Below are positions 1 through 64,000 of a DNA stretch of 64,000 nucleotides, in pieces. Made by a program: the position numbers and the translations under genes. Within the stretch, counting starts at the first letter, position 1; the number at the start of each line of letters is the position of its first letter. This DNA comes from Periplaneta americana (Eukaryota > Arthropoda > Insecta > Blattodea > Blattidae): positions 157,144,102 through 157,208,101 of the forward strand of contig NC_091132.1 of assembly GCF_040183065.1 (NCBI RefSeq). Direction: 5' to 3'. The notes beneath the pieces were generated by a model. It was given only the letters and a program-made list of their open reading frames with translations, was not told the origin of the DNA and searched no databases.

Positions 1-2
1 AG

Positions 3-668
3 AAAATGAAGCGGTATAGAGAATGCCTGAAACAGTCAGAGAATTATGAAGCTGCTAAAATTAAGGACGCAAGAAGGAAGAAACATGCACGGGCTCTGAA
101 GAAGACAACTATGATACCAAAGGATATGAGAAAGCAAAGAAAATATGGTCGTGAACGGAAACGTGTCTACCGGTAAAAATTGAATACCTTGAGTCCAAGT
201 GAAGAACCAACTTGTTCAAGTATTCTGTTTCTAACACTAGGGCTAAAGCTGTCCATCGTGCTCTCCATAATCTGCCTCAAAGTCCAAGAAGGCATTATGA
301 GGTTGTGGGTGTATTAGCGAGAACCTGTGAATTATGGATGAAGGAAAGCAACATATCTGTAATAGGAAACCCTGTCAAAGATGTCGAAGATGATGCAATT
401 AATTTTTATTGCATGGAAGATATCAGGAGATAGGCTTCCGGAAGGAAAGACTGTTTAACAATTTACACAGATATTGGGAAGGTAAAAAAAATGCAGAAAC
501 AATATCTTGTGATGACCATTAAAGAAGCTTATAACCTATTCGTTGCAGGAAAAGGGACAAACATAATAAGACTTTCAAAATTTGCACCCCTTCGTTCCAA
601 ATACGTTGTTCCTATAACTTAACACCACACAATATCTGTGTGCGTGCGTGCGTGCGTGCGTGTGTGTG

Positions 669-742
<74 letters not shown>

Positions 743-1724
743 ACACTAATGCCGAATATTTTAGTCAGAAACTTTGTCTTCCTACAATGAATACTGTTCG
801 AGCTTACATGGAATCAGTAGTTTGTGATGTAGCAAACGAAAAGTGTACGTATGTTCAAATATTACTAACAAATATGGAGACTACGATAACTTGGACAAAC
901 GATTAGAAATTATGGAGGAAGATTTAAAGAAACAGGTTACATATAAACAATGGGCACATGCAGATGGAAGAGTATAAGAAATTGAAATCAGTAGTCAAAT
1001 TTCAGAAGATGTGCAAGCATTGAAAAAGCAGACACCAACCCTCCTGATACATTGCTTCATCATGAGGCAACAAAGTGCATTTTTTAATGAAGTAAGTCAA
1101 GCTTCATCTGAAGTATGCTACCAGTGGACTTTTCGAAGAACTATTCCGCTATGTTTCAAAATGAAATACAGGCTGCCCATTGGAATAAGAAGCAAATTAC
1201 AGTTTTCACAGCAGTGGCATGGTTTGGCAACGAACCTTGTAATTATGCCCTGTCGTATGATAAATATGCTGTCTTTGCTTTCTTAGACGAAATTTTTAGA
1301 GACATAAAACTAATCATCCAAATGTGAAATACCTATATGTATTTTCTGCCGCTCAATTCATGGATATATCATTTGTAGAAGAATTTTATGGAATACAACT
1401 GTCCTGGCCTTTTGTTTTCTCCTCGAGCCATGGGAAAGAAGCTGTAGATGGTGTAGGGTTAACTATTAAAAGTCTTATATATACTTGGGTGAAAATAGGA
1501 AAATACACAGTTCAAGATGCACAATCATCTGTCGAATGTGCTGCAACTTCTTCCGTCAAGATAATTTTGATTACAGATGAAACAGTGAAACATCATGATA
1601 TGTTGAACGCGCTTTGAAACAACACAGTGTCCCTTTCAGAGACACAAAAATGCATGACATAATTGGAGTATCTCCATACAAAATCAAATGGAAATATTAC
1701 TCTTACAGCTCTGATGACCATTAA
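3..1724 (+). pseudogene. Decayed transposase-like gene (SHGK / VDGxG family)
   Basis: One protein can be followed through several frames. A basic N-terminal part (3-176; K-R-Y-R-E repeats, then R-K-Y-G-R-E-R-K) is followed by S-P-R-R-H-Y (212-433), a cysteine-bearing part (about 800-960), then VDFSKNYSAMFQNEIQ (from about 1120), V-F-S-x-x-A-Q-F (about 1340) and S-H-G-K-E-A-V-D-G-V-G (about 1426-1460), ending at TAA 1722. These blocks resemble a repeated metazoan protein family with an RNase-H-like acidic layout (VDF, then SDG, then VDG). I recognise the pattern but cannot name the family. In-frame stops (for example near 975), frame changes (about 430, 1115, 1320 and 1617), a missing S-D-G and a GT/GTGC microsatellite inside the reading frame show it is dead. 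The 5' end lies outside the window. A captured host gene family is the alternative. Confidence 0.55.
637..740. repeat. GTGC/GT microsatellite
   Basis: About 100 bp of alternating GTGC and GT units. It interrupts the decayed transposase-like gene, so it expanded inside former coding sequence. Confidence 0.95.
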
Positions 1725-2845
1725 ATGCATTTATGGTGTGTATGTTCAATCTGATTTTTTTACTCTTTGTTTTATTTGTATTTGCATCAATCAACAGTTT
1801 TGGTATTACAACGTTAAATGATTACGTCGTACAATATGCGACATTATAGATCTACTCAATTGTATTATTTTGTTGTTATGAGAGATATGCTAAAGTAATA
1901 TGTGCAGATATAATGTCTATTAATTGTTTAAAACTTTTTTTAAGTAGTTCATTGTTTTATTCAGTTGTTCTTTCCATTCATTACAAGACACATTCAGAAA
2001 ATGTCCCATCTGTTACCTGTATGTCCCGTCTGTTACCCATTTTTAGATAGTTACTCTCAATACACAATTCATATTACACAAAGTTTGAATGCACCCATGA
2101 ATAGCTGTGTACACTCGCAATATTTGGTAATATTGTGGTATTTTTGTATTTCATAGCAGGACAGAGATTGTATGGAGTTTGTGTTCACTGTATATACTGT
2201 GTCATTTTATGTCCCGTCTGTTACCTTTCTTTAAACAGTTATAACTGTTGTCAAATATTTTATAATTTGCTTTTCAACAGAAATAATATCAGCTTATAAC
2301 CTGATGCAGGTATTCTGACTTTTATTTTGTATATTAAATAATTTCCGTACGAAATAAATATATATATTATACTGAACAACTTGTATGATTGTCCCGTCCA
2401 TTACCGTGGAATAACCCTATTATTATTACTATCATCATCATCACCATCAATATTCGATTGTCTTTATAATTTTGTTCAAATTATTGTATACAATATTCAA
2501 ATAAAAATATGAAAAATAGTTTATGTAGGTATCATTTGTTGTTGTCCTGCAGCATCTCACTGCGCTATTTCAAGGACAGTAAGTAGGCCTATGTTGCCCC
2601 AATCTGTCTGATAATTATGATACGCAACTGATTGCGGCTAGTGTTCCTACTGCTCACATGCACTGCAATACTACGGGCATTTTTATGCCTATATTGCTTC
2701 GCAATATCTATGTGAAGAAAAGCATTTCCGTTGGCATTACTGTTTCTGTACGAACTCGACATTCACGTCTAGAAATTAGCCTTAATCTTTCAATCATATG
2801 TTCTGCTTCGTCAGTAAACGGTCATTGACCTTGTAGAAACCTGGC
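1725..2845. other. Gene-free AT-rich stretch with a repeated 15-bp motif
   Basis: No convincing gene. The stretch holds four copies of a motif close to GTCCCGTCTGTTACC at 2003-2017, 2023-2037, 2211-2225 and 2391-2405, all in the same direction, downstream of the decayed transposase-like gene. They may be subterminal sites of that element. A short ATC/ATT-rich run lies near 2410-2450. Confidence 0.6.
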
Positions 2846-2863
2846 TTGCCAACATTTGACGTA

Positions 2864-3085
2864 ATGGAAGGATTCACTGATGCTGAATTAGTCGATATTC
2901 ATTTAATGTACGGAACAGCAAGAGAATCTGTAAACGTGGCAAGGGAGCTCTATTGGCTACGATTTACAAATCGTGGGATTACAAAGAGACCAATGTTCTT
3001 TGCTGTGCACCGAAGACTTGATCTGTTCGTCGTCGGATCGAGGTTCGTGGACGGCAACGAGAAGTTATTTCGTTTCGTAAGGTAA
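2864..3085 (+). pseudogene. Transposase N-terminal domain fragment (DUF4817-like)
   Basis: The 73-residue frame starts M-E-G-F-T-D-A-E-L-V-D-I-H and continues L-M-Y-G-T-A-R-E, then L-Y-W-L-R-F-T-N-R and F-A-V-H-R-R-L. This order (F-T-x-x-E-x-x-D-I-x-x-x-Y-G, R-x-x-N-R, F-x-x-V-H-R-x-L) is the pattern of the DUF4817 helical domain found at the N-terminus of many insect Tc1/mariner-type transposases. ATG 2864 is preferred because the homology begins there; an in-frame TTG lies at 2846. After about residue 50 the similarity fades and the frame stops at 3085. No catalytic domain follows, so this is a relic. Confidence 0.6.
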
Positions 3086-3350
3086 CACCACTTTTCTAAA
3101 AGAAATTCTTCACTAGTTAAGAAACTGTTACCGGTAACTTCTGTTGACAATATTTGAGAGAGTATTTGAGTTCCTGTGTTTCTTTTATTTCAGTAACAAT
3201 TTTTAAAATCGATTTTCTTTTCTTTCGTGTCAGTTTAATGGAGGATTTCATTGGAAATACAACTTTCTTAAAAATCATGACAAGCATAGTTTTTATGTTA
3301 ATGGCATGAAATTTGTTATGCTTAAAGACAAATAACCGTATTCAATGGAA

Positions 3351-3966
3351 AAATAGTACATTATGCAACGAGCTTCTTAATTACCATTATAGGCGAGTTT
3401 CATACGACTTTCTATGCTCGACCATATTTCTAACTTGAAATTACCGGTATTCAAATGTATACATTTTATTTGTAACTGACAAGATCGGAAGTGACCTTGT
3501 TCTAGGTCGTGAGATGTGCGCAGACGCGAAAGTATTGATTTTTCTGAGGAACAATAATGTCATTGACCTTGACGTAGTCCCGTTAAACTTGATAATATTA
3601 TAATATTATAACCTTGATTATTGAATTCGACATTGAAAAACGAGATGACAAATTGAATTCATTTGAATATTATTTACAATTAACGCTAATTATTATAGTA
3701 ACAGAACATAACCTTCTGCGACAGTATTGGATTTCCAGCCTCCGTGACTTTTCGCTAATTCTCTTTCGATTGCATATCCGAGAATAATCGATACTTGCGG
3801 TTTTATAACGGTACAAAGCTGACCTGTCATTGGCTGAACAGTTGTAACCTGAGACGTCATTGACTGAAAGATCTGACCTTTAATGAGTAGGTGTACTTTA
3901 ATGACATGCATTGAAGGTCTGCTACCAGGTGTATAATTACTACATTTCGGCATGGTCGAGCATAAA
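3351..3966 (-). mobile_element. Tyrosine-recombinase element, internally deleted copy 1
   Basis: This 0.6-kb segment matches 6227-7216 from the shared start AGTACATTATGCAACGAGC to the shared end near CATGGTCGAGCATAAA. Inside are short inverted repeats, ATGCTCGACCAT at about 3412 and ATGGTCGAGCAT at about 3953. Its minus-strand frame 3953-3693 keeps only the end of a tyrosine recombinase, H-G-G-W-K-S-N-T-V-A-E-G-Y-V, with His codon 3744-3746 and Tyr codon 3708-3710. Compared with copy 2 it lacks the arginine-bearing block before HGGW and about 200 bp of 3' sequence. It cannot encode an active enzyme. Confidence 0.65.
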
Positions 3967-4114
3967 ATATATTTATATAATATAAAACCTAAATGTAAGA
4001 TACCGGTATATGCATAAATATATTATAAATATTTAATAGTTGTGCCATAATATGAATCCTAATTATGCAATCAATTTGAAATTTTTACTGTATGAAGCTA
4101 AGTAAGGTTAGGTT

Positions 4115-4400
4115 AGGTAACGGCTGTTAGGGGCGGATTAGGCCACCGGTCGCATGTGACCCCTCACACACTCACCCAATGGTGGCCCCCTGCCCCCACC
4201 CTATGTTCATAACGCCAAGAAGACCAAGCAGCACAGGATCCATTCCAACGGCCCTTCAAAGATATCAAAGCGCCCTTGGAGATACTCTTAGGGAATGAAT
4301 CTTGGTAGAGATATTGCGGAATGCTGGTAACACAGGGACGGTTGCAGTGAGGACGCCCTCTCCCGTAAGCGGACGAAGACATGCGTCTTGACCTGAATAT
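4115..4400. other. GC-rich block of unknown origin
   Basis: This patch is clearly richer in GC than its surroundings and follows three GGTTA-like units at about 4101-4116. A minus-strand frame covers it (4382-4164) but resembles nothing I know. It is probably an old repeat or insertion. Confidence 0.3.
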
Positions 4401-4565
4401 GTGTATGGAATGAGATGAAGATGAATGATATGATATCTAAATTATTTTTCTACACGGTAGTGGACAGGAAATGGGCCGTGGCAATGAAAATTTCAAACCG
4501 GCATTTGTCTAAGTAACTGTGGAAAATCACCGAGAAAACGCAATCATATCCCGTCTCCATCAAAT

Positions 4566-4755
4566 CTACGTCTGGATTCGCCCATACGTGCTACATGCCC
4601 TGCCTATCTCAAACGTCTGGATTTAATATTCCTAATTATGTCAGGTGAAGAATACAATGCGTGCAGTTCTGCATTGTGTAACTTTTTTCATCCTACTGTA
4701 ACTTCATCCCCCTTAGCCCCAAATATTTTTCTAAGCACCTTATACTGAACTGTAA
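4566..4755 (-). pseudogene. LINE 3'-end fragment (RRLRWAGHVARM family)
   Basis: Read on the minus strand, this is a scrap of the reverse-transcriptase C-terminal region seen intact at 15183-15566, from the part encoding E-N-K-V-L-R-K-I-F-G-A-K through to the G-H-V-A-R segment. Several substitutions and small indels break the frame. It is a short, old copy of the same non-LTR retrotransposon family found at 15.2, 25.2 and 45.3 kb. Confidence 0.75.
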
Positions 4756-5310
4756 TAAATACCATATGCATATTAGTTTTTTATTTGTAAAATTTTGAAT
4801 TCAGTGTTGCAAAAATAATATATTTCTTTATATAATACCCTAAAAATAAAAATGTAAGTAATGAAATAATATAATTGTGGTTCTAAATGTTCAGCAACAT
4901 ACAATGAAAAACTCCTAAAATTCATAGCATTGGAATTTATAGTTTTTGAGAAAATGCTTCAGAGCTTAGAAAAATATATAGTATTCGAAAGAAATGCAAT
5001 GAGAGTTCAAAAAATGGGTGTGGTAGCAGCTGAAGAAATTAACATTTAAAAGTTTTTAATATACTTCCAGACTTTCTATAGGTATAAATTTTATACAAAA
5101 TTTGAATAATTATCCTATGTAGATTGCGAAAAACATACTTCCAAAAATCGATTTTTGACACCAAATTCTTCTTAAAAGAGAATACCATACTGTTTATAAA
5201 GCCTTTTTTTTATGTTGTTAATTTGGATAACATTACCTTTCATTGCTTTTGTTTCATTGCACGCTAACAACTTTATCAGAATAAAAATGTAGGCTGTGCG
5301 TGATATTCTA

Positions 5311-5568
5311 GTCCGTACCTGTTGAGTAACGGTTACCGTATCTGACCGCGAAACCAGGACACCCGAGTTCGAATCCCAGTCGGGACAAGTTACCTGGTTG
5401 ACGTTTTTTTTTCCGGAGTTTACCATTCAACCCAATATGAACAAATGCTGGATAACTATCCGTGCTGGACCCCAGACTCATTTCACCAGCATTATCACCT
5501 TCGTTTCATTCAGACGCTAAATAAACAGAGCTGCTGATACAGCGTTGTAAAATAACCCACTAAAAAAC
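5311..5568 (+). mobile_element. SINE family A copy (tRNA-derived)
   Basis: This has the same layout as the copies at 5704, 45439, 48965(-) and 52955(-). A tRNA-like head carries a Pol III B-box-like site (GAGTTCGAATCCC, 5365-5377). A body with TCAACCCAATATGA and TTTCACCAGCATTATCACC follows, then an end in GTAAAATAACCCACTAAAAA. Spurious open frames come from the body. Confidence 0.85.
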
Positions 5569-5579
5569 TGAAATTCTAA

Positions 5580-5690
5580 CGAAAGGAACTGGTCACCCTA
5601 CCCCATTATTTCCCGGTGCCCTGATGGTATCGCTTGTAAGGTTCAGATCTGTTTTCGGACAGTTGGCTAAACAACAACAAAATAGTACAA
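5580..5690 (+). repeat. Dispersed repeat R1 (GGAACTGG..CACCCTACC)
   Basis: Similar sequence recurs at 14096-14200 (+) and 33183-33300 (-). All share GGAACTGGCCA-like starts and end near a GGACAGTTGACTAA-like sequence. I do not recognise the family. Confidence 0.5.
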
Positions 5691-5703
5691 AATAAACAAT
5701 GAA

Positions 5704-5955
5704 GTCCACACCTGTGGAGTAACAGCGCGTCTGGCCGTGAAACCAGGTGGCCCGGGTTCGATTCCCGGTCGGGGCAAGTTATCTGGTTGAGGTTTTTTTC
5801 GGGGTTTTCCCTCAACCCAATATGAGTAAATGCTGGGTAGCTTTCAGAGCTGGACACCGGACTCATTTCACCGGCATTATCACCTTCATCTCATTCAGAC
5901 GCTAAATAACCAAAGATGTTGATAAATCGTCGTAAAATAACCTACTAAAATAAAA
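5704..5955 (+). mobile_element. SINE family A copy with 14-bp target duplication
   Basis: A full-length copy. The head starts GTCCACACCTGTGGAGTAAC, the B box is GGGTTCGATTCCC (5754-5766), and the copy ends in an A-rich tail. It is flanked by direct repeats AAATAAACAATGAA (5690-5703) and AAATAAATAATGAA (5956-5969), with one mismatch. This is the expected mark of LINE-driven retroposition. Confidence 0.9.
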
Positions 5956-6330
5956 AAATAAATAATGAAATAAATTCCTTGTGTTCATGTAAAAGGTATC
6001 ACAAAACGTGTGTGATAACGTTGAATTGTTTCGATAACTACTACAGTATAAAGTCTTTCATCTTGATCTGGACGATAGGCAACCCACACAAGGCTGTCAT
6101 TCATAGGGGAAACAAATCACATGGAAGTATTAATTAATCTAAAAACATGACATTTTTCATACCTAGAAGTAACTTCGAAGACTGAGAAATTATTGAAATA
6201 TGTTTTAGAATCCTATACTGTACCATAATAGTACATTATGCAACGAGCCTATAATGGTAGTAATTAAGACGCGAGTATGTTTATGAAACGAGCGCAAGCG
6301 AGTTTCATAATTTTCATACGAGCGTCTTAA

Positions 6331-6414
6331 CCCTCAACTGGTATCTATGGGTCAATATAGATCCATATTGCTTGATATCGTAATGTACATTTAAAAAGCA
6401 ATACCAGTTGAGGG
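6331..6414. mobile_element. 84-bp piggyBac-type MITE
   Basis: The element runs from CCCTCAACTGGTAT to ATACCAGTTGAGGG, a perfect 14-bp inverted repeat, and is flanked by TTAA at 6327-6330 and 6415-6418. Copy 1 of the host element preserves the empty site: its sequence around 3376 reads CTTCTTAATTACCATTATAG with a single TTAA. Termini CCCT..AGGG with a TTAA duplication are typical of piggyBac elements. Confidence 0.85.
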
Positions 6415-6851
6415 TTAATTACCATTATAGTCAAGTTTCATACAACTTTTTATGCTCGACCACATTTCTAACTTGAAATTATTCATAAGTATTCATGTTA
6501 TACTTATCTGACTGAGGAGTGGAACTGACCTTGTGCAATACCTCGTAAATTGTGAGATGTGCGCAGACGAGAATGTATTGATTTTTTCAGAGAAACAAAT
6601 ATCGACATTGACCTTGATATAATCTAGAGAGTAAAATAAACATTAATCTTGATATAACCTTGAAATTGAATTAGACACTGAAAAACGAGATGACAAATTG
6701 TATTTATTTGAATATTATTTACAATTAACGCTAATTATTATAGTAACAGAACTGAGTTTATTTCAAATATAGGTGATTTATTGTGCAATTGGTGAAATGA
6801 ATTTGCGGGAATGTGCTTTGAGGAAGGCTGGAAGATGCCGGTGAATTGATG

Positions 6852-7064
6852 TTAATTTGTGTGTTGTTTTTTTTTTTCGACTGAGTTTAATATTTTATTT
6901 GAGATTTCAATTTTATTTTGGATCGATTCTTCAACATAACCTTCTGCGACTGTATTGGATTTCCAGCCTCCGTGACGTTTCAATGTTGTGATGACGTCGC
7001 CAGCTTCTACTAAAATTGTCGCAGAACACCTGCGAAAACAGTTGCCTTTCGATTGCATATCCAA
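6852..7064 (-). pseudogene. Tyrosine recombinase C-terminal fragment
   Basis: A 70-residue frame reads F-R-R-C-S-A-T-I-L-V-E-A-G, D-V-I-T-T-L-K-R-H-G-G-W-K-S-N-T-V-A-E-G-Y-V, then a lysine-rich tail. Tyrosine recombinases end in h-x-L-R-R-S-x-A-T, then an H/W about 20 residues later and the nucleophilic Tyr about 9 after that. The second Arg of the triad region (F-R-R), the His/Trp (codons near 6972 and 6963) and the Tyr (codon 6936-6938) are all present in that spacing. The N-terminal core-binding domain and the first catalytic Arg are not seen upstream on this strand. It resembles the insect proteins with an HGGW-KSxTVAEGY motif, which I would place with Crypton-like or related YR transposons. 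It is fragmentary here. Confidence 0.7.
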
Positions 7065-7499
7065 GAATAATCGATAATTGCGCTTTCATATTGCTACAAT
7101 GGTATTTTCTGATTGGTGGAACACCTGAACTTTAATGAATAGGTGTACTTTAATGAGGTCTATTAAAGGGCTGATACCAGGTGTATAATTACTACATTTC
7201 GGCATGGTCGAGCATAAAGAAATAAATTCAATTAATTTTTTTATGTATGTATTTATTAACACTACAATTGGGTATACACCCGGTGGCAGTGATATATAAT
7301 ATACAATAATTACAATTACATGAAATAAAATTAAATAAACCTAAATTAAATAAAATATAATAAACGTAAATCTATAAATAGCAGATGCAATAAACCTAGG
7401 ACTATAATTAAAAACTATTCTATAATAACGCCTACGATAAGCAAAAGTAAATCTAACTTATAAGTACTTCTATTTCACCCGACTATTACCAGTTTAAAT

Positions 7500-7675
7500 A
7501 ATTACATATCACCTTAATTAATTACATACCAACTTAATGACATATCATCTTAATTAATTACATATCACCTTAATTTATTTACATATCAACTAAATTACAT
7601 ATCATCTTAATTAATTACATATCAACTTAATAATTACATATCAACTTAATTATATATATATATCAATTCAATTAC
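7500..7675. repeat. Degenerate ACATATCA(A/C)CTTAATTA minisatellite
   Basis: Around eight imperfect copies of a roughly 20-bp unit (ACATATCACCTTAATTAATT and variants) lie in the 3' region of the CR1-like LINE. Confidence 0.75.
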
Positions 7676-7776
7676 GTACATGACACAATTTAAATAATTA
7701 CACCGCATCTCCAATTACATTTTCAGTCTAATCTTCTCAACCTTTCCTTAAATGTATTGATTTTAAGAGGACCACC

Positions 7777-9428
7777 CTAAAAGATTGCCGCAGGTAAGCT
7801 GTTCCAGTCTATTATTGTGCGGTTAACAAAAGAAAATTTTGCCACGTCCGTTCTTTGCTTTCTACATTTAAACTTCCTAATATGATCAGCCCTTCCTAAG
7901 TATGACGGTGTTGCTAATCTAGCATTGATATCGGTCCATGCTTTGTGTCCCATTTGTGCCTTAAACAATGCGGTGAGTGTGGTTTTTCGTCGCCTTGATT
8001 TGAGAAGTTCCCACCCTTCTTTTACTATCTCCTCACCATGTCCCTTCCCCATTTTGACATATTTTGCTGCCTTGCGTTGGACCTTTTCTATTGAATCGAT
8101 TTGGTTTTGTCTGTACGGATGCCAACCTACTGCTCCATATTCCATAATTGGGCGAACAAGGGTTTTGTACGCTGATTCTTTTGACTTTCGGTTAGATTTC
8201 TTCAGAATACGCATAGAGAAATGTAGTGCTTTCCAGGCTTTCCTTGTGGTATCAGTGACTTGTCCCTCCCAACCCAGTTTGTTACTTAAATATATACCTA
8301 GGTATTTACAAGTGTTCACTTGTGGCACCGATGTACCATTCAGCTGATATCCGAGACAAATTTCCTTATGCGTTCTACAGAAGGATATTGACTTACTTTT
8401 ACTGACATTGATTTTCATTTTATTTTCTGTCGTCCAGGTTTCAGTAACATTAAGATTGTTTTGTAAGGCGGCGATATCAGACTCATCATTAATTTGCCTA
8501 TATATGATACAGTCGTCCGCGAATAACCTTATATGAGACGTAGTATTTCTATTTATATCGTTTATATATATAAGAAACAATAGAGGTGCAAGGACCGCCC
8601 CTTGAGGCACGCCTGATGTTACATTTCCTAGTTCCGATATTTCTTTTCCTAGTCTGACCTTTTGGGTTCTGTTCTCTAAGAATTTATTTATCCATCTTAC
8701 TACTCGATTATCTATTGGAAGTCTGCTTGGTTTCTCTAAACGTTTTTCGTGAGGCACTACGTCGAAAGCTTTAGCAAAATCGATCACAATTCCGCCTATT
8801 CTCCCCCCCCCCTATTAACTTCATCGGATAAATCTTGTATTAAGGATGTGATTTGACTTTCGCAAGAGTATCCTGGTCTGAAGCCGTGTTGATTTTTGTT
8901 CAGCCATTCGCTATTTTCTAAAATGTTGCGAATATATTGTGTTATTAGATGCTCCATTATTTTGCAGATAACTGATGTGAGACTGACAGGTCTGTAATTG
9001 TTCGCTTCGCATTTGTCTCCTGCTTTATATATGGGGATTATGATAGCCGATTTCCAGTCGTCTGGGATACTACAATTATTTATTGATATATTAAAAATTC
9101 GCATTAAGTACGGGATCATGGCTTCACCTCCTAACTTTATAATTTCTGTGGGAATATCATCTGGACCGCGCGATTTTCGGTTTTGTAGTCTCTTTATTCT
9201 GTTCCGAACACCTTTAGCCGTTATTTCGAACATCTCTGTGCATTCATTTTCATCTGTTGTAATCTCTCTTTCCTTTTTATTGAAAATAGAAATAAATTTT
9301 GAGTTTAGTAAGTCTGCTTTTTGTTTGTCCCCTATAGTGTCTCTCAAAACTGGTATTGATTCCCGATTTCCTCTTCTTCTGCGCATGTAATTATAAAACC
9401 TACCCCAGTTATTTTCACCTCCTTTCAA
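7777..9428 (-). pseudogene. LINE reverse transcriptase domain (frameshifted)
   Basis: This would copy LINE RNA into DNA at a nicked target. The N-terminal part (9428-8796) holds G-P-D-D-I-P-T-E-I-I, I-P-I-Y-K-A-G-D, N-Y-R-P-V-S-L-T-S and Q-H-G-F-R-P-G-Y-S-C. The C-terminal part (8787-7777, 336 aa) holds I-D-F-A-K-A-F-D-V-V (motif A), S-G-V-P-Q-G-A-V-L-A-P (motif B), L-F-A-D-D-C-I-I-Y (catalytic, codons 8512-8523), C-K-Y-L-G-I-Y-L and the thumb motif E-Y-G-A-V-G-W-H-P-Y. The two parts are split by a frame change at a run of ten G (plus-strand C, 8803-8812); eight or eleven would restore the frame. An in-frame TGA (9429-9431) separates it from the upstream part. The 3' end N-S-L-P-A-A looks like a natural terminus. 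Confidence 0.85.
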
Positions 9429-10400
9429 TCAATTTTGCAGGTAGTTCGCTTCTGCCTGTTTCTTTTCTCTTTCCAACTGTTTCGTAAGGTCCTTGAATTT
9501 CTGGTAATTTTCTAAGCTCACATTCCTTTTGTTGTACGCTCGCCTAGCCTTTTTCTTAAGTTGTCTGACATATTTTGTATAATATTCCGGGTCTGAATTA
9601 CTTTTTACTATTTTGTATGGCACGTATGTGAAGGTGGCCTCGGTTAATATTCGTTTAAAATTTTCCCATACTTGATCCATGTTTTTGCCCTCGTCTAAGA
9701 ATTCGTTATGTTGATCTATAAGGTAACCTTGCAAACTGTTTATGTCTGCTTTGTTATATTGCCATATTTTCCTAGTGATATCTATTCGGACATTTGTCTG
9801 AAGCCAGTTTAACTCGAGTTGAACACTGTTATGATCACTGATTCCAGGTAATACTTGTGAAGAATGAAAACTATCCAAGGGTCGTATCAAGAAGACATCT
9901 AAAAGGTTATTGTTTCTTGTAGGTTAATTTGTTACTTGTGTAAATCCTTGTTCCCATACCAGGTAATTAACAAACTTTTGTGAAAGGGTGTTTGTCTCTA
10001 CCTGACCATTCCAGTTCACTGCAGGTAGATTTAAATCCCCTGCTAACACGACCTTCCGTTCTAACGATATTGAGGAAATCTTTTCTTGTAACTTACTCAA
10101 AGTAAATAAGTTTGTTTCGTTCGGAGGCCTATTGTATCCCACTTTTCACCATTGTATTTATTATTGATTTGTACCGCTATAATTTCTGCTTCGGCATGTG
10201 ACCATAACAAGCTGCTGTCTATACCTGTTTTAATACAAACAAATACTCCTCCCCCCCCCTGGAATCTCTATCTCTTCTGTAAATCCTATAATCATTCCTG
10301 CATATTTCCGCATCTTATATGTTACTGTGAAGTCATGACACCGTACCTATAATTATCTCCGGATTGTAGACATCAACTAAATTCCAAAATTCAGCCTCCG
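9429..10400 (-). pseudogene. LINE apurinic-like endonuclease and linker (stops)
   Basis: This would nick target DNA to prime reverse transcription. It reads from the plus-strand right to left. A piece with E-A-E-F-W-N-L-V-D-V-Y-N-P-E-I-I-I-G-T (about 10405-10335) is followed by G-G-V-F-V-C-I-K-T-G and E-I-I-A-V-Q-I (10270-10170), Y-N-R-P-P-N-E and V-V-L-A-G-D-L-N-L-P-A-V-N-W (10142-9924), then L-P-G-I-S-D-H-N-S-V-Q-L-E-L (9890-9429). The G-D-L-N and S-D-H motifs are the family's metal-binding and catalytic residues. Breaks are a frame change near 10145, a run of G near 10250, an in-frame TAA near 9936 and a TGA at 9429. The region upstream of about 10410 no longer matches, so the 5' end is probably truncated. 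Confidence 0.75.
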
Positions 10401-10562
10401 TGTTCGCAGTACATCAGATAAAATGTCAAATCTTATTGCATGCTCGCCCTACAAAAATATAAACACGAGCAGTTGGACTGATTAAAAAGAATTACTAAGG
10501 AAGATAGTGATAGGGCCTACTGGCTACAGAACAATAAATAAGACTGCGGGATAAAGGATTTC

Positions 10563-10710
10563 CCAGCGAATAGGGATTATAAAGAATGGACACTGAGCGA
10601 ATTTTCCTGTGTTTTGTTTCTCTGTGCGCCAGCGTATAGTTCCACTTTCAAGCGCTAGAGGTTAGTGTAATCGAGCATACGCTAAGATAATAATTGAGAA
10701 TAGAGTTGAG
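10563..10710 (-). mobile_element. Partial copy of MITE E (see 18087-18831)
   Basis: It begins with the same terminal sequence (CCAGCGAATAGGGATTATAA) and follows the complement of the right end of the 18-kb copy for about 150 bp, including AGCGCTAGAGG and ATCGAGCATACGCTAAG. No partner inverted end is found downstream, so this copy is truncated. Confidence 0.8.
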
Positions 10711-11078
10711 ACCGAGCCCCTACAGCCGAGGCTGCGCAGAAGTTTAGAGTGGGGACAAATTGAAGCTTGCGTCCGCCGCCATGCTTTGGGAGAAGCACCG
10801 GCTAGCAGACGGCTGCACTATACAATGCTGAATGTTTAATATATATGTTTGGTTTCTCTTATAAATGAATCTGAATGGATAAATGAAAAAAATCTTATTA
10901 ACATTTAAAGCGACCACGTTAAAGAAATAGGAACAACTGGATAATACCCACGGCAGAGCAATGTCGATAGTCGACGTTACTCGCTGGCCACTAGTCACCA
11001 AGCCGTACCGAGCCGTGCCAAACAAAACACAATCGAAATGGTGGTAGTAAAATTCGCGACTATATTCTTAAATAATTC
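10711..11078. other. No gene seen; moderately GC-rich
   Basis: It contains GC-richer segments (GTCCGCCGCCATG, CCGTACCGAGCCGTGCC). Small open frames here match nothing I know. Confidence 0.4.
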
Positions 11079-11545
11079 ACTGAATTAGTCAAGTGCAAGA
11101 CTTCTGGCTTCTGTTGCATTCAAACAATTATAAAATACGATAATTTGGCCCAGGGAGCATCCGTTTTTGATGAAATGATAATTTGTTTGGCTTGTTTCTT
11201 AAATAAAATTACGAAATGGCGTTCCTGTGCTTAACATTTAACAAAAAAAAAAAAGAAATATAGCAAAACTGTTTTGTCTCGAGACTCTCATCTAAGTCAC
11301 GTAATAGGTCACGTAATCTATTTCAATATATTTGCGCAAATATATCTTGTAGCTAACAGTGATGCTATCTCTCAGTAATGTTCAGAACGAAGGAGGTAGA
11401 GAGAGAAAAGAAACAAATTTCTCCCTCCAACGACGCCGCACACCAACGTCGTGTTCTTATGTTGGCAAGATTGTGTATTTACTTAAATTTGGTGCTAAAC
11501 GTAACGGCACGGTTCAAAGATACCTTGGGAATTCTCCAGTTTAGC
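11079..11545 (+). repeat. Dispersed repeat R2, copy 1
   Basis: It aligns with 46369-46880 in the same direction. Shared blocks include TAGTCAAGTGCAAGA near the start, GAACGAAGGAGG with the following purine run, and TTGTGTACTTA-like sequence before the end. The two copies have diverged a lot. Open frames in them are not conserved. Confidence 0.6.
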
Positions 11546-12007
11546 GAAGAAATAATCAAGCTTAGTTACCGTTAGTTTGACATGAAACGAAAGAAAAATT
11601 TAAAAATTTGATACCTTAACTAAAGATTTTGTATAGTTATTTGACAACATATAGAGCGAACAGAAATACAAATGCATATTGTAGTAATAGTTCACATGAA
11701 AAGAAATTATTAGTATTAACTATTATTAACAAAACACTGCCTGTGTACGGCGTTACATTAGGCCTATATTGTAATCACGTTTGCTTTGATATGGACGAGA
11801 AATGAACAATTATTATTTATTCGCTTCCATATCACATAATATAGGCCTACACCTGTAAATAGAAACATGTACTTAATGTTTTAGTTAGAAATATAAGTAG
11901 GCCTACCGTGCAATAGCTGTAGTATGAAATAAACGTCACATGCATGAATTAGTCAATTAGTCATATAATAGAACTCAGGCCTAGTGTACAGAACATCTTG
12001 CCTATTG

Positions 12008-12070
<63 letters not shown>
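12008..12070. repeat. (TTA)n microsatellite
   Basis: About twenty TTA units. The leucine-rich open frame across it is an artefact of the repeat. Confidence 0.95.
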
Positions 12071-12071
<1 letters not shown>

Positions 12072-12217
12072 GACTCCGTTAAATATTGTCTTACCACATT
12101 TTTATGTAAAGTCGTGTTGTACTGGTAACCTTAAGCTGTGTGCTAACATCTGCTTTTTATGTAGTACTTTCTCTTGTTTGATTATTTAATGAAGCTGTAT
12201 CAACTACTAGATTATTT

Positions 12218-12446
12218 CTGTGGCTTGGTTCTAAAAGGGCCAATGTCAATTTTTTGCACTTTCGAGCTTATCTCGGTCTGTTCTACCATATACTAAAAGG
12301 GCCAATGTCTGCTGCAGTTAATGTGGAAGGTACAGAGCATTAACAAGCCAATGTCATAGGTTCACTGTGCAATATAAGCAAATTTCAAATCCATTTATAT
12401 CAAAACTAACATTTTTGACATTGGCCCTTTTAGAACCAAGCCACAG
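12218..12446. mobile_element. MITE G, copy 1 (229 bp)
   Basis: Inverted ends of at least 30 bp begin CTGTGGCTTGGTTCTAAAAG on both strands, flanked by ATTT at 12214-12217 and 12447-12450. An inner copy of the motif AAAAGGGCCAATGTC lies near 12295-12309. It is non-coding. A second copy is at 62270-62515. Confidence 0.9.
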
Positions 12447-12454
12447 ATTTAGCA

Positions 12455-12640
12455 TCGATGGTATTGATGATAGCGAGATGATATTTGGCGAGACGAGGCC
12501 AAGGATCCGCCATAGATTACCTGACATTCACCATACGGTTGGGGATATAAGAAAAAACGCAACCAGGAAATCAGCGGGAATCGAACCCACGACCGAGCGC
12601 GACTCCGGACCGACAGTCCTTAGCCAAATGAGCTACGTCA
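12455..12640 (-). mobile_element. SINE family B copy (tRNA-derived)
   Basis: On the minus strand it has a tRNA-like head (GTAGCTCATTTGGCTAAGGA, then GGGTTCGATTCCC) and a body ending in CCTCGTCTCGCCAAATATCA. Relatives are at 32775(-), 36348(-) and 49521(+). Confidence 0.8.
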
Positions 12641-13165
12641 GTATCTTTATGTACTTTTATGGTCAGTTTAATAAGTTTAAAATATGATTCTCGGGAGGAA
12701 TCTAGAATCCATTTTCTAAAATATGTTCCTGTAAGTATAGAAAGATTGTACAAGTGTTCTACTTCTAGAGCACATTGTTTTCACACAATGTAAGGGTGGG
12801 TGGTAATATACCATTGAACTGTCAACATCTGTATAATCGCTCTTTCACTTAAGCGGCATATTTCTATAATCTCAGATGATGGTATGACAAGACTCCCATT
12901 ATTCCTACATCTTTCTCGGGTCAGGATCATCATGTACTCTGAGATTGCCAAGAGCAGGTGGTGAGATTAACTCCTCATGCTGCGCATGCGCTGCCATCTC
13001 ATGCACTGCCAGTGAGATCCTTTTAGCGGTCCCTGCTTAGGTTGTTCTTGCACGTATGAAAATAACAATGGAATTTACACTCTTTGGACAGGAAGTACTA
13101 TGTGAGTTAAAAGGATGACGGTGTCATTTATGGAATTATGGACGTAGTTTACGAAGGCTACACCA

Positions 13166-13570
13166 GAGTGGCATTCGCGGTATATGTCTGCAGTTTGAAC
13201 CCAGTGAGGGCAACATTTGCTCGATCCCCGACATGAAATTTTTATTTTTGGGTACAGCAGAGTCTCATTCGCATTGAAAATAATACATATTTGATAATAT
13301 ACACAACATTCGCGGAATGTGCAGTTTGATCCCAGTGAGGGCAGTATTGCTCGTTCCCCACGTGAAATTATTATTTTTGGGTACAGCAGCGTCGCATTCG
13401 CATTGAAACTAATACATATTTGATAATATACACAACATTCGCGGAATACGTCTGCAGTTTGAACCCAGTGAGGGCAATATTTGCTCGATCCCCGACATGA
13501 AATTATTATTTTTGGGTACAGCAGAGTCGCATTTGCATTGAAAATAATACATATTTGATAATATACACAA
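13166..13570 (+). repeat. ~132-bp tandem repeat, three units
   Basis: Three units start at CAGTTTGAACCCAGTGAGGG-like sequence (13191, 13322 and 13455). Each contains TTGCTCGATCCCCGAC, TATTTTTGGGTACAGCAG and ATACATATTTGATAATATAC. The short GTTTGAACCC...TCGATCCCC pattern recalls tRNA-type promoter boxes, but no tRNA fold is evident. Confidence 0.9.
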
Positions 13571-15179
13571 TTAGAACTAAAAACGAGATGTATATTACCA
13601 AAAATTGTACCATATAGATTTCATTACTGTTACAGTACCTAATATTGTAATTAAATGAAATGAAGCATGCTTCATTACGAAATTCTTGCACATTCATTTA
13701 TGCATGAATCAATAATTTTCAGTTGCATCTCACGTATATTTTGATGTTTTAAAATTATAGGTTATGTTTACTCTAACACTACTTTATTTCTACATTCGCA
13801 ATTATAATTAAGCATAACGTTACGTATGACGACTTGTAAAGGCAATTTGTCTACACATCAATTGCATTTATTCGTTTCATACAGTACTTCAATCTGAAGT
13901 CTGATTAGTTAAATATGTTACTAGGACTAAACTAGCGCACATATTCTTTGCATATACGAATTAGTTTGGTTAATTTAGACTTTCATTATGCTTTGTTTAT
14001 AAGATCAAATGCATTTCCACAAAAAATAAATTGAACGGTTTTCATTTCCGAAATCACAAGAACTACCTCAGCGCTAGTAGTCAGTGACGTATGCAATGGA
14101 AGGGAACAGGAACTGGCCACCCTACCCCCATTATTTCTTGGCTTAGTTGCTTTATGAGTGATGCTTTATTGGTCTTCGGACACTTGACTAAATGACAGCT
14201 GTATTGCAATAAGGCAACCTCAAAGCAACCAGATTTACAAGGTTATGTTGTCATGTCGAATGTGAATGTGATAGCACAATTATTCAAATTACAGACCACT
14301 GTATTAATGTATGTATAAATATATTGCTGAATAATTTTTTTACAGCGAAAGAAAGCATTTGTGTTGAGAAATCTTCACATATAGACTACTAGTTATGGAC
14401 ACTGATAAAGCATTTCCGGAAAATATCAGGAATGCTTAATGTACTCAGTTCAAATTAAGAACCAGTTATATAATATAACCATTTCTGTCTAATTTTGATG
14501 TTCTTCAATGCCCCGTCATTCCATAACTACGTTATGATACCATATAGGAATTATAGGTTATGTTTACTGTATTTACCTCATATATCTATATCCGCAATCA
14601 TATATCATAATTAAGCATAATGTCACGTATGATACCCGGCACTTTGAATTGTATTTTAATTAACTTATTTATTATGATACTGAGTTGTATTGAATTCTAT
14701 TTATCGACTATGTACGAGGGGAAATAATATACGGTAGGCCTAACCTATGTAGGCTACATTTCATAGGAGAGACTGTGGTGACTTTTCAACCTACAAGTAA
14801 GGATGGTAATCGTGTTCTGAAGTCTATCCTAAATATATTCTTTTTTATTAAATCTCAAAATAGCTTTCGTTCTCAACTTAAAATGTTAATGCAAACAGGT
14901 TATGTTAACATGCTGAATTCTCTTCACATTAAAATTAACACAGTTTTATAATTATACCTGCAACATATTATGCAACAAATAAATGGAACTTATGCACACT
15001 TTACACGAAATAAATATTTTAATTGTATTATTGATTTATTTCTTACTATACTGGGTTGTATTGAATTATATTTATCTACTATCTACCAGAGGACGTAAAC
15101 TAATATCATAGAAGGGACTGTGGTGAATTTTCTACCTACAATTAAAGAAGGTAAATGTGCTAAATTAAAATAAACTCTC
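13571..15179. other. Gene-free AT-rich middle of the 13-19 kb locus
   Basis: No gene seen. It includes a copy of repeat R1 at 14096-14200. Two similar segments (about 13735-13900 and 14540-14700, both with TTATAGGTTATGTTTACT and AATTAAGCATAA) suggest an old internal duplication. Confidence 0.5.
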
Positions 15180-15182
15180 ACT

Positions 15183-15566
15183 TTGAGAGAGGAACATAGG
15201 TTAAGCGTGTTTGAGAATAAGGTTCTTAGGAAAATATTTGGGGCTAAGAGGGATGAAGTTACAGGAGAATGGAGAAAGTTACACAACGCAGAACTGCACG
15301 CATTGTATTCTTCACCTCACATAATTAGATACATTAAATCCAGACGTTTGAGATGGGCAGGGCATGTAGCACGTATGGGCGAATCCAGAAATGCATATAG
15401 AATGTTAGTTGGGAGACCGGAGGGGAAACAACTTTTGGGGAGGCCGAGATGTAGATGGGAGGATAATATTAAAATGCTTTTGAGGGAGGTAGGCTATGAT
15501 GATAGAAACTGGATTAATCTTGCACAGGATAGGGACCAATGGCGGGCTTATGTGTGGCAGCAATGA
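15183..15566 (+). pseudogene. LINE 3'-terminal coding fragment (open, 127 aa)
   Basis: This is the C-terminal tail of a non-LTR retrotransposon polyprotein. R-E-E-H-R-L-S-V-F-E-N-K-V-L-R-K opens it, then R-R-L-R-W-A-G-H-V-A-R-M-G, L-G-R-P-R-C-R-W-E-D-N-I and an end near W-R-A-Y-V. This tail follows the RT domain in the endonuclease-reverse transcriptase proteins common in cockroach-type genomes (RTE-like by style). It is the only uninterrupted copy here; others are at 4566(-), 25204(-) and 45345(+). It is 5'-truncated with no ATG, so it is a dead-on-arrival insertion rather than a gene. No clear target duplication was seen. Confidence 0.85.
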
Positions 15567-15599
15567 ACCTGCAGGTTCCTTAAGAGTAATTTGTATTGT

Positions 15600-16739
15600 T
15601 ATTTGAGGCTATAAGGCTAAGTTTTTCCTGTTTTGGTTTTGATTTCTCTTTTCGGCTGAAATGCCATCAATTTAAAGTAAATCAACTATAGTGAATATGA
15701 TTAATGAATCAAAGGATATTTTATTCGGTGCTTTTTAAAGCATATTAAAAAAAATGGTAAAGTAAACCAATGAACAAAAATGTTTGTAATGTTTGAGGCT
15801 ATGGAACTGATACCGCAGAACAAAGATTATGCATACGTTAAGAAAGCATCTTTGACAAATACAAATTCAAGTTCACAGTTAGTATCATAATATGAACATA
15901 TTATGTAGCCAGTAGGTCTACTGCCGACATGAATGCCACTTAATATGACTTGATGAAAAATTCGCTATTTTTTTTCAGCTTTACATTTGATCTATTCATA
16001 AACTAGTGTAGCTTTATATTTAATTTGTAGGCTAAAGTTGACAGTGCCAGAAGAACTGGCAGTGGAGGAGGGAAGCCAGCAAAAATTACTGCAGTTGATG
16101 AATTGGTATTAGATTATTAAGAAAAAATTCTGCAAGTGTTGCTGGTCTAGGACAGAAAGACCTGATGGCATTGGAAAATATGCCAAATAATCAACATTCC
16201 AATTTGTAGAGCAACTTGTATTTGAAGCTTTCCTCATAATGCATGACTTCTATTTGTTTGTCTTGTTATGGCAAGTCCCACTATATTTAACAACTCTTCA
16301 AGTTTTTCAGCACTTTACCTAATCTGTTCATTATATTTAAACAGTACTCCCATAATGGAATAATTGTTCTTTCTGGATATAGTTTTAGCTCTTCTCACAA
16401 CAACTTCATCACTTGAATCGCAACCAGTAAACGACATATTAAAAAAATAACTACAATATTTTGTTTTGATTATCTGAGAAAGGTTGTCACTGGTAACTGA
16501 TAATATAGAAATCATCCAATCTTTAGAGTCTTGTAGCAATATTCCTGTTGAATACTAGTATAATCAACTAAATCAGCATTTTAAGAAACAGAATCACTTA
16601 TGAACTTGTGAAATCGAACAATATTACTAGTCTGTGAACTGGTAACTACTAGGCCTACTTTACCCTTGTAGTTTCTAGAAACACAGACCTTGTAAAAATT
16701 TTATTTAATAAATTAATACTACTACTCTGCAGACTAATA
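15600..16739. other. No gene seen
   Basis: AT-rich. A plus-strand piece near 16035-16100 (A-K-V-D-S-A-R-R-T-G-S-G-G-G-K-P) may be a scrap of a transposon protein, but it is too short to call. Confidence 0.4.
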
Positions 16740-16779
16740 TTATTACGGTAGTCCATGAGTTTCGAGAAACAGGCCCCTG

Positions 16780-17620
16780 GTCTAGATCGAGAAGGCATTG
16801 ATATCAGTCTTCAGTTTGAACCCAGTCAGGGCTATATTTGCCAAGTTCGATCTCCGACATTTAATTATTATTTTTGGCTACACCAGAGTCACATTCGCTT
16901 CCATCGAATATCCGTCTTCAGTTTGAACCCAGTCAGGGCTATATATCCCTAGTTCGATCCCCGACATTTAATTATTATTTGAAGGGCTCACAACCAGAGT
17001 TGACCAAGTCCACCCGTGATCAGTTTGTGGAGTAATACAATCTCGGATGAAGAAAACTTAGATTTATTCATTGCTATAACAAAGTCTATAACTCATTTGT
17101 TACTCCACAGAGGACAGCATTTCCTATGGAAGGTGAATGAAGACTCAATATCTCAGAACTATTCCAGATGAACTTGGTCCACTCTGGTTGTGAACCCCTA
17201 TGTAGGTATAATGAAATCGCTGGAAAAATCTGAAAATATGTATAGAAAATGAACCTCTCACTTTAAATGTCAGTCCACAGTTGGAACCCACTGACGGCTA
17301 TATTTCCTCAGTTCGAGTCCCGAAATTTAATTATCCTTTATTCTAGGTATAATACAATTGCTTGAAAAAAAAAAAGTATGCACAATTACCCTCTCACTTT
17401 AAACGTCAGTCCACAGTTTGAACCCAGTGACGGCTATATTTCTTTGAGTTCGAGCACCGAAAATTAATTATTGCTTTATTATAGATATAATACAATTGCT
17501 GGAAAAATCTAAAAAAAAAAAAAAAAAAAGTATACAAAATTATCCTTTCACTTTAGACATCAGTCTACAGTTTCAACCCAGGGCGGTTATATATTCTCAG
17601 TTCGAGACCCGAAATTTAAT
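16780..17620 (+). repeat. Same tandem repeat, forward block
   Basis: Units at 16812, 16919, 17278, 17414 and 17568 share CAGTTTGAACCCAGT, GGCTATAT and a TTCGA-C-CCGA site before AATTAATTATT-like sequence. The period varies between 105 and 155 bp, and unrelated sequence separates units two and three. Confidence 0.8.
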
Positions 17621-17764
17621 TAAATTTATTACATTACTAATTTTGACAACAGCTTTGCTTGTTAATTTAAAATGGCTGTGTTATTACATTATTGTGTATT
17701 ATTCATTGTGTATACAAGTTTTTAGATTTTTACAGCAATTGAATTATACCCCCAATAAAAGTAA

Positions 17765-18930
17765 TTAATTTTCGGGGCCCGAACTCGGAAAATATTTCCG
17801 TCAGTTGGTTCAAACTGTAAACTGAGATTTAAAGGGAGAAGTTCATTCTGTATACACATTATTTAGATTTTTCGAGCAATTGTATTAATTCTATAATAAA
17901 TAATAATTTAATTTCGGGGTTAGAACCGTCGACTGACATTTAAAAGAGAGGTTAAAGTGACAGACGTTCGTTGTGTAAATATATTCATAGACAATTAATA
18001 TAATTGCGATTTTTATGTACCTATAATAAAGAATAATTTAATTTCGGGGTTCGAACCGTCGACTGACATTTAAAAGAGAGGTTAAACCAGCGAATAGGGA
18101 TTATAAAGAATGGACACTTCGCGTCGGTACCTTTGATGTAGCTGGACTGATTTCAATGACCTTCAAGCCAGCTAGAGCGTCAGATTCTGCCTTCTCCCTA
18201 GAGTTGGCGCTGACATCACACCAGCTAGCAGTCGACACAGCGGAAATATAACACATACAATTAATACATCTAAGTACATTATATACTCAAATAAAATAAA
18301 TTGGATCCATAAAATAATAAATCCGTCATTAACTGTAATGTCTAGACTCTAGAGTTCCTTTATAATGAGAGTTGAGACATTGACCCCAACAACAATTAAA
18401 ATATGTAATGATTTGATAGCGCTGAAAATGGAAAAACAAAACTCTTACGAGAAGTAAAACCATATACCTATATTATATTACATACAAATATTAAACGAAT
18501 TCGATCTTAATTTTATAATGTATTATATTATTTTATAATATAATTTATGATATCTGAAATATAAAATATTATTATTACAACTAGTTTGTCACTGAGAAAT
18601 AAGGAAAAGCTGTTAACTTGAATTTATTTGAAGCAAAGCGTTACTGGATTATGCAATAAGGTAGGCGATGTTTGGATCCTGTGCCTTAATTCTATTCTCA
18701 ATTATTAACTTAGCGTATGCTCGATTACACTACCTCTAGCGCTTGAAAGTGGAACTAGCCGCTGGCGCACAGAGAAACAAAACACAGGCAAATTAGCTCA
18801 GTGTCCATTCTTTATAATCCCTATTCGCTGGTTAAACCGTCGACTAACATTTAAAGGAGAGGTTAAAGTGACAGACGTTCATTGTGTAAATATAACTTAA
18901 TCATAGACAAATTAATATAATTGCGCTTTT
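17765..18930 (-). repeat. Same tandem repeat, inverted block
   Basis: Minus-strand units around 17770-17840, 17915-17960, 18035-18085 and 18832-18890 carry TTTCGGGGTTCGAACCGTCG and CATTTAAAAGAGAGG. MITE E is inserted between the last two. Confidence 0.8.
18087..18831. mobile_element. MITE E, full copy (745 bp)
   Basis: Perfect 32-bp inverted ends (18087-18118 and 18800-18831) begin CCAGCGAATAGGGATTATAA. TTAAA lies directly outside both ends (18082-18086 and 18832-18836). It is inserted in the inverted repeat block. The interior is non-coding. A truncated relative is at 10563. The superfamily was not determined. Confidence 0.85.
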
Positions 18931-19099
18931 TATGCCACTCTAGTGTCGGCTTCGTAAACTACGCCGTCAATTGCATACATAAAACCGTCAGATTTCTTTT
19001 ATTATGGCAGTGCTTTTGAATCCCGTTGTACTTGCATGCGTGCAATAACGACCTAAGCAGGGACCGCTAAAGTTTACCATTGCCGCCACCTACCTCTAA

Positions 19100-19215
19100 A
19101 GGCAATTATTTAACTGGTTCGAAAGTCAGTGTATTTATTTTCCTTAAGAAGAAGATTTACGCCTGAAATATAGCATGACGATGCATCGGCATAATTTTGT
19201 CCCAACTAATTGTGA
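19100..19215 (+). repeat. Dispersed repeat R3, copy 1
   Basis: It matches, on the opposite strand, the duplicated segment at 30432-30610. Shared parts are GGCAATTATTTAACTGGTTC, AAGATTTACGCC and GATGCATCGG-ATAATTTTGTC. Confidence 0.6.
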
Positions 19216-19321
19216 GGTATGACTAGCTGGTAAAAGGCATATGATATGTATAAATAATGTAAGATACGTGTATAATATTAAAAGGTAATTTCCTATAAGA
19301 CGGGCAAAATCCAATATGGCT

Positions 19322-19536
19322 GACGAAAACTATCAAAACGTTCTGCCAACTATGAAGTTCAAATGTCACCAAACATCACAAAATCAAAGATGGAAAATCG
19401 AACATATATTCATATTTTTAAAGAAGAACAAGCCCTTCAAAAATGAAAATATGTTTAATTTTTCATCTTTGATTTTTATTCTGTTTGGTGGGATTCAAAC
19501 TTCATAGTTGGTAGTACTTTCCTGGGAGTTTTCGTC
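19322..19536. repeat. Long hairpin, ~90-nt arms
   Basis: GACGAAAACT at 19322 and AGTTTTCGTC ending at 19536 open an imperfect inverted repeat. The arms share CCAACTATGAAGTT, CACCAAACA and AAATCAAAGATG, around a loop of about 30 nt. The open frame over it (19316-19507) is a by-product. It may be a small MITE or a hairpin RNA source. Confidence 0.8.
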
Positions 19537-19953
19537 CGCACTTTACCCCCACAAATCACTAAAACACAAAACAAAACAATAATTTATCACCTCATCAAAC
19601 AAAATTCAATCCTCATTGACGTCTTCAATGACGACCACTTACTTCACTTCCATTATGACACAGGCTTTAAGGCAATCTAAACTTAAACCATGCAGCTAAC
19701 AAAGAACTAAACCAGCACTTTGTCGTACAGTCAAGTTCACATAACTAAACCATGTATTGACACAAAATGAAATTCTCTTTGAACTCTTATTACACCTTAA
19801 CTTGTACGGAAAATTCAGTAAATAATTCCTTGGAACCATAGGAACAGTTTTCTCCTCGACAATCGACACAATTCTTATTCACCAGCGAAAGAATAAACTA
19901 AAATCGACACAAAATTTAATACTCTGTTCTATATTCACATATCTTTCACAGAT

Positions 19954-20275
19954 ATCATAAAATGACAAACTTTCAATAACTTTGGCCATCAAACACAATA
20001 TAACACCACTCACGTCAAACAACCAAGAACAACTTACTGACGTCATTATCCATTCAAAATTAACGAAAATTCTAGAACACATGATGACACCTATAACCAA
20101 TCAAATCGAAGGAAAATCATAAAATGACAAACTTCCAATAGCTTTAGCCTGCAAAACAGTATAACAACACTCACGTCAAACAACCAAGAACAACTGACAA
20201 CGTCATTACCCATTCAAAATTAACAAAAATTCTAGAACAAATAACAACTATAACCAATCAAATTGAAACAACATC
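19954..20275. repeat. Tandem dimer, 162-bp unit
   Basis: Unit one starts ATCATAAAATGACAAACTT at 19954 and unit two at 20116. Both end in CTATAACCAATCAAAT. The copies share CACTCACGTCAAACAACCAA. Confidence 0.85.
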
Positions 20276-20412
20276 ACGGCGACATCTCGTATAAAAACTT
20301 AGAACTAACATAGGCTATAAAAGTCACTAAAAATCAGTAACATTTAACTCTAAAGTAAAAAAGTTGGTAATACTTAATACATCCAACCAGATGCCCGTCT
20401 TCTATGAATTTA

Positions 20413-22660
20413 CCGTTGCTTACGGGATTACACAAGCTGGCGCATAGCACGATCGAGAGTAGGTCTCTGTGAGTCATGACAATTTCTGCCGCTAGGTTCG
20501 CCTCTCTGCCCTATGAAATGATGAATAGTACCATTACAAAGCATTGTGTATCGTGAAAATAGTTCGATTAATTGTGCATTACTGATTGAGTACGAATATT
20601 ATAAATATGCCAAGCATATTACAGTGTTATTTGAAGTTTGTTCAGCTAAGTTATATTCGAAAATTGTCTGTGTTTTGCTATGTGAAGAACTCGGTACCAA
20701 CAGGTCGTATCTTTATAGGTTAAGGTAAATGTCAAAGTTCTCTCATATAACAAGCAATGCTATGTTAAAAGTGGCGAATTGCATTTTCCGACTCTCGAAT
20801 GATGTGACCCGAAATGTAAAATAATTTCATGCATTGTTTCACTTACCAAGCATTACTGATATAGGCCTAATGAAAATGTGAACGACGTGATGTAAACTTT
20901 GAAGATAATGTTGTTACTGTTTTCCCTTTCTCTTTTATAAAATACCGACAAAAGTAATGAATTATCTTCATGCTGTACTTATTAGGTAATTAATGTGTAT
21001 TTGTCTGTATTTTAGACCTGTGTATTGTTACGTAATTTTCAGTGAATTAGGTTAGAGAACTTAACAAGGTTAGTATGAGATTGGGTAATGAACCTCAAAC
21101 TGTAACTAATAATGGCTGCTGCCGAAATAGGCTGAGGTGGTTATCGTGTGAAACAAATTTTATCTGGAATATCTAGTTTTATTATATACGGATACGTAAA
21201 GTTTTTTTTTTGTTTTTGTTTTAGCATGTGTTTGTAATTTTGTGAGGTTATGTCTAGCCTAATTTCTTTTTATTCTTGTATCATTATCAATACATTAATT
21301 TATTTTATATTCATTTCAGGTGTTACATCTATGGTGGCAACTCTACTTATGTTAGGATATGAAGTAACAATATATAGGCTATTCAACTTCATCATTTGCT
21401 AAAAATTAAAGAAAACTGTATGTGTTCGACTCATTCCACCGTCATTTCTTCTTATGTATGTGAACCACGTTCGTTCTAAAAGTGCTACAATAAATGAACA
21501 CTATAGACAACGTGATGGAACAATTTACAAGTTACTGTTAAAATGCTCAACATTTTCAAGTGGTGCTATACCCATTGTTTCAAAATGTACATACATATTT
21601 TTACATTTCTATAAGTGGTGTCATAAATTATTTCAGCATATTTGTAAATTCTTCAAAATTAATTTTTCTAATTAATACCATAAAGTAATGAAATAATATA
21701 GCCTAGGCCTATATGTGATTTTATACTACCGGTATTGATGTTGATCTTGGTAAATTAATCCAATTTCACAGTGTTGTCTTTTGTATTGTGGTTCATAACA
21801 ATTATAACAGTATGTACGTGGAAATGTTTTTAAAATAATAAATTCTAGCTCATGATTTTAAGTGGTCGTTTCAATGGGAGGTTATATTGGAAAGATGATC
21901 ACAAATGGATAATTTACTGCAAGATACAAGAACTGAATATAAGTGAGTGTTCCGTTGAAAGTGAAAGTGAAAATTTCGTTTTACAAGAGCTAAGTAAGCG
22001 TACACGCACTAAAATACTACAGCATTTACTATTACTAAGCTCAATAGATTAATCAGTAGGCCTATAGAAATGTTTTCACCACTGCAAGAAAAAATCGCGC
22101 AATAATTATACTTCTCAGTTATTGTGACGTCCGTATTTTTTTTAAAAAGAGAGGGAAAAGTTAGGCCTTCTTGCAAATGCGTAATTATGAATTGAAGGAA
22201 ATTAAAGATAATGCAGTACCTTAATTAGTTGCAATATCTTATTTAATAACAATATTAATAATATTAGGTGAAAAGGGTGGGCTATAGTGCGTATATGTAA
22301 GATGTCAAGTTAATTTATTTCCGGAAATGTTTGGTGTATGAACTGAAGTACAGAGCAGACAGTCCCTCAGTTTATATGTAATATGTTTTAATATAAAGAA
22401 TGACAGTCTTTTATTGTAATATAATTGAGGAGTAGAAGTTTGTAAATTACGTCTATTGTCCATAAAATATTGTACGAAGCATTTAATAAGCAATGGTGAG
22501 TCCTTTAAATGTCCCAAATGTCAATGTCTTTTAAGTGTTCTGCTATGAATATATAGGGCAGAACAGCGCTCCGAGCGGCGGAATTGGCATTACGAGGGAA
22601 CCACTTCAGACTTGTTTTTCAAGCTCTATGCGCCAGCTTGTATAATCTCGTAAGCAACGG
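20413..22660. mobile_element. DNA element H, 2.25 kb, unknown family
   Basis: Inverted ends start CCGTTGCTTACG and match at 32 of 34 positions through to CAAGCTGGCGCATA. Weaker matching extends to CTGCCCTAT about 110 bp in. AATTTA flanks both ends (20407-20412 and 22661-22666). No transposase is recognised inside. There is a possible exon pair (frame 20546-20728, donor after GGTTAAG, acceptor TTCATTTCAG before 21321) and small open frames at 21454-21675 and 21852-22052 with no similarity I know. Confidence 0.65.
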
Positions 22661-22849
22661 AATTTACCTATTAAAACTAGTATGAAAAATAAAACATGAA
22701 TTTCAGGTTGGCGTAAATTACTGTGTAAATTGATACATGTTTGAGGTTAGTTCATCATGCGTAGTACTAGTGTGAATAGGCCTATTAATTTGAGATTTTC
22801 TGATATTTTTAATAGTTAACGATGGAAGATGGTAATATCGGTGGTGCTG

Positions 22850-23950
22850 CAAGTTTCTGTTCTTGAGGAGCAGTTGGATGTCATCATATGGCAGCGCTCC
22901 TTATACACGCACATCACAATGTGTCGGTGACTGACTAGTCGTGCAGCTGGAGTGTGAGAAAGCAGAAGGAAGATAGTGAAATTAAGACTATTGCTCCCAG
23001 CAGAAAAGGAATACAATCCTTTGAATAAGAAGCCTGCAATAGACATAAAAGATAGTGTTTTCTTCATTGGAGGATCATCATACAGTTGGGTTTACTTGGT
23101 TATTAGGTTTAGCACATCGTGTACCTGGAACCATTTCTAGCACCATGTATGGAAAAAGTTATCTTTTCTGAGAACTACAATAGTGAAAAAGATAAAGGGG
23201 CTTTCTTAAAGCAACACTGCACCTTGTCAGATGCAGCAATTACTCTGCTGATGAGACTAAGGGGCAGACAGTAAACACTAGATGGACAGAACTTAGAAAG
23301 TATAGATGTACTGCAAGTAACTTTGTATCTTACTCAAATCCTGTCAGTGGGATAGATTTCCCCCATTCGTCTTTAAAAAACTTGTTGGTTATGATATGTC
23401 AAGTGTAAAAGCTGTGTAGTGAGGAAAACAGCATGAAGCAGTAGCTGTGTTAGAAGTCTCAGGGTTATTAAAGTCACAGATTCAAGCAACAGGTTTATGG
23501 CTTCATTCAACAGGTGTATTAGGAGCAAGTCCTGATAGACTTAATGATATTGAGGGAAAAACATGTACACGTGAAATAAAATGCCCCTATAAATACAAAA
23601 ACACAACATTGACTCAGGCACTGAAAGGGGTAAATGATTATATATTGTTTGTGGGTGATGATGTTTTTTTTTTTTTTAAATATGGACCATTATTACTGTC
23701 AACAAATCCAAGGTCAGTTGTATATGACAGGTTGTGATGTAGGATATTTGGCAGTATGGTCTCCACAGCAGCCTGTTGTGTATTTCGTTGTCGACTCTTC
23801 ATGGGAAAAAACATGCAAATATTGCAGTCATTTTTCATTCATAAATTCGTGCCATGGTTGCACGAACATAAGAAGTAATAATGTGAATAGACTTACATTA
23901 ATACCATTAACAGAAAAAAAATGTGGTGAACAAATTTTCAAGTCATTGTA
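22850..23950 (+). pseudogene. YqaJ-type nuclease domain gene, broken
   Basis: Read across frames: W-T-E-L-R-K-Y-R-C-T-A-S (about 23285), H-E-A-V-A-V-L, then G-L-W-L-H-S-T-G-V-L-G-A-S-P-D-R-L, T-R-E-I-K-C-P-Y-K-Y (23447-23737), and in another frame H-Y-Y-C-Q-Q-I-Q-G-Q-L-Y-M-T-G (from about 23683). GASPD, E-I-K and Q-I-Q-G-Q-L-Y are the nuclease signatures of the YqaJ / lambda-exonuclease-like fold. Eukaryotic members of this kind often follow a SWIM-type zinc finger. The upstream stretch 22900-23060 with S-W-S-V-R-K-Q-K-E and Y-N-P-L-N-K-K-P may be that linker. The Gly normally following SPD is Arg. A T-run (23663-23677) and several stops break it. Fragments recur at 24262(-) and 36236(+). Confidence 0.65.
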
Positions 23951-24261
23951 GTTTTCCAAATAAGGATCTGTGAAAGAAAAACCAAATTAGGAAAGAAGCT
24001 ACACATTTCATTTCACTAGAAACACATCCAGGTGTAGACAAATATCTGGCGTCAGGTTGCCATGGCACCAAAAAATGTTTGTATGGTGCCTGAATTTTTT
24101 TTTATAGAGTTCTAACTTTCCAAGATTTCTGTTTCTTTTAGGCTATGTTGCTTCGACCAATATATAATGTTCACAAAAACAGTCGTAGGAAGAAGTTTAA
24201 GTGCGTAACATGTTTTATTAATTAATAATAATATTGTTTAATGTATTTGTAGTGAATATAG

Positions 24262-24370
24262 GGGCATTTTACTTCAAGTGTACATGTTTTTCCCCTCAAC
24301 ATCAAGAAGTCCATCAGGACTTGCTCCTAGTATGCCTGATGAATGAAGCCATAAACCTGTTTTTTGAATA
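24262..24370 (-). pseudogene. YqaJ nuclease fragment
   Basis: On the minus strand: G-L-W-L-H-S-S-G-I-L-G-A-S-P-D-G-L-L-D-V-E-G, then after an extra G, T-C-T-L-E-V-K-C-P-Y. The SPDG and E-V-K nuclease residues are intact. The frame is broken by GGGG where the 23.5-kb copy has GGG. The fragment at 36236-36347 shares this insertion. Confidence 0.75.
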
Positions 24371-25203
24371 TATGGGTAAAATGCAGAGTCTTAAAATTTT
24401 GAAGTTTTGTGTATATCTGTAATGTCAAACATAATTCTTAACAATACAGGTGAACTATCAAAACCAAACTGAAAACTGCTGTCAAGGCATTAACAACATG
24501 CTTAACTCCACTGTTCTATAGTGCTGCTCTTCTCTAATGTGCCGTTTTACCCCTCTATTTTGACAGCCTCACACCTACGTGGCACTCAAAACAATCCTAA
24601 TATCATAAAAGTGGATTTCTATTACCAAATGTTGCAAGATAATTTTAAATGTGTTAAAATTTACAATATATGTATCTGTTGTGACAATTTATTGATTGTA
24701 GCAACTGCTATGGAGCTAAAACAGTTGTTTGATTTGTTCAGTCTAAATATTTGGTTCAGAAAGATTTCGTGCTGTAACTGTGAAATTTAGATCTATTAAC
24801 ATAATTGTTGAAGTTTTGTCAACATCTAATAAACAGGTTAGTATGCATAGATTTACGACAGTTAAAATTTTTGCTCTGATGAATAAAGATCTAGAGAGTG
24901 TAACAAGAGTTTCTGGTACAGTGAAAATTTTAGTTTTTTTTTTTTTTTTTTTTTTTTTGATGGTAAATAATAAATTTTCAGCCAAATTATTAATAAAGGA
25001 TTGCATAACACCACAATCAAGTAGTTTTCCAACTCCTACACCATAAAATTTGGTCATGGTTCCTGAGAAAATGGAAACTAAACAAGGGAATAATTTTAAC
25101 ATACTGTTACAGAAACTTTTGTTACACTCTGTATAATGTTTATCATAAGGAAAGTTTGTATAACTTTTTTTTTTGAGAATGAGAAATTTGGATACATAGC
25201 ACT

Positions 25204-25823
25204 TAAGTTACTTACTTACTGGCTTTTAAGGAACCTGGAGGTTCATTGCCGCCTTCACATAAGCCCTCCATTGATCCCTATCCTGAGCAAGATTAATCCA
25301 GTCTCTATCATCATATCCACGTCCCTCAAATCCATTTTAATATTACCTCCCATCTACGTCTCGGCCTCCCAACTAACACTCTATATGCATTTCTGGATTC
25401 GCCCATACGTGCTACATGCCCTGCCCTGCCCATCTCAAACATCTGGATTTAACGTTACTAATTATGTCAGGTGAAGAATACAATGCATGCATTCTCTGTT
25501 GTGTAACTTTCTCCATTCTCCTGTAACTTCATCCCTTTTAGCCCCAAATATTATCCTAAGCACCTTATTCTCAAACACCCTTAACCTATGTTCCTTTCTC
25601 AAAGTGAGAATCCAAGTTTCACAACCATAAAGAACAACCGGTAATATAACTGTTTTATAAAGTCTAACTTTCAGATTTTTTGACAGCAGACTGGATGATA
25701 AAAGCTTCTCAACCGAATAATAACAGGCATTTTCCATATTTATTCTGTGTTTAATTTCCTCCCGAGTATCATTTAGCCTATATTTGTTATTGTTGCTCCC
25801 AGGTATTTGAAATTTTCCACCTC
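25204..25823 (-). mobile_element. LINE fragment with 14-bp target duplication
   Basis: A minus-strand 3' piece of the RRLRWAGHVARM family. It reads N-D-T-R-E-E-I-K-H-R-I-N-M, L-Y-K-T-V-I-L-P-V-V-L-Y-G-C-E-T-W, then the H-R-L-R-V-F-E-N-K-V-L-R block, with frame breaks after that. The 3' end carries a TAAG-type simple tail (plus-strand CTTACTTACTGG). Direct repeats GGATACATAGCACT at 25190-25203 and 25824-25837 flank it. It lies in the part of the left arm that the right arm lacks. Confidence 0.9.
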
Positions 25824-26000
25824 GGATACATAGCACTGCTATACGAATGCATAAGATATTACACCATAGAGAAGTGCATAATATGAGTTTTTGAAGATAT
25901 GTTTGGGGATAAGATGTTTTAAAAGCCTTAATAAATAAATTAATCTTGAAAGTTTAACATATAAGGTGTTACCATGTCAATTTGGTGTCCAGTATAATCC

Positions 26001-26470
26001 CTAATGGTAAGAATCCCAACAAATCTGTTCAGTGTGACGTCCATTCATGGCAATGCATTCCTCTGCCCTTCGGCGTAAGGAATCACTCACCATTTGTCTT
26101 AATATGTTAATAAGAAAGTCCTGATAACTATCCCCAGTTAATCTCTGTGGTAGCACGTGTGGCCCCATTAATCTGTCACTAAGAACGCCTGCCCATACGG
26201 TGATTGAGAATCGGTGCTGATGCCTTGTTTCTTCAACTGCATGGGGATTTTCATCTGCCCACACATGCTGATTATGAAAATTCACACCACCATCTCTGAT
26301 GATTCCCGCTCAAATCTGCAACCAGACTTTTGTTTTCAGTATTCCTTGCGACCTAACATTATTCCATGCCAGGTGTCAACTACGGTATGATTATCTGGTA
26401 GTCTGCAGTATTGTAGGGCAGAGAAATGCATTGCCATAAATGGACGTCACATTGAGCACCTCCTATGAGC
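26001..26470. pseudogene. Mariner/Tc1-like transposase remnants, two orientations
   Basis: The minus-strand frame 26285-26001 reads V-W-A-D-E-N-P-H-A, then F-S-I-T-V-W-A-G-V-L, G-P-H-V-L-P-Q-R-L-T-G-D-S-Y-Q-D-F-L and directly R-R-R-A-E-E-C-I-A-M-N-G-R-H. The first blocks are the middle of an insect DDE transposase and the last is its C-terminal end, so the segment holding the third catalytic residue is deleted. On the plus strand, 26417-26466 repeats the same C-terminal end as A-E-K-C-I-A-I-N-G-R-H-I-E-H-L-L and stops. The two pieces face each other. Both are inactive relics. Confidence 0.7.
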
Positions 26471-26894
26471 AAGTGTACAGAGCTCCGAAAGTATGTGTTG
26501 TAGGACTCATGTCTATTAGACATTATTTTCTTGTTTTGATGCATACTATCACCTCCTAAATTATTGGATACTTTTTTTAACATCTTGTATATTTCAGATT
26601 TTACAATGTTTCTTCAATGAAATAGACACTCTGAAAAAGTCAGAGTTAAACATTCTTTGCACTAAGTTTCAAAGTAAAACATATTATGATGGAAAAGAAC
26701 GAACCAATTCTAAAAAGATACAGGATATTAAAATATTAGTTAAATGTGTGAAACCTAAGGCACTGAGTTTAAAAAAAAAATTCTGAAATAGCCTGCAGGA
26801 GATACTACAGCCAGGGGAGGAGATGATAACAAATCAGTAATGGATAGAGAATATAACATAATGAATTTGAACAGCTTTTTTTTTTTTTTTTGCT

Positions 26895-26936
26895 GATTTA
26901 AAAAAGAAATATATATATATATATATATATATATTT
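26895..26936. repeat. Poly-T / (AT)n simple repeat
   Basis: (AT)n at about 26910-26935, preceded by a run of T at 26877-26891. Confidence 0.9.
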
Positions 26937-27524
26937 TAAATAACGACTTGACGACTTTTTATACAAGTAAACCTATTACTATCATCGAGCGGGTATTTGT
27001 TATTAATTTTGAATACCTATAGTTTAAAAATTGAATTATTATGTCTTGTATTACTACTGGATAAACACAGCAGACTACTTCTTAACACTGTTTAATATTC
27101 TATAACCATATTTCGGTGAATAAAAATAAAGATATATAAAATTTCAAACTGATTCCAGTACTGGAAATCAATTTCCGTGCTAAAAGGCATTATGTCAGTT
27201 TTATATAACAATTATTTTTAAATGATTAAACAACTCCAAATATTTATCCATTATTGAAAACGTCGTGTCTGTCAGTACTCTACAATACTGAATGAGTGAA
27301 AAATGTGTACAAAAAATCTTTTGAAAATACATTTTTTCCTTCTCCTGAAAACTTGTAAAAACTCACATAAGTTAATGCCTTTTAGGTCTGACCAATTCAC
27401 TTTTACATTGCTTTATGATGTATATTTCACTGTATGAAATTTTATTTCATGATCACATGTTAGCGTCCCAGTTTGATATTCTGGGTAATTACGAAGTTAA
27501 TATTGCTAATTTGTGTAATTTTTT

Positions 27525-27920
27525 CAGAATTTTTTGAGATGACATATTTTGCGTTACTCAAGTTCAAAGGTCAAATTACATGACCTTGGAAACTAAATGA
27601 TTACAAACATAGCTGTGTTATATATAAATATATATCATTTGAAAGGTTTTTTCATTACTTTTCGATTAAGGCCTTTCCCATGTCTGTAAATTAATTAGGC
27701 CTATTATTTGAGTTATACCAATAAATAGAGTCATATGCTAGAAAATCATTTATTTTTTAAATTCTTTGAAGTCCTGTATTCCTTAAAGTATATAAGATAT
27801 GAACCTAAAATTTTATATGAATATTTACTTTAACAAGGTCTGCAAATATGTCGAATTTGATGAAGATCAGAGGATGTAAGGTTGTGGGCTGAGTGATTTG
27901 GCATGGAATGACTCAATACA
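27525..27920. repeat. Dispersed repeat R4, copy 1
   Basis: It aligns with 30700-31050 in the same direction. Shared sequence includes AAGGTCAAATTACATGACCT near the start and GATTTGGCATGGAATGACTC at the end. No coding potential. Confidence 0.7.
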
Positions 27921-28559
27921 GGAAAAGTACTCTCATCTAAATCATTTATGTCATCATCCATTACAGTAACATTAAATTCATGATGTACATCATTTACCAT
28001 CTTTCACGTTGAATCATTTACATAGATTTAATTTTGTGATATTAAGATAGTTCCTACTTTGTTCGATCTCATAATTAACTGCAAATAAATTTGTACTCTT
28101 AATTTTGCTTCTGTTTCATAAACCTGCCTGACAGATATGTGGTAATTCCCAGCATTCATTTGATGGTAGTTACCACATGTCTTCCAGGTCATCTGTTTGC
28201 ACTCAACAAGTTAAAAAATAGTTCCTATGCATTATGTTGATCCAATGAAAATAAGTCAAGCAAGACAACTGTTGTGTGACAGAATGACGACTGCCTGACT
28301 GCATACTGAAACCTGTCATTCCTTTGCTCAACCACACAGAAAAGCAAGTCATAAATTCTGTAATATTCTGAGAATTTAGCGTATTGGTTCCTGGTACGTG
28401 TTTTTAGCTGGCTGACTCAATAGCTACTGAGGATACGACAGTACTTAAAGCCCTGAAACTTTTAACTTTTTTTAAGTGTTTTAATAGCCACCTGTAACAT
28501 TTTAGTATTATGCACATTTTAATGATTTAATGGAAAACACTGTTGAATAACGACTAACA

Positions 28560-29930
28560 ATTTAACACGTCAGAGTTTTACCATATTTCAATAAATTGCC
28601 GTCTATGGCATGAAGAACTTTAAGAGCAGCAAACGAAGCCTCTCCTTCTCTGCAGCTATATCATCACAGAAACATTTAAATCTAATAACCTGATCTGTTT
28701 GGTTCAGCCAGTTATTTCTGACATAACTCACTTTAAAATAAGTAGGCGTACACTGTCAAAAATAAAGTACAGGGGTCGCTCTGTGAGATTGCTATTGGGG
28801 CATTACTAAATAATGAAACAGTATTTCTGTTTTTAGCATTGTTAACTAAGATAATGTCAAAAACATGGAAATCTAGCTCCTCCAGCTTCAAAATAGTACC
28901 GCTTCCAAACAAATACAAATGTTCGGCTTTTATGGTTGCAACACGCAAGACATGTGCTACATCTAAATAACGTGTGTCCAAACTTTGTGCAATAAAAACT
29001 GTGAATTTCCTTCTGCCTGACCAACTATTATATTCCCACTCTCGTAATCAAACTGGGCTTTTAAATGGATTTCATCCACGAGCAGTAAGACAATTTTATC
29101 TTCGTCTTTTAGAAATTATACTTTCTTGGGGAAATAATTTAAGAAATTTGAAGACTGTTGATCTATTATTGTATTTGTGGAAAAATTGTTGCAGACCCTA
29201 CTTAATGTAATTTCAAAAGGCAACAATAAATGTGAATTGCTTCTTATGTATCTGTAACAATGTAGCCTATGGATACAGATTGTACCAGTGACCAGAAAAC
29301 CATTAACTTCCACGAATATCTCATGCTGACTTCTTACAATTTAACAGAGAAACTTGTTGAACTATAAAAATAGCAAACTAATTGGCTCTTTTCCTGGCAG
29401 ATCGATACACAAGCTGTTTAGCAAGTGTTGAATCAATTCCAGTTTGTCAGTAACTGCATATTCTCAATTTTTAAATCGAACACTAATTTCATTCACCATA
29501 GTGTTTAACTTACATATGTCACTTACCATGACTGGAAGAGTTGCGTTGTCTATCATTCTTACTTGTATATCTTTCACATGCACTATAACTAATCATTATT
29601 AATAACTACATAATAGGCTACAGTATTCTGGGTAAGGAACTTCACAAATTAACAACAAACACACAGAGGTATCTTTCGTCATAAGTATCCAATCACTGTC
29701 CAATTTCGATTTAGAAGTAAGTTCATCTAAAAAATTAAATATCATTTCCATTTGTTTATTATACACAGATAAACTCTCCTTCATTGAACCATTTAAGGCG
29801 ATTGTATTGTAGACGTTCCCTACGATCAATAGGATTCTCCCTGGATGATGATGCTTCACAAAGACATGAAGGACAGTCCGGAAGTTTTGAAGGCACGTAT
29901 CTGAAATAAATTTTACATATGAAAACTATT
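28560..29930 (-). pseudogene. P-element-like (THAP9-type) transposase, left-arm copy
   Basis: Minus-strand pieces mirror the right-arm gene: 29859-29599 (M-E-M-I-F-N-F-L-D-E-L-T-S-K-S), 29313-29116 (S-R-V-C-N-N-F-S-T-N-T, then F-L-N-Y-F-P-K-K) and 28981-28733 (L-D-V-A-H-V-L-R-V-A-T-I-K-A-E-H-L-Y-L-F-G, then F-D-I-I-L-V-N-N-A-K-N-R-N-T-V). The last block matches the pattern of the P-transposase catalytic domain, V-V-H-I-L-P-V...L-F followed by I-x-D-N-N-x-I-N-R. The expected Asp there reads V-N-N. Stops and frame changes separate all pieces. It is a dead copy, by-product of the inverted duplication. Confidence 0.6.
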
Positions 29931-30431
29931 TCAGATTATGGTGAAGATTTTATGCGATTCTTATTTAATTATAATTTATAGAATGGAAGCAAAATAATCA
30001 ATAAAAGGAAACAATGTGTCTCATTTGTGTTGAGGTCATAACCTCAAACCTGGAGCAAAATAATAATTCTGAGTCTTCACAGGATGTGAACAAGTCGCAG
30101 TACTGTATTAACAAATTACACTAGTGAATAGGAAGCTATTAGAGCTTATGTAGCCTAACTAATTTCTCTTTACAAATTGCAACTTACCTTTCTTAAGACG
30201 GGGACGTTACATTTGTTGTTCATAATCTCCCAGTCTTCGAATCACACACTGATGCTTCTCTTTCAATATTCTGGGTTTCAAATTGTAACTCGCGTACTTG
30301 CGAAACAAATTAATACTCATTAGTTTTTGTTTCTCAAGTTAAGTTTTACAACACAGGCTACATAGCAGTTGATGTTAGATAACCTCTTATTCATATTCTA
30401 CTAAATACTTACCTCACATTTATTTGAGACA

Positions 30432-30610
30432 AAATTATCCCGATGCATCTCCCTGATATACATATTTCCAGCGTAAATCTTCATCCTTAGGGAATAAAAA
30501 TACATTGACTGACAAAATTATCCCGATGCATCACCCTGATGTATTTCCGGCGTAAATCTTTATCCTTAGGAAATAAAAATACACTCACTTTCGAACCAGT
30601 TAAATAATTG
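30432..30610. repeat. Repeat R3, tandem duplicated copy
   Basis: Two adjacent units of about 80 bp, each starting GACAAAATTATCCCGATGCATC and running to AATAAAAATACA. The complement matches 19100-19215. Confidence 0.85.
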
Positions 30611-30699
30611 CCTCTACAGGTAGGTACGCAACATTTACGTGGCCCATTATTATGTATATTAATAGAGAACGATTAGTTTAAGAATTTTTTTTTCCAGAA

Positions 30700-31050
30700 T
30701 TTTTAGAAATGACATATTTTGAGTTATTCGAGGTCAAAGGTCAAATTACATGACCTTGCAAACTAAATTTGGAAGGGTTTTTTTTCATTAGCTAAGTTTC
30801 ATTGATACCTCTTTCAATCCAATGAAATGATAAAGAAAAATGTTATGCTAATTAAATGAAAAGGATTTGTATGGAAAAATGTTTTTCTTTCGTCAATTTG
30901 ATCCCCTGTATCACATAAAGTTCTAAACCTAGAGAGCTAAAATTTTACACAAATATGTGCTACTTAGTACATACATGCGTATTAACTCAAAAGAGGTCAG
31001 GTTGAATATTGCACTTCTTTGTGTTGATTTGGCATGGAATGACTCTGTTG
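30700..31050. repeat. Dispersed repeat R4, copy 2
   Basis: Direct-orientation relative of 27525-27920, inside the spacer of the large inverted duplication. Confidence 0.7.
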
Positions 31051-33182
31051 CATTAAATTAGAGGCTATTGTTCTTATAGAATATTAAGAGAGTTAAAGAG
31101 TGGTAATTGTAAGATTTTTGTATGTAGTGATGGTAATGAAACTAGAGATGTAAGAAATAATTTGATGTGTCAGATGAACAGAGGTCAATTATGATTCCTA
31201 GTACAGATGTTGTAACATTAGTGTCATATATTTTTGCAATTATTCAGAAAATTCTAGGTCACAACAAAGAATTTTTTTTACAACAAGAAAATCAGCAAAA
31301 GGTGTTGTTCAGAATTTCTGTAGACAATATATCATGTAATTTATTATCAGCCCTTCAATGTATAGTAGGTCAGAATGTGGAAAAAATATTGTCCAGTCTA
31401 ATATATCGCCTATCGTCAATAATTTAGTAAATGTGGTGAAGGCAGTCATGGCCTGAAGCCGACTGTCACACCTACGAAGAAGAAGATTAATAATTTAGGG
31501 AACAATTATGTGAAAAAAGTGAATGATTTCCTAAGAAAGAACGGTGTTGCAAATTATAAAATTATAAAAATTTCTTATGTACTTTACATGGGTCACAATG
31601 AATTGCTATTTTTCTAACTGTTGGTGAAATTCATTGTCTGTAATGTCTATGTAATATTGTATTCTGCTCAAGATTTATGTAAAATAAGTAATGATGTAAT
31701 CAATTGTCGAGTGGGTGTATAAAATCAGTTCAGTCACGAAAGTGCTAAATGTAGTTACGGGCATTCTGCCATTAAAAAAATTGCAGAAATTTTGTGTGTA
31801 ATCGGCTAAGTCATATCTATGTTCTGTAGGGTACAAAGTTAAGGACAGGTGCATATGCAGCCATGTCCAGAAATCTATATTCATTGGCGGGTTAAAAGCA
31901 GTAAAAGCAGTAAATATTGAATTACTGTGTTATGCACAACATATGTAATGGTGTGTAAAAGAGTCAAGATAGTAATTTAAATCAGCCCAACAACCACTGT
32001 AGTTAAATATATTTTAGAACATTGGCCACCCCTTATGTATCAGGGTCATTCCATAGTGACACACGTAACATTTTTGAAGTAACTATGATCTTCATAGGAT
32101 ATATAATTAAATACTTAATAGTTCATGAAAAAGATAATTTCTTTTAACATAAGCATTCCTATATATAAACACAAATTCTTAAAGAAAAGGAATAGTTAAT
32201 AATGTAAAAAATATTAAATATTGTATGGTATGATACACGAACATTTTCTTGCCATTTGATGTATTACCAAAATGGAAAAATATTCATATTGTTGTGGCAA
32301 ATGACATAAATGCATTCAGTTGTATTCCAAATAATTAAGACACTTGTGTAGTACATGTAACTGCTAAATCACAAACTTTACAAAAAATTAACAGTGCCAT
32401 TAAGAAATAAAATATTGCAAATATGTTGTGACACACAAACATTTCTGTCATGTAGATTACTAATTGTTTCTAAATGCACTGTAATACATCACATCTTGTG
32501 AAAAACTTAACTTATACACTGTCTACAGTTCTTATTATACAAAACACTAGATTACACTAAAATATATTTTTAAATTCAAAATATGCACCGTTGTTTACAA
32601 CCATATGAGGTGATATTTCCTGTGTAATGTCATATGACGAATATACCAATATGTCAGCCATTTGTAGTACTTCTTTTCTTGGACATCACAGACACTTTAC
32701 ATTCTTCGCCACCACAAGCTTCACCTGTATATTTGTTGTCTTTTTTCTTACTTGATCATTTAACGACACTTTAATGACGACTAGGTTATTAATGTCAATG
32801 GGATTGGTGATAGCGAAATGGTATTTGGCGAGATGAGGCCCAACTTAAATTCTTGAAAATACTATCAAAAAATGTTCAAAATGTATAAATATTTATATCA
32901 ATAAAACTAATATAGACTTAAATAGGCCTATCTTTTAGAATTGCTAAATGATACTTAGTGGAAGTTAATTAATGTTATTATATAAAAAGATATAACATTA
33001 ATATAACAAATTTAGTACCATATACCTAATGTGTAAATAATTACACAAATTTATTTATACATAGGCCTAATATGTTGGCTACCTAGTTACCATTAAAATG
33101 TACTGTATAAGCTTGTTTTTATATGAAATAAATTATCATAATCCAATTTTTGTAAGTTTTTAATTCAAGGAATTAAAAAATT
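31051..33182. other. Spacer of the inverted duplication; no gene recognised
   Basis: AT-rich. The longest plausible frame (31167-31427, +) has no similarity I know. A SINE B fragment lies at 32775-32842. Confidence 0.4.
32775..32842 (-). mobile_element. SINE family B fragment
   Basis: Only the 3' part survives (GGTATTTGGCGAGATGAGGCC on the plus strand, preceded by ATTGGTGATAGCGAAAT). The tRNA-like head is missing. Confidence 0.7.
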
Positions 33183-33300
33183 ATAAACTGTCAACTGTCC
33201 AAAGACTGGTATGAACCTCACAAGTTATACCAAGAAGACACCACGTATGAGGCAACTAGGCTAGGATATAATGCGGTAGCATGGCCAGTTCCTTTGCCCC
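33183..33300 (-). repeat. Dispersed repeat R1, inverted copy
   Basis: The complement aligns with 14096-14200: GGCAAAGGAACTGGCCATGC, then CCTAGTTGCCTCAT, and an end near GGACAGTTGAC. Confidence 0.6.
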
Positions 33301-33789
33301 TTACAACAGTTACACATATTTTCAAGACTGTTTAACCTACATTTTGTGCATTGAAAAAAAAAAAACGCACAGGTAGGTGTGTGCACACACACACAATTAT
33401 CTAAAAGAACAAAAAGTATTTTAAAACCCACTACTAATTATGTTTAGGCGTGATTCGAAGACTGGGAGATTATGAACAACAAATGTAACGTGCTCGTCTT
33501 AAGAAAGCTAAGTTACAATTTGTAAAGAGAAATTAGTTAGGCTACATAAGCTCTAATAGCTTCCTATACACTAATGTAATTTGTTAATACAGTACTGCGA
33601 CTTGTTCACATCCTGAAAGACTCAGAATTATTATTTTGCTCCAGGTTTGAAGTTATGACCTCAACACCAATAAGACACATTGTTTTCTTTTATTGTTTAT
33701 TTTGCTTCCATTCTATAAACTATAATTAAATAAGAATTGCATAAAATCTTCACCATAATCCGAAATAGTTTTCATATGTAAAGTTTATT

Positions 33790-35000
33790 TCAGATACGTG
33801 CCTTCAAAACTTCCTGACTGTCCTTCATATCTTTGTGAAGCATCATCATCCAGGGAGAATCCTATTGATCGTAGGGAACGTCTACAATACAATCGCCTTA
33901 AATGGTTCAATGGAGGAGAGTTTATCTATGTATAATAAACAAATGGAAATGATATTTAATTCTTTAGATGAACTTACTTCTAAATCGCAATTGGACAGTG
34001 ATTGGGTACTAATGACGAAAGATACCTCTGTGTGTTTGTTGTTAATTTGTGAAGTTCCTTACCCAGAATACTGTAGCCTATTATGTAGTTATTAATAGTG
34101 ATTAGTTATAGTGCATGTGAAAGATATACAAGTAAGAAGGATAGACAACGCAACTCTTCCAGTGTTTAACTTACATATGTCACTTACACATATGTAAGTT
34201 AAACACTATAGTAAATGAAATTAGTGTTAGATTTAAAAACTAAGACTATGCAGTTACTGACAAACTGGAATTGATTCAACACTTGCTAAACAGCTTGTGT
34301 ATCGATCTGCCAGGAAAAAGCCAAATAGTTTGCTAATTTTATAGTTCAACAAATTTCTTTGTTAAATTGTAAGAAGTCAGCATGAGATTATCATGGAAGT
34401 TCATGGTTTTCTGGTCACTGGTACAATCTGTATCCATAGGCTACACTATTACAGATACATAAGAAGCAATTCAGGTTTATTGTTGCCTTTTGAAATTACA
34501 TTAAGTAGGGTCTGCAACAATTTTTCCACAAATACAACAATAGATCAACAGTCTTCAAATTTCTTAAATTATTTCCCCAAGAAAGTATAATATCTAAAAG
34601 ACGAAGATAAAATTGTCTTACTGCTCGTGGATGAAATCTATTTCAAAGCCCCGTTTGAATACAAGAGTGGGAATATAATAGTTGGTCAGGCAGAAGGAAA
34701 TTCACAGTTTTTATTGCACAAAGTTTGGACACACGTTAATTAGATGTAGCACATATCTTGCGTGTTGCAACCATAAAAGCCGAACATTTGTATTTGTTTG
34801 GAAGCGATATTATTTTAAAGCTGGAGGAGATAGATTACCACGTTTTCAACATTGTCTCAGTTAAAAATGCTATAAACAGAAATACTATTTAGTAATGCCC
34901 CAATAGCAATCTCACAGACCTACCCCTGTACTTTATTTTTGACAGTGTACGCCTACTTATTTTAAAGTGAGTTATGTCAGAAATAACTGGCTGAACCAAA
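33790..35000 (+). pseudogene. P-element-like (THAP9-type) transposase, right-arm copy
   Basis: This would cut and paste the element. Pieces in order: V-P-S-K-L-P-D-C-P-S-Y-L and R-R-E-R-L-Q-Y-N-R-L (from about 33795), L-D-E-L-T-S-K-S-Q-L-D-S-D-W-V (33835-34095), S-R-V-C-N-N-F-S-T-N-T-T-I-D-Q-Q (34393-34590), K-I-V-L-L-L-V-D-E-I-Y-F-K and G-N-I-I-V-G-Q (about 34610-34690; Asp codon 34630-34632), then L-D-V-A-H-I-L-R-V-A-T-I-K-A-E-H-L (after TAG near 34740) and V-K-N-A-I-N-R-N. L-L-V-D-E, G-G-N-I-V-G and D-N-N-x-I-N-R are the marks of P-superfamily catalytic domains. The second acidic position is lost here (V-K-N). Frame changes and stops make it inactive. No N-terminal THAP finger was found in either arm. 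Confidence 0.6.
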
Positions 35001-36235
35001 CAGATCAGGTGTCTGTGATGGTATAGCTGCGGAGAAGGAGAGGCTTCTTTTTCTGCTCTTGAAGTCCTTCATTGCCCTAGACGACAATTTATTGAAATAT
35101 GGTAAAACTCTGACGTGTTAAATTGTTAGTCGTTATTCAACAGTGTTTTCCATTAAATCATTAAAATGTGCATAATACTAAAATGTTACAGGTGGCTAGT
35201 AAAACACTTAAAAAAGTTTCAGGGCTTTAAGTACTGTCGTATCCTCAGTAGCTATTGAGTCATCCAGCTAAAAACACGTACCTGGAACCAATACACTAAA
35301 TTCTCAGAATATTACAGTATTCATGACTCGCTTTTCTGTGTGGTTGAGCAAAGGAATGACAGGTTTCGGTATGCAGGCAGTCGTCATTTTATCACATCTT
35401 GCTTGACTTATTTCCATTGGATCAACATAATGCATAGGAACTTTTGTTTAACTTGTTGGGTGCAAACAGATGATCTGGAAGACATGTGGTAACTACCATC
35501 AAATGAGTTTCCATTTTCTCAGGAACCATGATCAAATTTTATGGTGTAGGAGTTGGAGCTACTTGATTGTGGTGTGATGGAATCCTTTATGAATAATTTG
35601 GCTGAAAATGTAATATTTACCATCAAATATTTGAAAAAAAAAACAACAACAATTTTCACTGTACCAGAAACTTTTGTTACACTCTCTAGATCTTTATTCA
35701 TCAGAGTAAAAATTTTAACTGTCGTAAATCTATGCATACTAACCTGTTTATTAGATGCTGACATAACTTCAACAATTATGTTAATAGATCTAAATTTCAC
35801 AGTTACAGCACGAAATATAATTATCTTTCTGAACCAAATATTAGACTGAACAAATCAAACAACTGTTTTAGCTCCATACCAGTTGCTACAATCAATAAAT
35901 TGTCACAACAGATACATATATTGTACATTTTAACACATTTAAAGTCATCTTGCAACATTTGATAATAGAAACCCACTTTTATGATATTAGGATTGTTTTG
36001 AGTGCCACGTAGGTGTGAGGCTGTCAAAATAGAGGGGTAAAATGGCACATTTGAGAAGAGCAGCACTATAGAACATTGGAGTTAAGCATGTTGTTAATGC
36101 CTTGACAGCAGTTTTCAGTTTGGCTTAGATTGTTCACTTGTATTGTTAAGAATTATGTTTGTCCATTTTTGAATCTTGCGTACACAAAACTTCAAAATTT
36201 TAAGACTCTGCATTTTACCCATATATTCAAGAAAC

Positions 36236-36347
36236 AGGTTTATGGCTTCATTCATCAGGCATACTAGGAGCAAGTCCTGATGAACTTAATGATGTTGAGG
36301 GGAAAAACATGTACACTTGAAATAAAATGCCCCTATATTCACTACAA
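36236..36347 (+). pseudogene. YqaJ nuclease fragment, right-arm copy
   Basis: G-L-W-L-H-S-S-G-I-L-G-A-S-P-D-E-L-N-D-V-E-G, then after an extra G, T-C-T-L-E-I-K-C-P-Y. It shares the frame-breaking G with the left-arm copy. It is truncated by the SINE B insertion. Confidence 0.75.
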
Positions 36348-36520
36348 CAGCGAGATGGTATTTGGCGAGATGAGGCCGAGAATTTGCCATAGATTACCTG
36401 GCATTCACCTTACGGCTGGGGAAACCTCGGAAAAAACCCAACCAGGTAATCGAACTCCCGTCCGAGCGCAACTTCAGACCGGTAGGCACGCGCCTTAACC
36501 GACTGAGCCACGCCGGTGGC
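36348..36520 (-). mobile_element. SINE family B copy
   Basis: The plus strand starts GCGAGATGGTATTTGGCGAG and ends CCTTAACCGACTGAGCCACG, the complement of a tRNA-like head. It is inserted at the outer end of the right arm. Confidence 0.85.
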
Positions 36521-38094
36521 TGCCGTTGCATAGTCTTGTCCTCGTTATTATAAAGTATAAAGACAATTTATATAACAAAAAAAACTATTCTTTAATCAAC
36601 AGACTGACTGATTCGCCAACTTAAATAACCTTAAACCCTATACGTAGGTTCCTGTTAATCCTTAGTTAATAGATAATACTGACTTTTACAAAATACGAAC
36701 ATTAAGAGTTGGAAAATGGGAGGCAGTAATGATCAAAATAAATATAGCGATTTATTTTTTTTTAACCAGCCGAAGTGCAGGTTTTATATTTAATACAAAG
36801 ACTCACTCATAAGATTGGGTTAGACTAATCTCTCAGAATTGTTTCTAAAATATATAAGGAATGTAAAAAAATTCAATGTCATATATGGCCTTCAAATAAC
36901 TTTTCAGTTTTTTTTTTTTTTTTTTTTTTTTTACTTCCTAACAGAGCAGAGAGGAGAGAGAAAGGAGTTGATGGTTTCAAAATTCACTAAAGTATATTTA
37001 ATTGGAGATGTAAAATTTAAATTGAAGTTTACTCTCTACAATATTGGTTAAACATTCTTTGACGTTTTAAATACCATCTCCTAAGGTACTGATGAAAAGG
37101 CAGAAGAGCGTGAGAGATTTCAAGTCATCCGAGCTCGATAAAAGTCGATATCTGGGGATCTTTGTTATCACAGAATACGAATAAGGTATAATTTTGTTCG
37201 AATTTGTCCCTAAAGTCGTGGAGTGGAACAAAATGGGTGAAAAATTAATTTAGATATCTCGGGGGTTTTCCAGACGAAAATTACGAATAATACAATTTGT
37301 GCCAATTCAATATGGCAGTTTCAGTACTATGATTTATATAAAAAAAAATAATACATCGGATAACGCAGATGGACATAAACACAGGTGCCATATATACAGT
37401 ATTTAAGGGGATAATGTAACACCTTTCGATAGTACACATTTACTAAATTCCGAAAGTGTAAGTTTTACATATTCTGAATGAGTTTTGTGCTGGAATTTAG
37501 TGTAATCATCAGCCAATACCTCTAGATTAATAAACAACTTTTTAGAATTCCTAAAATATTTATTGTGAACGGTAACTATATTTTTCAATTGGTGCAATTT
37601 GTGCAGGGAAAATTGGTTCCTCCGATATTTTGTACGATTTTGAATATTTAAAAATGTTTTCTTCTATGAATCAGAATGTGTGTGTTACAAAAATTATTGC
37701 CCTTGCAATATCCATCGCATTCCTATTTATTATACCTTTATATAAATCTAACTTCCGCGGAATGAAATTTTAATCAATAAACAATAAACAATAAACAATA
37801 AACAGCATATATATATATATATATATATATGCATGCAATGCTTTTTTTCCTTTTAATTTAGAAAATGTAGGAGCATATTGTAAAATTATTGTGAACGAAA
37901 GTCATTTACATGTATTTAAGGTATTCTTTGAATCGGACTGTACCGTGGTGTGTTTCATAATAATGATATAAGCTGCGATTATGAAAATATAATTGACTCA
38001 GAACATTATCACACTCATTCATGCAGTTCACACAAACAATATTGGCTCGCCTACTGGAAATGTCGAGGACACCTGCCAAAATTGTTGCCTCTGA
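36521..38094. other. No gene seen; AT-rich
   Basis: Unremarkable AT-rich DNA with a run of T near 36909-36932 and an (AT)n microsatellite at 37808-37834. Short frames have no similarity I know. Confidence 0.5.
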
Positions 38095-38285
38095 CTGTAA
38101 CCACAGTCTAGTATATTCAGTCACGAAGCTCAATATGTAGTAAATAGGCATCCATACATAGTTGCTAACCACTAGGATTGCTAATATCGCCTCATTACAA
38201 GCAATGCGAAATAGTACCGGCACAGTCTATTGTTCGTAACACCCTCACAACGCAAGCTTCGTGACTGTATATACTAGAATGTGCT
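38095..38285. mobile_element. Small MITE-like inverted repeat
   Basis: TCTAGTATATTCAGTCACGA near 38106 faces TCGTGACTGTATATACTAGA ending near 38278, with about 25 bp of strong matching and a weaker GTAACC outer match. The open frame 38223-37906(-) crossing it looks incidental. Confidence 0.6.
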
Positions 38286-39968
38286 GTAACCAAAAGACTA
38301 AATTATTTCCCATCTCCATGTGCACCAACTAGCGAGAAGTCCATACACTATCACAAAATATGAAAAAAAATATTGCGAAAATAACTGCAAAAATCTTGGT
38401 AGCATACAAACCTCTGGTCACAGGAGAGCCATATTCTACTACGAAACGGGTAAAAAACACAAAAACAAAATATATACAGAACAAGCTTTTTATTGTTTGA
38501 ACACTTATTCTTAATCATAAACAAAAGCGATCTAAGAGACATTATTGTATAAAATATGATTCTTTTCTTTTATCAGCACTGTCATGATGGGGAACATAAT
38601 TACCAAATAAACTTCTTTTGTGGAATGAAATAATATATTCGCATACCCTTGCCTCTTGTCAGCTCTCACTCTTATGCATTCACTTCACTTAAGATTATTT
38701 ATTGACGTCGTACAGGCCGAGATATCTGACTTTTAATGTCCAGCAGTCTTAAGCATTATCCACTGTCAATGTTATAGCAAAGACCAAGAGTAACAGTTGA
38801 AACCTCTATTCATAGAGAAATCACGGGCTGCTAACAATTTAGTAATGAGTTGGTTCTATTTATATAACAGTGTATTGATGTCTGCCCGATAGTAAAAAGA
38901 TTGCAACATCCTTTTTGTCTCAATTACGTCATTAGATCTATTGACAAATAGTAAGAAGGATCCAAAAACATACCGCAGGAGGGCCAGATGGTACCTCTAA
39001 TGAACATATCGATTGTGTTTAGGTGAGACATATTTTATTTTTGTGACTATTTTTGTTGTAACCTGTGCAATTAGTTAAAATTTAATAAGAAAACCTGAAG
39101 TTATGTTTTTTGACAGTTATGTTTACATTCCCTCATATAAAGTAACTAATAATGTGTTAAAATATAATTATAGGTGTTTCTAATTAAAAAAAAAAAGAAT
39201 TATGGGTTAAGCCTGTTTACTTTAACACAATATCATAGTTCTTTCTCTTTTCTATCAGAAATATGCATATACATATTGAACGGATGTCTGCAACTTGGAG
39301 AGATGCTATACACCTGGCATTTGTATGAATTAAAAATATTTCTCACATAACTATAATGTTCCTACTAATATGGACATAAGATACCCACTTTAAGATGAAT
39401 CGTGGTATCACATGAAAATTTAAGCTTTCATTACAAGACACTTCAGCAGCGTTCATAACTAGGGCAGTATATATAATTATTAGTGGCTACACAATTAGGA
39501 ATTTATTACATAGGTAGGCCATATAACAAATTTATAAACTACTGTAATATCATAAACAATTTAATTACTACTAATTTACAATGCATAAACAATATAACCT
39601 TAATAAAAGAAGAAACAATAGCGCATTTTCCTCTTTAGTATTGTAAACATAAAAAGACACATGCAGTTTTTAAAATCATGGCAATTATAGAGTTTGATTA
39701 CTTTTGGACAATTTCTTAGAAACTTCCATTTTCGACGCATTTCACTGTCGTAAAAATGATAGAAATATTTTCATTTGTCGGAATTAACTATAACCTAACT
39801 AACCTAAGAATAGTAGATTAGGTTAGGTTACGTTGATATAGGTGATTTCCGACATTCAAAGTAGTTCTATCACTCTTACGTGGTAAAATACGGCAAAAAT
39901 AAGAGTTGGAAAAAAAAGTTCAAAATGACTAATTACCAGGAAATATAATAAGCTCAACATCGTACCAA
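38286..39968. other. No gene seen; AT-rich
   Basis: No recognisable gene or repeat. Two GGTTA units lie at about 39820-39830. Confidence 0.45.
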
Positions 39969-40208
39969 TTAGACGTGAAGTGGTGAGTATAGGATCTCCC
40001 AAACTGCTTTCAAAATATCCCCACAATTGCCACATTCACGATCGGATAACACACCGTGATTAATTAAGAACACACGTAATTTTTCTTCCTTCAGTGTAAT
40101 AAATTCTGCCTCACTCATTCTACACACCATGCACTTATCACCATCTACTCCCATCGAAGTCATAAAGACAAAAGATAGTCTACATCTCGTGCACAATACG
40201 GGCGACAT
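39969..40208 (-). CDS. Small cysteine-rich ORF, unknown
   Basis: A 79-residue frame starts at a good ATG: M-S-P-V-L-C-T-R-C-R-L-S-F, then M-G-V-D-G-D-K-C-M-V-C-R-M, L-R-V-F-L-I-N-H-G-V-L-S-D-R-E-C-G-N-C-G. Three CxxC pairs suggest zinc binding. The stretch L-x-x-F-L-x-x-x-G-V-L-x-x-x-x-C-x-x-C-G resembles the N-terminal part of Merlin/IS1595-type transposases and their exapted relatives, which is only a weak similarity from memory. No catalytic domain follows on the minus strand; the frame ends at 39969 or could splice onward. It may be a real exon, a transposon relic or chance. Confidence 0.35.
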   Translation of the reverse strand: MSPVLCTRCRLSFVFMTSMGVDGDKCMVCRMSEAEFITLKEEKLRVFLINHGVLSDRECGNCGDILKAVWEILYSPLHV

Positions 40209-40268
40209 GTTGGCTGTGAGGTAAGTGCACATACGCGGATTTGGATAATAAAAACCTAAATTAACCAA

Positions 40269-41309
40269 ATCTTCGTATATGCAAGATGTGCATCAGGAGC
40301 ACAGAGGGACCTTCTTGATTTGATCTAGATTTCGTCTGGAATGTGTACGCGAAAATAAATCCAAGTAATGATCACGCTAGCACTGAACGAGAGGTAGACA
40401 AAAGACAGATATTTGAACACGGCAACTGACTGACCAATCGAACTCCCCACCCAACAACCTCCACTTAAACCGAGCCACCAATCCTAACAACGCCCGGAGA
40501 ATTCAACCGTATGTATCCTAATAAATCACTGAATAAATAAGAAAAAATATAAATCAAAATATTGTTTTCACGTTATGAAACTACCCTATAATCGAGAGCG
40601 ATTATTTAAAAACAAAAACGCTCAATAGTCAAACTCCATAATTTCCGAAACAATCTTTACAAAATATTTGCAGCTATGGAAATCACAAGTCTTCTGTCGG
40701 TATTAGTCGTTTTCTCTGCAGAAACATGGTCTAATCAATCATGGTGCCCACAGGGTTACCAACTTAGACCTTTAGAAATCTCTGTGCCAAGTTAAATCCC
40801 TTCTTTATGAAAAAAAGAAGCCAATAGTTTTTATTTAAAAAAAAAAACACAGAAAAAAGTACAAACTAATACTGGCTTCTTTTCTTCTCTTAATATTTGA
40901 TGAAAACTATTGACAATATTAGTCATGATATTTGCACTCTGAGTCTCCAAATCTATGATTTTTTTTGAGTTCAAAGTCGAAATACATAAAGCCAGCTTCA
41001 GAACATCTACTGTCGAGGCGCCATTTGAAATACTTACGCGATATTGTAAAGATCATATCCAGAGGCCCACTTTTCGCACAAACATAAGTCTGCTGACATG
41101 TCCATAACTTTATTATTCCCACTATAAACATCTTCACCTACCTCCTGTTTATTGTGGTACCAGAGCATCCTGTTAACTACTACAATACATTTTCTGTAGT
41201 CCAAATTTAATATTTTTGCTGAAAATGACTGGGCACATGACTCGCAATACAGTAGAGACACCCACAAAAGCAAGGAAGAAGATGAGAATCTGATGATGGA
41301 TTGTATTTT
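40269..41309. other. No gene recognised
   Basis: A short C-rich tract (about 40440-40505) is followed by AT-rich sequence. Two overlapping minus-strand frames (41137-40919 and 41273-41034) have no known similarity. Confidence 0.4.
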
Positions 41310-41820
41310 TTTCTACATTCTTCGGACTTCATAGACTTTTCATCCGTATTAGTGCTTCCTTGAATTTTCACACTTCTCGAAACCGAAAATTGCTTTCCAC
41401 AAACATTGCAGTTATATGGCTTGTTGGATGTGTATACATGGTCATACTTTAGTGATCACTACATCGTGAAAATTTCATTTCACATTGCTCTTCGTAATGG
41501 CTTCCAGCCTGTGTGTAAAAGTGCATGATGTTTCAAATTATTCGAATCAGAAAAATTCTACTACTTATACTGTATATACCGTTCATGCTTTCGTTATTAC
41601 TAGATTATAAAATTTTCATTCCACATATAACTCATCTGAATGGCTTCTCACCTGTCTGTAAAAGTTCATGACGTTTTAAATTACTCCAACCAGAAAAATT
41701 CTTTCCACATATAACACAAATTTTATCTCATGTGCACGCGTTCACGGTTCCATTGATGAGTACACTGTGAAAAATTCTTTTGTCATATATAATATCTCAA
41801 TGACTTCTCGCTTAACAGGT
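41310..41820 (-). pseudogene. Decayed C2H2 zinc-finger array, distal part
   Basis: Minus-strand finger remains are recognisable: I-C-V-I-C-G-K-N-F-S-G-W-S-N-L-K-R-H-E, L-x-T-G-E-K-P-F-R, and further down Y-N-C-N-V-C-G-K-Q-F-S-V-S-R-S-V-K. Stops and frame changes occur between and within fingers. This array continues the decayed tail at 42840-43134; the two are separated by the 1-kb element at 41821-42826. It appears to be the former 3' end of the neighbouring zinc-finger gene's array, or of an adjacent paralogue. Confidence 0.75.
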
Positions 41821-42826
41821 TGATTCACGAGGAGGTAAAAAATTTAGGATGTGAAATCTGAAATCAATCTGAGTCAAAAAGTTGATATGAATATGGGTCC
41901 GTTTTCGAACGGTTACGGAGATACGGCTCTTTGATTTCACAAAAATTTCTGGGATTCCATAGTACCAACTGGCTTATAGAAGCAGATAACAGAAAAATTT
42001 AAAGTTTATATTCACGTACATATACATACTTAATATTCTACATGTCGAGGTCGATGTTTTCGCACATTTTCAAAGGTTACCTGCTTCTGCATCAATGCAC
42101 TGTTCCTCTCGGGCGTGAATCGCGCTCGTCGCTCGGGAGTTGCTCGTGGCTATTTTTATGCAGCGTGCAGCAACCAAAATATGGTCGATTAGCACCTCTC
42201 TCGTTTCCTCCTTCCTTTGGTATACCAAGTCTTTCATCCAACCCCATGGACAGTAAATAGTCTTCGATATGGTACTCTTCTGTTGGGAAAGCGTCGTTCA
42301 TATTCAGCGACGGCATGCAAGGAACATCCACCGCACAAACTATAAACATACACATTATCGGCGTATTTTGCAGTCGAAAATTTATAAGGCATCTTGAAAA
42401 ACACAACTAAACACTTCCGATAACTGTACCTGTGTAACTATTGTACTGTAATTAGCTGACTGAACTGATGATAGGCTACTGTATTTGTCTTATGCGCGGA
42501 ATCTGTGTTATTACATCAGATAATGACAGCCGATTGGACATTTTTAATGCCCCATCACCCAGTTTGTCAGGTGAATTAAATTATCCACGTCGCTCACAAT
42601 AAAGATTCCAATGTCACGTCATTAATCGCAATCCGTGACTTTGTCTCACATCTCACGTCTGTAGTGTATGGTAACGTCTGATTCACATTGGGGCGAGACG
42701 TTTCAACAAAAAATAATGCCTCTAACTCCGCCATAGTTCGAAAGCGGACGTAGGTTCATAGTATTTTTCACTCAAAATGGCCTAAGATATCGTGTCCTAA
42801 ATTTTTTTACTTTTCGTCGTGTATCA
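41821..42826. mobile_element. 1-kb element J inserted in the zinc-finger tail
   Basis: Diverged inverted ends of about 100 bp lie at 41821-41930 and 42720-42826. Both start TGAT-CACGA and share AAAAAATTTAGGA, TTGAGT and CCGYTTTCGAAC. The ends abut zinc-finger sequence on both sides. A 104-residue minus frame (42406-42092; N-M-N-D-A-F-P-T-E-E-Y-H-I-E-D-Y) has no known similarity. No target duplication was evident. Confidence 0.6.
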
Positions 42827-42839
42827 CCTATACGAGTAC

Positions 42840-43134
42840 ATGATTCTTAAACTAGGAAATTTTGAAATTTGTTTTCCGCGTATATCGCAACCGAGTCGCT
42901 TCTATCCAGTATGTAACAATGCATGTTTTTTTAGACTAATAGATTGCGAAAATTTCCTTACATATATCACAACCGAATGGCTTCTTGCCAGTATGTACGC
43001 CTTCATGTTTCTTTACACAACTAGGTGCCGAAAATTTCCTTCCGCGTATCTCACAATTGAATGTCTTCTCCCCAGTGTGTACACGTTCATGCTTCTTTCG
43101 ATAAGGAATTTGCGAAAATTTCTTTCCGCGTATC
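42840..43134 (-). pseudogene. Frameshifted zinc-finger tail
   Basis: Just beyond the stop of the zinc-finger exon, the array continues in another frame: F-S-Y-E-I-R-G-K-K-F, F-N-C-E-I-R-G-R-K-F, F-G-C-D-I-C-K-E-I-F, then a further shifted finger. The shift comes from two missing bases in the linker (plus strand CTCCCGTGTG near 43155 where sister repeats read CTCCCCTGTGTG). Zinc-binding cysteines are already replaced (Y-E-I-R, C-E-I-R), consistent with loss of constraint after the new stop. Confidence 0.8.
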
Positions 43135-44953
43135 TCATAACTGAATGCCTTCTCCCGTGTGTACGCGTTCATGCTTCTTCCGATAAGCAATTTGCGAAAA
43201 TTTCTTTCCACATACACCACAACTGAATGGTTTCTCGTCTCTGTGAATTAATATATGCATATTTAGAATACTAGACCGCGAAAATTTCTTTCCACATATA
43301 TCACAGCTGAATGGCTTTTCGCCTGTGTGTAGACGTTGATGTCTTTTCTGATGACTAGATTGAGAAAATTTCTTTCCACATATATCACAACTGAAAGGCT
43401 TCTTGCCCGTGTGTACCACCTCATGCTTCTTTAGCGAACTAGAATACGAAAATTTTTTACCGCAAGTATCACAGCTGTATGCCTTCTCCCCTGTGTGTAC
43501 GCGATCATGCTTCTTTCGATAAGCAATTCGCGAAAATTTCTTTCCACATACACCACAACTGAATGGTTTCTCGTCTCTGTGAATTAATATATGCATATTT
43601 AGAGTACTAGACCGCGAAAATTTCTTTCCGCATATATCACAGCAGAATGGCTTCTCGCGAGTGTGTAGCAGTACATGCCTCTTCTGATGGCTAGATCGAG
43701 AAAATTTCTTTGCACATACATCGCAACTGAAAGACTTCTTGCCTGTGTGGACGACTTCATGTTTCTTTAGCGAACTAGAATGCGAAAATTTTTTTCCACA
43801 TGTGTGACAACTGAATGTCTTCTCCCTTGTGTGTACACGTTCATGCTTCTTCCGATAAGCAATTTGCGAAAATTTCTTTCCACATACACCACAACTGAAT
43901 GGTTTCTCGTCTCTGTGAATTAATATATGCATATTTAGAGTACTAGACCGCGAAAATTTCTTTCCACATATATCACAGCTGAATGGCTTTTCGCCTGTGT
44001 GTAGACGTTGATGTCTTTTCTGATGACTAGATTGAGAAAATTTCTTTCCACATATATCACAACTGAAAGGCTTCTTGCCCGTGTGTACCACCTCATGCTT
44101 CTTTACCGAACTAGAATACGAAAATTTTTTACCGCAAGTATCACAACTGTATACCTTCTCCCCTGTGTGTACACGATCATGCTTCTTTCGGTAAGCAATT
44201 TGCGAAAATTTCTTTCCACATACACCACAACTGAATGGTTTCTCGTCTCTGTGAATTAATATATGCATATTTAGAATACTAGACCGCGAAAATTTCTTTC
44301 CACATATATCACAGCTGAATGGCTTTTCGCCTGTGTGTAGACGTTGATGTCTTTTCTGATGACTAGATTGAGAAAATTTCTTTCCACATATATCACAACT
44401 GAAAGGCTTCTTGCCCGTGTGTACCACCTCATGCTTCTTTACCGAACTAGAATACGAAAATTTTTTACCGCAAGTATCACAACTGTATACCTTCTCCCCT
44501 GTGTGTACACGATCATGCTTCTTTCGGTAAGCAATTTGCGAAAATTTCTTTCCACATACACCACAACTGAATCGCTTCTTGTCGGTGTGAATTAATATAT
44601 GCATATTTAGAATACTAGACCGCGAAAATTTCTTACCACATATATCACAGCTGAATGGCTTTTCGCCTGTGTGTAGACGTTGATGTCTTTTCTGAAGACT
44701 AGATTGAGAAAATTTCTTTCCACATACATCACAACTGAACGGCTTTACACCTGTAAGGACACGAGGATGTATTTTATGATTATGCAAATTTAAACAATCC
44801 TTAAACGCCTTACGCTTGTGCAAAGAAGAATGGCTTTTGAGTTTTGCAGAGTCGAAAAACTGCTTTCCACAAACATCAAATTTGAATGTCTTTTCATCTG
44901 TCTGCAGGCATTCGTCTTCTGTGACACTTCTGTGGCAGGGTGGCTCCCGAATC
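43135..44953 (-). CDS. C2H2 zinc-finger protein, 3' coding exon (19 fingers)
   Basis: Probable nuclear DNA-binding regulator. The exon begins after a good acceptor (TTTGTTCACAG) and encodes about 605 residues. A short acidic lead (R-I-R-E-P-P-C-H-R-S-V-T-E-D-E) is followed by two degenerate fingers (F-K-F-D-V-C-G-K-Q-F lacks its first Cys; F-K-D-C lacks a partner), then 19 regular 28-residue C2H2 fingers with T-G-E-K-P-type linkers, ending H-T-G-E-G-I-Q-L and TGA (43135-43137). Fingers repeat in a 4-finger cycle marked by S-Q-S-S-H-Q-K-R-H, S-R-S-S-I-L-N-M-H, S-Q-I-A-Y-R-K-K-H and S-Y-S-S-S-V-K-K-H, so a 336-bp block was duplicated nearly five times. The array continues downstream, out of frame. 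Upstream exons are at 47793 and 58472. DNA target unknown. Confidence 0.9.
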
Positions 44954-45240
44954 CTGTGAACAAAAGGAGATTTGAGTTCAAGGAGTAAATACTAAAGCTG
45001 AATAAATCACTGAAAACAAAACTATATGCAATACAAATATACAAATTTAGTAAATAGCAACTTACGCCGAATAATTTGTTGTTGCATATAAATCTACTGA
45101 AATTAAAGCAGAGTGTAAAATTCCTGACAAAAGAATATAATTCAAAGAATACAGCAGCTATGCTCGCCACAAGTCAGTGGACCATACTGAGCCATGTGAA
45201 ACGAAAGAAAATCAAAATGTTGGTTAAAAATACGTGATAT

Positions 45241-45336
45241 CTATTATTGGAGAAAAATTCGTTCTGGCACAGGGAATCGAATCCAGGACCTCTCAGCTTT
45301 GCGCCAGTGCCGGAACGCATTTTTGTCCAATAATAG
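45241..45336. mobile_element. tRNA-headed foldback repeat C, short copy
   Basis: CTATTATTGG at 45241 pairs perfectly with CCAATAATAG ending at 45336. The arms continue through GAGAAAAATTCGTTCTGGCA (with mismatches) into a B-box-like GAATCGAATCC. It shares arm sequence with 48338, 50902 and 58790. Confidence 0.75.
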
Positions 45337-45344
45337 GTATCTAT

Positions 45345-46007
45345 ACTCTTTCTTTGAGACAAGAACAGAGATTAAGTGTGTTTGTGAATGAGGTTCTCAG
45401 GAAAATATTTAGAGCTAAGAGGGCTGAAGTTACAGGAGGTCCACACCTGTGGAGTAACGGTCAGCGCGTCTGGCCGCGAAACCAGGTGTCCCGGGTTCGA
45501 ATCCCGGTCGGGGCAAGTTACGTGGTTGAGGTTTTTTCCGGTGTTTTCCCTCAACCCAATATGAGCAAATGCTGTGTAACTTTCGGTGCTGGACCCCGGA
45601 TTCATTTCATTCAGACGCTAAATAACCTAGATGTTGATACAGCGTCGTAAAATAACCCAATAAAAAAAAGTTACAGGAGAATGGAGAAAGTTACACAACG
45701 CAGAACTACACACATTGTTTTCTTCACCTGACTCAATTACGAACATTATATCCAGACATTTGAGATGGGAGTGTAAGCAGCACATATTTGGCGAATCCAG
45801 ATATACATATAGAGTGTTAGTTCGGGGGCTGGCGAGAAAAAGACTTTTGGGGAGGCCGAGACGTCGATGGAAGGATATTAAAATCTATTTGAGGGAGGTG
45901 AGATATGATGATAGAGACTGGACTAGTTTTGCACAGGATAGGGACCAATGGCGGGCTTATGTGAGTGCAGGAATGAACCTACAGCTTCCTTAAAAGCCAT
46001 AAGTAAG
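45345..46007 (+). mobile_element. LINE fragment with 14-bp target duplication
   Basis: A 5'-truncated copy of the RRLRWAGHVARM family: Q-R-L-S-V-F-V-N-E-V-L-R-K-I-F, then after a SINE, L-L-G-R-P-R-R-R-W-K-D-I-K and D-Q-W-R-A-Y-V, ending in a (TAAG)n tail. TAATAGGTATCTAT occurs at 45331-45344 and 46008-46021. It landed at the edge of foldback repeat C. Confidence 0.9.
45439..45667 (+). mobile_element. SINE family A copy inside the LINE
   Basis: Full-length, with B box GGGTTCGAATCCC (45493-45505). It is flanked by a perfect 12-bp duplication AAGTTACAGGAG (45427-45438 and 45668-45679) copied from the LINE. Confidence 0.95.
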
Positions 46008-46045
46008 TAATAGGTATCTATGTGTTGACTACATATAATCCTAGA

Positions 46046-46280
46046 TCATAGATACCCAGATTGCTCGGCATTATAGGCTTTGACGGTAACAACTTTTGTC
46101 AGGTTTACTATGCTGCCATCTAGTTGTTACATAAGGAGTCATAACTCCCATCTGAATTGCATTGGCGACTGTACTGCCATCTCGTGTTGGTTTACGGCAG
46201 ACGGGTGGCGATCCTGGCGGTTGTTCTCTTCAAAGTGCAACCGATTTTAACATAGGAATGAGCAATCTTTGTGATCTGGG
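46046..46280. repeat. Possible MITE
   Basis: AGATCATAGATACCCAGATT at the left loosely mirrors the right side (CAATCTTTGTGATCTGGG). The segment is GC-richer than its flanks and holds ACTGCCATCT-like repeats. No clear target duplication. Confidence 0.4.
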
Positions 46281-46368
46281 ATATAATCAAGATTAATCAA
46301 TGAGGACGGCAAGGCCTCATATATGAAATTATATATAAAAATACATTATTTTATTCTTACAGATTTCA

Positions 46369-46880
46369 CTGCGCTAGTCAAGTGCAAGATTTACCGACTA
46401 TAATGGCGGATTTTTAATGCACAAAAAGAAAATGCACGTTTTCGAAGATATCATATCACGTTAAGACACCAAATAATTTAGAAATATGACCCAAGGGAAT
46501 ATCGTTGAAATAGACGAATATCTGAAAAAACAAGAATATTATATCAAAGCGATAATGTACCTAGCATTCACATGTGCACGAAAGAATTATCACTAATATA
46601 TACATTTACCAAATCTTACCTAACCTTATCACTGATATTGACCTATATGTCACTAATCTATCTCCTCGTCAAAACCGATCTAACCTCATTACTGACAGCA
46701 AATCTAATTGAGAGTAATGTTAAGAACGAAGGAGGAAGAGAGAAATAAAACAAATTTCTTGTGGCAACTACAGCACACACAAATGTCATGCTGTTATGTT
46801 GAGGACATTGTGTACTTAGTTCAAATTGGCTATCATCGTAATGACACTGTTAAAAGCTGCAGTAAGTAATTCTACCCTTT
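46369..46880 (+). repeat. Dispersed repeat R2, copy 2
   Basis: Relative of 11079-11545 in the same orientation (GAACGAAGGAGG block at about 46725). Confidence 0.6.
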
Positions 46881-47792
46881 AGCGAATTCAGTCAATTCTT
46901 ATAATGATATCGTATCATTTATCTATTTCTTATACTTTTGAGATGTGCAGGATGGCCAGTCTGTTATGTTTGTTTCCATGTTTTATTTTCGTGCAGAATA
47001 TGGATCTAAGATATGAAAACTAATTAACGAAGTGCATCCAATACATTTTCTCTTCAAGCGACATTCAAGAATTAATCGCAACTGACATCAAAATTTCTCA
47101 ATATGGTTAATTTAAAGTGTGTAATTCATGTCTACTTTAAATGTAATAGTCCGAAATCGCGTTTGCAAATCAAACAATTTGTTGCACACGTCTTTAGCTG
47201 TGATGAAATAATCCTGAGAGTATATATGGCATGGCTATTTGTATCTGTCATTGTTGGACCCCTGATGCCCATAGTGAGGGCATGTGTCAACATTCAGAGG
47301 GGCTCTCGCAAATTACATTTTTTCATGGCTTAACTACAGGCAATATTACGATACATCTCCGGCTCACAGACTTGTTAAAGTCTGTAACTTCTTTACCGTA
47401 ATTCACAGAAAAGGCACCCATATTTAGAGCGCAGAAACACGTATTATATGTCAAAAGCATGAAAAGGCCTTGTAGATGGGTATTATATTACATTATGCAT
47501 GAATATCATTCCTTATGTCAGTAAAATGTTATAAAGAAAGGCGGCAGTAGACAAAGACACACAGACAGGTAAATGGACGAAAACTAGATGCACAGACAGA
47601 TAAAGAAAGACACATAATCCCAGGGACATACAGACATACTCACAGGTAGACATGCCAATTAATACTGAGGCACTCATTTGAATAACAATCAACATGAAAC
47701 TAATTACAAATTTCTATTATTCTTATTATTATTATTATTTCAATAAAGCAGTGAAACCAACAAAGAAAGAAAGTCTCACACATTTCACTCAC
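46881..47792. other. Intron of the zinc-finger gene; no element recognised
   Basis: AT-rich intronic sequence. An ATT-rich tract lies at about 47715-47740. Confidence 0.5.
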
Positions 47793-47875
47793 CTCTCAGC
47801 TAAGACTTCATTTCCTTCTGTTGTCACTTCTGGTTGGAACTCCTCCTCCACGTTATTTAACTCACGTGCCTCCTC
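47793..47875 (-). CDS. Zinc-finger gene, middle coding exon
   Basis: An 83-bp minus-strand exon encodes E-E-A-R-E-L-N-N-V-E-E-E-F-Q-P-E-V-T-T-E-G-N-E-V-L-A-E plus two bases that complete an Arg codon in the next exon. Acceptor TCTTTACAG and donor GAG|GTGAGTGAAA are strong. It enters in phase 0, matching the exon at 58472, and leaves with two bases, matching the finger exon at 44953. Similar acidic linkers between repeated K-S-E-type segments and finger arrays are usual in cockroach zinc-finger genes, to my knowledge. Confidence 0.85.
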
Positions 47876-48337
47876 CTGTAAAGATTATGTGAAGCAAAGG
47901 TATAGGGCAGTAATAGTTGAAGAATCAATGCATGGCAGTTTAAATTATGGAGACTTGATTTTAAATCCTACTAAATCCAATAAAAGGTTAAACACTGTAG
48001 CAGAAGAATGGAAATGAATTTTTAAAAATTACAATAATGTGCATTTTCTAAGAAATTTCCCGTTTTAAGCAAGAAATGCATAAACAATATGTTAATTGGA
48101 AGAGTAAATAAGATTGACAAGCAAATCATATAAGATGGTCATAGGTGAGTAGGATTCAGGAAGACCATGTTGATAATGGATCCAACTGTTACGGTAAAAG
48201 TGGTAAAGAAAATTTTCTGGTAAGGCAGTTTGGAACTATTCGAGATATTTATGGACTTACAGCAAACACACAACTAAACTAAACGAACAAACTACGTAAA
48301 GATTAATTCTTTGGTCCTACAGTATTATCTGTTATGG

Positions 48338-48636
48338 TTACCATTGGTTATTAATGGAGAAAAATTCGCTCTGGCATGGCTCCAGGGATCGAACTCCGGA
48401 CGTCCAGGTCTACGCACTGAGTGCTTTAACCACTGAGCTATGCCGAGACTTAATCCACAGCACCGGATGGAGTAAGATCACAGAGGGGAAAATAGCAAAG
48501 GAGGGAGATTGATTGAGTGTGTGGATTGAGCCCCGGTACAGCTAAGTGATTAGAGTGCCCAGTGGATAGAACTGGGAGTCCCAGGTTTGATCCATGGTGC
48601 TGGAGCGAATTTTTCTCCATTAATAACCAACGGTAA
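48338..48636. mobile_element. tRNA-headed foldback repeat C, head-to-tail inverted pair
   Basis: 34-bp arms matching at 33 positions (48338-48371 and 48603-48636; TTACC-TTGGTTATTAATGG..) enclose two tRNA-like sequences in opposite orientation. The minus-strand one has GCATAGCTCAGTGG and GAGTTCGATCCC; the plus-strand one has GTCCCAGGTTTGATCC. Confidence 0.85.
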
Positions 48637-48964
48637 ACTAACAAAGGTCAGTGGAACTCTAAAAGAATTTGAAAACCCAGGGAAAATAATTCGCTTAATG
48701 TAAACAACAATAGAAGAAATAACCTCATGTTTGAACATTCAGGAGAAATCTCCCACCTTCTATTACGTTCATTAAGCATACGGTTACAGTGGATGCGTAT
48801 TCTGACGATTTTGTCTGAACAATTTGTCAGAAGTGAGTGGTTACAGTAAACACGTATTCTGACAAAGTCATTCTAACCTCAAAAAGACAAGATGGATATG
48901 ATTTACACCACTACTAAGTATTTCATATAGGATTTTAAACCCTGCCTAAGAGAGATAATATATT

Positions 48965-49215
48965 TTTTAGTACTGTAGGTTATTTTACGACGCTTTGTCA
49001 ACATCTCAGGTTACTTAGCGTCTGAATGAGATGGTGATAATGCTGGTGAAATGAGTCCGGGGTCCAGCACCAAAAGTTACCCAGCATTTGCTCATATTGG
49101 GTTGAGAAAACTCCGGAAAAAACCTCAACCAAGTAACTTGCCCGGACCAGAAATCGAATCCGGACCACCTGGTTTCGCGGCTAGACGCGTTAAGCGTTAC
49201 TTCAAAGGGGTGGAC
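48965..49215 (-). mobile_element. SINE family A copy
   Basis: Inverted copy: the A-tail side (GTAGGTTATTTTACGACGC) is at the left and the tRNA-like head (GGACCACCTGGTTTCGCGGC) at the right, with a mutated B box. Confidence 0.85.
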
Positions 49216-49520
49216 CAGATAATGTATGACCCTTGTTTTTTTCATATGGAATTGTATTCGTGATAAACTTTGCCTTTACCTTAAAAAACTATCGCAAAAA
49301 AATTCCTAACTGTGTAGGAATCATAGATGAAAAACACGTTCGAATTAGTGTCCTCAAAACTCAGGATCTGTAAGCTACGATTATTACCAATAATAGTTTT
49401 TCATTACATTGTAAAGTACTGGTATATCTGACGCAAATTAGAAATTTACAGCAATTGGGTAGTAAAGCGAACATTTCAAATGTTCCTATACAAATGATCG
49501 GAAAGTTATTTTTCGGTCTT

Positions 49521-49715
49521 CGGCGTAGCTCAGGTGGTAGTGCGCTTGCCTGCTGATATGTAGCTGCGCTCGGATGTCAGTTCGACTCTCGCTTGGGCTA
49601 ATTACTTGGCTAGGTTTTTCCGGGGGTTTCCCCAAATGTTAGGCAAATATCAGGTGATCACATGGTGAATCCTCAGCCTCAGCCTCATCTCGCCAAATAC
49701 TTTCTTGTTATTGTG
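49521..49715 (+). mobile_element. SINE family B copy
   Basis: Plus-strand tRNA-like head CGGCGTAGCTCAGGTGGTAG, then AGTTCGACTCTC, GGTTTTTCCGGGGGTTTCCC and the tail block CTCATCTCGCCAAATAC. Confidence 0.85.
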
Positions 49716-50337
49716 AAGGGAGCTGATGAAACATATCCGACAAAGCTACAGTTCTTAAAACAATACTCCATACGCAAATTCTTACAGGTTAGGTACGGAT
49801 TTTTTTTAAATTATAGGCTGTCCAGGGCTCGATGCTGCATTGAATGAGCATTTGGGATTGTAGTTAGTAAATGAAGATGTTTCTTAAGTTAACAGCAAAT
49901 AATTTCTAAGAAAGTTAACATTACTATAAAGTGACCTTGTTTTCTGCATGCTATAGTTATTGATAACTGAAATGGAAGGAGTTTCTAGGTTTCTACTACA
50001 CTTCAACATTTCATAATGCCAGAGCAAGATATGGCTGTCTCAAGACGCGACAAGCATTATGGAACAACAGTGAGTGAAGTAAGAGAACCTATAAACAATA
50101 TAGAGTATCATCAGTTTTACTGGAGAGGTGCATTTCAATACAGGATATTATTTAAATGTACAGTCTCACAAGCACAGTACCGGTATTGTGTCTCATTTCT
50201 TGTACACATTAAAGTAAAATGCGTCACTTGTCGCAGCATGCCCAGACTATTGTATAGCTAAAGTGTTAGGACGCTTGTTTTCCGTCCATTCGATCACTAT
50301 TCAGATCTCTGTGGAATTTGTGATAGATAAAACAGAT

Positions 50338-50770
50338 GTTGTTGTTGTTGTTGTTGTTTTCTAATGCCAGGCGTTTGACAAAGTCATTTGACCTCTTGCA
50401 CGCCAATATTTTTCAAAGATATTGTCATGGTCAGCCACTGACGCACAGATTTTGAGGTTGGCAAGTTGTAGCCGATTTAAGTGAACATCGTATTTTAACG
50501 TTTTGGTGGCTACTTCATTCACACACAACCCCCAGAATGTCTGGAGGACCACACCTACTGTTGGTCGACGGGTCTACTAGACCTAGTTGGGAGATCTTGT
50601 TGATCGCCAGCATTCCCTCCTTAAGCCACTGGAGGACGATTTTAGTGCCATAGCAGGTCAGCACTAGGAACAGAAGAGTAGAAAGGGTAGGAAGGAAAAT
50701 GAAATGAACCGCTAGGCCTCAAATGCTCTAATACTGTCGTGGTCGAAGAAAGTAAGAGTTCAGTCAGAGG
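50338..50770. repeat. Probable dispersed repeat with (GTT)n head
   Basis: A (GTT)n run (50338-50357) passes into TTTCTAATGCCAGGCGTTTG and a GC-richer segment including AGATCTTGTTGATCGCCAGC. I believe this is a high-copy animal repeat, from memory only. No coding frame. Confidence 0.45.
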
Positions 50771-50901
50771 GCTGGACAGGAAACGGTAAATAGAGAATTA
50801 GGTATTGAATAGAGAAAAATTATACCAAATTCCACCATTAACTCATCAAGCTGACCTGTGCTAATTGATGTGTAGCCCCTCCCTTTAGTTCAGCTTGTAA
50901 A

Positions 50902-51950
50902 ATTATTATGATGTACCGAAATATACATGATATTTCCGTGCAGATATTCTGCATCACCATATGATGAAAGATGAATGGAACGAAGAAAATTCTCTCCGAC
51001 ACAGGATTTGAACCCAGATTTTCAGGTCTATCTGCTGATGCTCTGTCCACTAAGCCACACCAGATTCCCATCCTGATGTCGGATTGAATACTCTGTTTAA
51101 GTTCCACGTCTTGGATAGAGCATCAGCACGTAGAGTTGAAAATCTGGGTTCAAAGCCCGGTGCCAGAGAGAATTTTTCTCTGTTCCATTCATCTTTCATC
51201 ATATGATGACGCAGAACATCTGCACGGAAATATATGTACTTCGGTACACCATAATAATATACGATATGCAAATAATCACTTAGTGATATAAGACGGCGCT
51301 TATTCCGTCAGATCACGGCCACTCATAACAAGTGCACCTCTGCACATGTGTGTGGACATGGTCCCACTGTCATACATCTATGACGCAGAGCATAAGGGTA
51401 GGCCACTAGAGGGAACCCAAGAGGTGGAACTTAAACTGAGAGGAATCGATCCGACATTGGGATGGGAATCCGGTGTGGCTTAGTGGTAGAGCATCAGCAC
51501 TTAAAGCTGAAAACCTGGGTTCAAATCCCGGTGCTGGAGAGAATTTTTCTCCGTTCCATTCATCTTTTATCATATGATGACACAGAATATCTGCATGGAA
51601 ATATCATATGTACTTTGGTGCATCATAATAATATATGATACGCGAATAATCACTTAGTGATTTAAGACGGCACTTATTCCGTCGGAACCCAGCCACTTAG
51701 TCACTCATAACGAGTGCACCTCTGCACATGTGTAGACATGGTCCCACTGTCATACATCTATGACACAGTGCATGAGGGTAGGCCACTAGAGGGAACCCAA
51801 GAGGTGGAACTTAAACTGAGAGGATTCGACTCGACATTGGGATGGGAATCCGGTGTGGCTTAGTGGATAGAGCATCAGCATGTAGAGCATCAGGTTGAAA
51901 TCCCGGTGCCGAAGAGAATTTTTCTCCATTCCATTCATCTTTTATCATTG
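50902..51950 (+). mobile_element. tRNA-headed repeat C: one inverted plus three tandem units
   Basis: Three direct units have tRNA-like heads at 51112, 51484 and 51864 (period 372 and 380 bp), each with GGATAGAGCATCAGCA or GGTAGAGCATCAGCA. The first two continue with TTCAAA-CCCGGTGC, GAATTTTTCTC and a body holding ACTTAGTGAT and CTGCACATGTG; the third is damaged and ends soon after its head. An inverted unit (50902-51111) stands head-to-head with the first, giving arms of about 90 bp. The head at 51468-51538 folds like a tRNA (5-bp anticodon and T stems, wobble-rich acceptor) but lacks T before the anticodon. Confidence 0.85.
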
Positions 51951-52204
51951 TAAAATTATGCTTACTAACAGCTGCACCATGGGAAGGTAGGGATGGGACA
52001 TTGCGTATTTGTTCAGGTTGGTTCCTTAAAGTCTTCAATGGCAAGGATTAATGGCTCTTTCCCCTGTATTCGAAAAATACCGTTTTTCAGCCAAATCAGT
52101 TGTTGCAAATAGGTTTTATCGGAGTATTCCCGTTTCCCTCTTTATTCTATCAACACTCTCTCCTTTCCCCTCATTTTATCAATTATCCTATTAAAAATAG
52201 GCTG

Positions 52205-52483
52205 GGGTGATGTGTGAAGATAGTACGGATTTTCGATGCCGATCTAGGTTTTAACAGCTTGGGGCGCTGGGTTCGGAATCGTCAGCAGATGATGGGACCT
52301 TACCTGCAAGTCCCAGGACAGCTGGCTCGCCAGTCAGCGTCGGATTCACGATTGCTACGCAGGCCCTTCACCAGACTTTGACAATCATCGCATATAAGGC
52401 GTACAATGGGCTGAACAGCCTAAGTGCTAGGAACCATCCCGGATCCAGCCTTCGTGAAATCAATCAATCAATCAATCAATCAA
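52205..52483 (+). mobile_element. Retroposon 3' end with (AATC)n tail
   Basis: A GC-rich segment ending GGAACCATCCCGGATCCAGC, then (AATC)n at about 52457-52482. A simple-repeat tail after a GC-rich end suggests a LINE or SINE 3' terminus. No coding motif was recognised. Confidence 0.5.
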
Positions 52484-52954
52484 TATATAAAACAATCAAT
52501 CACTTTACCAACCAATCCGCAGCAGCATTTTGTGTTCACTTCAGAGTACACAAGTCATACGAACTTGACATTGGAATTTTGCGCACTAGTTCAAAAAGAA
52601 AATACGTTCCGAATGAAGTTTTGTAAAGATTAGCGCCAATGTAGACTTACATAATAGACGTGCATCTATTACAATTATCTATTAAATTACATTTTATTGT
52701 GGTTAGACTTGAATTGGTAATGTTTAGATTAGTAACTTACAGAATAATGTTTGTAGTGTATAAGCGAGAATTATCCTGTTCAGTGCTCACATATTGATAT
52801 AAGAACGACGGTTATGAAACTAACTCAAACATACGATAAAGATAAAACAATTTGTTACACTGTATATATACGAAATAAATAAATACATAAATATGTAGGT
52901 AGGTAGATTGACAGACGGACGGACAGACAGACAGGACTAGATGGATGGATGGAT

Positions 52955-53101
52955 TTTATTTTTTATTTTATTGGGTTATTTTACGACGCTGTATCAACAT
53001 CTAGGTTATTTAGCGTCTGAATGATATGAAGGTGATAATGCCAGTGAAATGAGTTCGGGGTCCAGCACCGAAAGTTACCCAGCATTTGCTCCTATTGGGT
53101 T
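52955..53101 (-). mobile_element. SINE family A copy, head missing
   Basis: The tail and body (TTATTGGGTTATTTTACGAC to CAGCATTTGCTCCTATTGGG) end abruptly at the inverted 5' end of the Penelope-like element, which has replaced the tRNA-like head. Confidence 0.85.
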
Positions 53102-53189
53102 TGTTTGTGTTGTGTTGGGTGGTTGGATGTGTTGTGTATGTGTTTTGTTGTTGTTGGTTTTCTGTAGATTTTGAATACACCCAAAGCTA

Positions 53190-53925
53190 CACTACACATT
53201 AGAAATTGAAAACAACAAATCCATAAATTTTCTAGACATCACAATAACAAAAGTCGACAACAAACACACATTCAAAGTCTACAGAAAACCCACAACAACA
53301 CAGACACAACACATCCAACCACCCAACACAACACAAACAAGCTGCATTCCGAACAATGGTACACAGACTACTCAACATACCAATGAACCAACATGATTAC
53401 AAAGAAGAGCTAAACACAATCAAATACATAGCATAAAGAAACGGATACAACCCCAACATAATAGACAACATAATACGAAACACAAAACATAATCACAAAA
53501 AACATAAAAATACAACAAAAACACAAGAACACAAAAAATACATCACACTAACATACGAAAACAAAAACACACACAAGATTGCAACCTCATTCAAGAAATT
53601 AGATTACAACATCGCATACAGAACAAATAATAGTCTACAAAAACATCTCAACACACAAACAAACAAATACAACCACACAGGTATATACAAACTCAAATGT
53701 AACATCTGCAACAACTTCTATATAGGACAGACAGACAGATCATTTCAAACACGTTACAAAGCACACATCACAGCCATAACAAAATTACAAAACGCCTCCA
53801 CATATGCAGAACACATCACAAATGCTCACGAAACCTACAGAGACATCAACACAGACATGGAAATTCTACACATCGAACCAAAAAGCCAGAAAGTAAACAC
53901 ACTAGAACAATACAAAATATAGTCA
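53190..53925 (+). pseudogene. Penelope-like RT end and GIY-YIG endonuclease
   Basis: This is the C-terminal half of a Penelope-like polyprotein. I-N-F-L-D-I-T-I-T-K and F-K-V-Y-R-K-P-T-T-T (about 53225-53305) are the end of the RT domain. After frame changes come N-G-Y-N-P-N-I-I-D-N-I-I (53440s), Y-I-T-L-T-Y-E-N, T-G-I-Y-K-L-K-C-N-I-C-N-N-F-Y-I-G-Q-T (53677-53733) and Y-A-E-H-I-T, ending K-V-N-T-L-E-Q-Y-K-I and TAG. G-I-Y and Y-I-G with the C-x-x-C between them define the zinc-containing GIY-YIG nuclease of these elements. The RT fingers and palm are absent (5' truncation), and at least one stop (TAA about 53434) and one frame change are present. Inactive. Confidence 0.85.
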
Positions 53926-54052
53926 CACAAAAACACATCCAAATGAAATTCTCAACACAACTCAATTTAAGCATGCAAAGAAATAATTTATTACAGTTGT
54001 ATGAACACTTTTGTAAAATTAAATTAAAATTAATAAAATCAGTTAAAAACCA

Positions 54053-54086
54053 GACATGTTTCGGAGGAATGCTACTCCATCTTCAG
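54053..54086 (-). ncRNA. Hammerhead-like ribozyme core, PLE pair, minus strand
   Basis: Minus strand: CTGAAGA, then helix II GGAG..CTCC with a short loop, then GAAA and CATGTC. CTGANGA and GAAA are the two invariant core strands, and GTC is the classic cleavage triplet. The self-complementary CATG would give helix III in a dimer. Helix I pairing is weak. Confidence 0.65.
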
Positions 54087-54233
54087 AGGCAATACCACGA
54101 CGCTGGTACAGATGTTCGACCGCGTATCGTGGCTTAAAGGAGACACACACACTCTTTGACTCCACATTACATTACACAAACACACCCCCACAGGAAACAA
54201 AACAAAAGGCGCCAACACCAGCAACAACCAGTT

Positions 54234-54266
54234 CTGAAGAAGGCCGATAACAGGCCGAAACATGTT
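54234..54266 (+). ncRNA. Hammerhead-like ribozyme core, PLE pair, plus strand
   Basis: CTGAAGA (54234-54240), helix II GGCC/GGCC around GATAACA, GAAA (54257-54260), then CATGTT. AGTT just upstream of the core can pair with AACT just downstream as helix I. The CATG palindrome again suggests a dimeric form. Confidence 0.7.
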
Positions 54267-55023
54267 AACTAGATACGATAGAATTTAACGCGAGAAAGAC
54301 ATATAATACATATTCCGAAGGAAATATAGTTATTTTCTGATGGTTGCAGTGGCCAACACCATAATTGTACAGTAGACCGGTTTCATAAAAATGTAATAAA
54401 ACTTATCACAACTTTCCAGTGACCGAACATTCAGCTTTGTCCTGTGATTGGAACATCGGTGTTGCAAAGGCGCTTAGGCTATTAGGAGATGAGATCGGAT
54501 CTATATACCTGAAGAATACCATGATTTGATCCGTTCTTCTACATCAAAATTTAAAATCATAAATATAAAGACTGAAGACGTGTGAGACTACAAGACATGA
54601 CAAGATTACAAAAAGAGTGCACTTTCAGTTCAATCAGAAGCAAAAATACCGAAATATACGAAAATATCATTCCAAATTTCAAAATATTTTCATTTTGAAT
54701 ACTATGTACACCTCGCGTGAAAGATCTGAAAGCCTTGAGAGTGTTGAGATTTAAACGGCAGATAATGGTTGCTTGTCTGACGTACATTCCATTTGCAAAA
54801 CATTTCTCTCTTTGTCAGTTAGTCGCTTGTTCGTTATAATATGCGCTTGTATTACATCACGGAAGTATTCAGTTGTAGCATTTTTAAGTGTATGTAATAT
54901 TGTATATAAAAATTGTTTATACAGAGTTAAAGTGCGTGTATATATGGTATTGGCATTTAAATTGTGTATGTCAGTATGTAGATTGCATATAGTTATTTAA
55001 ATCGTGCATATAGAGTTAGAGTG

Positions 55024-55028
<5 letters not shown>

Positions 55029-55090
<62 letters not shown>
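55029..55090. repeat. (AT)n microsatellite
   Basis: About 60 bp of pure AT repeats upstream of the dead transposase gene. Confidence 0.95.
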
Positions 55091-55092
<2 letters not shown>

Positions 55093-55160
55093 CATTTCAA
55101 TTGTGTATATACAGTTAGTTTAAGTATTTATAAGTTGCAAGTAGAGCTGCTGTTACGGTA

Positions 55161-56524
55161 ATGGCTCCAGTTATTTCAAAATTAAAAGGAAAGAAGCTTC
55201 ATAATCAAACTAAAGAGGTTATAAACAATGTACCGTACTCGTGTTTCTGTCTAAGGAAACTTCTCAAGGGACAGACATTCCTCCACATAAAGTTCAACAG
55301 CGAGTGACAGTGGCTACAGGCATGTCTCGTAGTAGTGCCCAAAAAACTGTGGCAGAAGCGAAGAAAACAGATAGTGGTAATGGTATGTGTTTCGAAACGC
55401 CAGTTAAGAAGAGAACAATTAAAAGTGGTGTGTTAGAACTAGACGCGTTTGATGAAAGTGTAGTGCGTAGGATAGTATATGACTTTTACATTACCGAGAA
55501 ATGTGTTCCAACAATCAGCGCATTAAGGATGAAACTGAAAGACGCAATTGGCTTTGATGGGGGCAATACTAGTGTTAGAACTCTACTGAAAAAAACTGGA
55601 ATTTTCTTGGAAGAAAACGAAGACAAATAGATCGTTAGTAGTAGAAAAATACCATATCAGGCAAAAAAGAATAACTATTTGAGGCGAATTTCTAATTATC
55701 GAGCTGAGAGAAGAAATATTGTGTATCTGTATCAGTCATACAGTACATTCTCTCAACCCATCTGTATAGCAAGTCTTGGAGAGACGACTCAGCACATGGT
55801 CTTCTAGCGCCGGTATCAAAGGGACAGCGCCTAATGATACACACTGGAGGTGACCGAGGGTTCGTCCCCAATGCCCTACAAATTTGGAAAGCTCAGCAGA
55901 AATCCGGGGATTATCATTCTCAAATGAATCAAATTAATTAAGAGAAATGGATTCGAGAGAAGCTCATTTCTAATTTGCTCCGAAATTCTGTTGTTGTGTT
56001 TGATAATGCCCTTTATCATAACATTGCATTAAATAGAGCTTCCACTTTAAATTCAACAAAAACTGTAATGAAGGAATGCCTTGAAAAAGAGGGAATTCTC
56101 TACAGTGATGACATGTTGAAACCGACTTTATACGAACTTATACAAATATACAAACCCTCGTCTGTAAAAGTGCCGGGCATATTCCAATTAGACTTCCTCC
56201 TCATCACCCTGAATTAAGCCCGATCAAGAACATTTGGTCAATAGTGAAGGGATGGGTTCCTTCCAGAAACATAAATTGTAAATTAGATTGAGTAAGAGAA
56301 CTATGTGAGCAGAAATTTAACAGTAAGATTGAACTCGATTGGCGTCCACTTTGTGATAATGTTAAAAAAATATAACAAGATATATGGACCAGTAAGTACT
56401 GTTTGGTAACGTCATAGACCCAATTATCATAAATCTCGGTGGTATCAGCGTTGATGACGATGACTGTGATTTCAGCTAGGACGATGAAATGGAAGGGATA
56501 GCAGAGTTTGAAGACTCTGACTAG
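55161..56524 (+). pseudogene. Tc1/mariner-type DDE transposase, near full length, dead
   Basis: ATG 55161 opens M-A-P-V-I-S-K-L-K-G-K-K. After a shift come S-Q-G-T-D-I-P-P-H-K-V-Q-Q-R-V and a helix-turn-helix region with D-E-S-V-V-R-R-I-V-Y-D-F-Y (55241-55630). Then K-G-Q-R-L-M, G-F-V-P-N-A-L-Q-I-W, S-G-D-Y-H, V-V-V-F-D-N-A-L-Y-H-N (second catalytic Asp, about 55996), and L-R-L-P-P-H-H-P-E-L-S-P-I-K-N-I-W (56185-56240). In this superfamily the last motif reads P-I-E-x-I-W; here the catalytic Glu codon is AAG (56226-56228, Lys). An acidic tail (I-S-V-D-D-D-D) follows. Several stops and shifts occur. Inverted ends were not located. Confidence 0.8.
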
Positions 56525-56850
56525 CAGCTCAAGATAAGAGGTCAATGTTTTCAGTTAGATGCTTATAGTGTATTTGTTGTTGTTTGCACTCTGCCTCCCA
56601 CTTCTCCACTGTGACATCAGCCAGGCTTTCAGATCTTTTGCGCCAGCTGTAAGTAAGCCTAGAACTATGACTGCAACAAACCGCATAGATGAATATGTAA
56701 AAGATGAGGTCTCACTGGGGAAACCTGCTCATACTGCCAGATAGCCTACATGTGCCTACAATGGTAAAATCATCTTCAATACTAAAAAAGGGGATGACAT
56801 AAAAAACTACTACAATATATACCTGCAGGAAGAAACAACTTCTACAACAA

Positions 56851-57145
56851 CCTGTGGGTAACTTAGTAGATAGAGCAACTGGCTATGATTAGAAGGTTCG
56901 AGGTTCGATCCCAGGTGGTGATGGGATTTTTCGTTGCCAATCGTCCAGAACGGCACCAAGGTTCACTCAGCCTGCTATTAAATTAAGTACTGGGTCTTTC
57001 CAGGGGTAAAAGATGGTCGGAGTATGATACTGACCACACCACCTCCTCTTACATAGTGCCGAGGGGAAGAAAGCATGAGGCTCTACCTCCATGCCCTCGA
57101 AGTGTCTTCATGTCATGTGAAGGGGCTACTTTTACCTTCACCTAC
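56851..57145 (+). mobile_element. tRNA-derived SINE, family D
   Basis: The head has ACTTAGTAGATAGAGCAACT and GAGGTTCGATCCC, then a body with GTGCCGAGGGGAAGAAAGC and a CTTCACCTACAATAAT end. It is unlike families A-C in the body. Confidence 0.75.
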
Positions 57146-57472
57146 AATAATCTGTGTCAATGGCCTATGACAGACCAAAGTGTTACAGTATCAGCGGGTT
57201 TCTTATTCTATGATTCTCATTTTCTGAAGAATATAGACATTTTCCGACCTCTTGCTTTTTCATTGTTGATTTTAACTTAAACATATTTTCTGAGCATAAA
57301 ATATGATTTTGTACAATATAATATGGTTAATTGTCTTCATTTAATTCGAAAAGACCATATCTCCATTTATTAAAACTCTTCTTAGAATGTAGGCTTTCAT
57401 GGCCGGCGTTGATAGGATGGATATTTTTCGAGCTAGAGGCCGTGGTCTGTCGGTGTTACAACCAAATGTTTC

Positions 57473-57499
57473 GTCTGCTACTCCAGTGGACATCTTCAG
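57473..57499 (-). ncRNA. Hammerhead-like core, 57-kb pair, minus strand
   Basis: Minus strand CTGAAGA (57499-57493), a shortened helix II (GTC/GAC), GAAA (57482-57479) and CATTTGG. Helix II has lost pairs compared with its partner. Confidence 0.5.
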
Positions 57500-57753
57500 T
57501 GGCGTGGTACACGTGTGCGGAGAGATCTGCTGTGTGTATCAAGAACTGGCATTGAAACTGGTAGCACACATATCAAACCCTTTCTCCGACAATTAAACAC
57601 TATGACAAACAATCAGAACACCGAAGCCACTGGTGCAGACCGCGGCGACGACAAGCCACAACTGCCCCACACCTTAAATATTGAAGTGCTACCAGTCTCA
57701 ATGTCAGTTCCTGATACATAGAGCAGATCTCTCCGCACATGTGTACAACGCCA

Positions 57754-57790
57754 CTGAAGATGTCCACCAGAGTAGTGGACGAAACATTTG
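57754..57790 (+). ncRNA. Hammerhead-like core, 57-kb pair, plus strand
   Basis: CTGAAGA (57754-57760), helix II GTCCAC/GTGGAC (6 bp) around CAGAGTA, GAAA (57781-57784), CATTTG. ACAAC upstream (57745-57749) and GTTGT downstream (57791-57795) can form helix I. Confidence 0.65.
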
Positions 57791-57850
57791 GTTGTGACAC
57801 CGACAGACCTCGGGCCTCTAGACCGAAAAATACCCATCCTCTTAAAACTG

Positions 57851-58471
57851 TGTTTTTTTCCACTAAAATTAACACTGTTTTTAGAGAAAATTTATAACAA
57901 AATTGGCATTAAATAGGTATAAGTGATAATGAAAGAATATGACTAGTATCACTTAGGAGTTTTGTGTTATTCAGTGTTTACTCTCTCCTATAAAATTAAA
58001 AAAATAAGGATATATGGCCTTTTACCCAATAACTGATTCAGTTCGCCCCGAGAAATAGACACCAATCACGTCGACTTAAGCAATGAAAGATATTTAAAGA
58101 GAAAAACTACAAGAAACCTAATCAACTTATTTTCTACATCAGGCACAAACCACACGTTATTCACATAATGGCAGACGAATCGAGATTGTCCCCATTCTAC
58201 ACTCGGTTGAACAGTAAATGAGAAGCTGACATGCTAAAAATTACCTGCGGCGATTAAAATATTCAAAATGGATATGATTTAGTGAATGTTCAATCGCAAG
58301 CTCAACCAGAAAAATTGGGTGAAGAAAATTCACAAAGGGCTACAGGATAAAGAAATGGACACCATGAGAGTAACAATCGTACCTCCTAGTCACCAGCATG
58401 TAGTCGCCACATCAGCCAGTAAATAACACACTGAGGGATAGCGACCAACACACTTCGTTAACTGCACTCAC
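57851..58471. other. Intron of the zinc-finger gene; no element recognised
   Basis: AT-rich intronic sequence between the foldback element and the exon. Confidence 0.5.
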
Positions 58472-58609
58472 CTCAGCTTCACTTTTCACGATGGGAAACT
58501 TAATTGGCACAGGCGTTTCATCAGACATCAGCTCTGATTTCATGTTGTTGCTGTTGTCCACACATTCCGTATTGAATTCAGTCATACACGGATTTAATAC
58601 ATCTCCTTC
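58472..58609 (-). CDS. Zinc-finger gene, 5'-most visible coding exon
   Basis: A 138-bp (46-codon) minus-strand exon reads E-G-D-V-L-N-P-C-M-T-E-F-N-T-E-C-V-D-N-S, then M-K-S-E-L-M-S-D-E-T-P-V-P-I and F-P-I-V-K-S-E-A-E. Acceptor TGTGTGTTCCAG and donor GAG|GTGAGTGCAG are canonical, both in phase 0. The acidic, E-T-P-V-P-I and V-K-S-E-x-E repeats are, to my knowledge, typical of the N-terminal part of cockroach C2H2 genes. It is separated from the next exon by a 10.6-kb intron full of mobile elements. The initiating exon was not found to the right. Confidence 0.8.
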
Positions 58610-58789
58610 CTGGAACACACAAATCATAATTATTGTGTAATAGAAGATATGTAGCTGTATGCGAAAAACTAGTGCGTATTTTTAATATCTCTCGAATCTA
58701 TGAGGATTGTTCGGAAAGTAATGTCTCCTATTTATTTTCATAGAAATTACGACAAATAAAAAGAGCATTATAACACAGTTAAATAGAAC

Positions 58790-59310
58790 AATATTAAAGA
58801 TTTTATTAATTTGTCCAACGGAATAATATCTGTAATATTGACAATTAATATTCAAGAAGAAAAATTCGCTCCTGCGCCGGGGATCGAACCCGGGTCCTCG
58901 GTGCCACGTACCAAGCTCTCTGACCAATGAGCTACGCCGAATTCAATCCACAGCACCGGACCGAACTTCCCTCCTTCAATGTTTCCCTTTTGGCCTAACT
59001 CCAAGTTAGGCATATATGTTGAGTTTTATGTCCAAGTGAACTGCCATTATACAAGGGGCGCACTCAGCTGAGTGACTTATTTGGCTGGGATTCCGCAGTT
59101 AAGTGCACAGTAATGTGTACAAAAATATGCACCGCTAGCTATGAGAATATTAAAGATTTTATTAATTTGTCCTACAGAATAATATCTGTAATATTGACAA
59201 TTAATACGAGAAAAATTCTCTCCGGCGCCGGGAATCGAACCAAGGACCCAGGTTCGATCCCTGGCACCGGAGAGAATTTTTCTCCTTAAATATTAATTGT
59301 AAATAGAAAA
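58790..59310 (-). mobile_element. tRNA-headed repeat C, tandem units plus head-to-head hairpin
   Basis: The block ATATTAAAGATTTTATTAAT..GACAATTAATA occurs at about 58793 and 59151 (period about 358 bp). Each is followed by the complement of a tRNA-like head (GCGCCGGG-ATCGAACC). At 59215-59290 two heads face each other across about 9 bp, forming a near-perfect hairpin with arms GAGAAAAATTCTCTCCGGCG. Confidence 0.8.
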
Positions 59311-59319
59311 AGACTTCTG

Positions 59320-59930
59320 ATACATATATTTATTTTGTCACATATTTACCGCCATTTGTTATGCATTTTTGCCAGTGTAAAAATTTAAACTTCCAGAGGC
59401 ATGGCACTTTCTTACAGCTGCGATGACAGCATTCCTGTCTGGAAAATGTTGTTCACGTAGTCCTTCTTTCATAGGTCCAAACAAATGGAAGTCTGAAGGG
59501 GCTAAATCCGGACTATAAGGCGGGTGTAGTAGTACAGTTCAGCCAGATTTAGCAATGCGCTCAATGTTTACTAAACTGGTATGGTGCCTGGAATTAATTT
59601 GTTGCAAGAAAAGATAGTCTTCTTCTCTGGACTGACTCTGCAAATTCGGGCATTCAGCTTAAGAAAATGTTATTTTCGCCTCTGCTGAAACGCACTACTC
59701 ACTGTGCTTGCATTCACTGCACCGTCACTGTAGAACATTAGCATCTGTCAATGGTGCAATGTGTTAGGCAGTGACGAATTGAGTAACACACGTCTGTTTC
59801 GCACGCACCTCTATGAGAGATGCCAATTTAGGTAGACTGCTCTACTTCCGCTATCTGTCACACGACAATTAACTTAGTGTCAAGGTTCAACTTTTACTAC
59901 AACACCAACAACATCCGGTTCCCACGTTAT
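59320..59930 (-). mobile_element. Mariner element remnant
   Basis: Minus-strand sequence holding a mariner transposase C-terminus at its left. To the right, the rest (59560-59930) has no clear coding match, so much of the gene is deleted. The stretch AGGATTGTTCGGAAAGTAAT near 58703 resembles a mariner end; if so, repeat C inserted between it and the gene. Confidence 0.5.
59359..59546 (-). pseudogene. Mariner transposase C-terminus (DD34D type)
   Basis: On the minus strand: V-L-L-H-P-P-Y-S-P-D-L-A-P-S-D-F-H-L-F-G-P, then M-K-E-G-L-R, A-A-V-R-K-C-H-A-S-G-S-L-N-F-Y and TAA (59361-59359). H-P-P-Y-S-P-D-L-A-P-S-D is the mariner motif containing the third catalytic Asp, which is kept. A TGA replaces the Trp expected just upstream (G-x-T-V-L-L). 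The N-terminal two thirds are missing. Confidence 0.85.
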
Positions 59931-59984
59931 ACGTCAACACAAGAAAGTAGAAGGCATTAAGTTCCGAAATATGTAATATTATTA

Positions 59985-61162
59985 CAGTAAAACCCCGATA
60001 AGATTCTGTTCAAAGGATCGGGTATGTACCGCGTATTAGGCAGGTATACTAATTTTGACTTATATACAGTATCTCTTAGCATTTTTCTTTACTGAAATAC
60101 ATGATTCATGAAAGGTAATACAGTATTACTCCATTATGTAATTACTGCTACTGAACGTCAAAGACATTTACAATATGTACTGTACTTAATTCTTTCGAAA
60201 AAAAAAAAGTCATTTATAACTGTTACATCCTTACGACATCGCAGCTGTAGTGACTGAGTTGCGATTTTTTATTTTCGTTCTTAATGTTGATGATGCGATT
60301 CCTAATGAATCAGAGAGTTGTTTCTGATTAAGAGTACTGTTCTCATCACACTTTCGTAAGATTTACAATTTTTTTTTCGACACAGAAAGCGCTTTTTGTA
60401 TAACACGCATTGTAATCACATTCACAGACACTTCAATAAGAAGAGTCCACTGTACGAATGATGGATGTCACTTTCTTGTCGAAAATGAACCAAGACTGTC
60501 AATGCATAGCTTAAGACATATAGTATAGAATGTACACAGAGAGTTATATGGCATTAACACTGATAGTCATTGTCCAGTAATGATCGGAAAATCTCAGTTA
60601 AGCTTTGAGCGCTAAGCATTTCAAACTTTCAATTGCGTCTCCTGCAAAATGTGTTCCAAATGACATCCATCATTCTTGCAGTGGACTCTTCATATACTAA
60701 AGAACAACAAACTGGCCAGCAAAAATTTCCAGAATTTTATTACGGCCGAATGAGGAATGCTGTTTGAGAGAGAGGGTTAGCAAGAGGGTGAGGTATTGTA
60801 ACTGTATGTAGGCTTTAACCACGCAGATAAGGAGTCGAATAGAAAGCGTAACATGAGAGTGGGGTACACTAAGGTATGAAGTATGAAGGTTTAAATGCAC
60901 AGGTAAAGGGTAGAATAGCAATAATTTTCAGGTTAATGGCAGCAGTGAGTTCAATGACCAAGATGTTTCATTGCTGTTACAGTATATCGCTGAAAATTAC
61001 ATCGAAAAGCTTCCACAAAAGTAGCGTATTATGCGGGACTTGAGTGCAACAATCGGGGTATTTTATAAAGGCGTTATGAATGAAATATGCAGGGTCCGGA
61101 CAAAAAAAGTGTATTACATGAGATAGCGTAATAAGCGGGCACATCTTATCGAGGTTTCACTG
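59985..61162. mobile_element. Pogo-type element, internally deleted (1.18 kb)
   Basis: Inverted ends CAGTAAAACCCCGATAAGAT and CAGTGAAACCTCGATAAGAT (two differences in 20) are flanked by TA (59983-59984 and 61163-61164). Inside are a CENP-B-like helix-turn-helix piece (60404-60231, minus) and an inner inverted repeat (about 60436-60472 against 60655-60695). The catalytic domain is absent. Confidence 0.85.
60231..60404 (-). pseudogene. Pogo/Tigger transposase N-terminal DNA-binding piece
   Basis: Minus-strand reading: V-I-Q-K-A-L-S-V-S-K-K-K-L, a TAA where Glu or Lys is usual, then I-L-R-K-C-D-E-N-S-T-L-N-Q-K-Q-L-S-D-S-L-G and I-A-S-S-T-L-R-T-K-I-K-N-R, ending TAA (60233-60231). The L-S-x-x-L-G-I-x-x-S-T-L-x-T-I/K-x-K-N-R pattern is the second and third helix of the psq/CENP-B N-terminal domain that binds transposon ends. 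Only this domain remains. Confidence 0.75.
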
Positions 61163-61313
61163 TACATTCTGAAGTCAATGAATGTACGTATATACATTGC
61201 ACAGTCAGTAATAACATATTTTGATGAAAGGGTTTGTCTAGTGTGATCTTACTGTTCACAGTAGAAAAGTTTTCAGGGCTATCAGGCCATGGTCCGTTGG
61301 TTATGTGACCAAA

Positions 61314-61346
61314 CGTTTCGTTCACTGCTGCAGTGAACATCTTCAG
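61314..61346 (-). ncRNA. Hammerhead-like core, 61-kb pair, minus strand
   Basis: Minus strand CTGAAGA (61346-61340), helix II GTTCACTG/CAGTGAAC (8 bp, loop CAG), GAAA (61319-61316), CGTTTGG. ACCA just upstream and TGGT downstream can form helix I. Confidence 0.65.
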
Positions 61347-61422
61347 TGGTGTAGAGTACTGGTGCGGGTCGTTCTACTGCGCGTGCCGTTGACCAGAACC
61401 GCTGCACCAATACTCTACACCA

Positions 61423-61456
61423 CTGAAGATGTTCACCGCAGCAGTGAACTAAATAT
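61423..61456 (+). ncRNA. Hammerhead-like core, 61-kb pair, plus strand (mutated)
   Basis: CTGAAGA (61423-61429), helix II GTTCAC/GTGAAC, then TAAA (61450-61453) in place of the invariant GAAA, so this one is probably inactive. Confidence 0.6.
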
Positions 61457-61961
61457 TTGGTCACACATCCAACAGACCACGGCCTGATGGCCAGGAAAAC
61501 TTTTCTCCTATTGACGCCGGCCGTGAAAGGCTACACTCGAATATTATGGTTCACAATTCTGTCCATTCTTTAGTGAAGGAGTTGGACACAAAAACATGAT
61601 TCATTCTTTCTCCCCATGTAACTAACAGTCAATGTGAAGATGCTACTGAAGAATGGACGAGGATGGAAAAAGAACTATGAAATAGTTTTTGCGATTAGTC
61701 TCTGAAAAGAGTGGTGACATACTATTTGTCCCAAGAAATAGATATGAAATATGTGGCGTTTTGCTAATGGACTGATTTAATAAGAAAAATTCAAATAAAC
61801 AAAATTAACTGCATTTCCTAGAAGGTGCAAACAACAAGTTTAGACACCTACCAAAGGATTAAGTGAGAGTGACCTCCATTGCATACTGTAGTGCCAATTA
61901 GATTAAAACAGGCATGATAAAAATTATCAGTGGGAATGAAGTCAGTAAAATGTACGATTAA

Positions 61962-63430
61962 GGGCAGTTTTCATAAACGAGACTTTGGATGAAGACTTCC
62001 CAAAGTCGACTTTCGTAGTAAAGTTTAACTTTGTTAAAAGTCCTATTCATTGACTTTGAGTTTGGTAAGTTGAGATTTGACGATCTTGTTCTAATGTTGG
62101 CAATCACAATAACTGCCTTCTAAACTATTTAAATTAATAGATAGTTGAAATAGAGTAGATATTGCCACAATCAAAGCCATCTTTTGTGTCACAAATCAAC
62201 GAAACAATTGAACATCGCTACATATTAAGCGATTGTTAACGGTTTTTGTAGCTTTACATAAGAATAATTCTGTGGCTTGGTTCTAAAAGAGCCAATGTCA
62301 ATCTTTTGCTCTTTCGAGTTATATACACTTTCGAGCTTATTTCGGTCTGTTCTTCCACATACTAAAAGGGCCAATGTCTGCTGCAGTTAATATGGAGGGT
62401 ACAAAACATTCACAAGCCAATGTCATAGGTTCACTGTACAAAATAAGCAAACTTCAAACCCATTTATCTCAAAACTAATATTTTTGACATTGGCCCTTTT
62501 AGAACCAAGCCACAGAATTATTCGAGGGCTTACTGTGAAACTAACGTAAGTACAAAAATTGACATTTTTAGGACTTTACACCAATTGATAATAATTTGTT
62601 GTTCTACTTGGCCACGAAAGATCTTAACTCAGTTCGAGCATAACACAATTCGTAACTAAAAAAGCATGATGGTATATTTCGTCTGAAATAGTATTGCCTG
62701 TTAAAAACATCGATTGTAGTTACATTAGTTTCACATTAATCCCTCATATTATTTCACTGTAAAATGATTTTATTCTGAAGATATAGAAGATGCCACCAAT
62801 GGATTACTATGAAAGGGACATATTACCCTGCTGTCAGTTGGCATAGTTATTTCCTGCATGTCTGCAGAAACTAGTTAAAAATTATTTGAAATCAATATGC
62901 AGAAAACATTATTATGACGACAGCAGGATTATAAATTAACTACATATCCAACTGTATAATCTAACCTTTATAGAATTAAATAATCAAAATCAATATTAAG
63001 CTATCAATCCTTACCGGTACCGGTCGAGTAAAATCGCGATGAAATAAACTGTATTATTTATTGGTGGAACAGATAATCCTTTTTCACTATTCGTCATTGA
63101 AAGCTGATATATGACGAAGATATTTAATACTGTCTATTTAACAAATCTCTACCTTAATTTGAATTTACAATCTATAATAATAGGCTAAGGAACATGCATA
63201 GCTGGAAGTCCTCAATATTCCCGGCAAATTCAACAATTTTCCAAATATCTGCCATTTTCCATATGTCCACGAACGAAAGACAAAGTCAAAGTCCAGATTT
63301 TCGGCGACTTCGAAGTAAAGTCACCATTGAAGTTTACTTTCGTCAAAGTGTCGACTGTGAATAGGAAAATGGTGACTTTATACTTTCCAAAGACAACTTT
63401 GGTCCAAAGTCTCGTCTATGAATACGACCG
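61962..63430. mobile_element. DNA element L (1.47 kb) with GACTTTGG-rich inverted ends
   Basis: The left end GGGCAGTTTTCATAAACGAG and the right end (complement of CTCGTCTATGAATACGACC) share TTCATARACGAGACTTTGG. Inside the ends, CGACTTT and AAGTC blocks recur. It is non-coding and contains MITE G. No target duplication was found. Confidence 0.6.
62270..62515. mobile_element. MITE G, copy 2 (246 bp)
   Basis: Same ends as 12218-12446, flanked by AATT (62266-62269 and 62516-62519). It is slightly longer because of a small insertion near 62310. Nested in element L. Confidence 0.9.
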
Positions 63431-63762
63431 TCAATGTATGATCAGCACTGCAATTTCTATGATAAAATTGGGGACAAAACAAGTGCTGAGGTAGTTGCAG
63501 TGATTTCTGAAGTGAAAATCGTTGGATTTAAAAGGGATTTTTTTGAGGAGATGCAGTTGATCGCATACTTAAGACATAATAAAAGACTAAACCAACGAGT
63601 TAGAAAAAGAAGAATATAGAGCGGCAATGTTGTCCTGTACAGCGCTCTTTGCGGTGCCACCGTGAAACATGGCAGATATGAAGTGCCCATCATTGTAAAA
63701 ATTCGTCTGCTTACAATGTTATGTATACGGAGGCAAGAACTACGAAAAAACAAAGAAAAAAC

Positions 63763-64000
63763 ATGCCTGTTGTATGTGCTGCATATAACTGCAATGTCAA
63801 AAGGAAAAAGACAACTGATACATCATATTTCATGTGAATTTTATTAAGTTAAGTCCATAGTTTTGTTAATTAGCAGCATTTTTTTTCATGCATAAATGTG
63901 TAACAACGTCCGGCATAACATGCGGTGTGTACAGTATTTTTCTTTTCTTGCAGATTCCCTTTGAAAAAAAAGGAACTGCTGAAACAGTGCATAATAAATA
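63763..64000 (+). CDS. THAP-type zinc-finger domain, first two exons (runs off the window)
   Basis: Exon 63763-63833 starts at ATG and reads M-P-V-V-C-A-A-Y-N-C-N-V-K-R-K-K-T-T-D-T-S-Y-F. Donor CAT|GTGAAT and acceptor TTCTTGCAG|AT bound a 120-bp intron (63834-63953). Exon 2 from 63954 continues in phase as I-F-P-L-K-K-K-E-L-L-K-Q-C-I-I-N to the edge. C-x(4)-C near the start, then S-x-F-x-F-P, E-L-L-K-x-x-I form the THAP C2CH DNA-binding fold. The usual Trp (K-Q-W) reads Cys, an unfavourable change, and the later Cys/His lie outside. It could be a host THAP gene or the N-terminus of a P-like transposon; only the N-terminal third of the domain is visible. Confidence 0.6.

Follow-up and report, generated by a model that had tools for sequence, protein, structure and literature searches.

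Hammerhead-like cores in nested Penelope-like elements of Periplaneta americana and the geometry of head-to-head insertion

Small hammerhead variants of Penelope-like elements (PLEs) reportedly cleave as dimers, according to Lunse, Weinberg and Breaker. Minimal and dimeric hammerheads are mentioned in PLEs in the accessible text of PMC6155905 and PMC6466107 as well. For the element Poseidon PAc of Anolis, the available parts of PMC11167929 describe insertion in vitro from two internal start sites with a tail between them, both target strands being cut and extended, and a hammerhead cleavage that is assisted by protein and not needed for insertion. Among Penelope elements of the rotifer Adineta vaga (e.g., Pen2a_Av), the accessible portions of PMC3846280 report inverted pseudo-LTRs (pLTRs), most often head-to-head, with duplications of 8-10 bp, a tail optionally on one of the inverted pLTRs, and one Penelope nested within another in opposite orientation. 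That source, in which head-to-head pseudo-LTRs tailed on one arm are already on record, proposes antisense self-priming in the same portions and leaves an unspliced sense template open. Finally, the available text of PMC7229834 deals with animal retrozymes, which carry hammerheads of type I.

Two cores from two element families

The window examined here is a stretch of 64,000 nt from the Periplaneta americana genome. Searched with the pattern CTGANGAN{8,30}GAAAC, the window gave seven matches (0.62 expected from shuffles), and when CATGT was also required exactly two were left (0.01 expected), one at 54086-54053 on the minus strand and one at 54234-54266 on the plus strand. Read from 54086 down to 54053, the minus core is CTGAAGA-T-GGAG...CTCC-GAAA-CATGT-C, and the plus core is CTGAAGA-A-GGCC...GGCC-GAAA-CATGT-T. 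The self-complementary ACATGT occurs in both and is followed by C in the minus copy and by T in the plus copy. The preliminary description had placed hammerhead-like cores on both strands at this position, with helix II formed by GGCC/GGCC in one and GGAG/CTCC in the other, and it is borne out on these points; its suggestion that a self-complementary helix III would fit a dimeric hammerhead likewise finds support in the two ACATGT motifs, which lie in PLE pseudo-LTRs. Judged from their sequence, the cores appear to represent the minimal hammerhead form with a palindromic helix III, a kind known from PLEs. In the plus core helix I can pair as AGTT/AACT (54230-54233 with 54267-54270). The minus core has lost the first helix-I pair through a change from A to T just before CTGAAGA, it retains 0 contiguous helix-I pairs, and its contiguous helix-II pairs have fallen from 6 to 4. 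The two cores belong to different repeat families, A and B, and the features of the locus are as follows.

53101..53176, minus strand: short inverted partner of B, the reverse complement of about 53270-53340; its outer end is not at a known reverse transcription (RT) start.
53179..53966, plus strand: left part of a family B PLE, 5'-truncated, with the end of the RT region, the GIY-YIG open reading frame (ORF) and the start of the pseudo-LTR; left border approximate.
53680..53913, plus strand: GIY-YIG endonuclease domain region within ORF 53437-53922; the translation has GIY...YIG.
53967..54144, minus strand: solo pseudo-LTR copy of family A, spliced; genomic copies with the same borders reach 98% identity.
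54053..54086, minus strand: family A hammerhead-like core; predicted cut between 54053 and 54052.
54145..54319, plus strand: right part of the family B pseudo-LTR, up to the short-end position.
54234..54266, plus strand: family B hammerhead-like core with helix II GGCC/GGCC; predicted cut after T54266.

A 501-bp query spanning the feature splits into two repeat sets, one (A) covering 53967-54144 and the other (B) covering 53900-53971 joined directly to 54143-54332. The A copy of the window is 178 bp long, with a full 5' end at 54144 and a short, untailed 3' end at 53967. The left part of the B element is matched in pieces by other B copies at 85-96% identity; to the right, B similarity continues weakly from 54319 to 54332, from which the presence of a tail is not evident. 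The empty site is read through as AACTCAATTTCAGAACACACACACTC or close variants by 14 B arms, in 11 of 12 B loci. As the filter for empty-site arms passed only those without a large insert, the search for A through the sequence retrieved from 12 other B loci is an independent check, and it returned no match. These A-free loci together with the empty sites show that A inserted into B. The junction has lost a few bases, has no target duplication and shares AC at the join. The outward-facing pair is thereby a product of nesting, an antisense solo A copy lying in the pseudo-LTR of a family B element.

The preliminary description had taken the outward pair for a single feature beside a GIY-YIG gene, and this part of it is not supported, since the cores come from two families and the other B loci are without A. 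Nor is there much to recommend a functional version of the idea, in which two ribozymes around a 150-nt spacer would form one unit acting on transcripts of both strands. The cores do lie close together and the conserved letters are kept in both, but each family has its own copies and borders, the stems of the minus copy are worn, and the A-free loci and empty sites come close to refuting it; we consider it extremely improbable. The window pair is better described as an accident of nesting, apparently debris of two PLE families in which the inner ribozyme is already worn, and the interest lies in the surrounding population. The window may not be the only place where A and B have met, given that at another locus inverted B-family fragments (L013, 563-680) lie near an A pair (707-1234).

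The preliminary description had placed the cores at the end of a PLE. The GIY...YIG motif of ORF 53437-53922 speaks for that label, although profile support is weak: the Pfam GIY-YIG match has an E-value of 0.032, below the cut-off, and the best PDB chain is "Intron-associated endonuclease 1" at an E-value of 0.05. The same ORF shares 43% identity across 151 aligned positions with an ORF of the A-family locus L079 that resembles GIY-YIG and adjoins A exon 1. One B copy (L037) encodes YVDD with a weak RVT_1 match (E = 1.7e-4, below the cut-off) in a broken ORF. For neither L037 nor L079 did the GIY-YIG region match the Pfam GIY-YIG profile, an intact ORF joining RT and GIY-YIG was not seen among the copies examined, and an NCBIfam search of the ORFs returned nothing useful. 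Pseudo-LTRs, head-to-head copies, target duplication and an optional tail, by which PLEs are recognized, were all found. Locus L079 also contains a reverse transcriptase ORF (1283-2419, plus strand; RVT_1, E = 5.8e-25) within the 8 kb that separate A exon 1 from the ribozyme part; it probably belongs to a LINE and is apparently a secondary insertion.

The window holds further matches to the shorter pattern. Those at 28427-28459 (plus) and 35216-35248 (minus) have at most one helix-II pair each; they are identical 33-nt CTGAGGATACGACAG...GAAAC matches, inverted and 6.8 kb apart, and are perhaps arms of another repeat. Matches at 57468, 57754 and 61315 represent a further family, with the hairpin present and without CATGT. 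At 57409-57845 and 61260-61509 lie two inverted-repeat elements, with arms of 128 and 106 nt that are 90% and 88% complementary. Their outward CTGAAGATGT..GAAAC hairpins are core-like, but CATTTGG or CGTTTGG replaces CATGT; they are perhaps a PLE family in which helix III is changed or lost. Within repeated stretches at 50994-51900 and 58869-58941 there are tRNA-like sequences (three Rfam tRNA matches), possibly tRNA-derived SINEs.

Hammerhead-like cores across the genome

In the 3.23-Gb genome containing the window, the pattern CTGANGAN{12,26}GAAACATGT has 14,275 matches, compared with 67 for the reversed pattern, a count that says nothing on conservation of the palindrome because the pattern itself demanded CATGT. 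When G12 was changed to C, 227 matches were obtained (56 for the corresponding reversed control), and position 17 is G in 172 of the 14,275 core matches. Pairing in helix II was assessed on 50 distinct segments drawn from the first 100 matches listed: 178 of 200 pairs are standard, compared with 153.7 on average and at most 165 when partners were shuffled, a shuffle that ignores relatedness among the segments. This pairing requires one unpaired base after A9; without it, none of the 50 segments has a standard pair 1 and 8 have a standard pair 3. The base is T in 42 segments, A in 7 and C in 1, and such a base between A9 and helix II departs from the textbook hammerhead core. At least three contiguous helix-I pairs are present in 56 of the 64 distinct sequences compared, which stem from few independent families; A and its subfamily A' mainly use GCCA or ACCA with TGGT, and B and similar copies use AGTT with AAC.

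Rfam searches had been proposed as a check on the cores. The Rfam 15 hammerhead covariance models gave no match at E-values up to 5 in window positions 53000-55500, yet six loci with relatives, intact ones included, likewise yielded none at E-values up to 10. Because the models miss intact relatives too, the absence of a model hit does not decide the matter; it does imply that these cores are not filed under an Rfam family.

Outward-facing is the usual arrangement of cores in this genome. Among the first 100 matches listed (C1, 0-18.3 Mb), neighbors within 5 kb were outward-facing in 21 cases, inward-facing in one and on the same strand in one, where about one neighbor within 2 kb would be expected by chance. 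The first 100 listed of 867 A-core matches gave 21 outward, 0 inward and 3 same-strand neighbors, the last three all from one tandem array. Such outward pairs are common because these PLEs mostly insert head-to-head.

Ends, flanking repeats and splicing of head-to-head insertions

A single genome with 14,275 cores offers a direct view of the geometry of PLE insertion. We sampled family A through 27 loci from query matches and 40 test loci, the latter being the first 40 further clusters among the first-listed A-core matches. Fifty-five of these 67 loci are head-to-head and 12 are solo or other. The arms share a 5' end, GTCTCC (GTCTTCC in A'); the first 4 positions of this end contain the starts of 59 of 140 arms, and the start of exon 2 (q43-44) those of a further 15. 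Their 3' border is either a short end or a long, tailed end 47-48 bp beyond. The tail runs into an open frame in two of five loci examined (L043 and L066).

The outer ends of the A/A' pairs follow a near-strict rule. Within the limits set, one end is long and the other short in 49 of 55 pairs (19/22 in the first set and 30/33 in the test set), with the long end on the left in 23 and on the right in 26, and no pair has two equal ends. The remaining six comprise L016 and L067, where tail sequence at both outer ends goes against a strict form of the rule, L011, which ends inside the body, and L046, L087 and L096, which end 11-13 positions off a standard end. In family B, 8 of 12 loci are head-to-head within the fetched stretch, and by our own reading 7 of the 8 have one short and one long end (L031-L035, L038 and L039), counting L035, whose short end is a few bases off, and L033, whose outer short end is a separate fragment; the pair in L036 has one long end and one internal end. 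A third family shows one long and one short end in both of the head-to-head loci examined (L051 and L053). At L028 (896-1941), four tandem A units of period 255 are accompanied by an inverted arm, and the outer ends are still one short and one long. Counts of the two end types per pair were not found in the literature searched, from which subscription papers were largely absent; the count presented here may be new, on slender grounds.

Direct repeats of at least 9 bp, most often 12-13 bp, flank 42 of the 55 A pairs, compared with 7 of 1,082 controls with mismatched flanks and one of the 12 solos; a few of the repeats are simple-sequence repeats, such as TTA runs, and 13 pairs lack a direct repeat of 9 bp. 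Since the repeats surround whole pairs, the usual pair is a single insertion.

The arms also record their template. Exon 1 is followed by an intron border G|GTGAGT in both of the long A copies, and a CAG|TC border precedes the ribozyme part in 11 of 13 arms shown; short copies are without the intron. Some A arms are unspliced. In 23 of 55 pairs splicing is found in arms of both orientations, and sense RNA was thus the template for each. Arm starts at the predicted cut (after q91/92) are not enriched among the 140 arms, where we found single starts at 89, 90 and 96 and none at 91-95; cleaved RNA is therefore not the usual template. Substitutions private to a locus occur in both arms in 10 of 147 cases, compared with 43 of 11,270 in a control that was looser in admitting bases present at no more than 2 loci. 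The comparison is a hint that the two arms stem from one source transcript, although gene conversion within palindromes could have the same effect.

A two-ended insertion model, its rivals and known systems

The explanation we favor, and consider very probable, combines nesting with two-ended, head-to-head PLE insertion and a putative ribozyme that would be complete only as a dimer. Families A and B would each carry their own minimal hammerhead, completed through a palindromic ACAUGU helix III between two molecules. An endonuclease would cut the two target strands about 12 bp apart, and each 3' end would prime reverse transcription at one of two internal start sites on the RNA, namely the far, tailed site for one target end and the near site for its partner. 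Synthesis of the cDNAs would proceed toward the 5' end of a sense RNA that is mostly spliced, and their ends would then be joined; the solo A copy of the window would be a one-sided outcome, without target duplication. The model thus links what can be read in the copies themselves (nesting, pair geometry, flanking direct repeats, two end types and splicing) through presumed priming of both strands, a presumed order of starts and putative ribozyme activity. The wider pattern is real and accords with target-primed reverse transcription from two ends, in which an insertion uses each kind of start site once. A bolder proposal, which we put forward tentatively and regard as possible but somewhat doubtful, is that PLE insertion is two-ended and asymmetric by design, the ends priming on sense RNA at a far and a near start; in its boldest form the palindromic helix III would join two template RNAs, so that the "ribozyme" would mainly be a dimerization device giving rise to outward pairs. 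An asymmetric ribonucleoprotein dimer would explain the far start at one end and the near start at the other.

A published alternative, drawn from the accessible portions of PMC3846280 on rotifer Penelope, traces head-to-head pairs to self-priming on an antisense template rather than to two-ended target priming. The palindromes at inverted junctions and the intron retention reported there would agree with it, as would the unspliced A arms seen here. An antisense template would not, however, give pairs spliced in both orientations at a sense-strand GT/AG intron, and outer ends at two fixed positions with direct repeats around most pairs also argue against it. We regard self-priming as unlikely: the near-strict long/short rule, the repeats around pairs and the splicing in two orientations favor two-ended target priming on sense RNA. 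A little less credible still is the reading of family A as an animal retrozyme, a non-coding circular RNA of 230-255 nt multiplied via type I hammerheads. Its size and the tandem array of L028 would suit this, but the prevalence of inverted pairs (55/67), 5' ends that consist of a fixed start plus a spliced exon and do not cluster at the cleavage site, tails that lead into an open frame, and a GIY-YIG-like ORF beside exon 1 in an A locus led us to reject it.

More weight is due to the view that the cores are sequence relics without catalytic activity, which we nevertheless think improbable. The stems are minimal, an extra base follows A9, Rfam models give no match, insertions derive mostly from uncleaved RNA, and, in the available parts of PMC11167929, the hammerhead of the Anolis PLE cleaved only with protein and was dispensable for insertion in vitro. 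Against this, the core, G12, position 17 and helix-II pairing have been kept over diverged families. To return to two-ended insertion, the usual template would, on these data, be RNA that has not been cleaved, and the purpose of the hammerhead becomes a sharper question for it.

Among the closest known systems are the dimer-cleaving PLE hammerheads reportedly characterized by Lunse, Weinberg and Breaker; the cores described here are putative ribozymes. Like the animal retrozymes in the available text of PMC7229834, family A consists of short repeats with hammerheads, some in tandem, whereas, unlike them, it occurs mostly as head-to-head copies, is spliced and has a link to a GIY-YIG-like ORF. 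Compared with Adineta vaga Penelope as presented in the accessible portions of PMC3846280, a paper that never uses the word "hammerhead", the elements of this genome show a near-strict tail asymmetry across 55 pairs and have many spliced arms. Another close system is Poseidon PAc of Anolis which, in the parts of PMC11167929 available, likewise combines a pLTR bearing a hammerhead, a GIY-YIG ORF, two internal RT starts and an optional tail with cutting and extension of both strands. PAc, as described in those parts, showed no difference in start site between the strands in vitro, whereas most insertions in this genome have one end of each kind.
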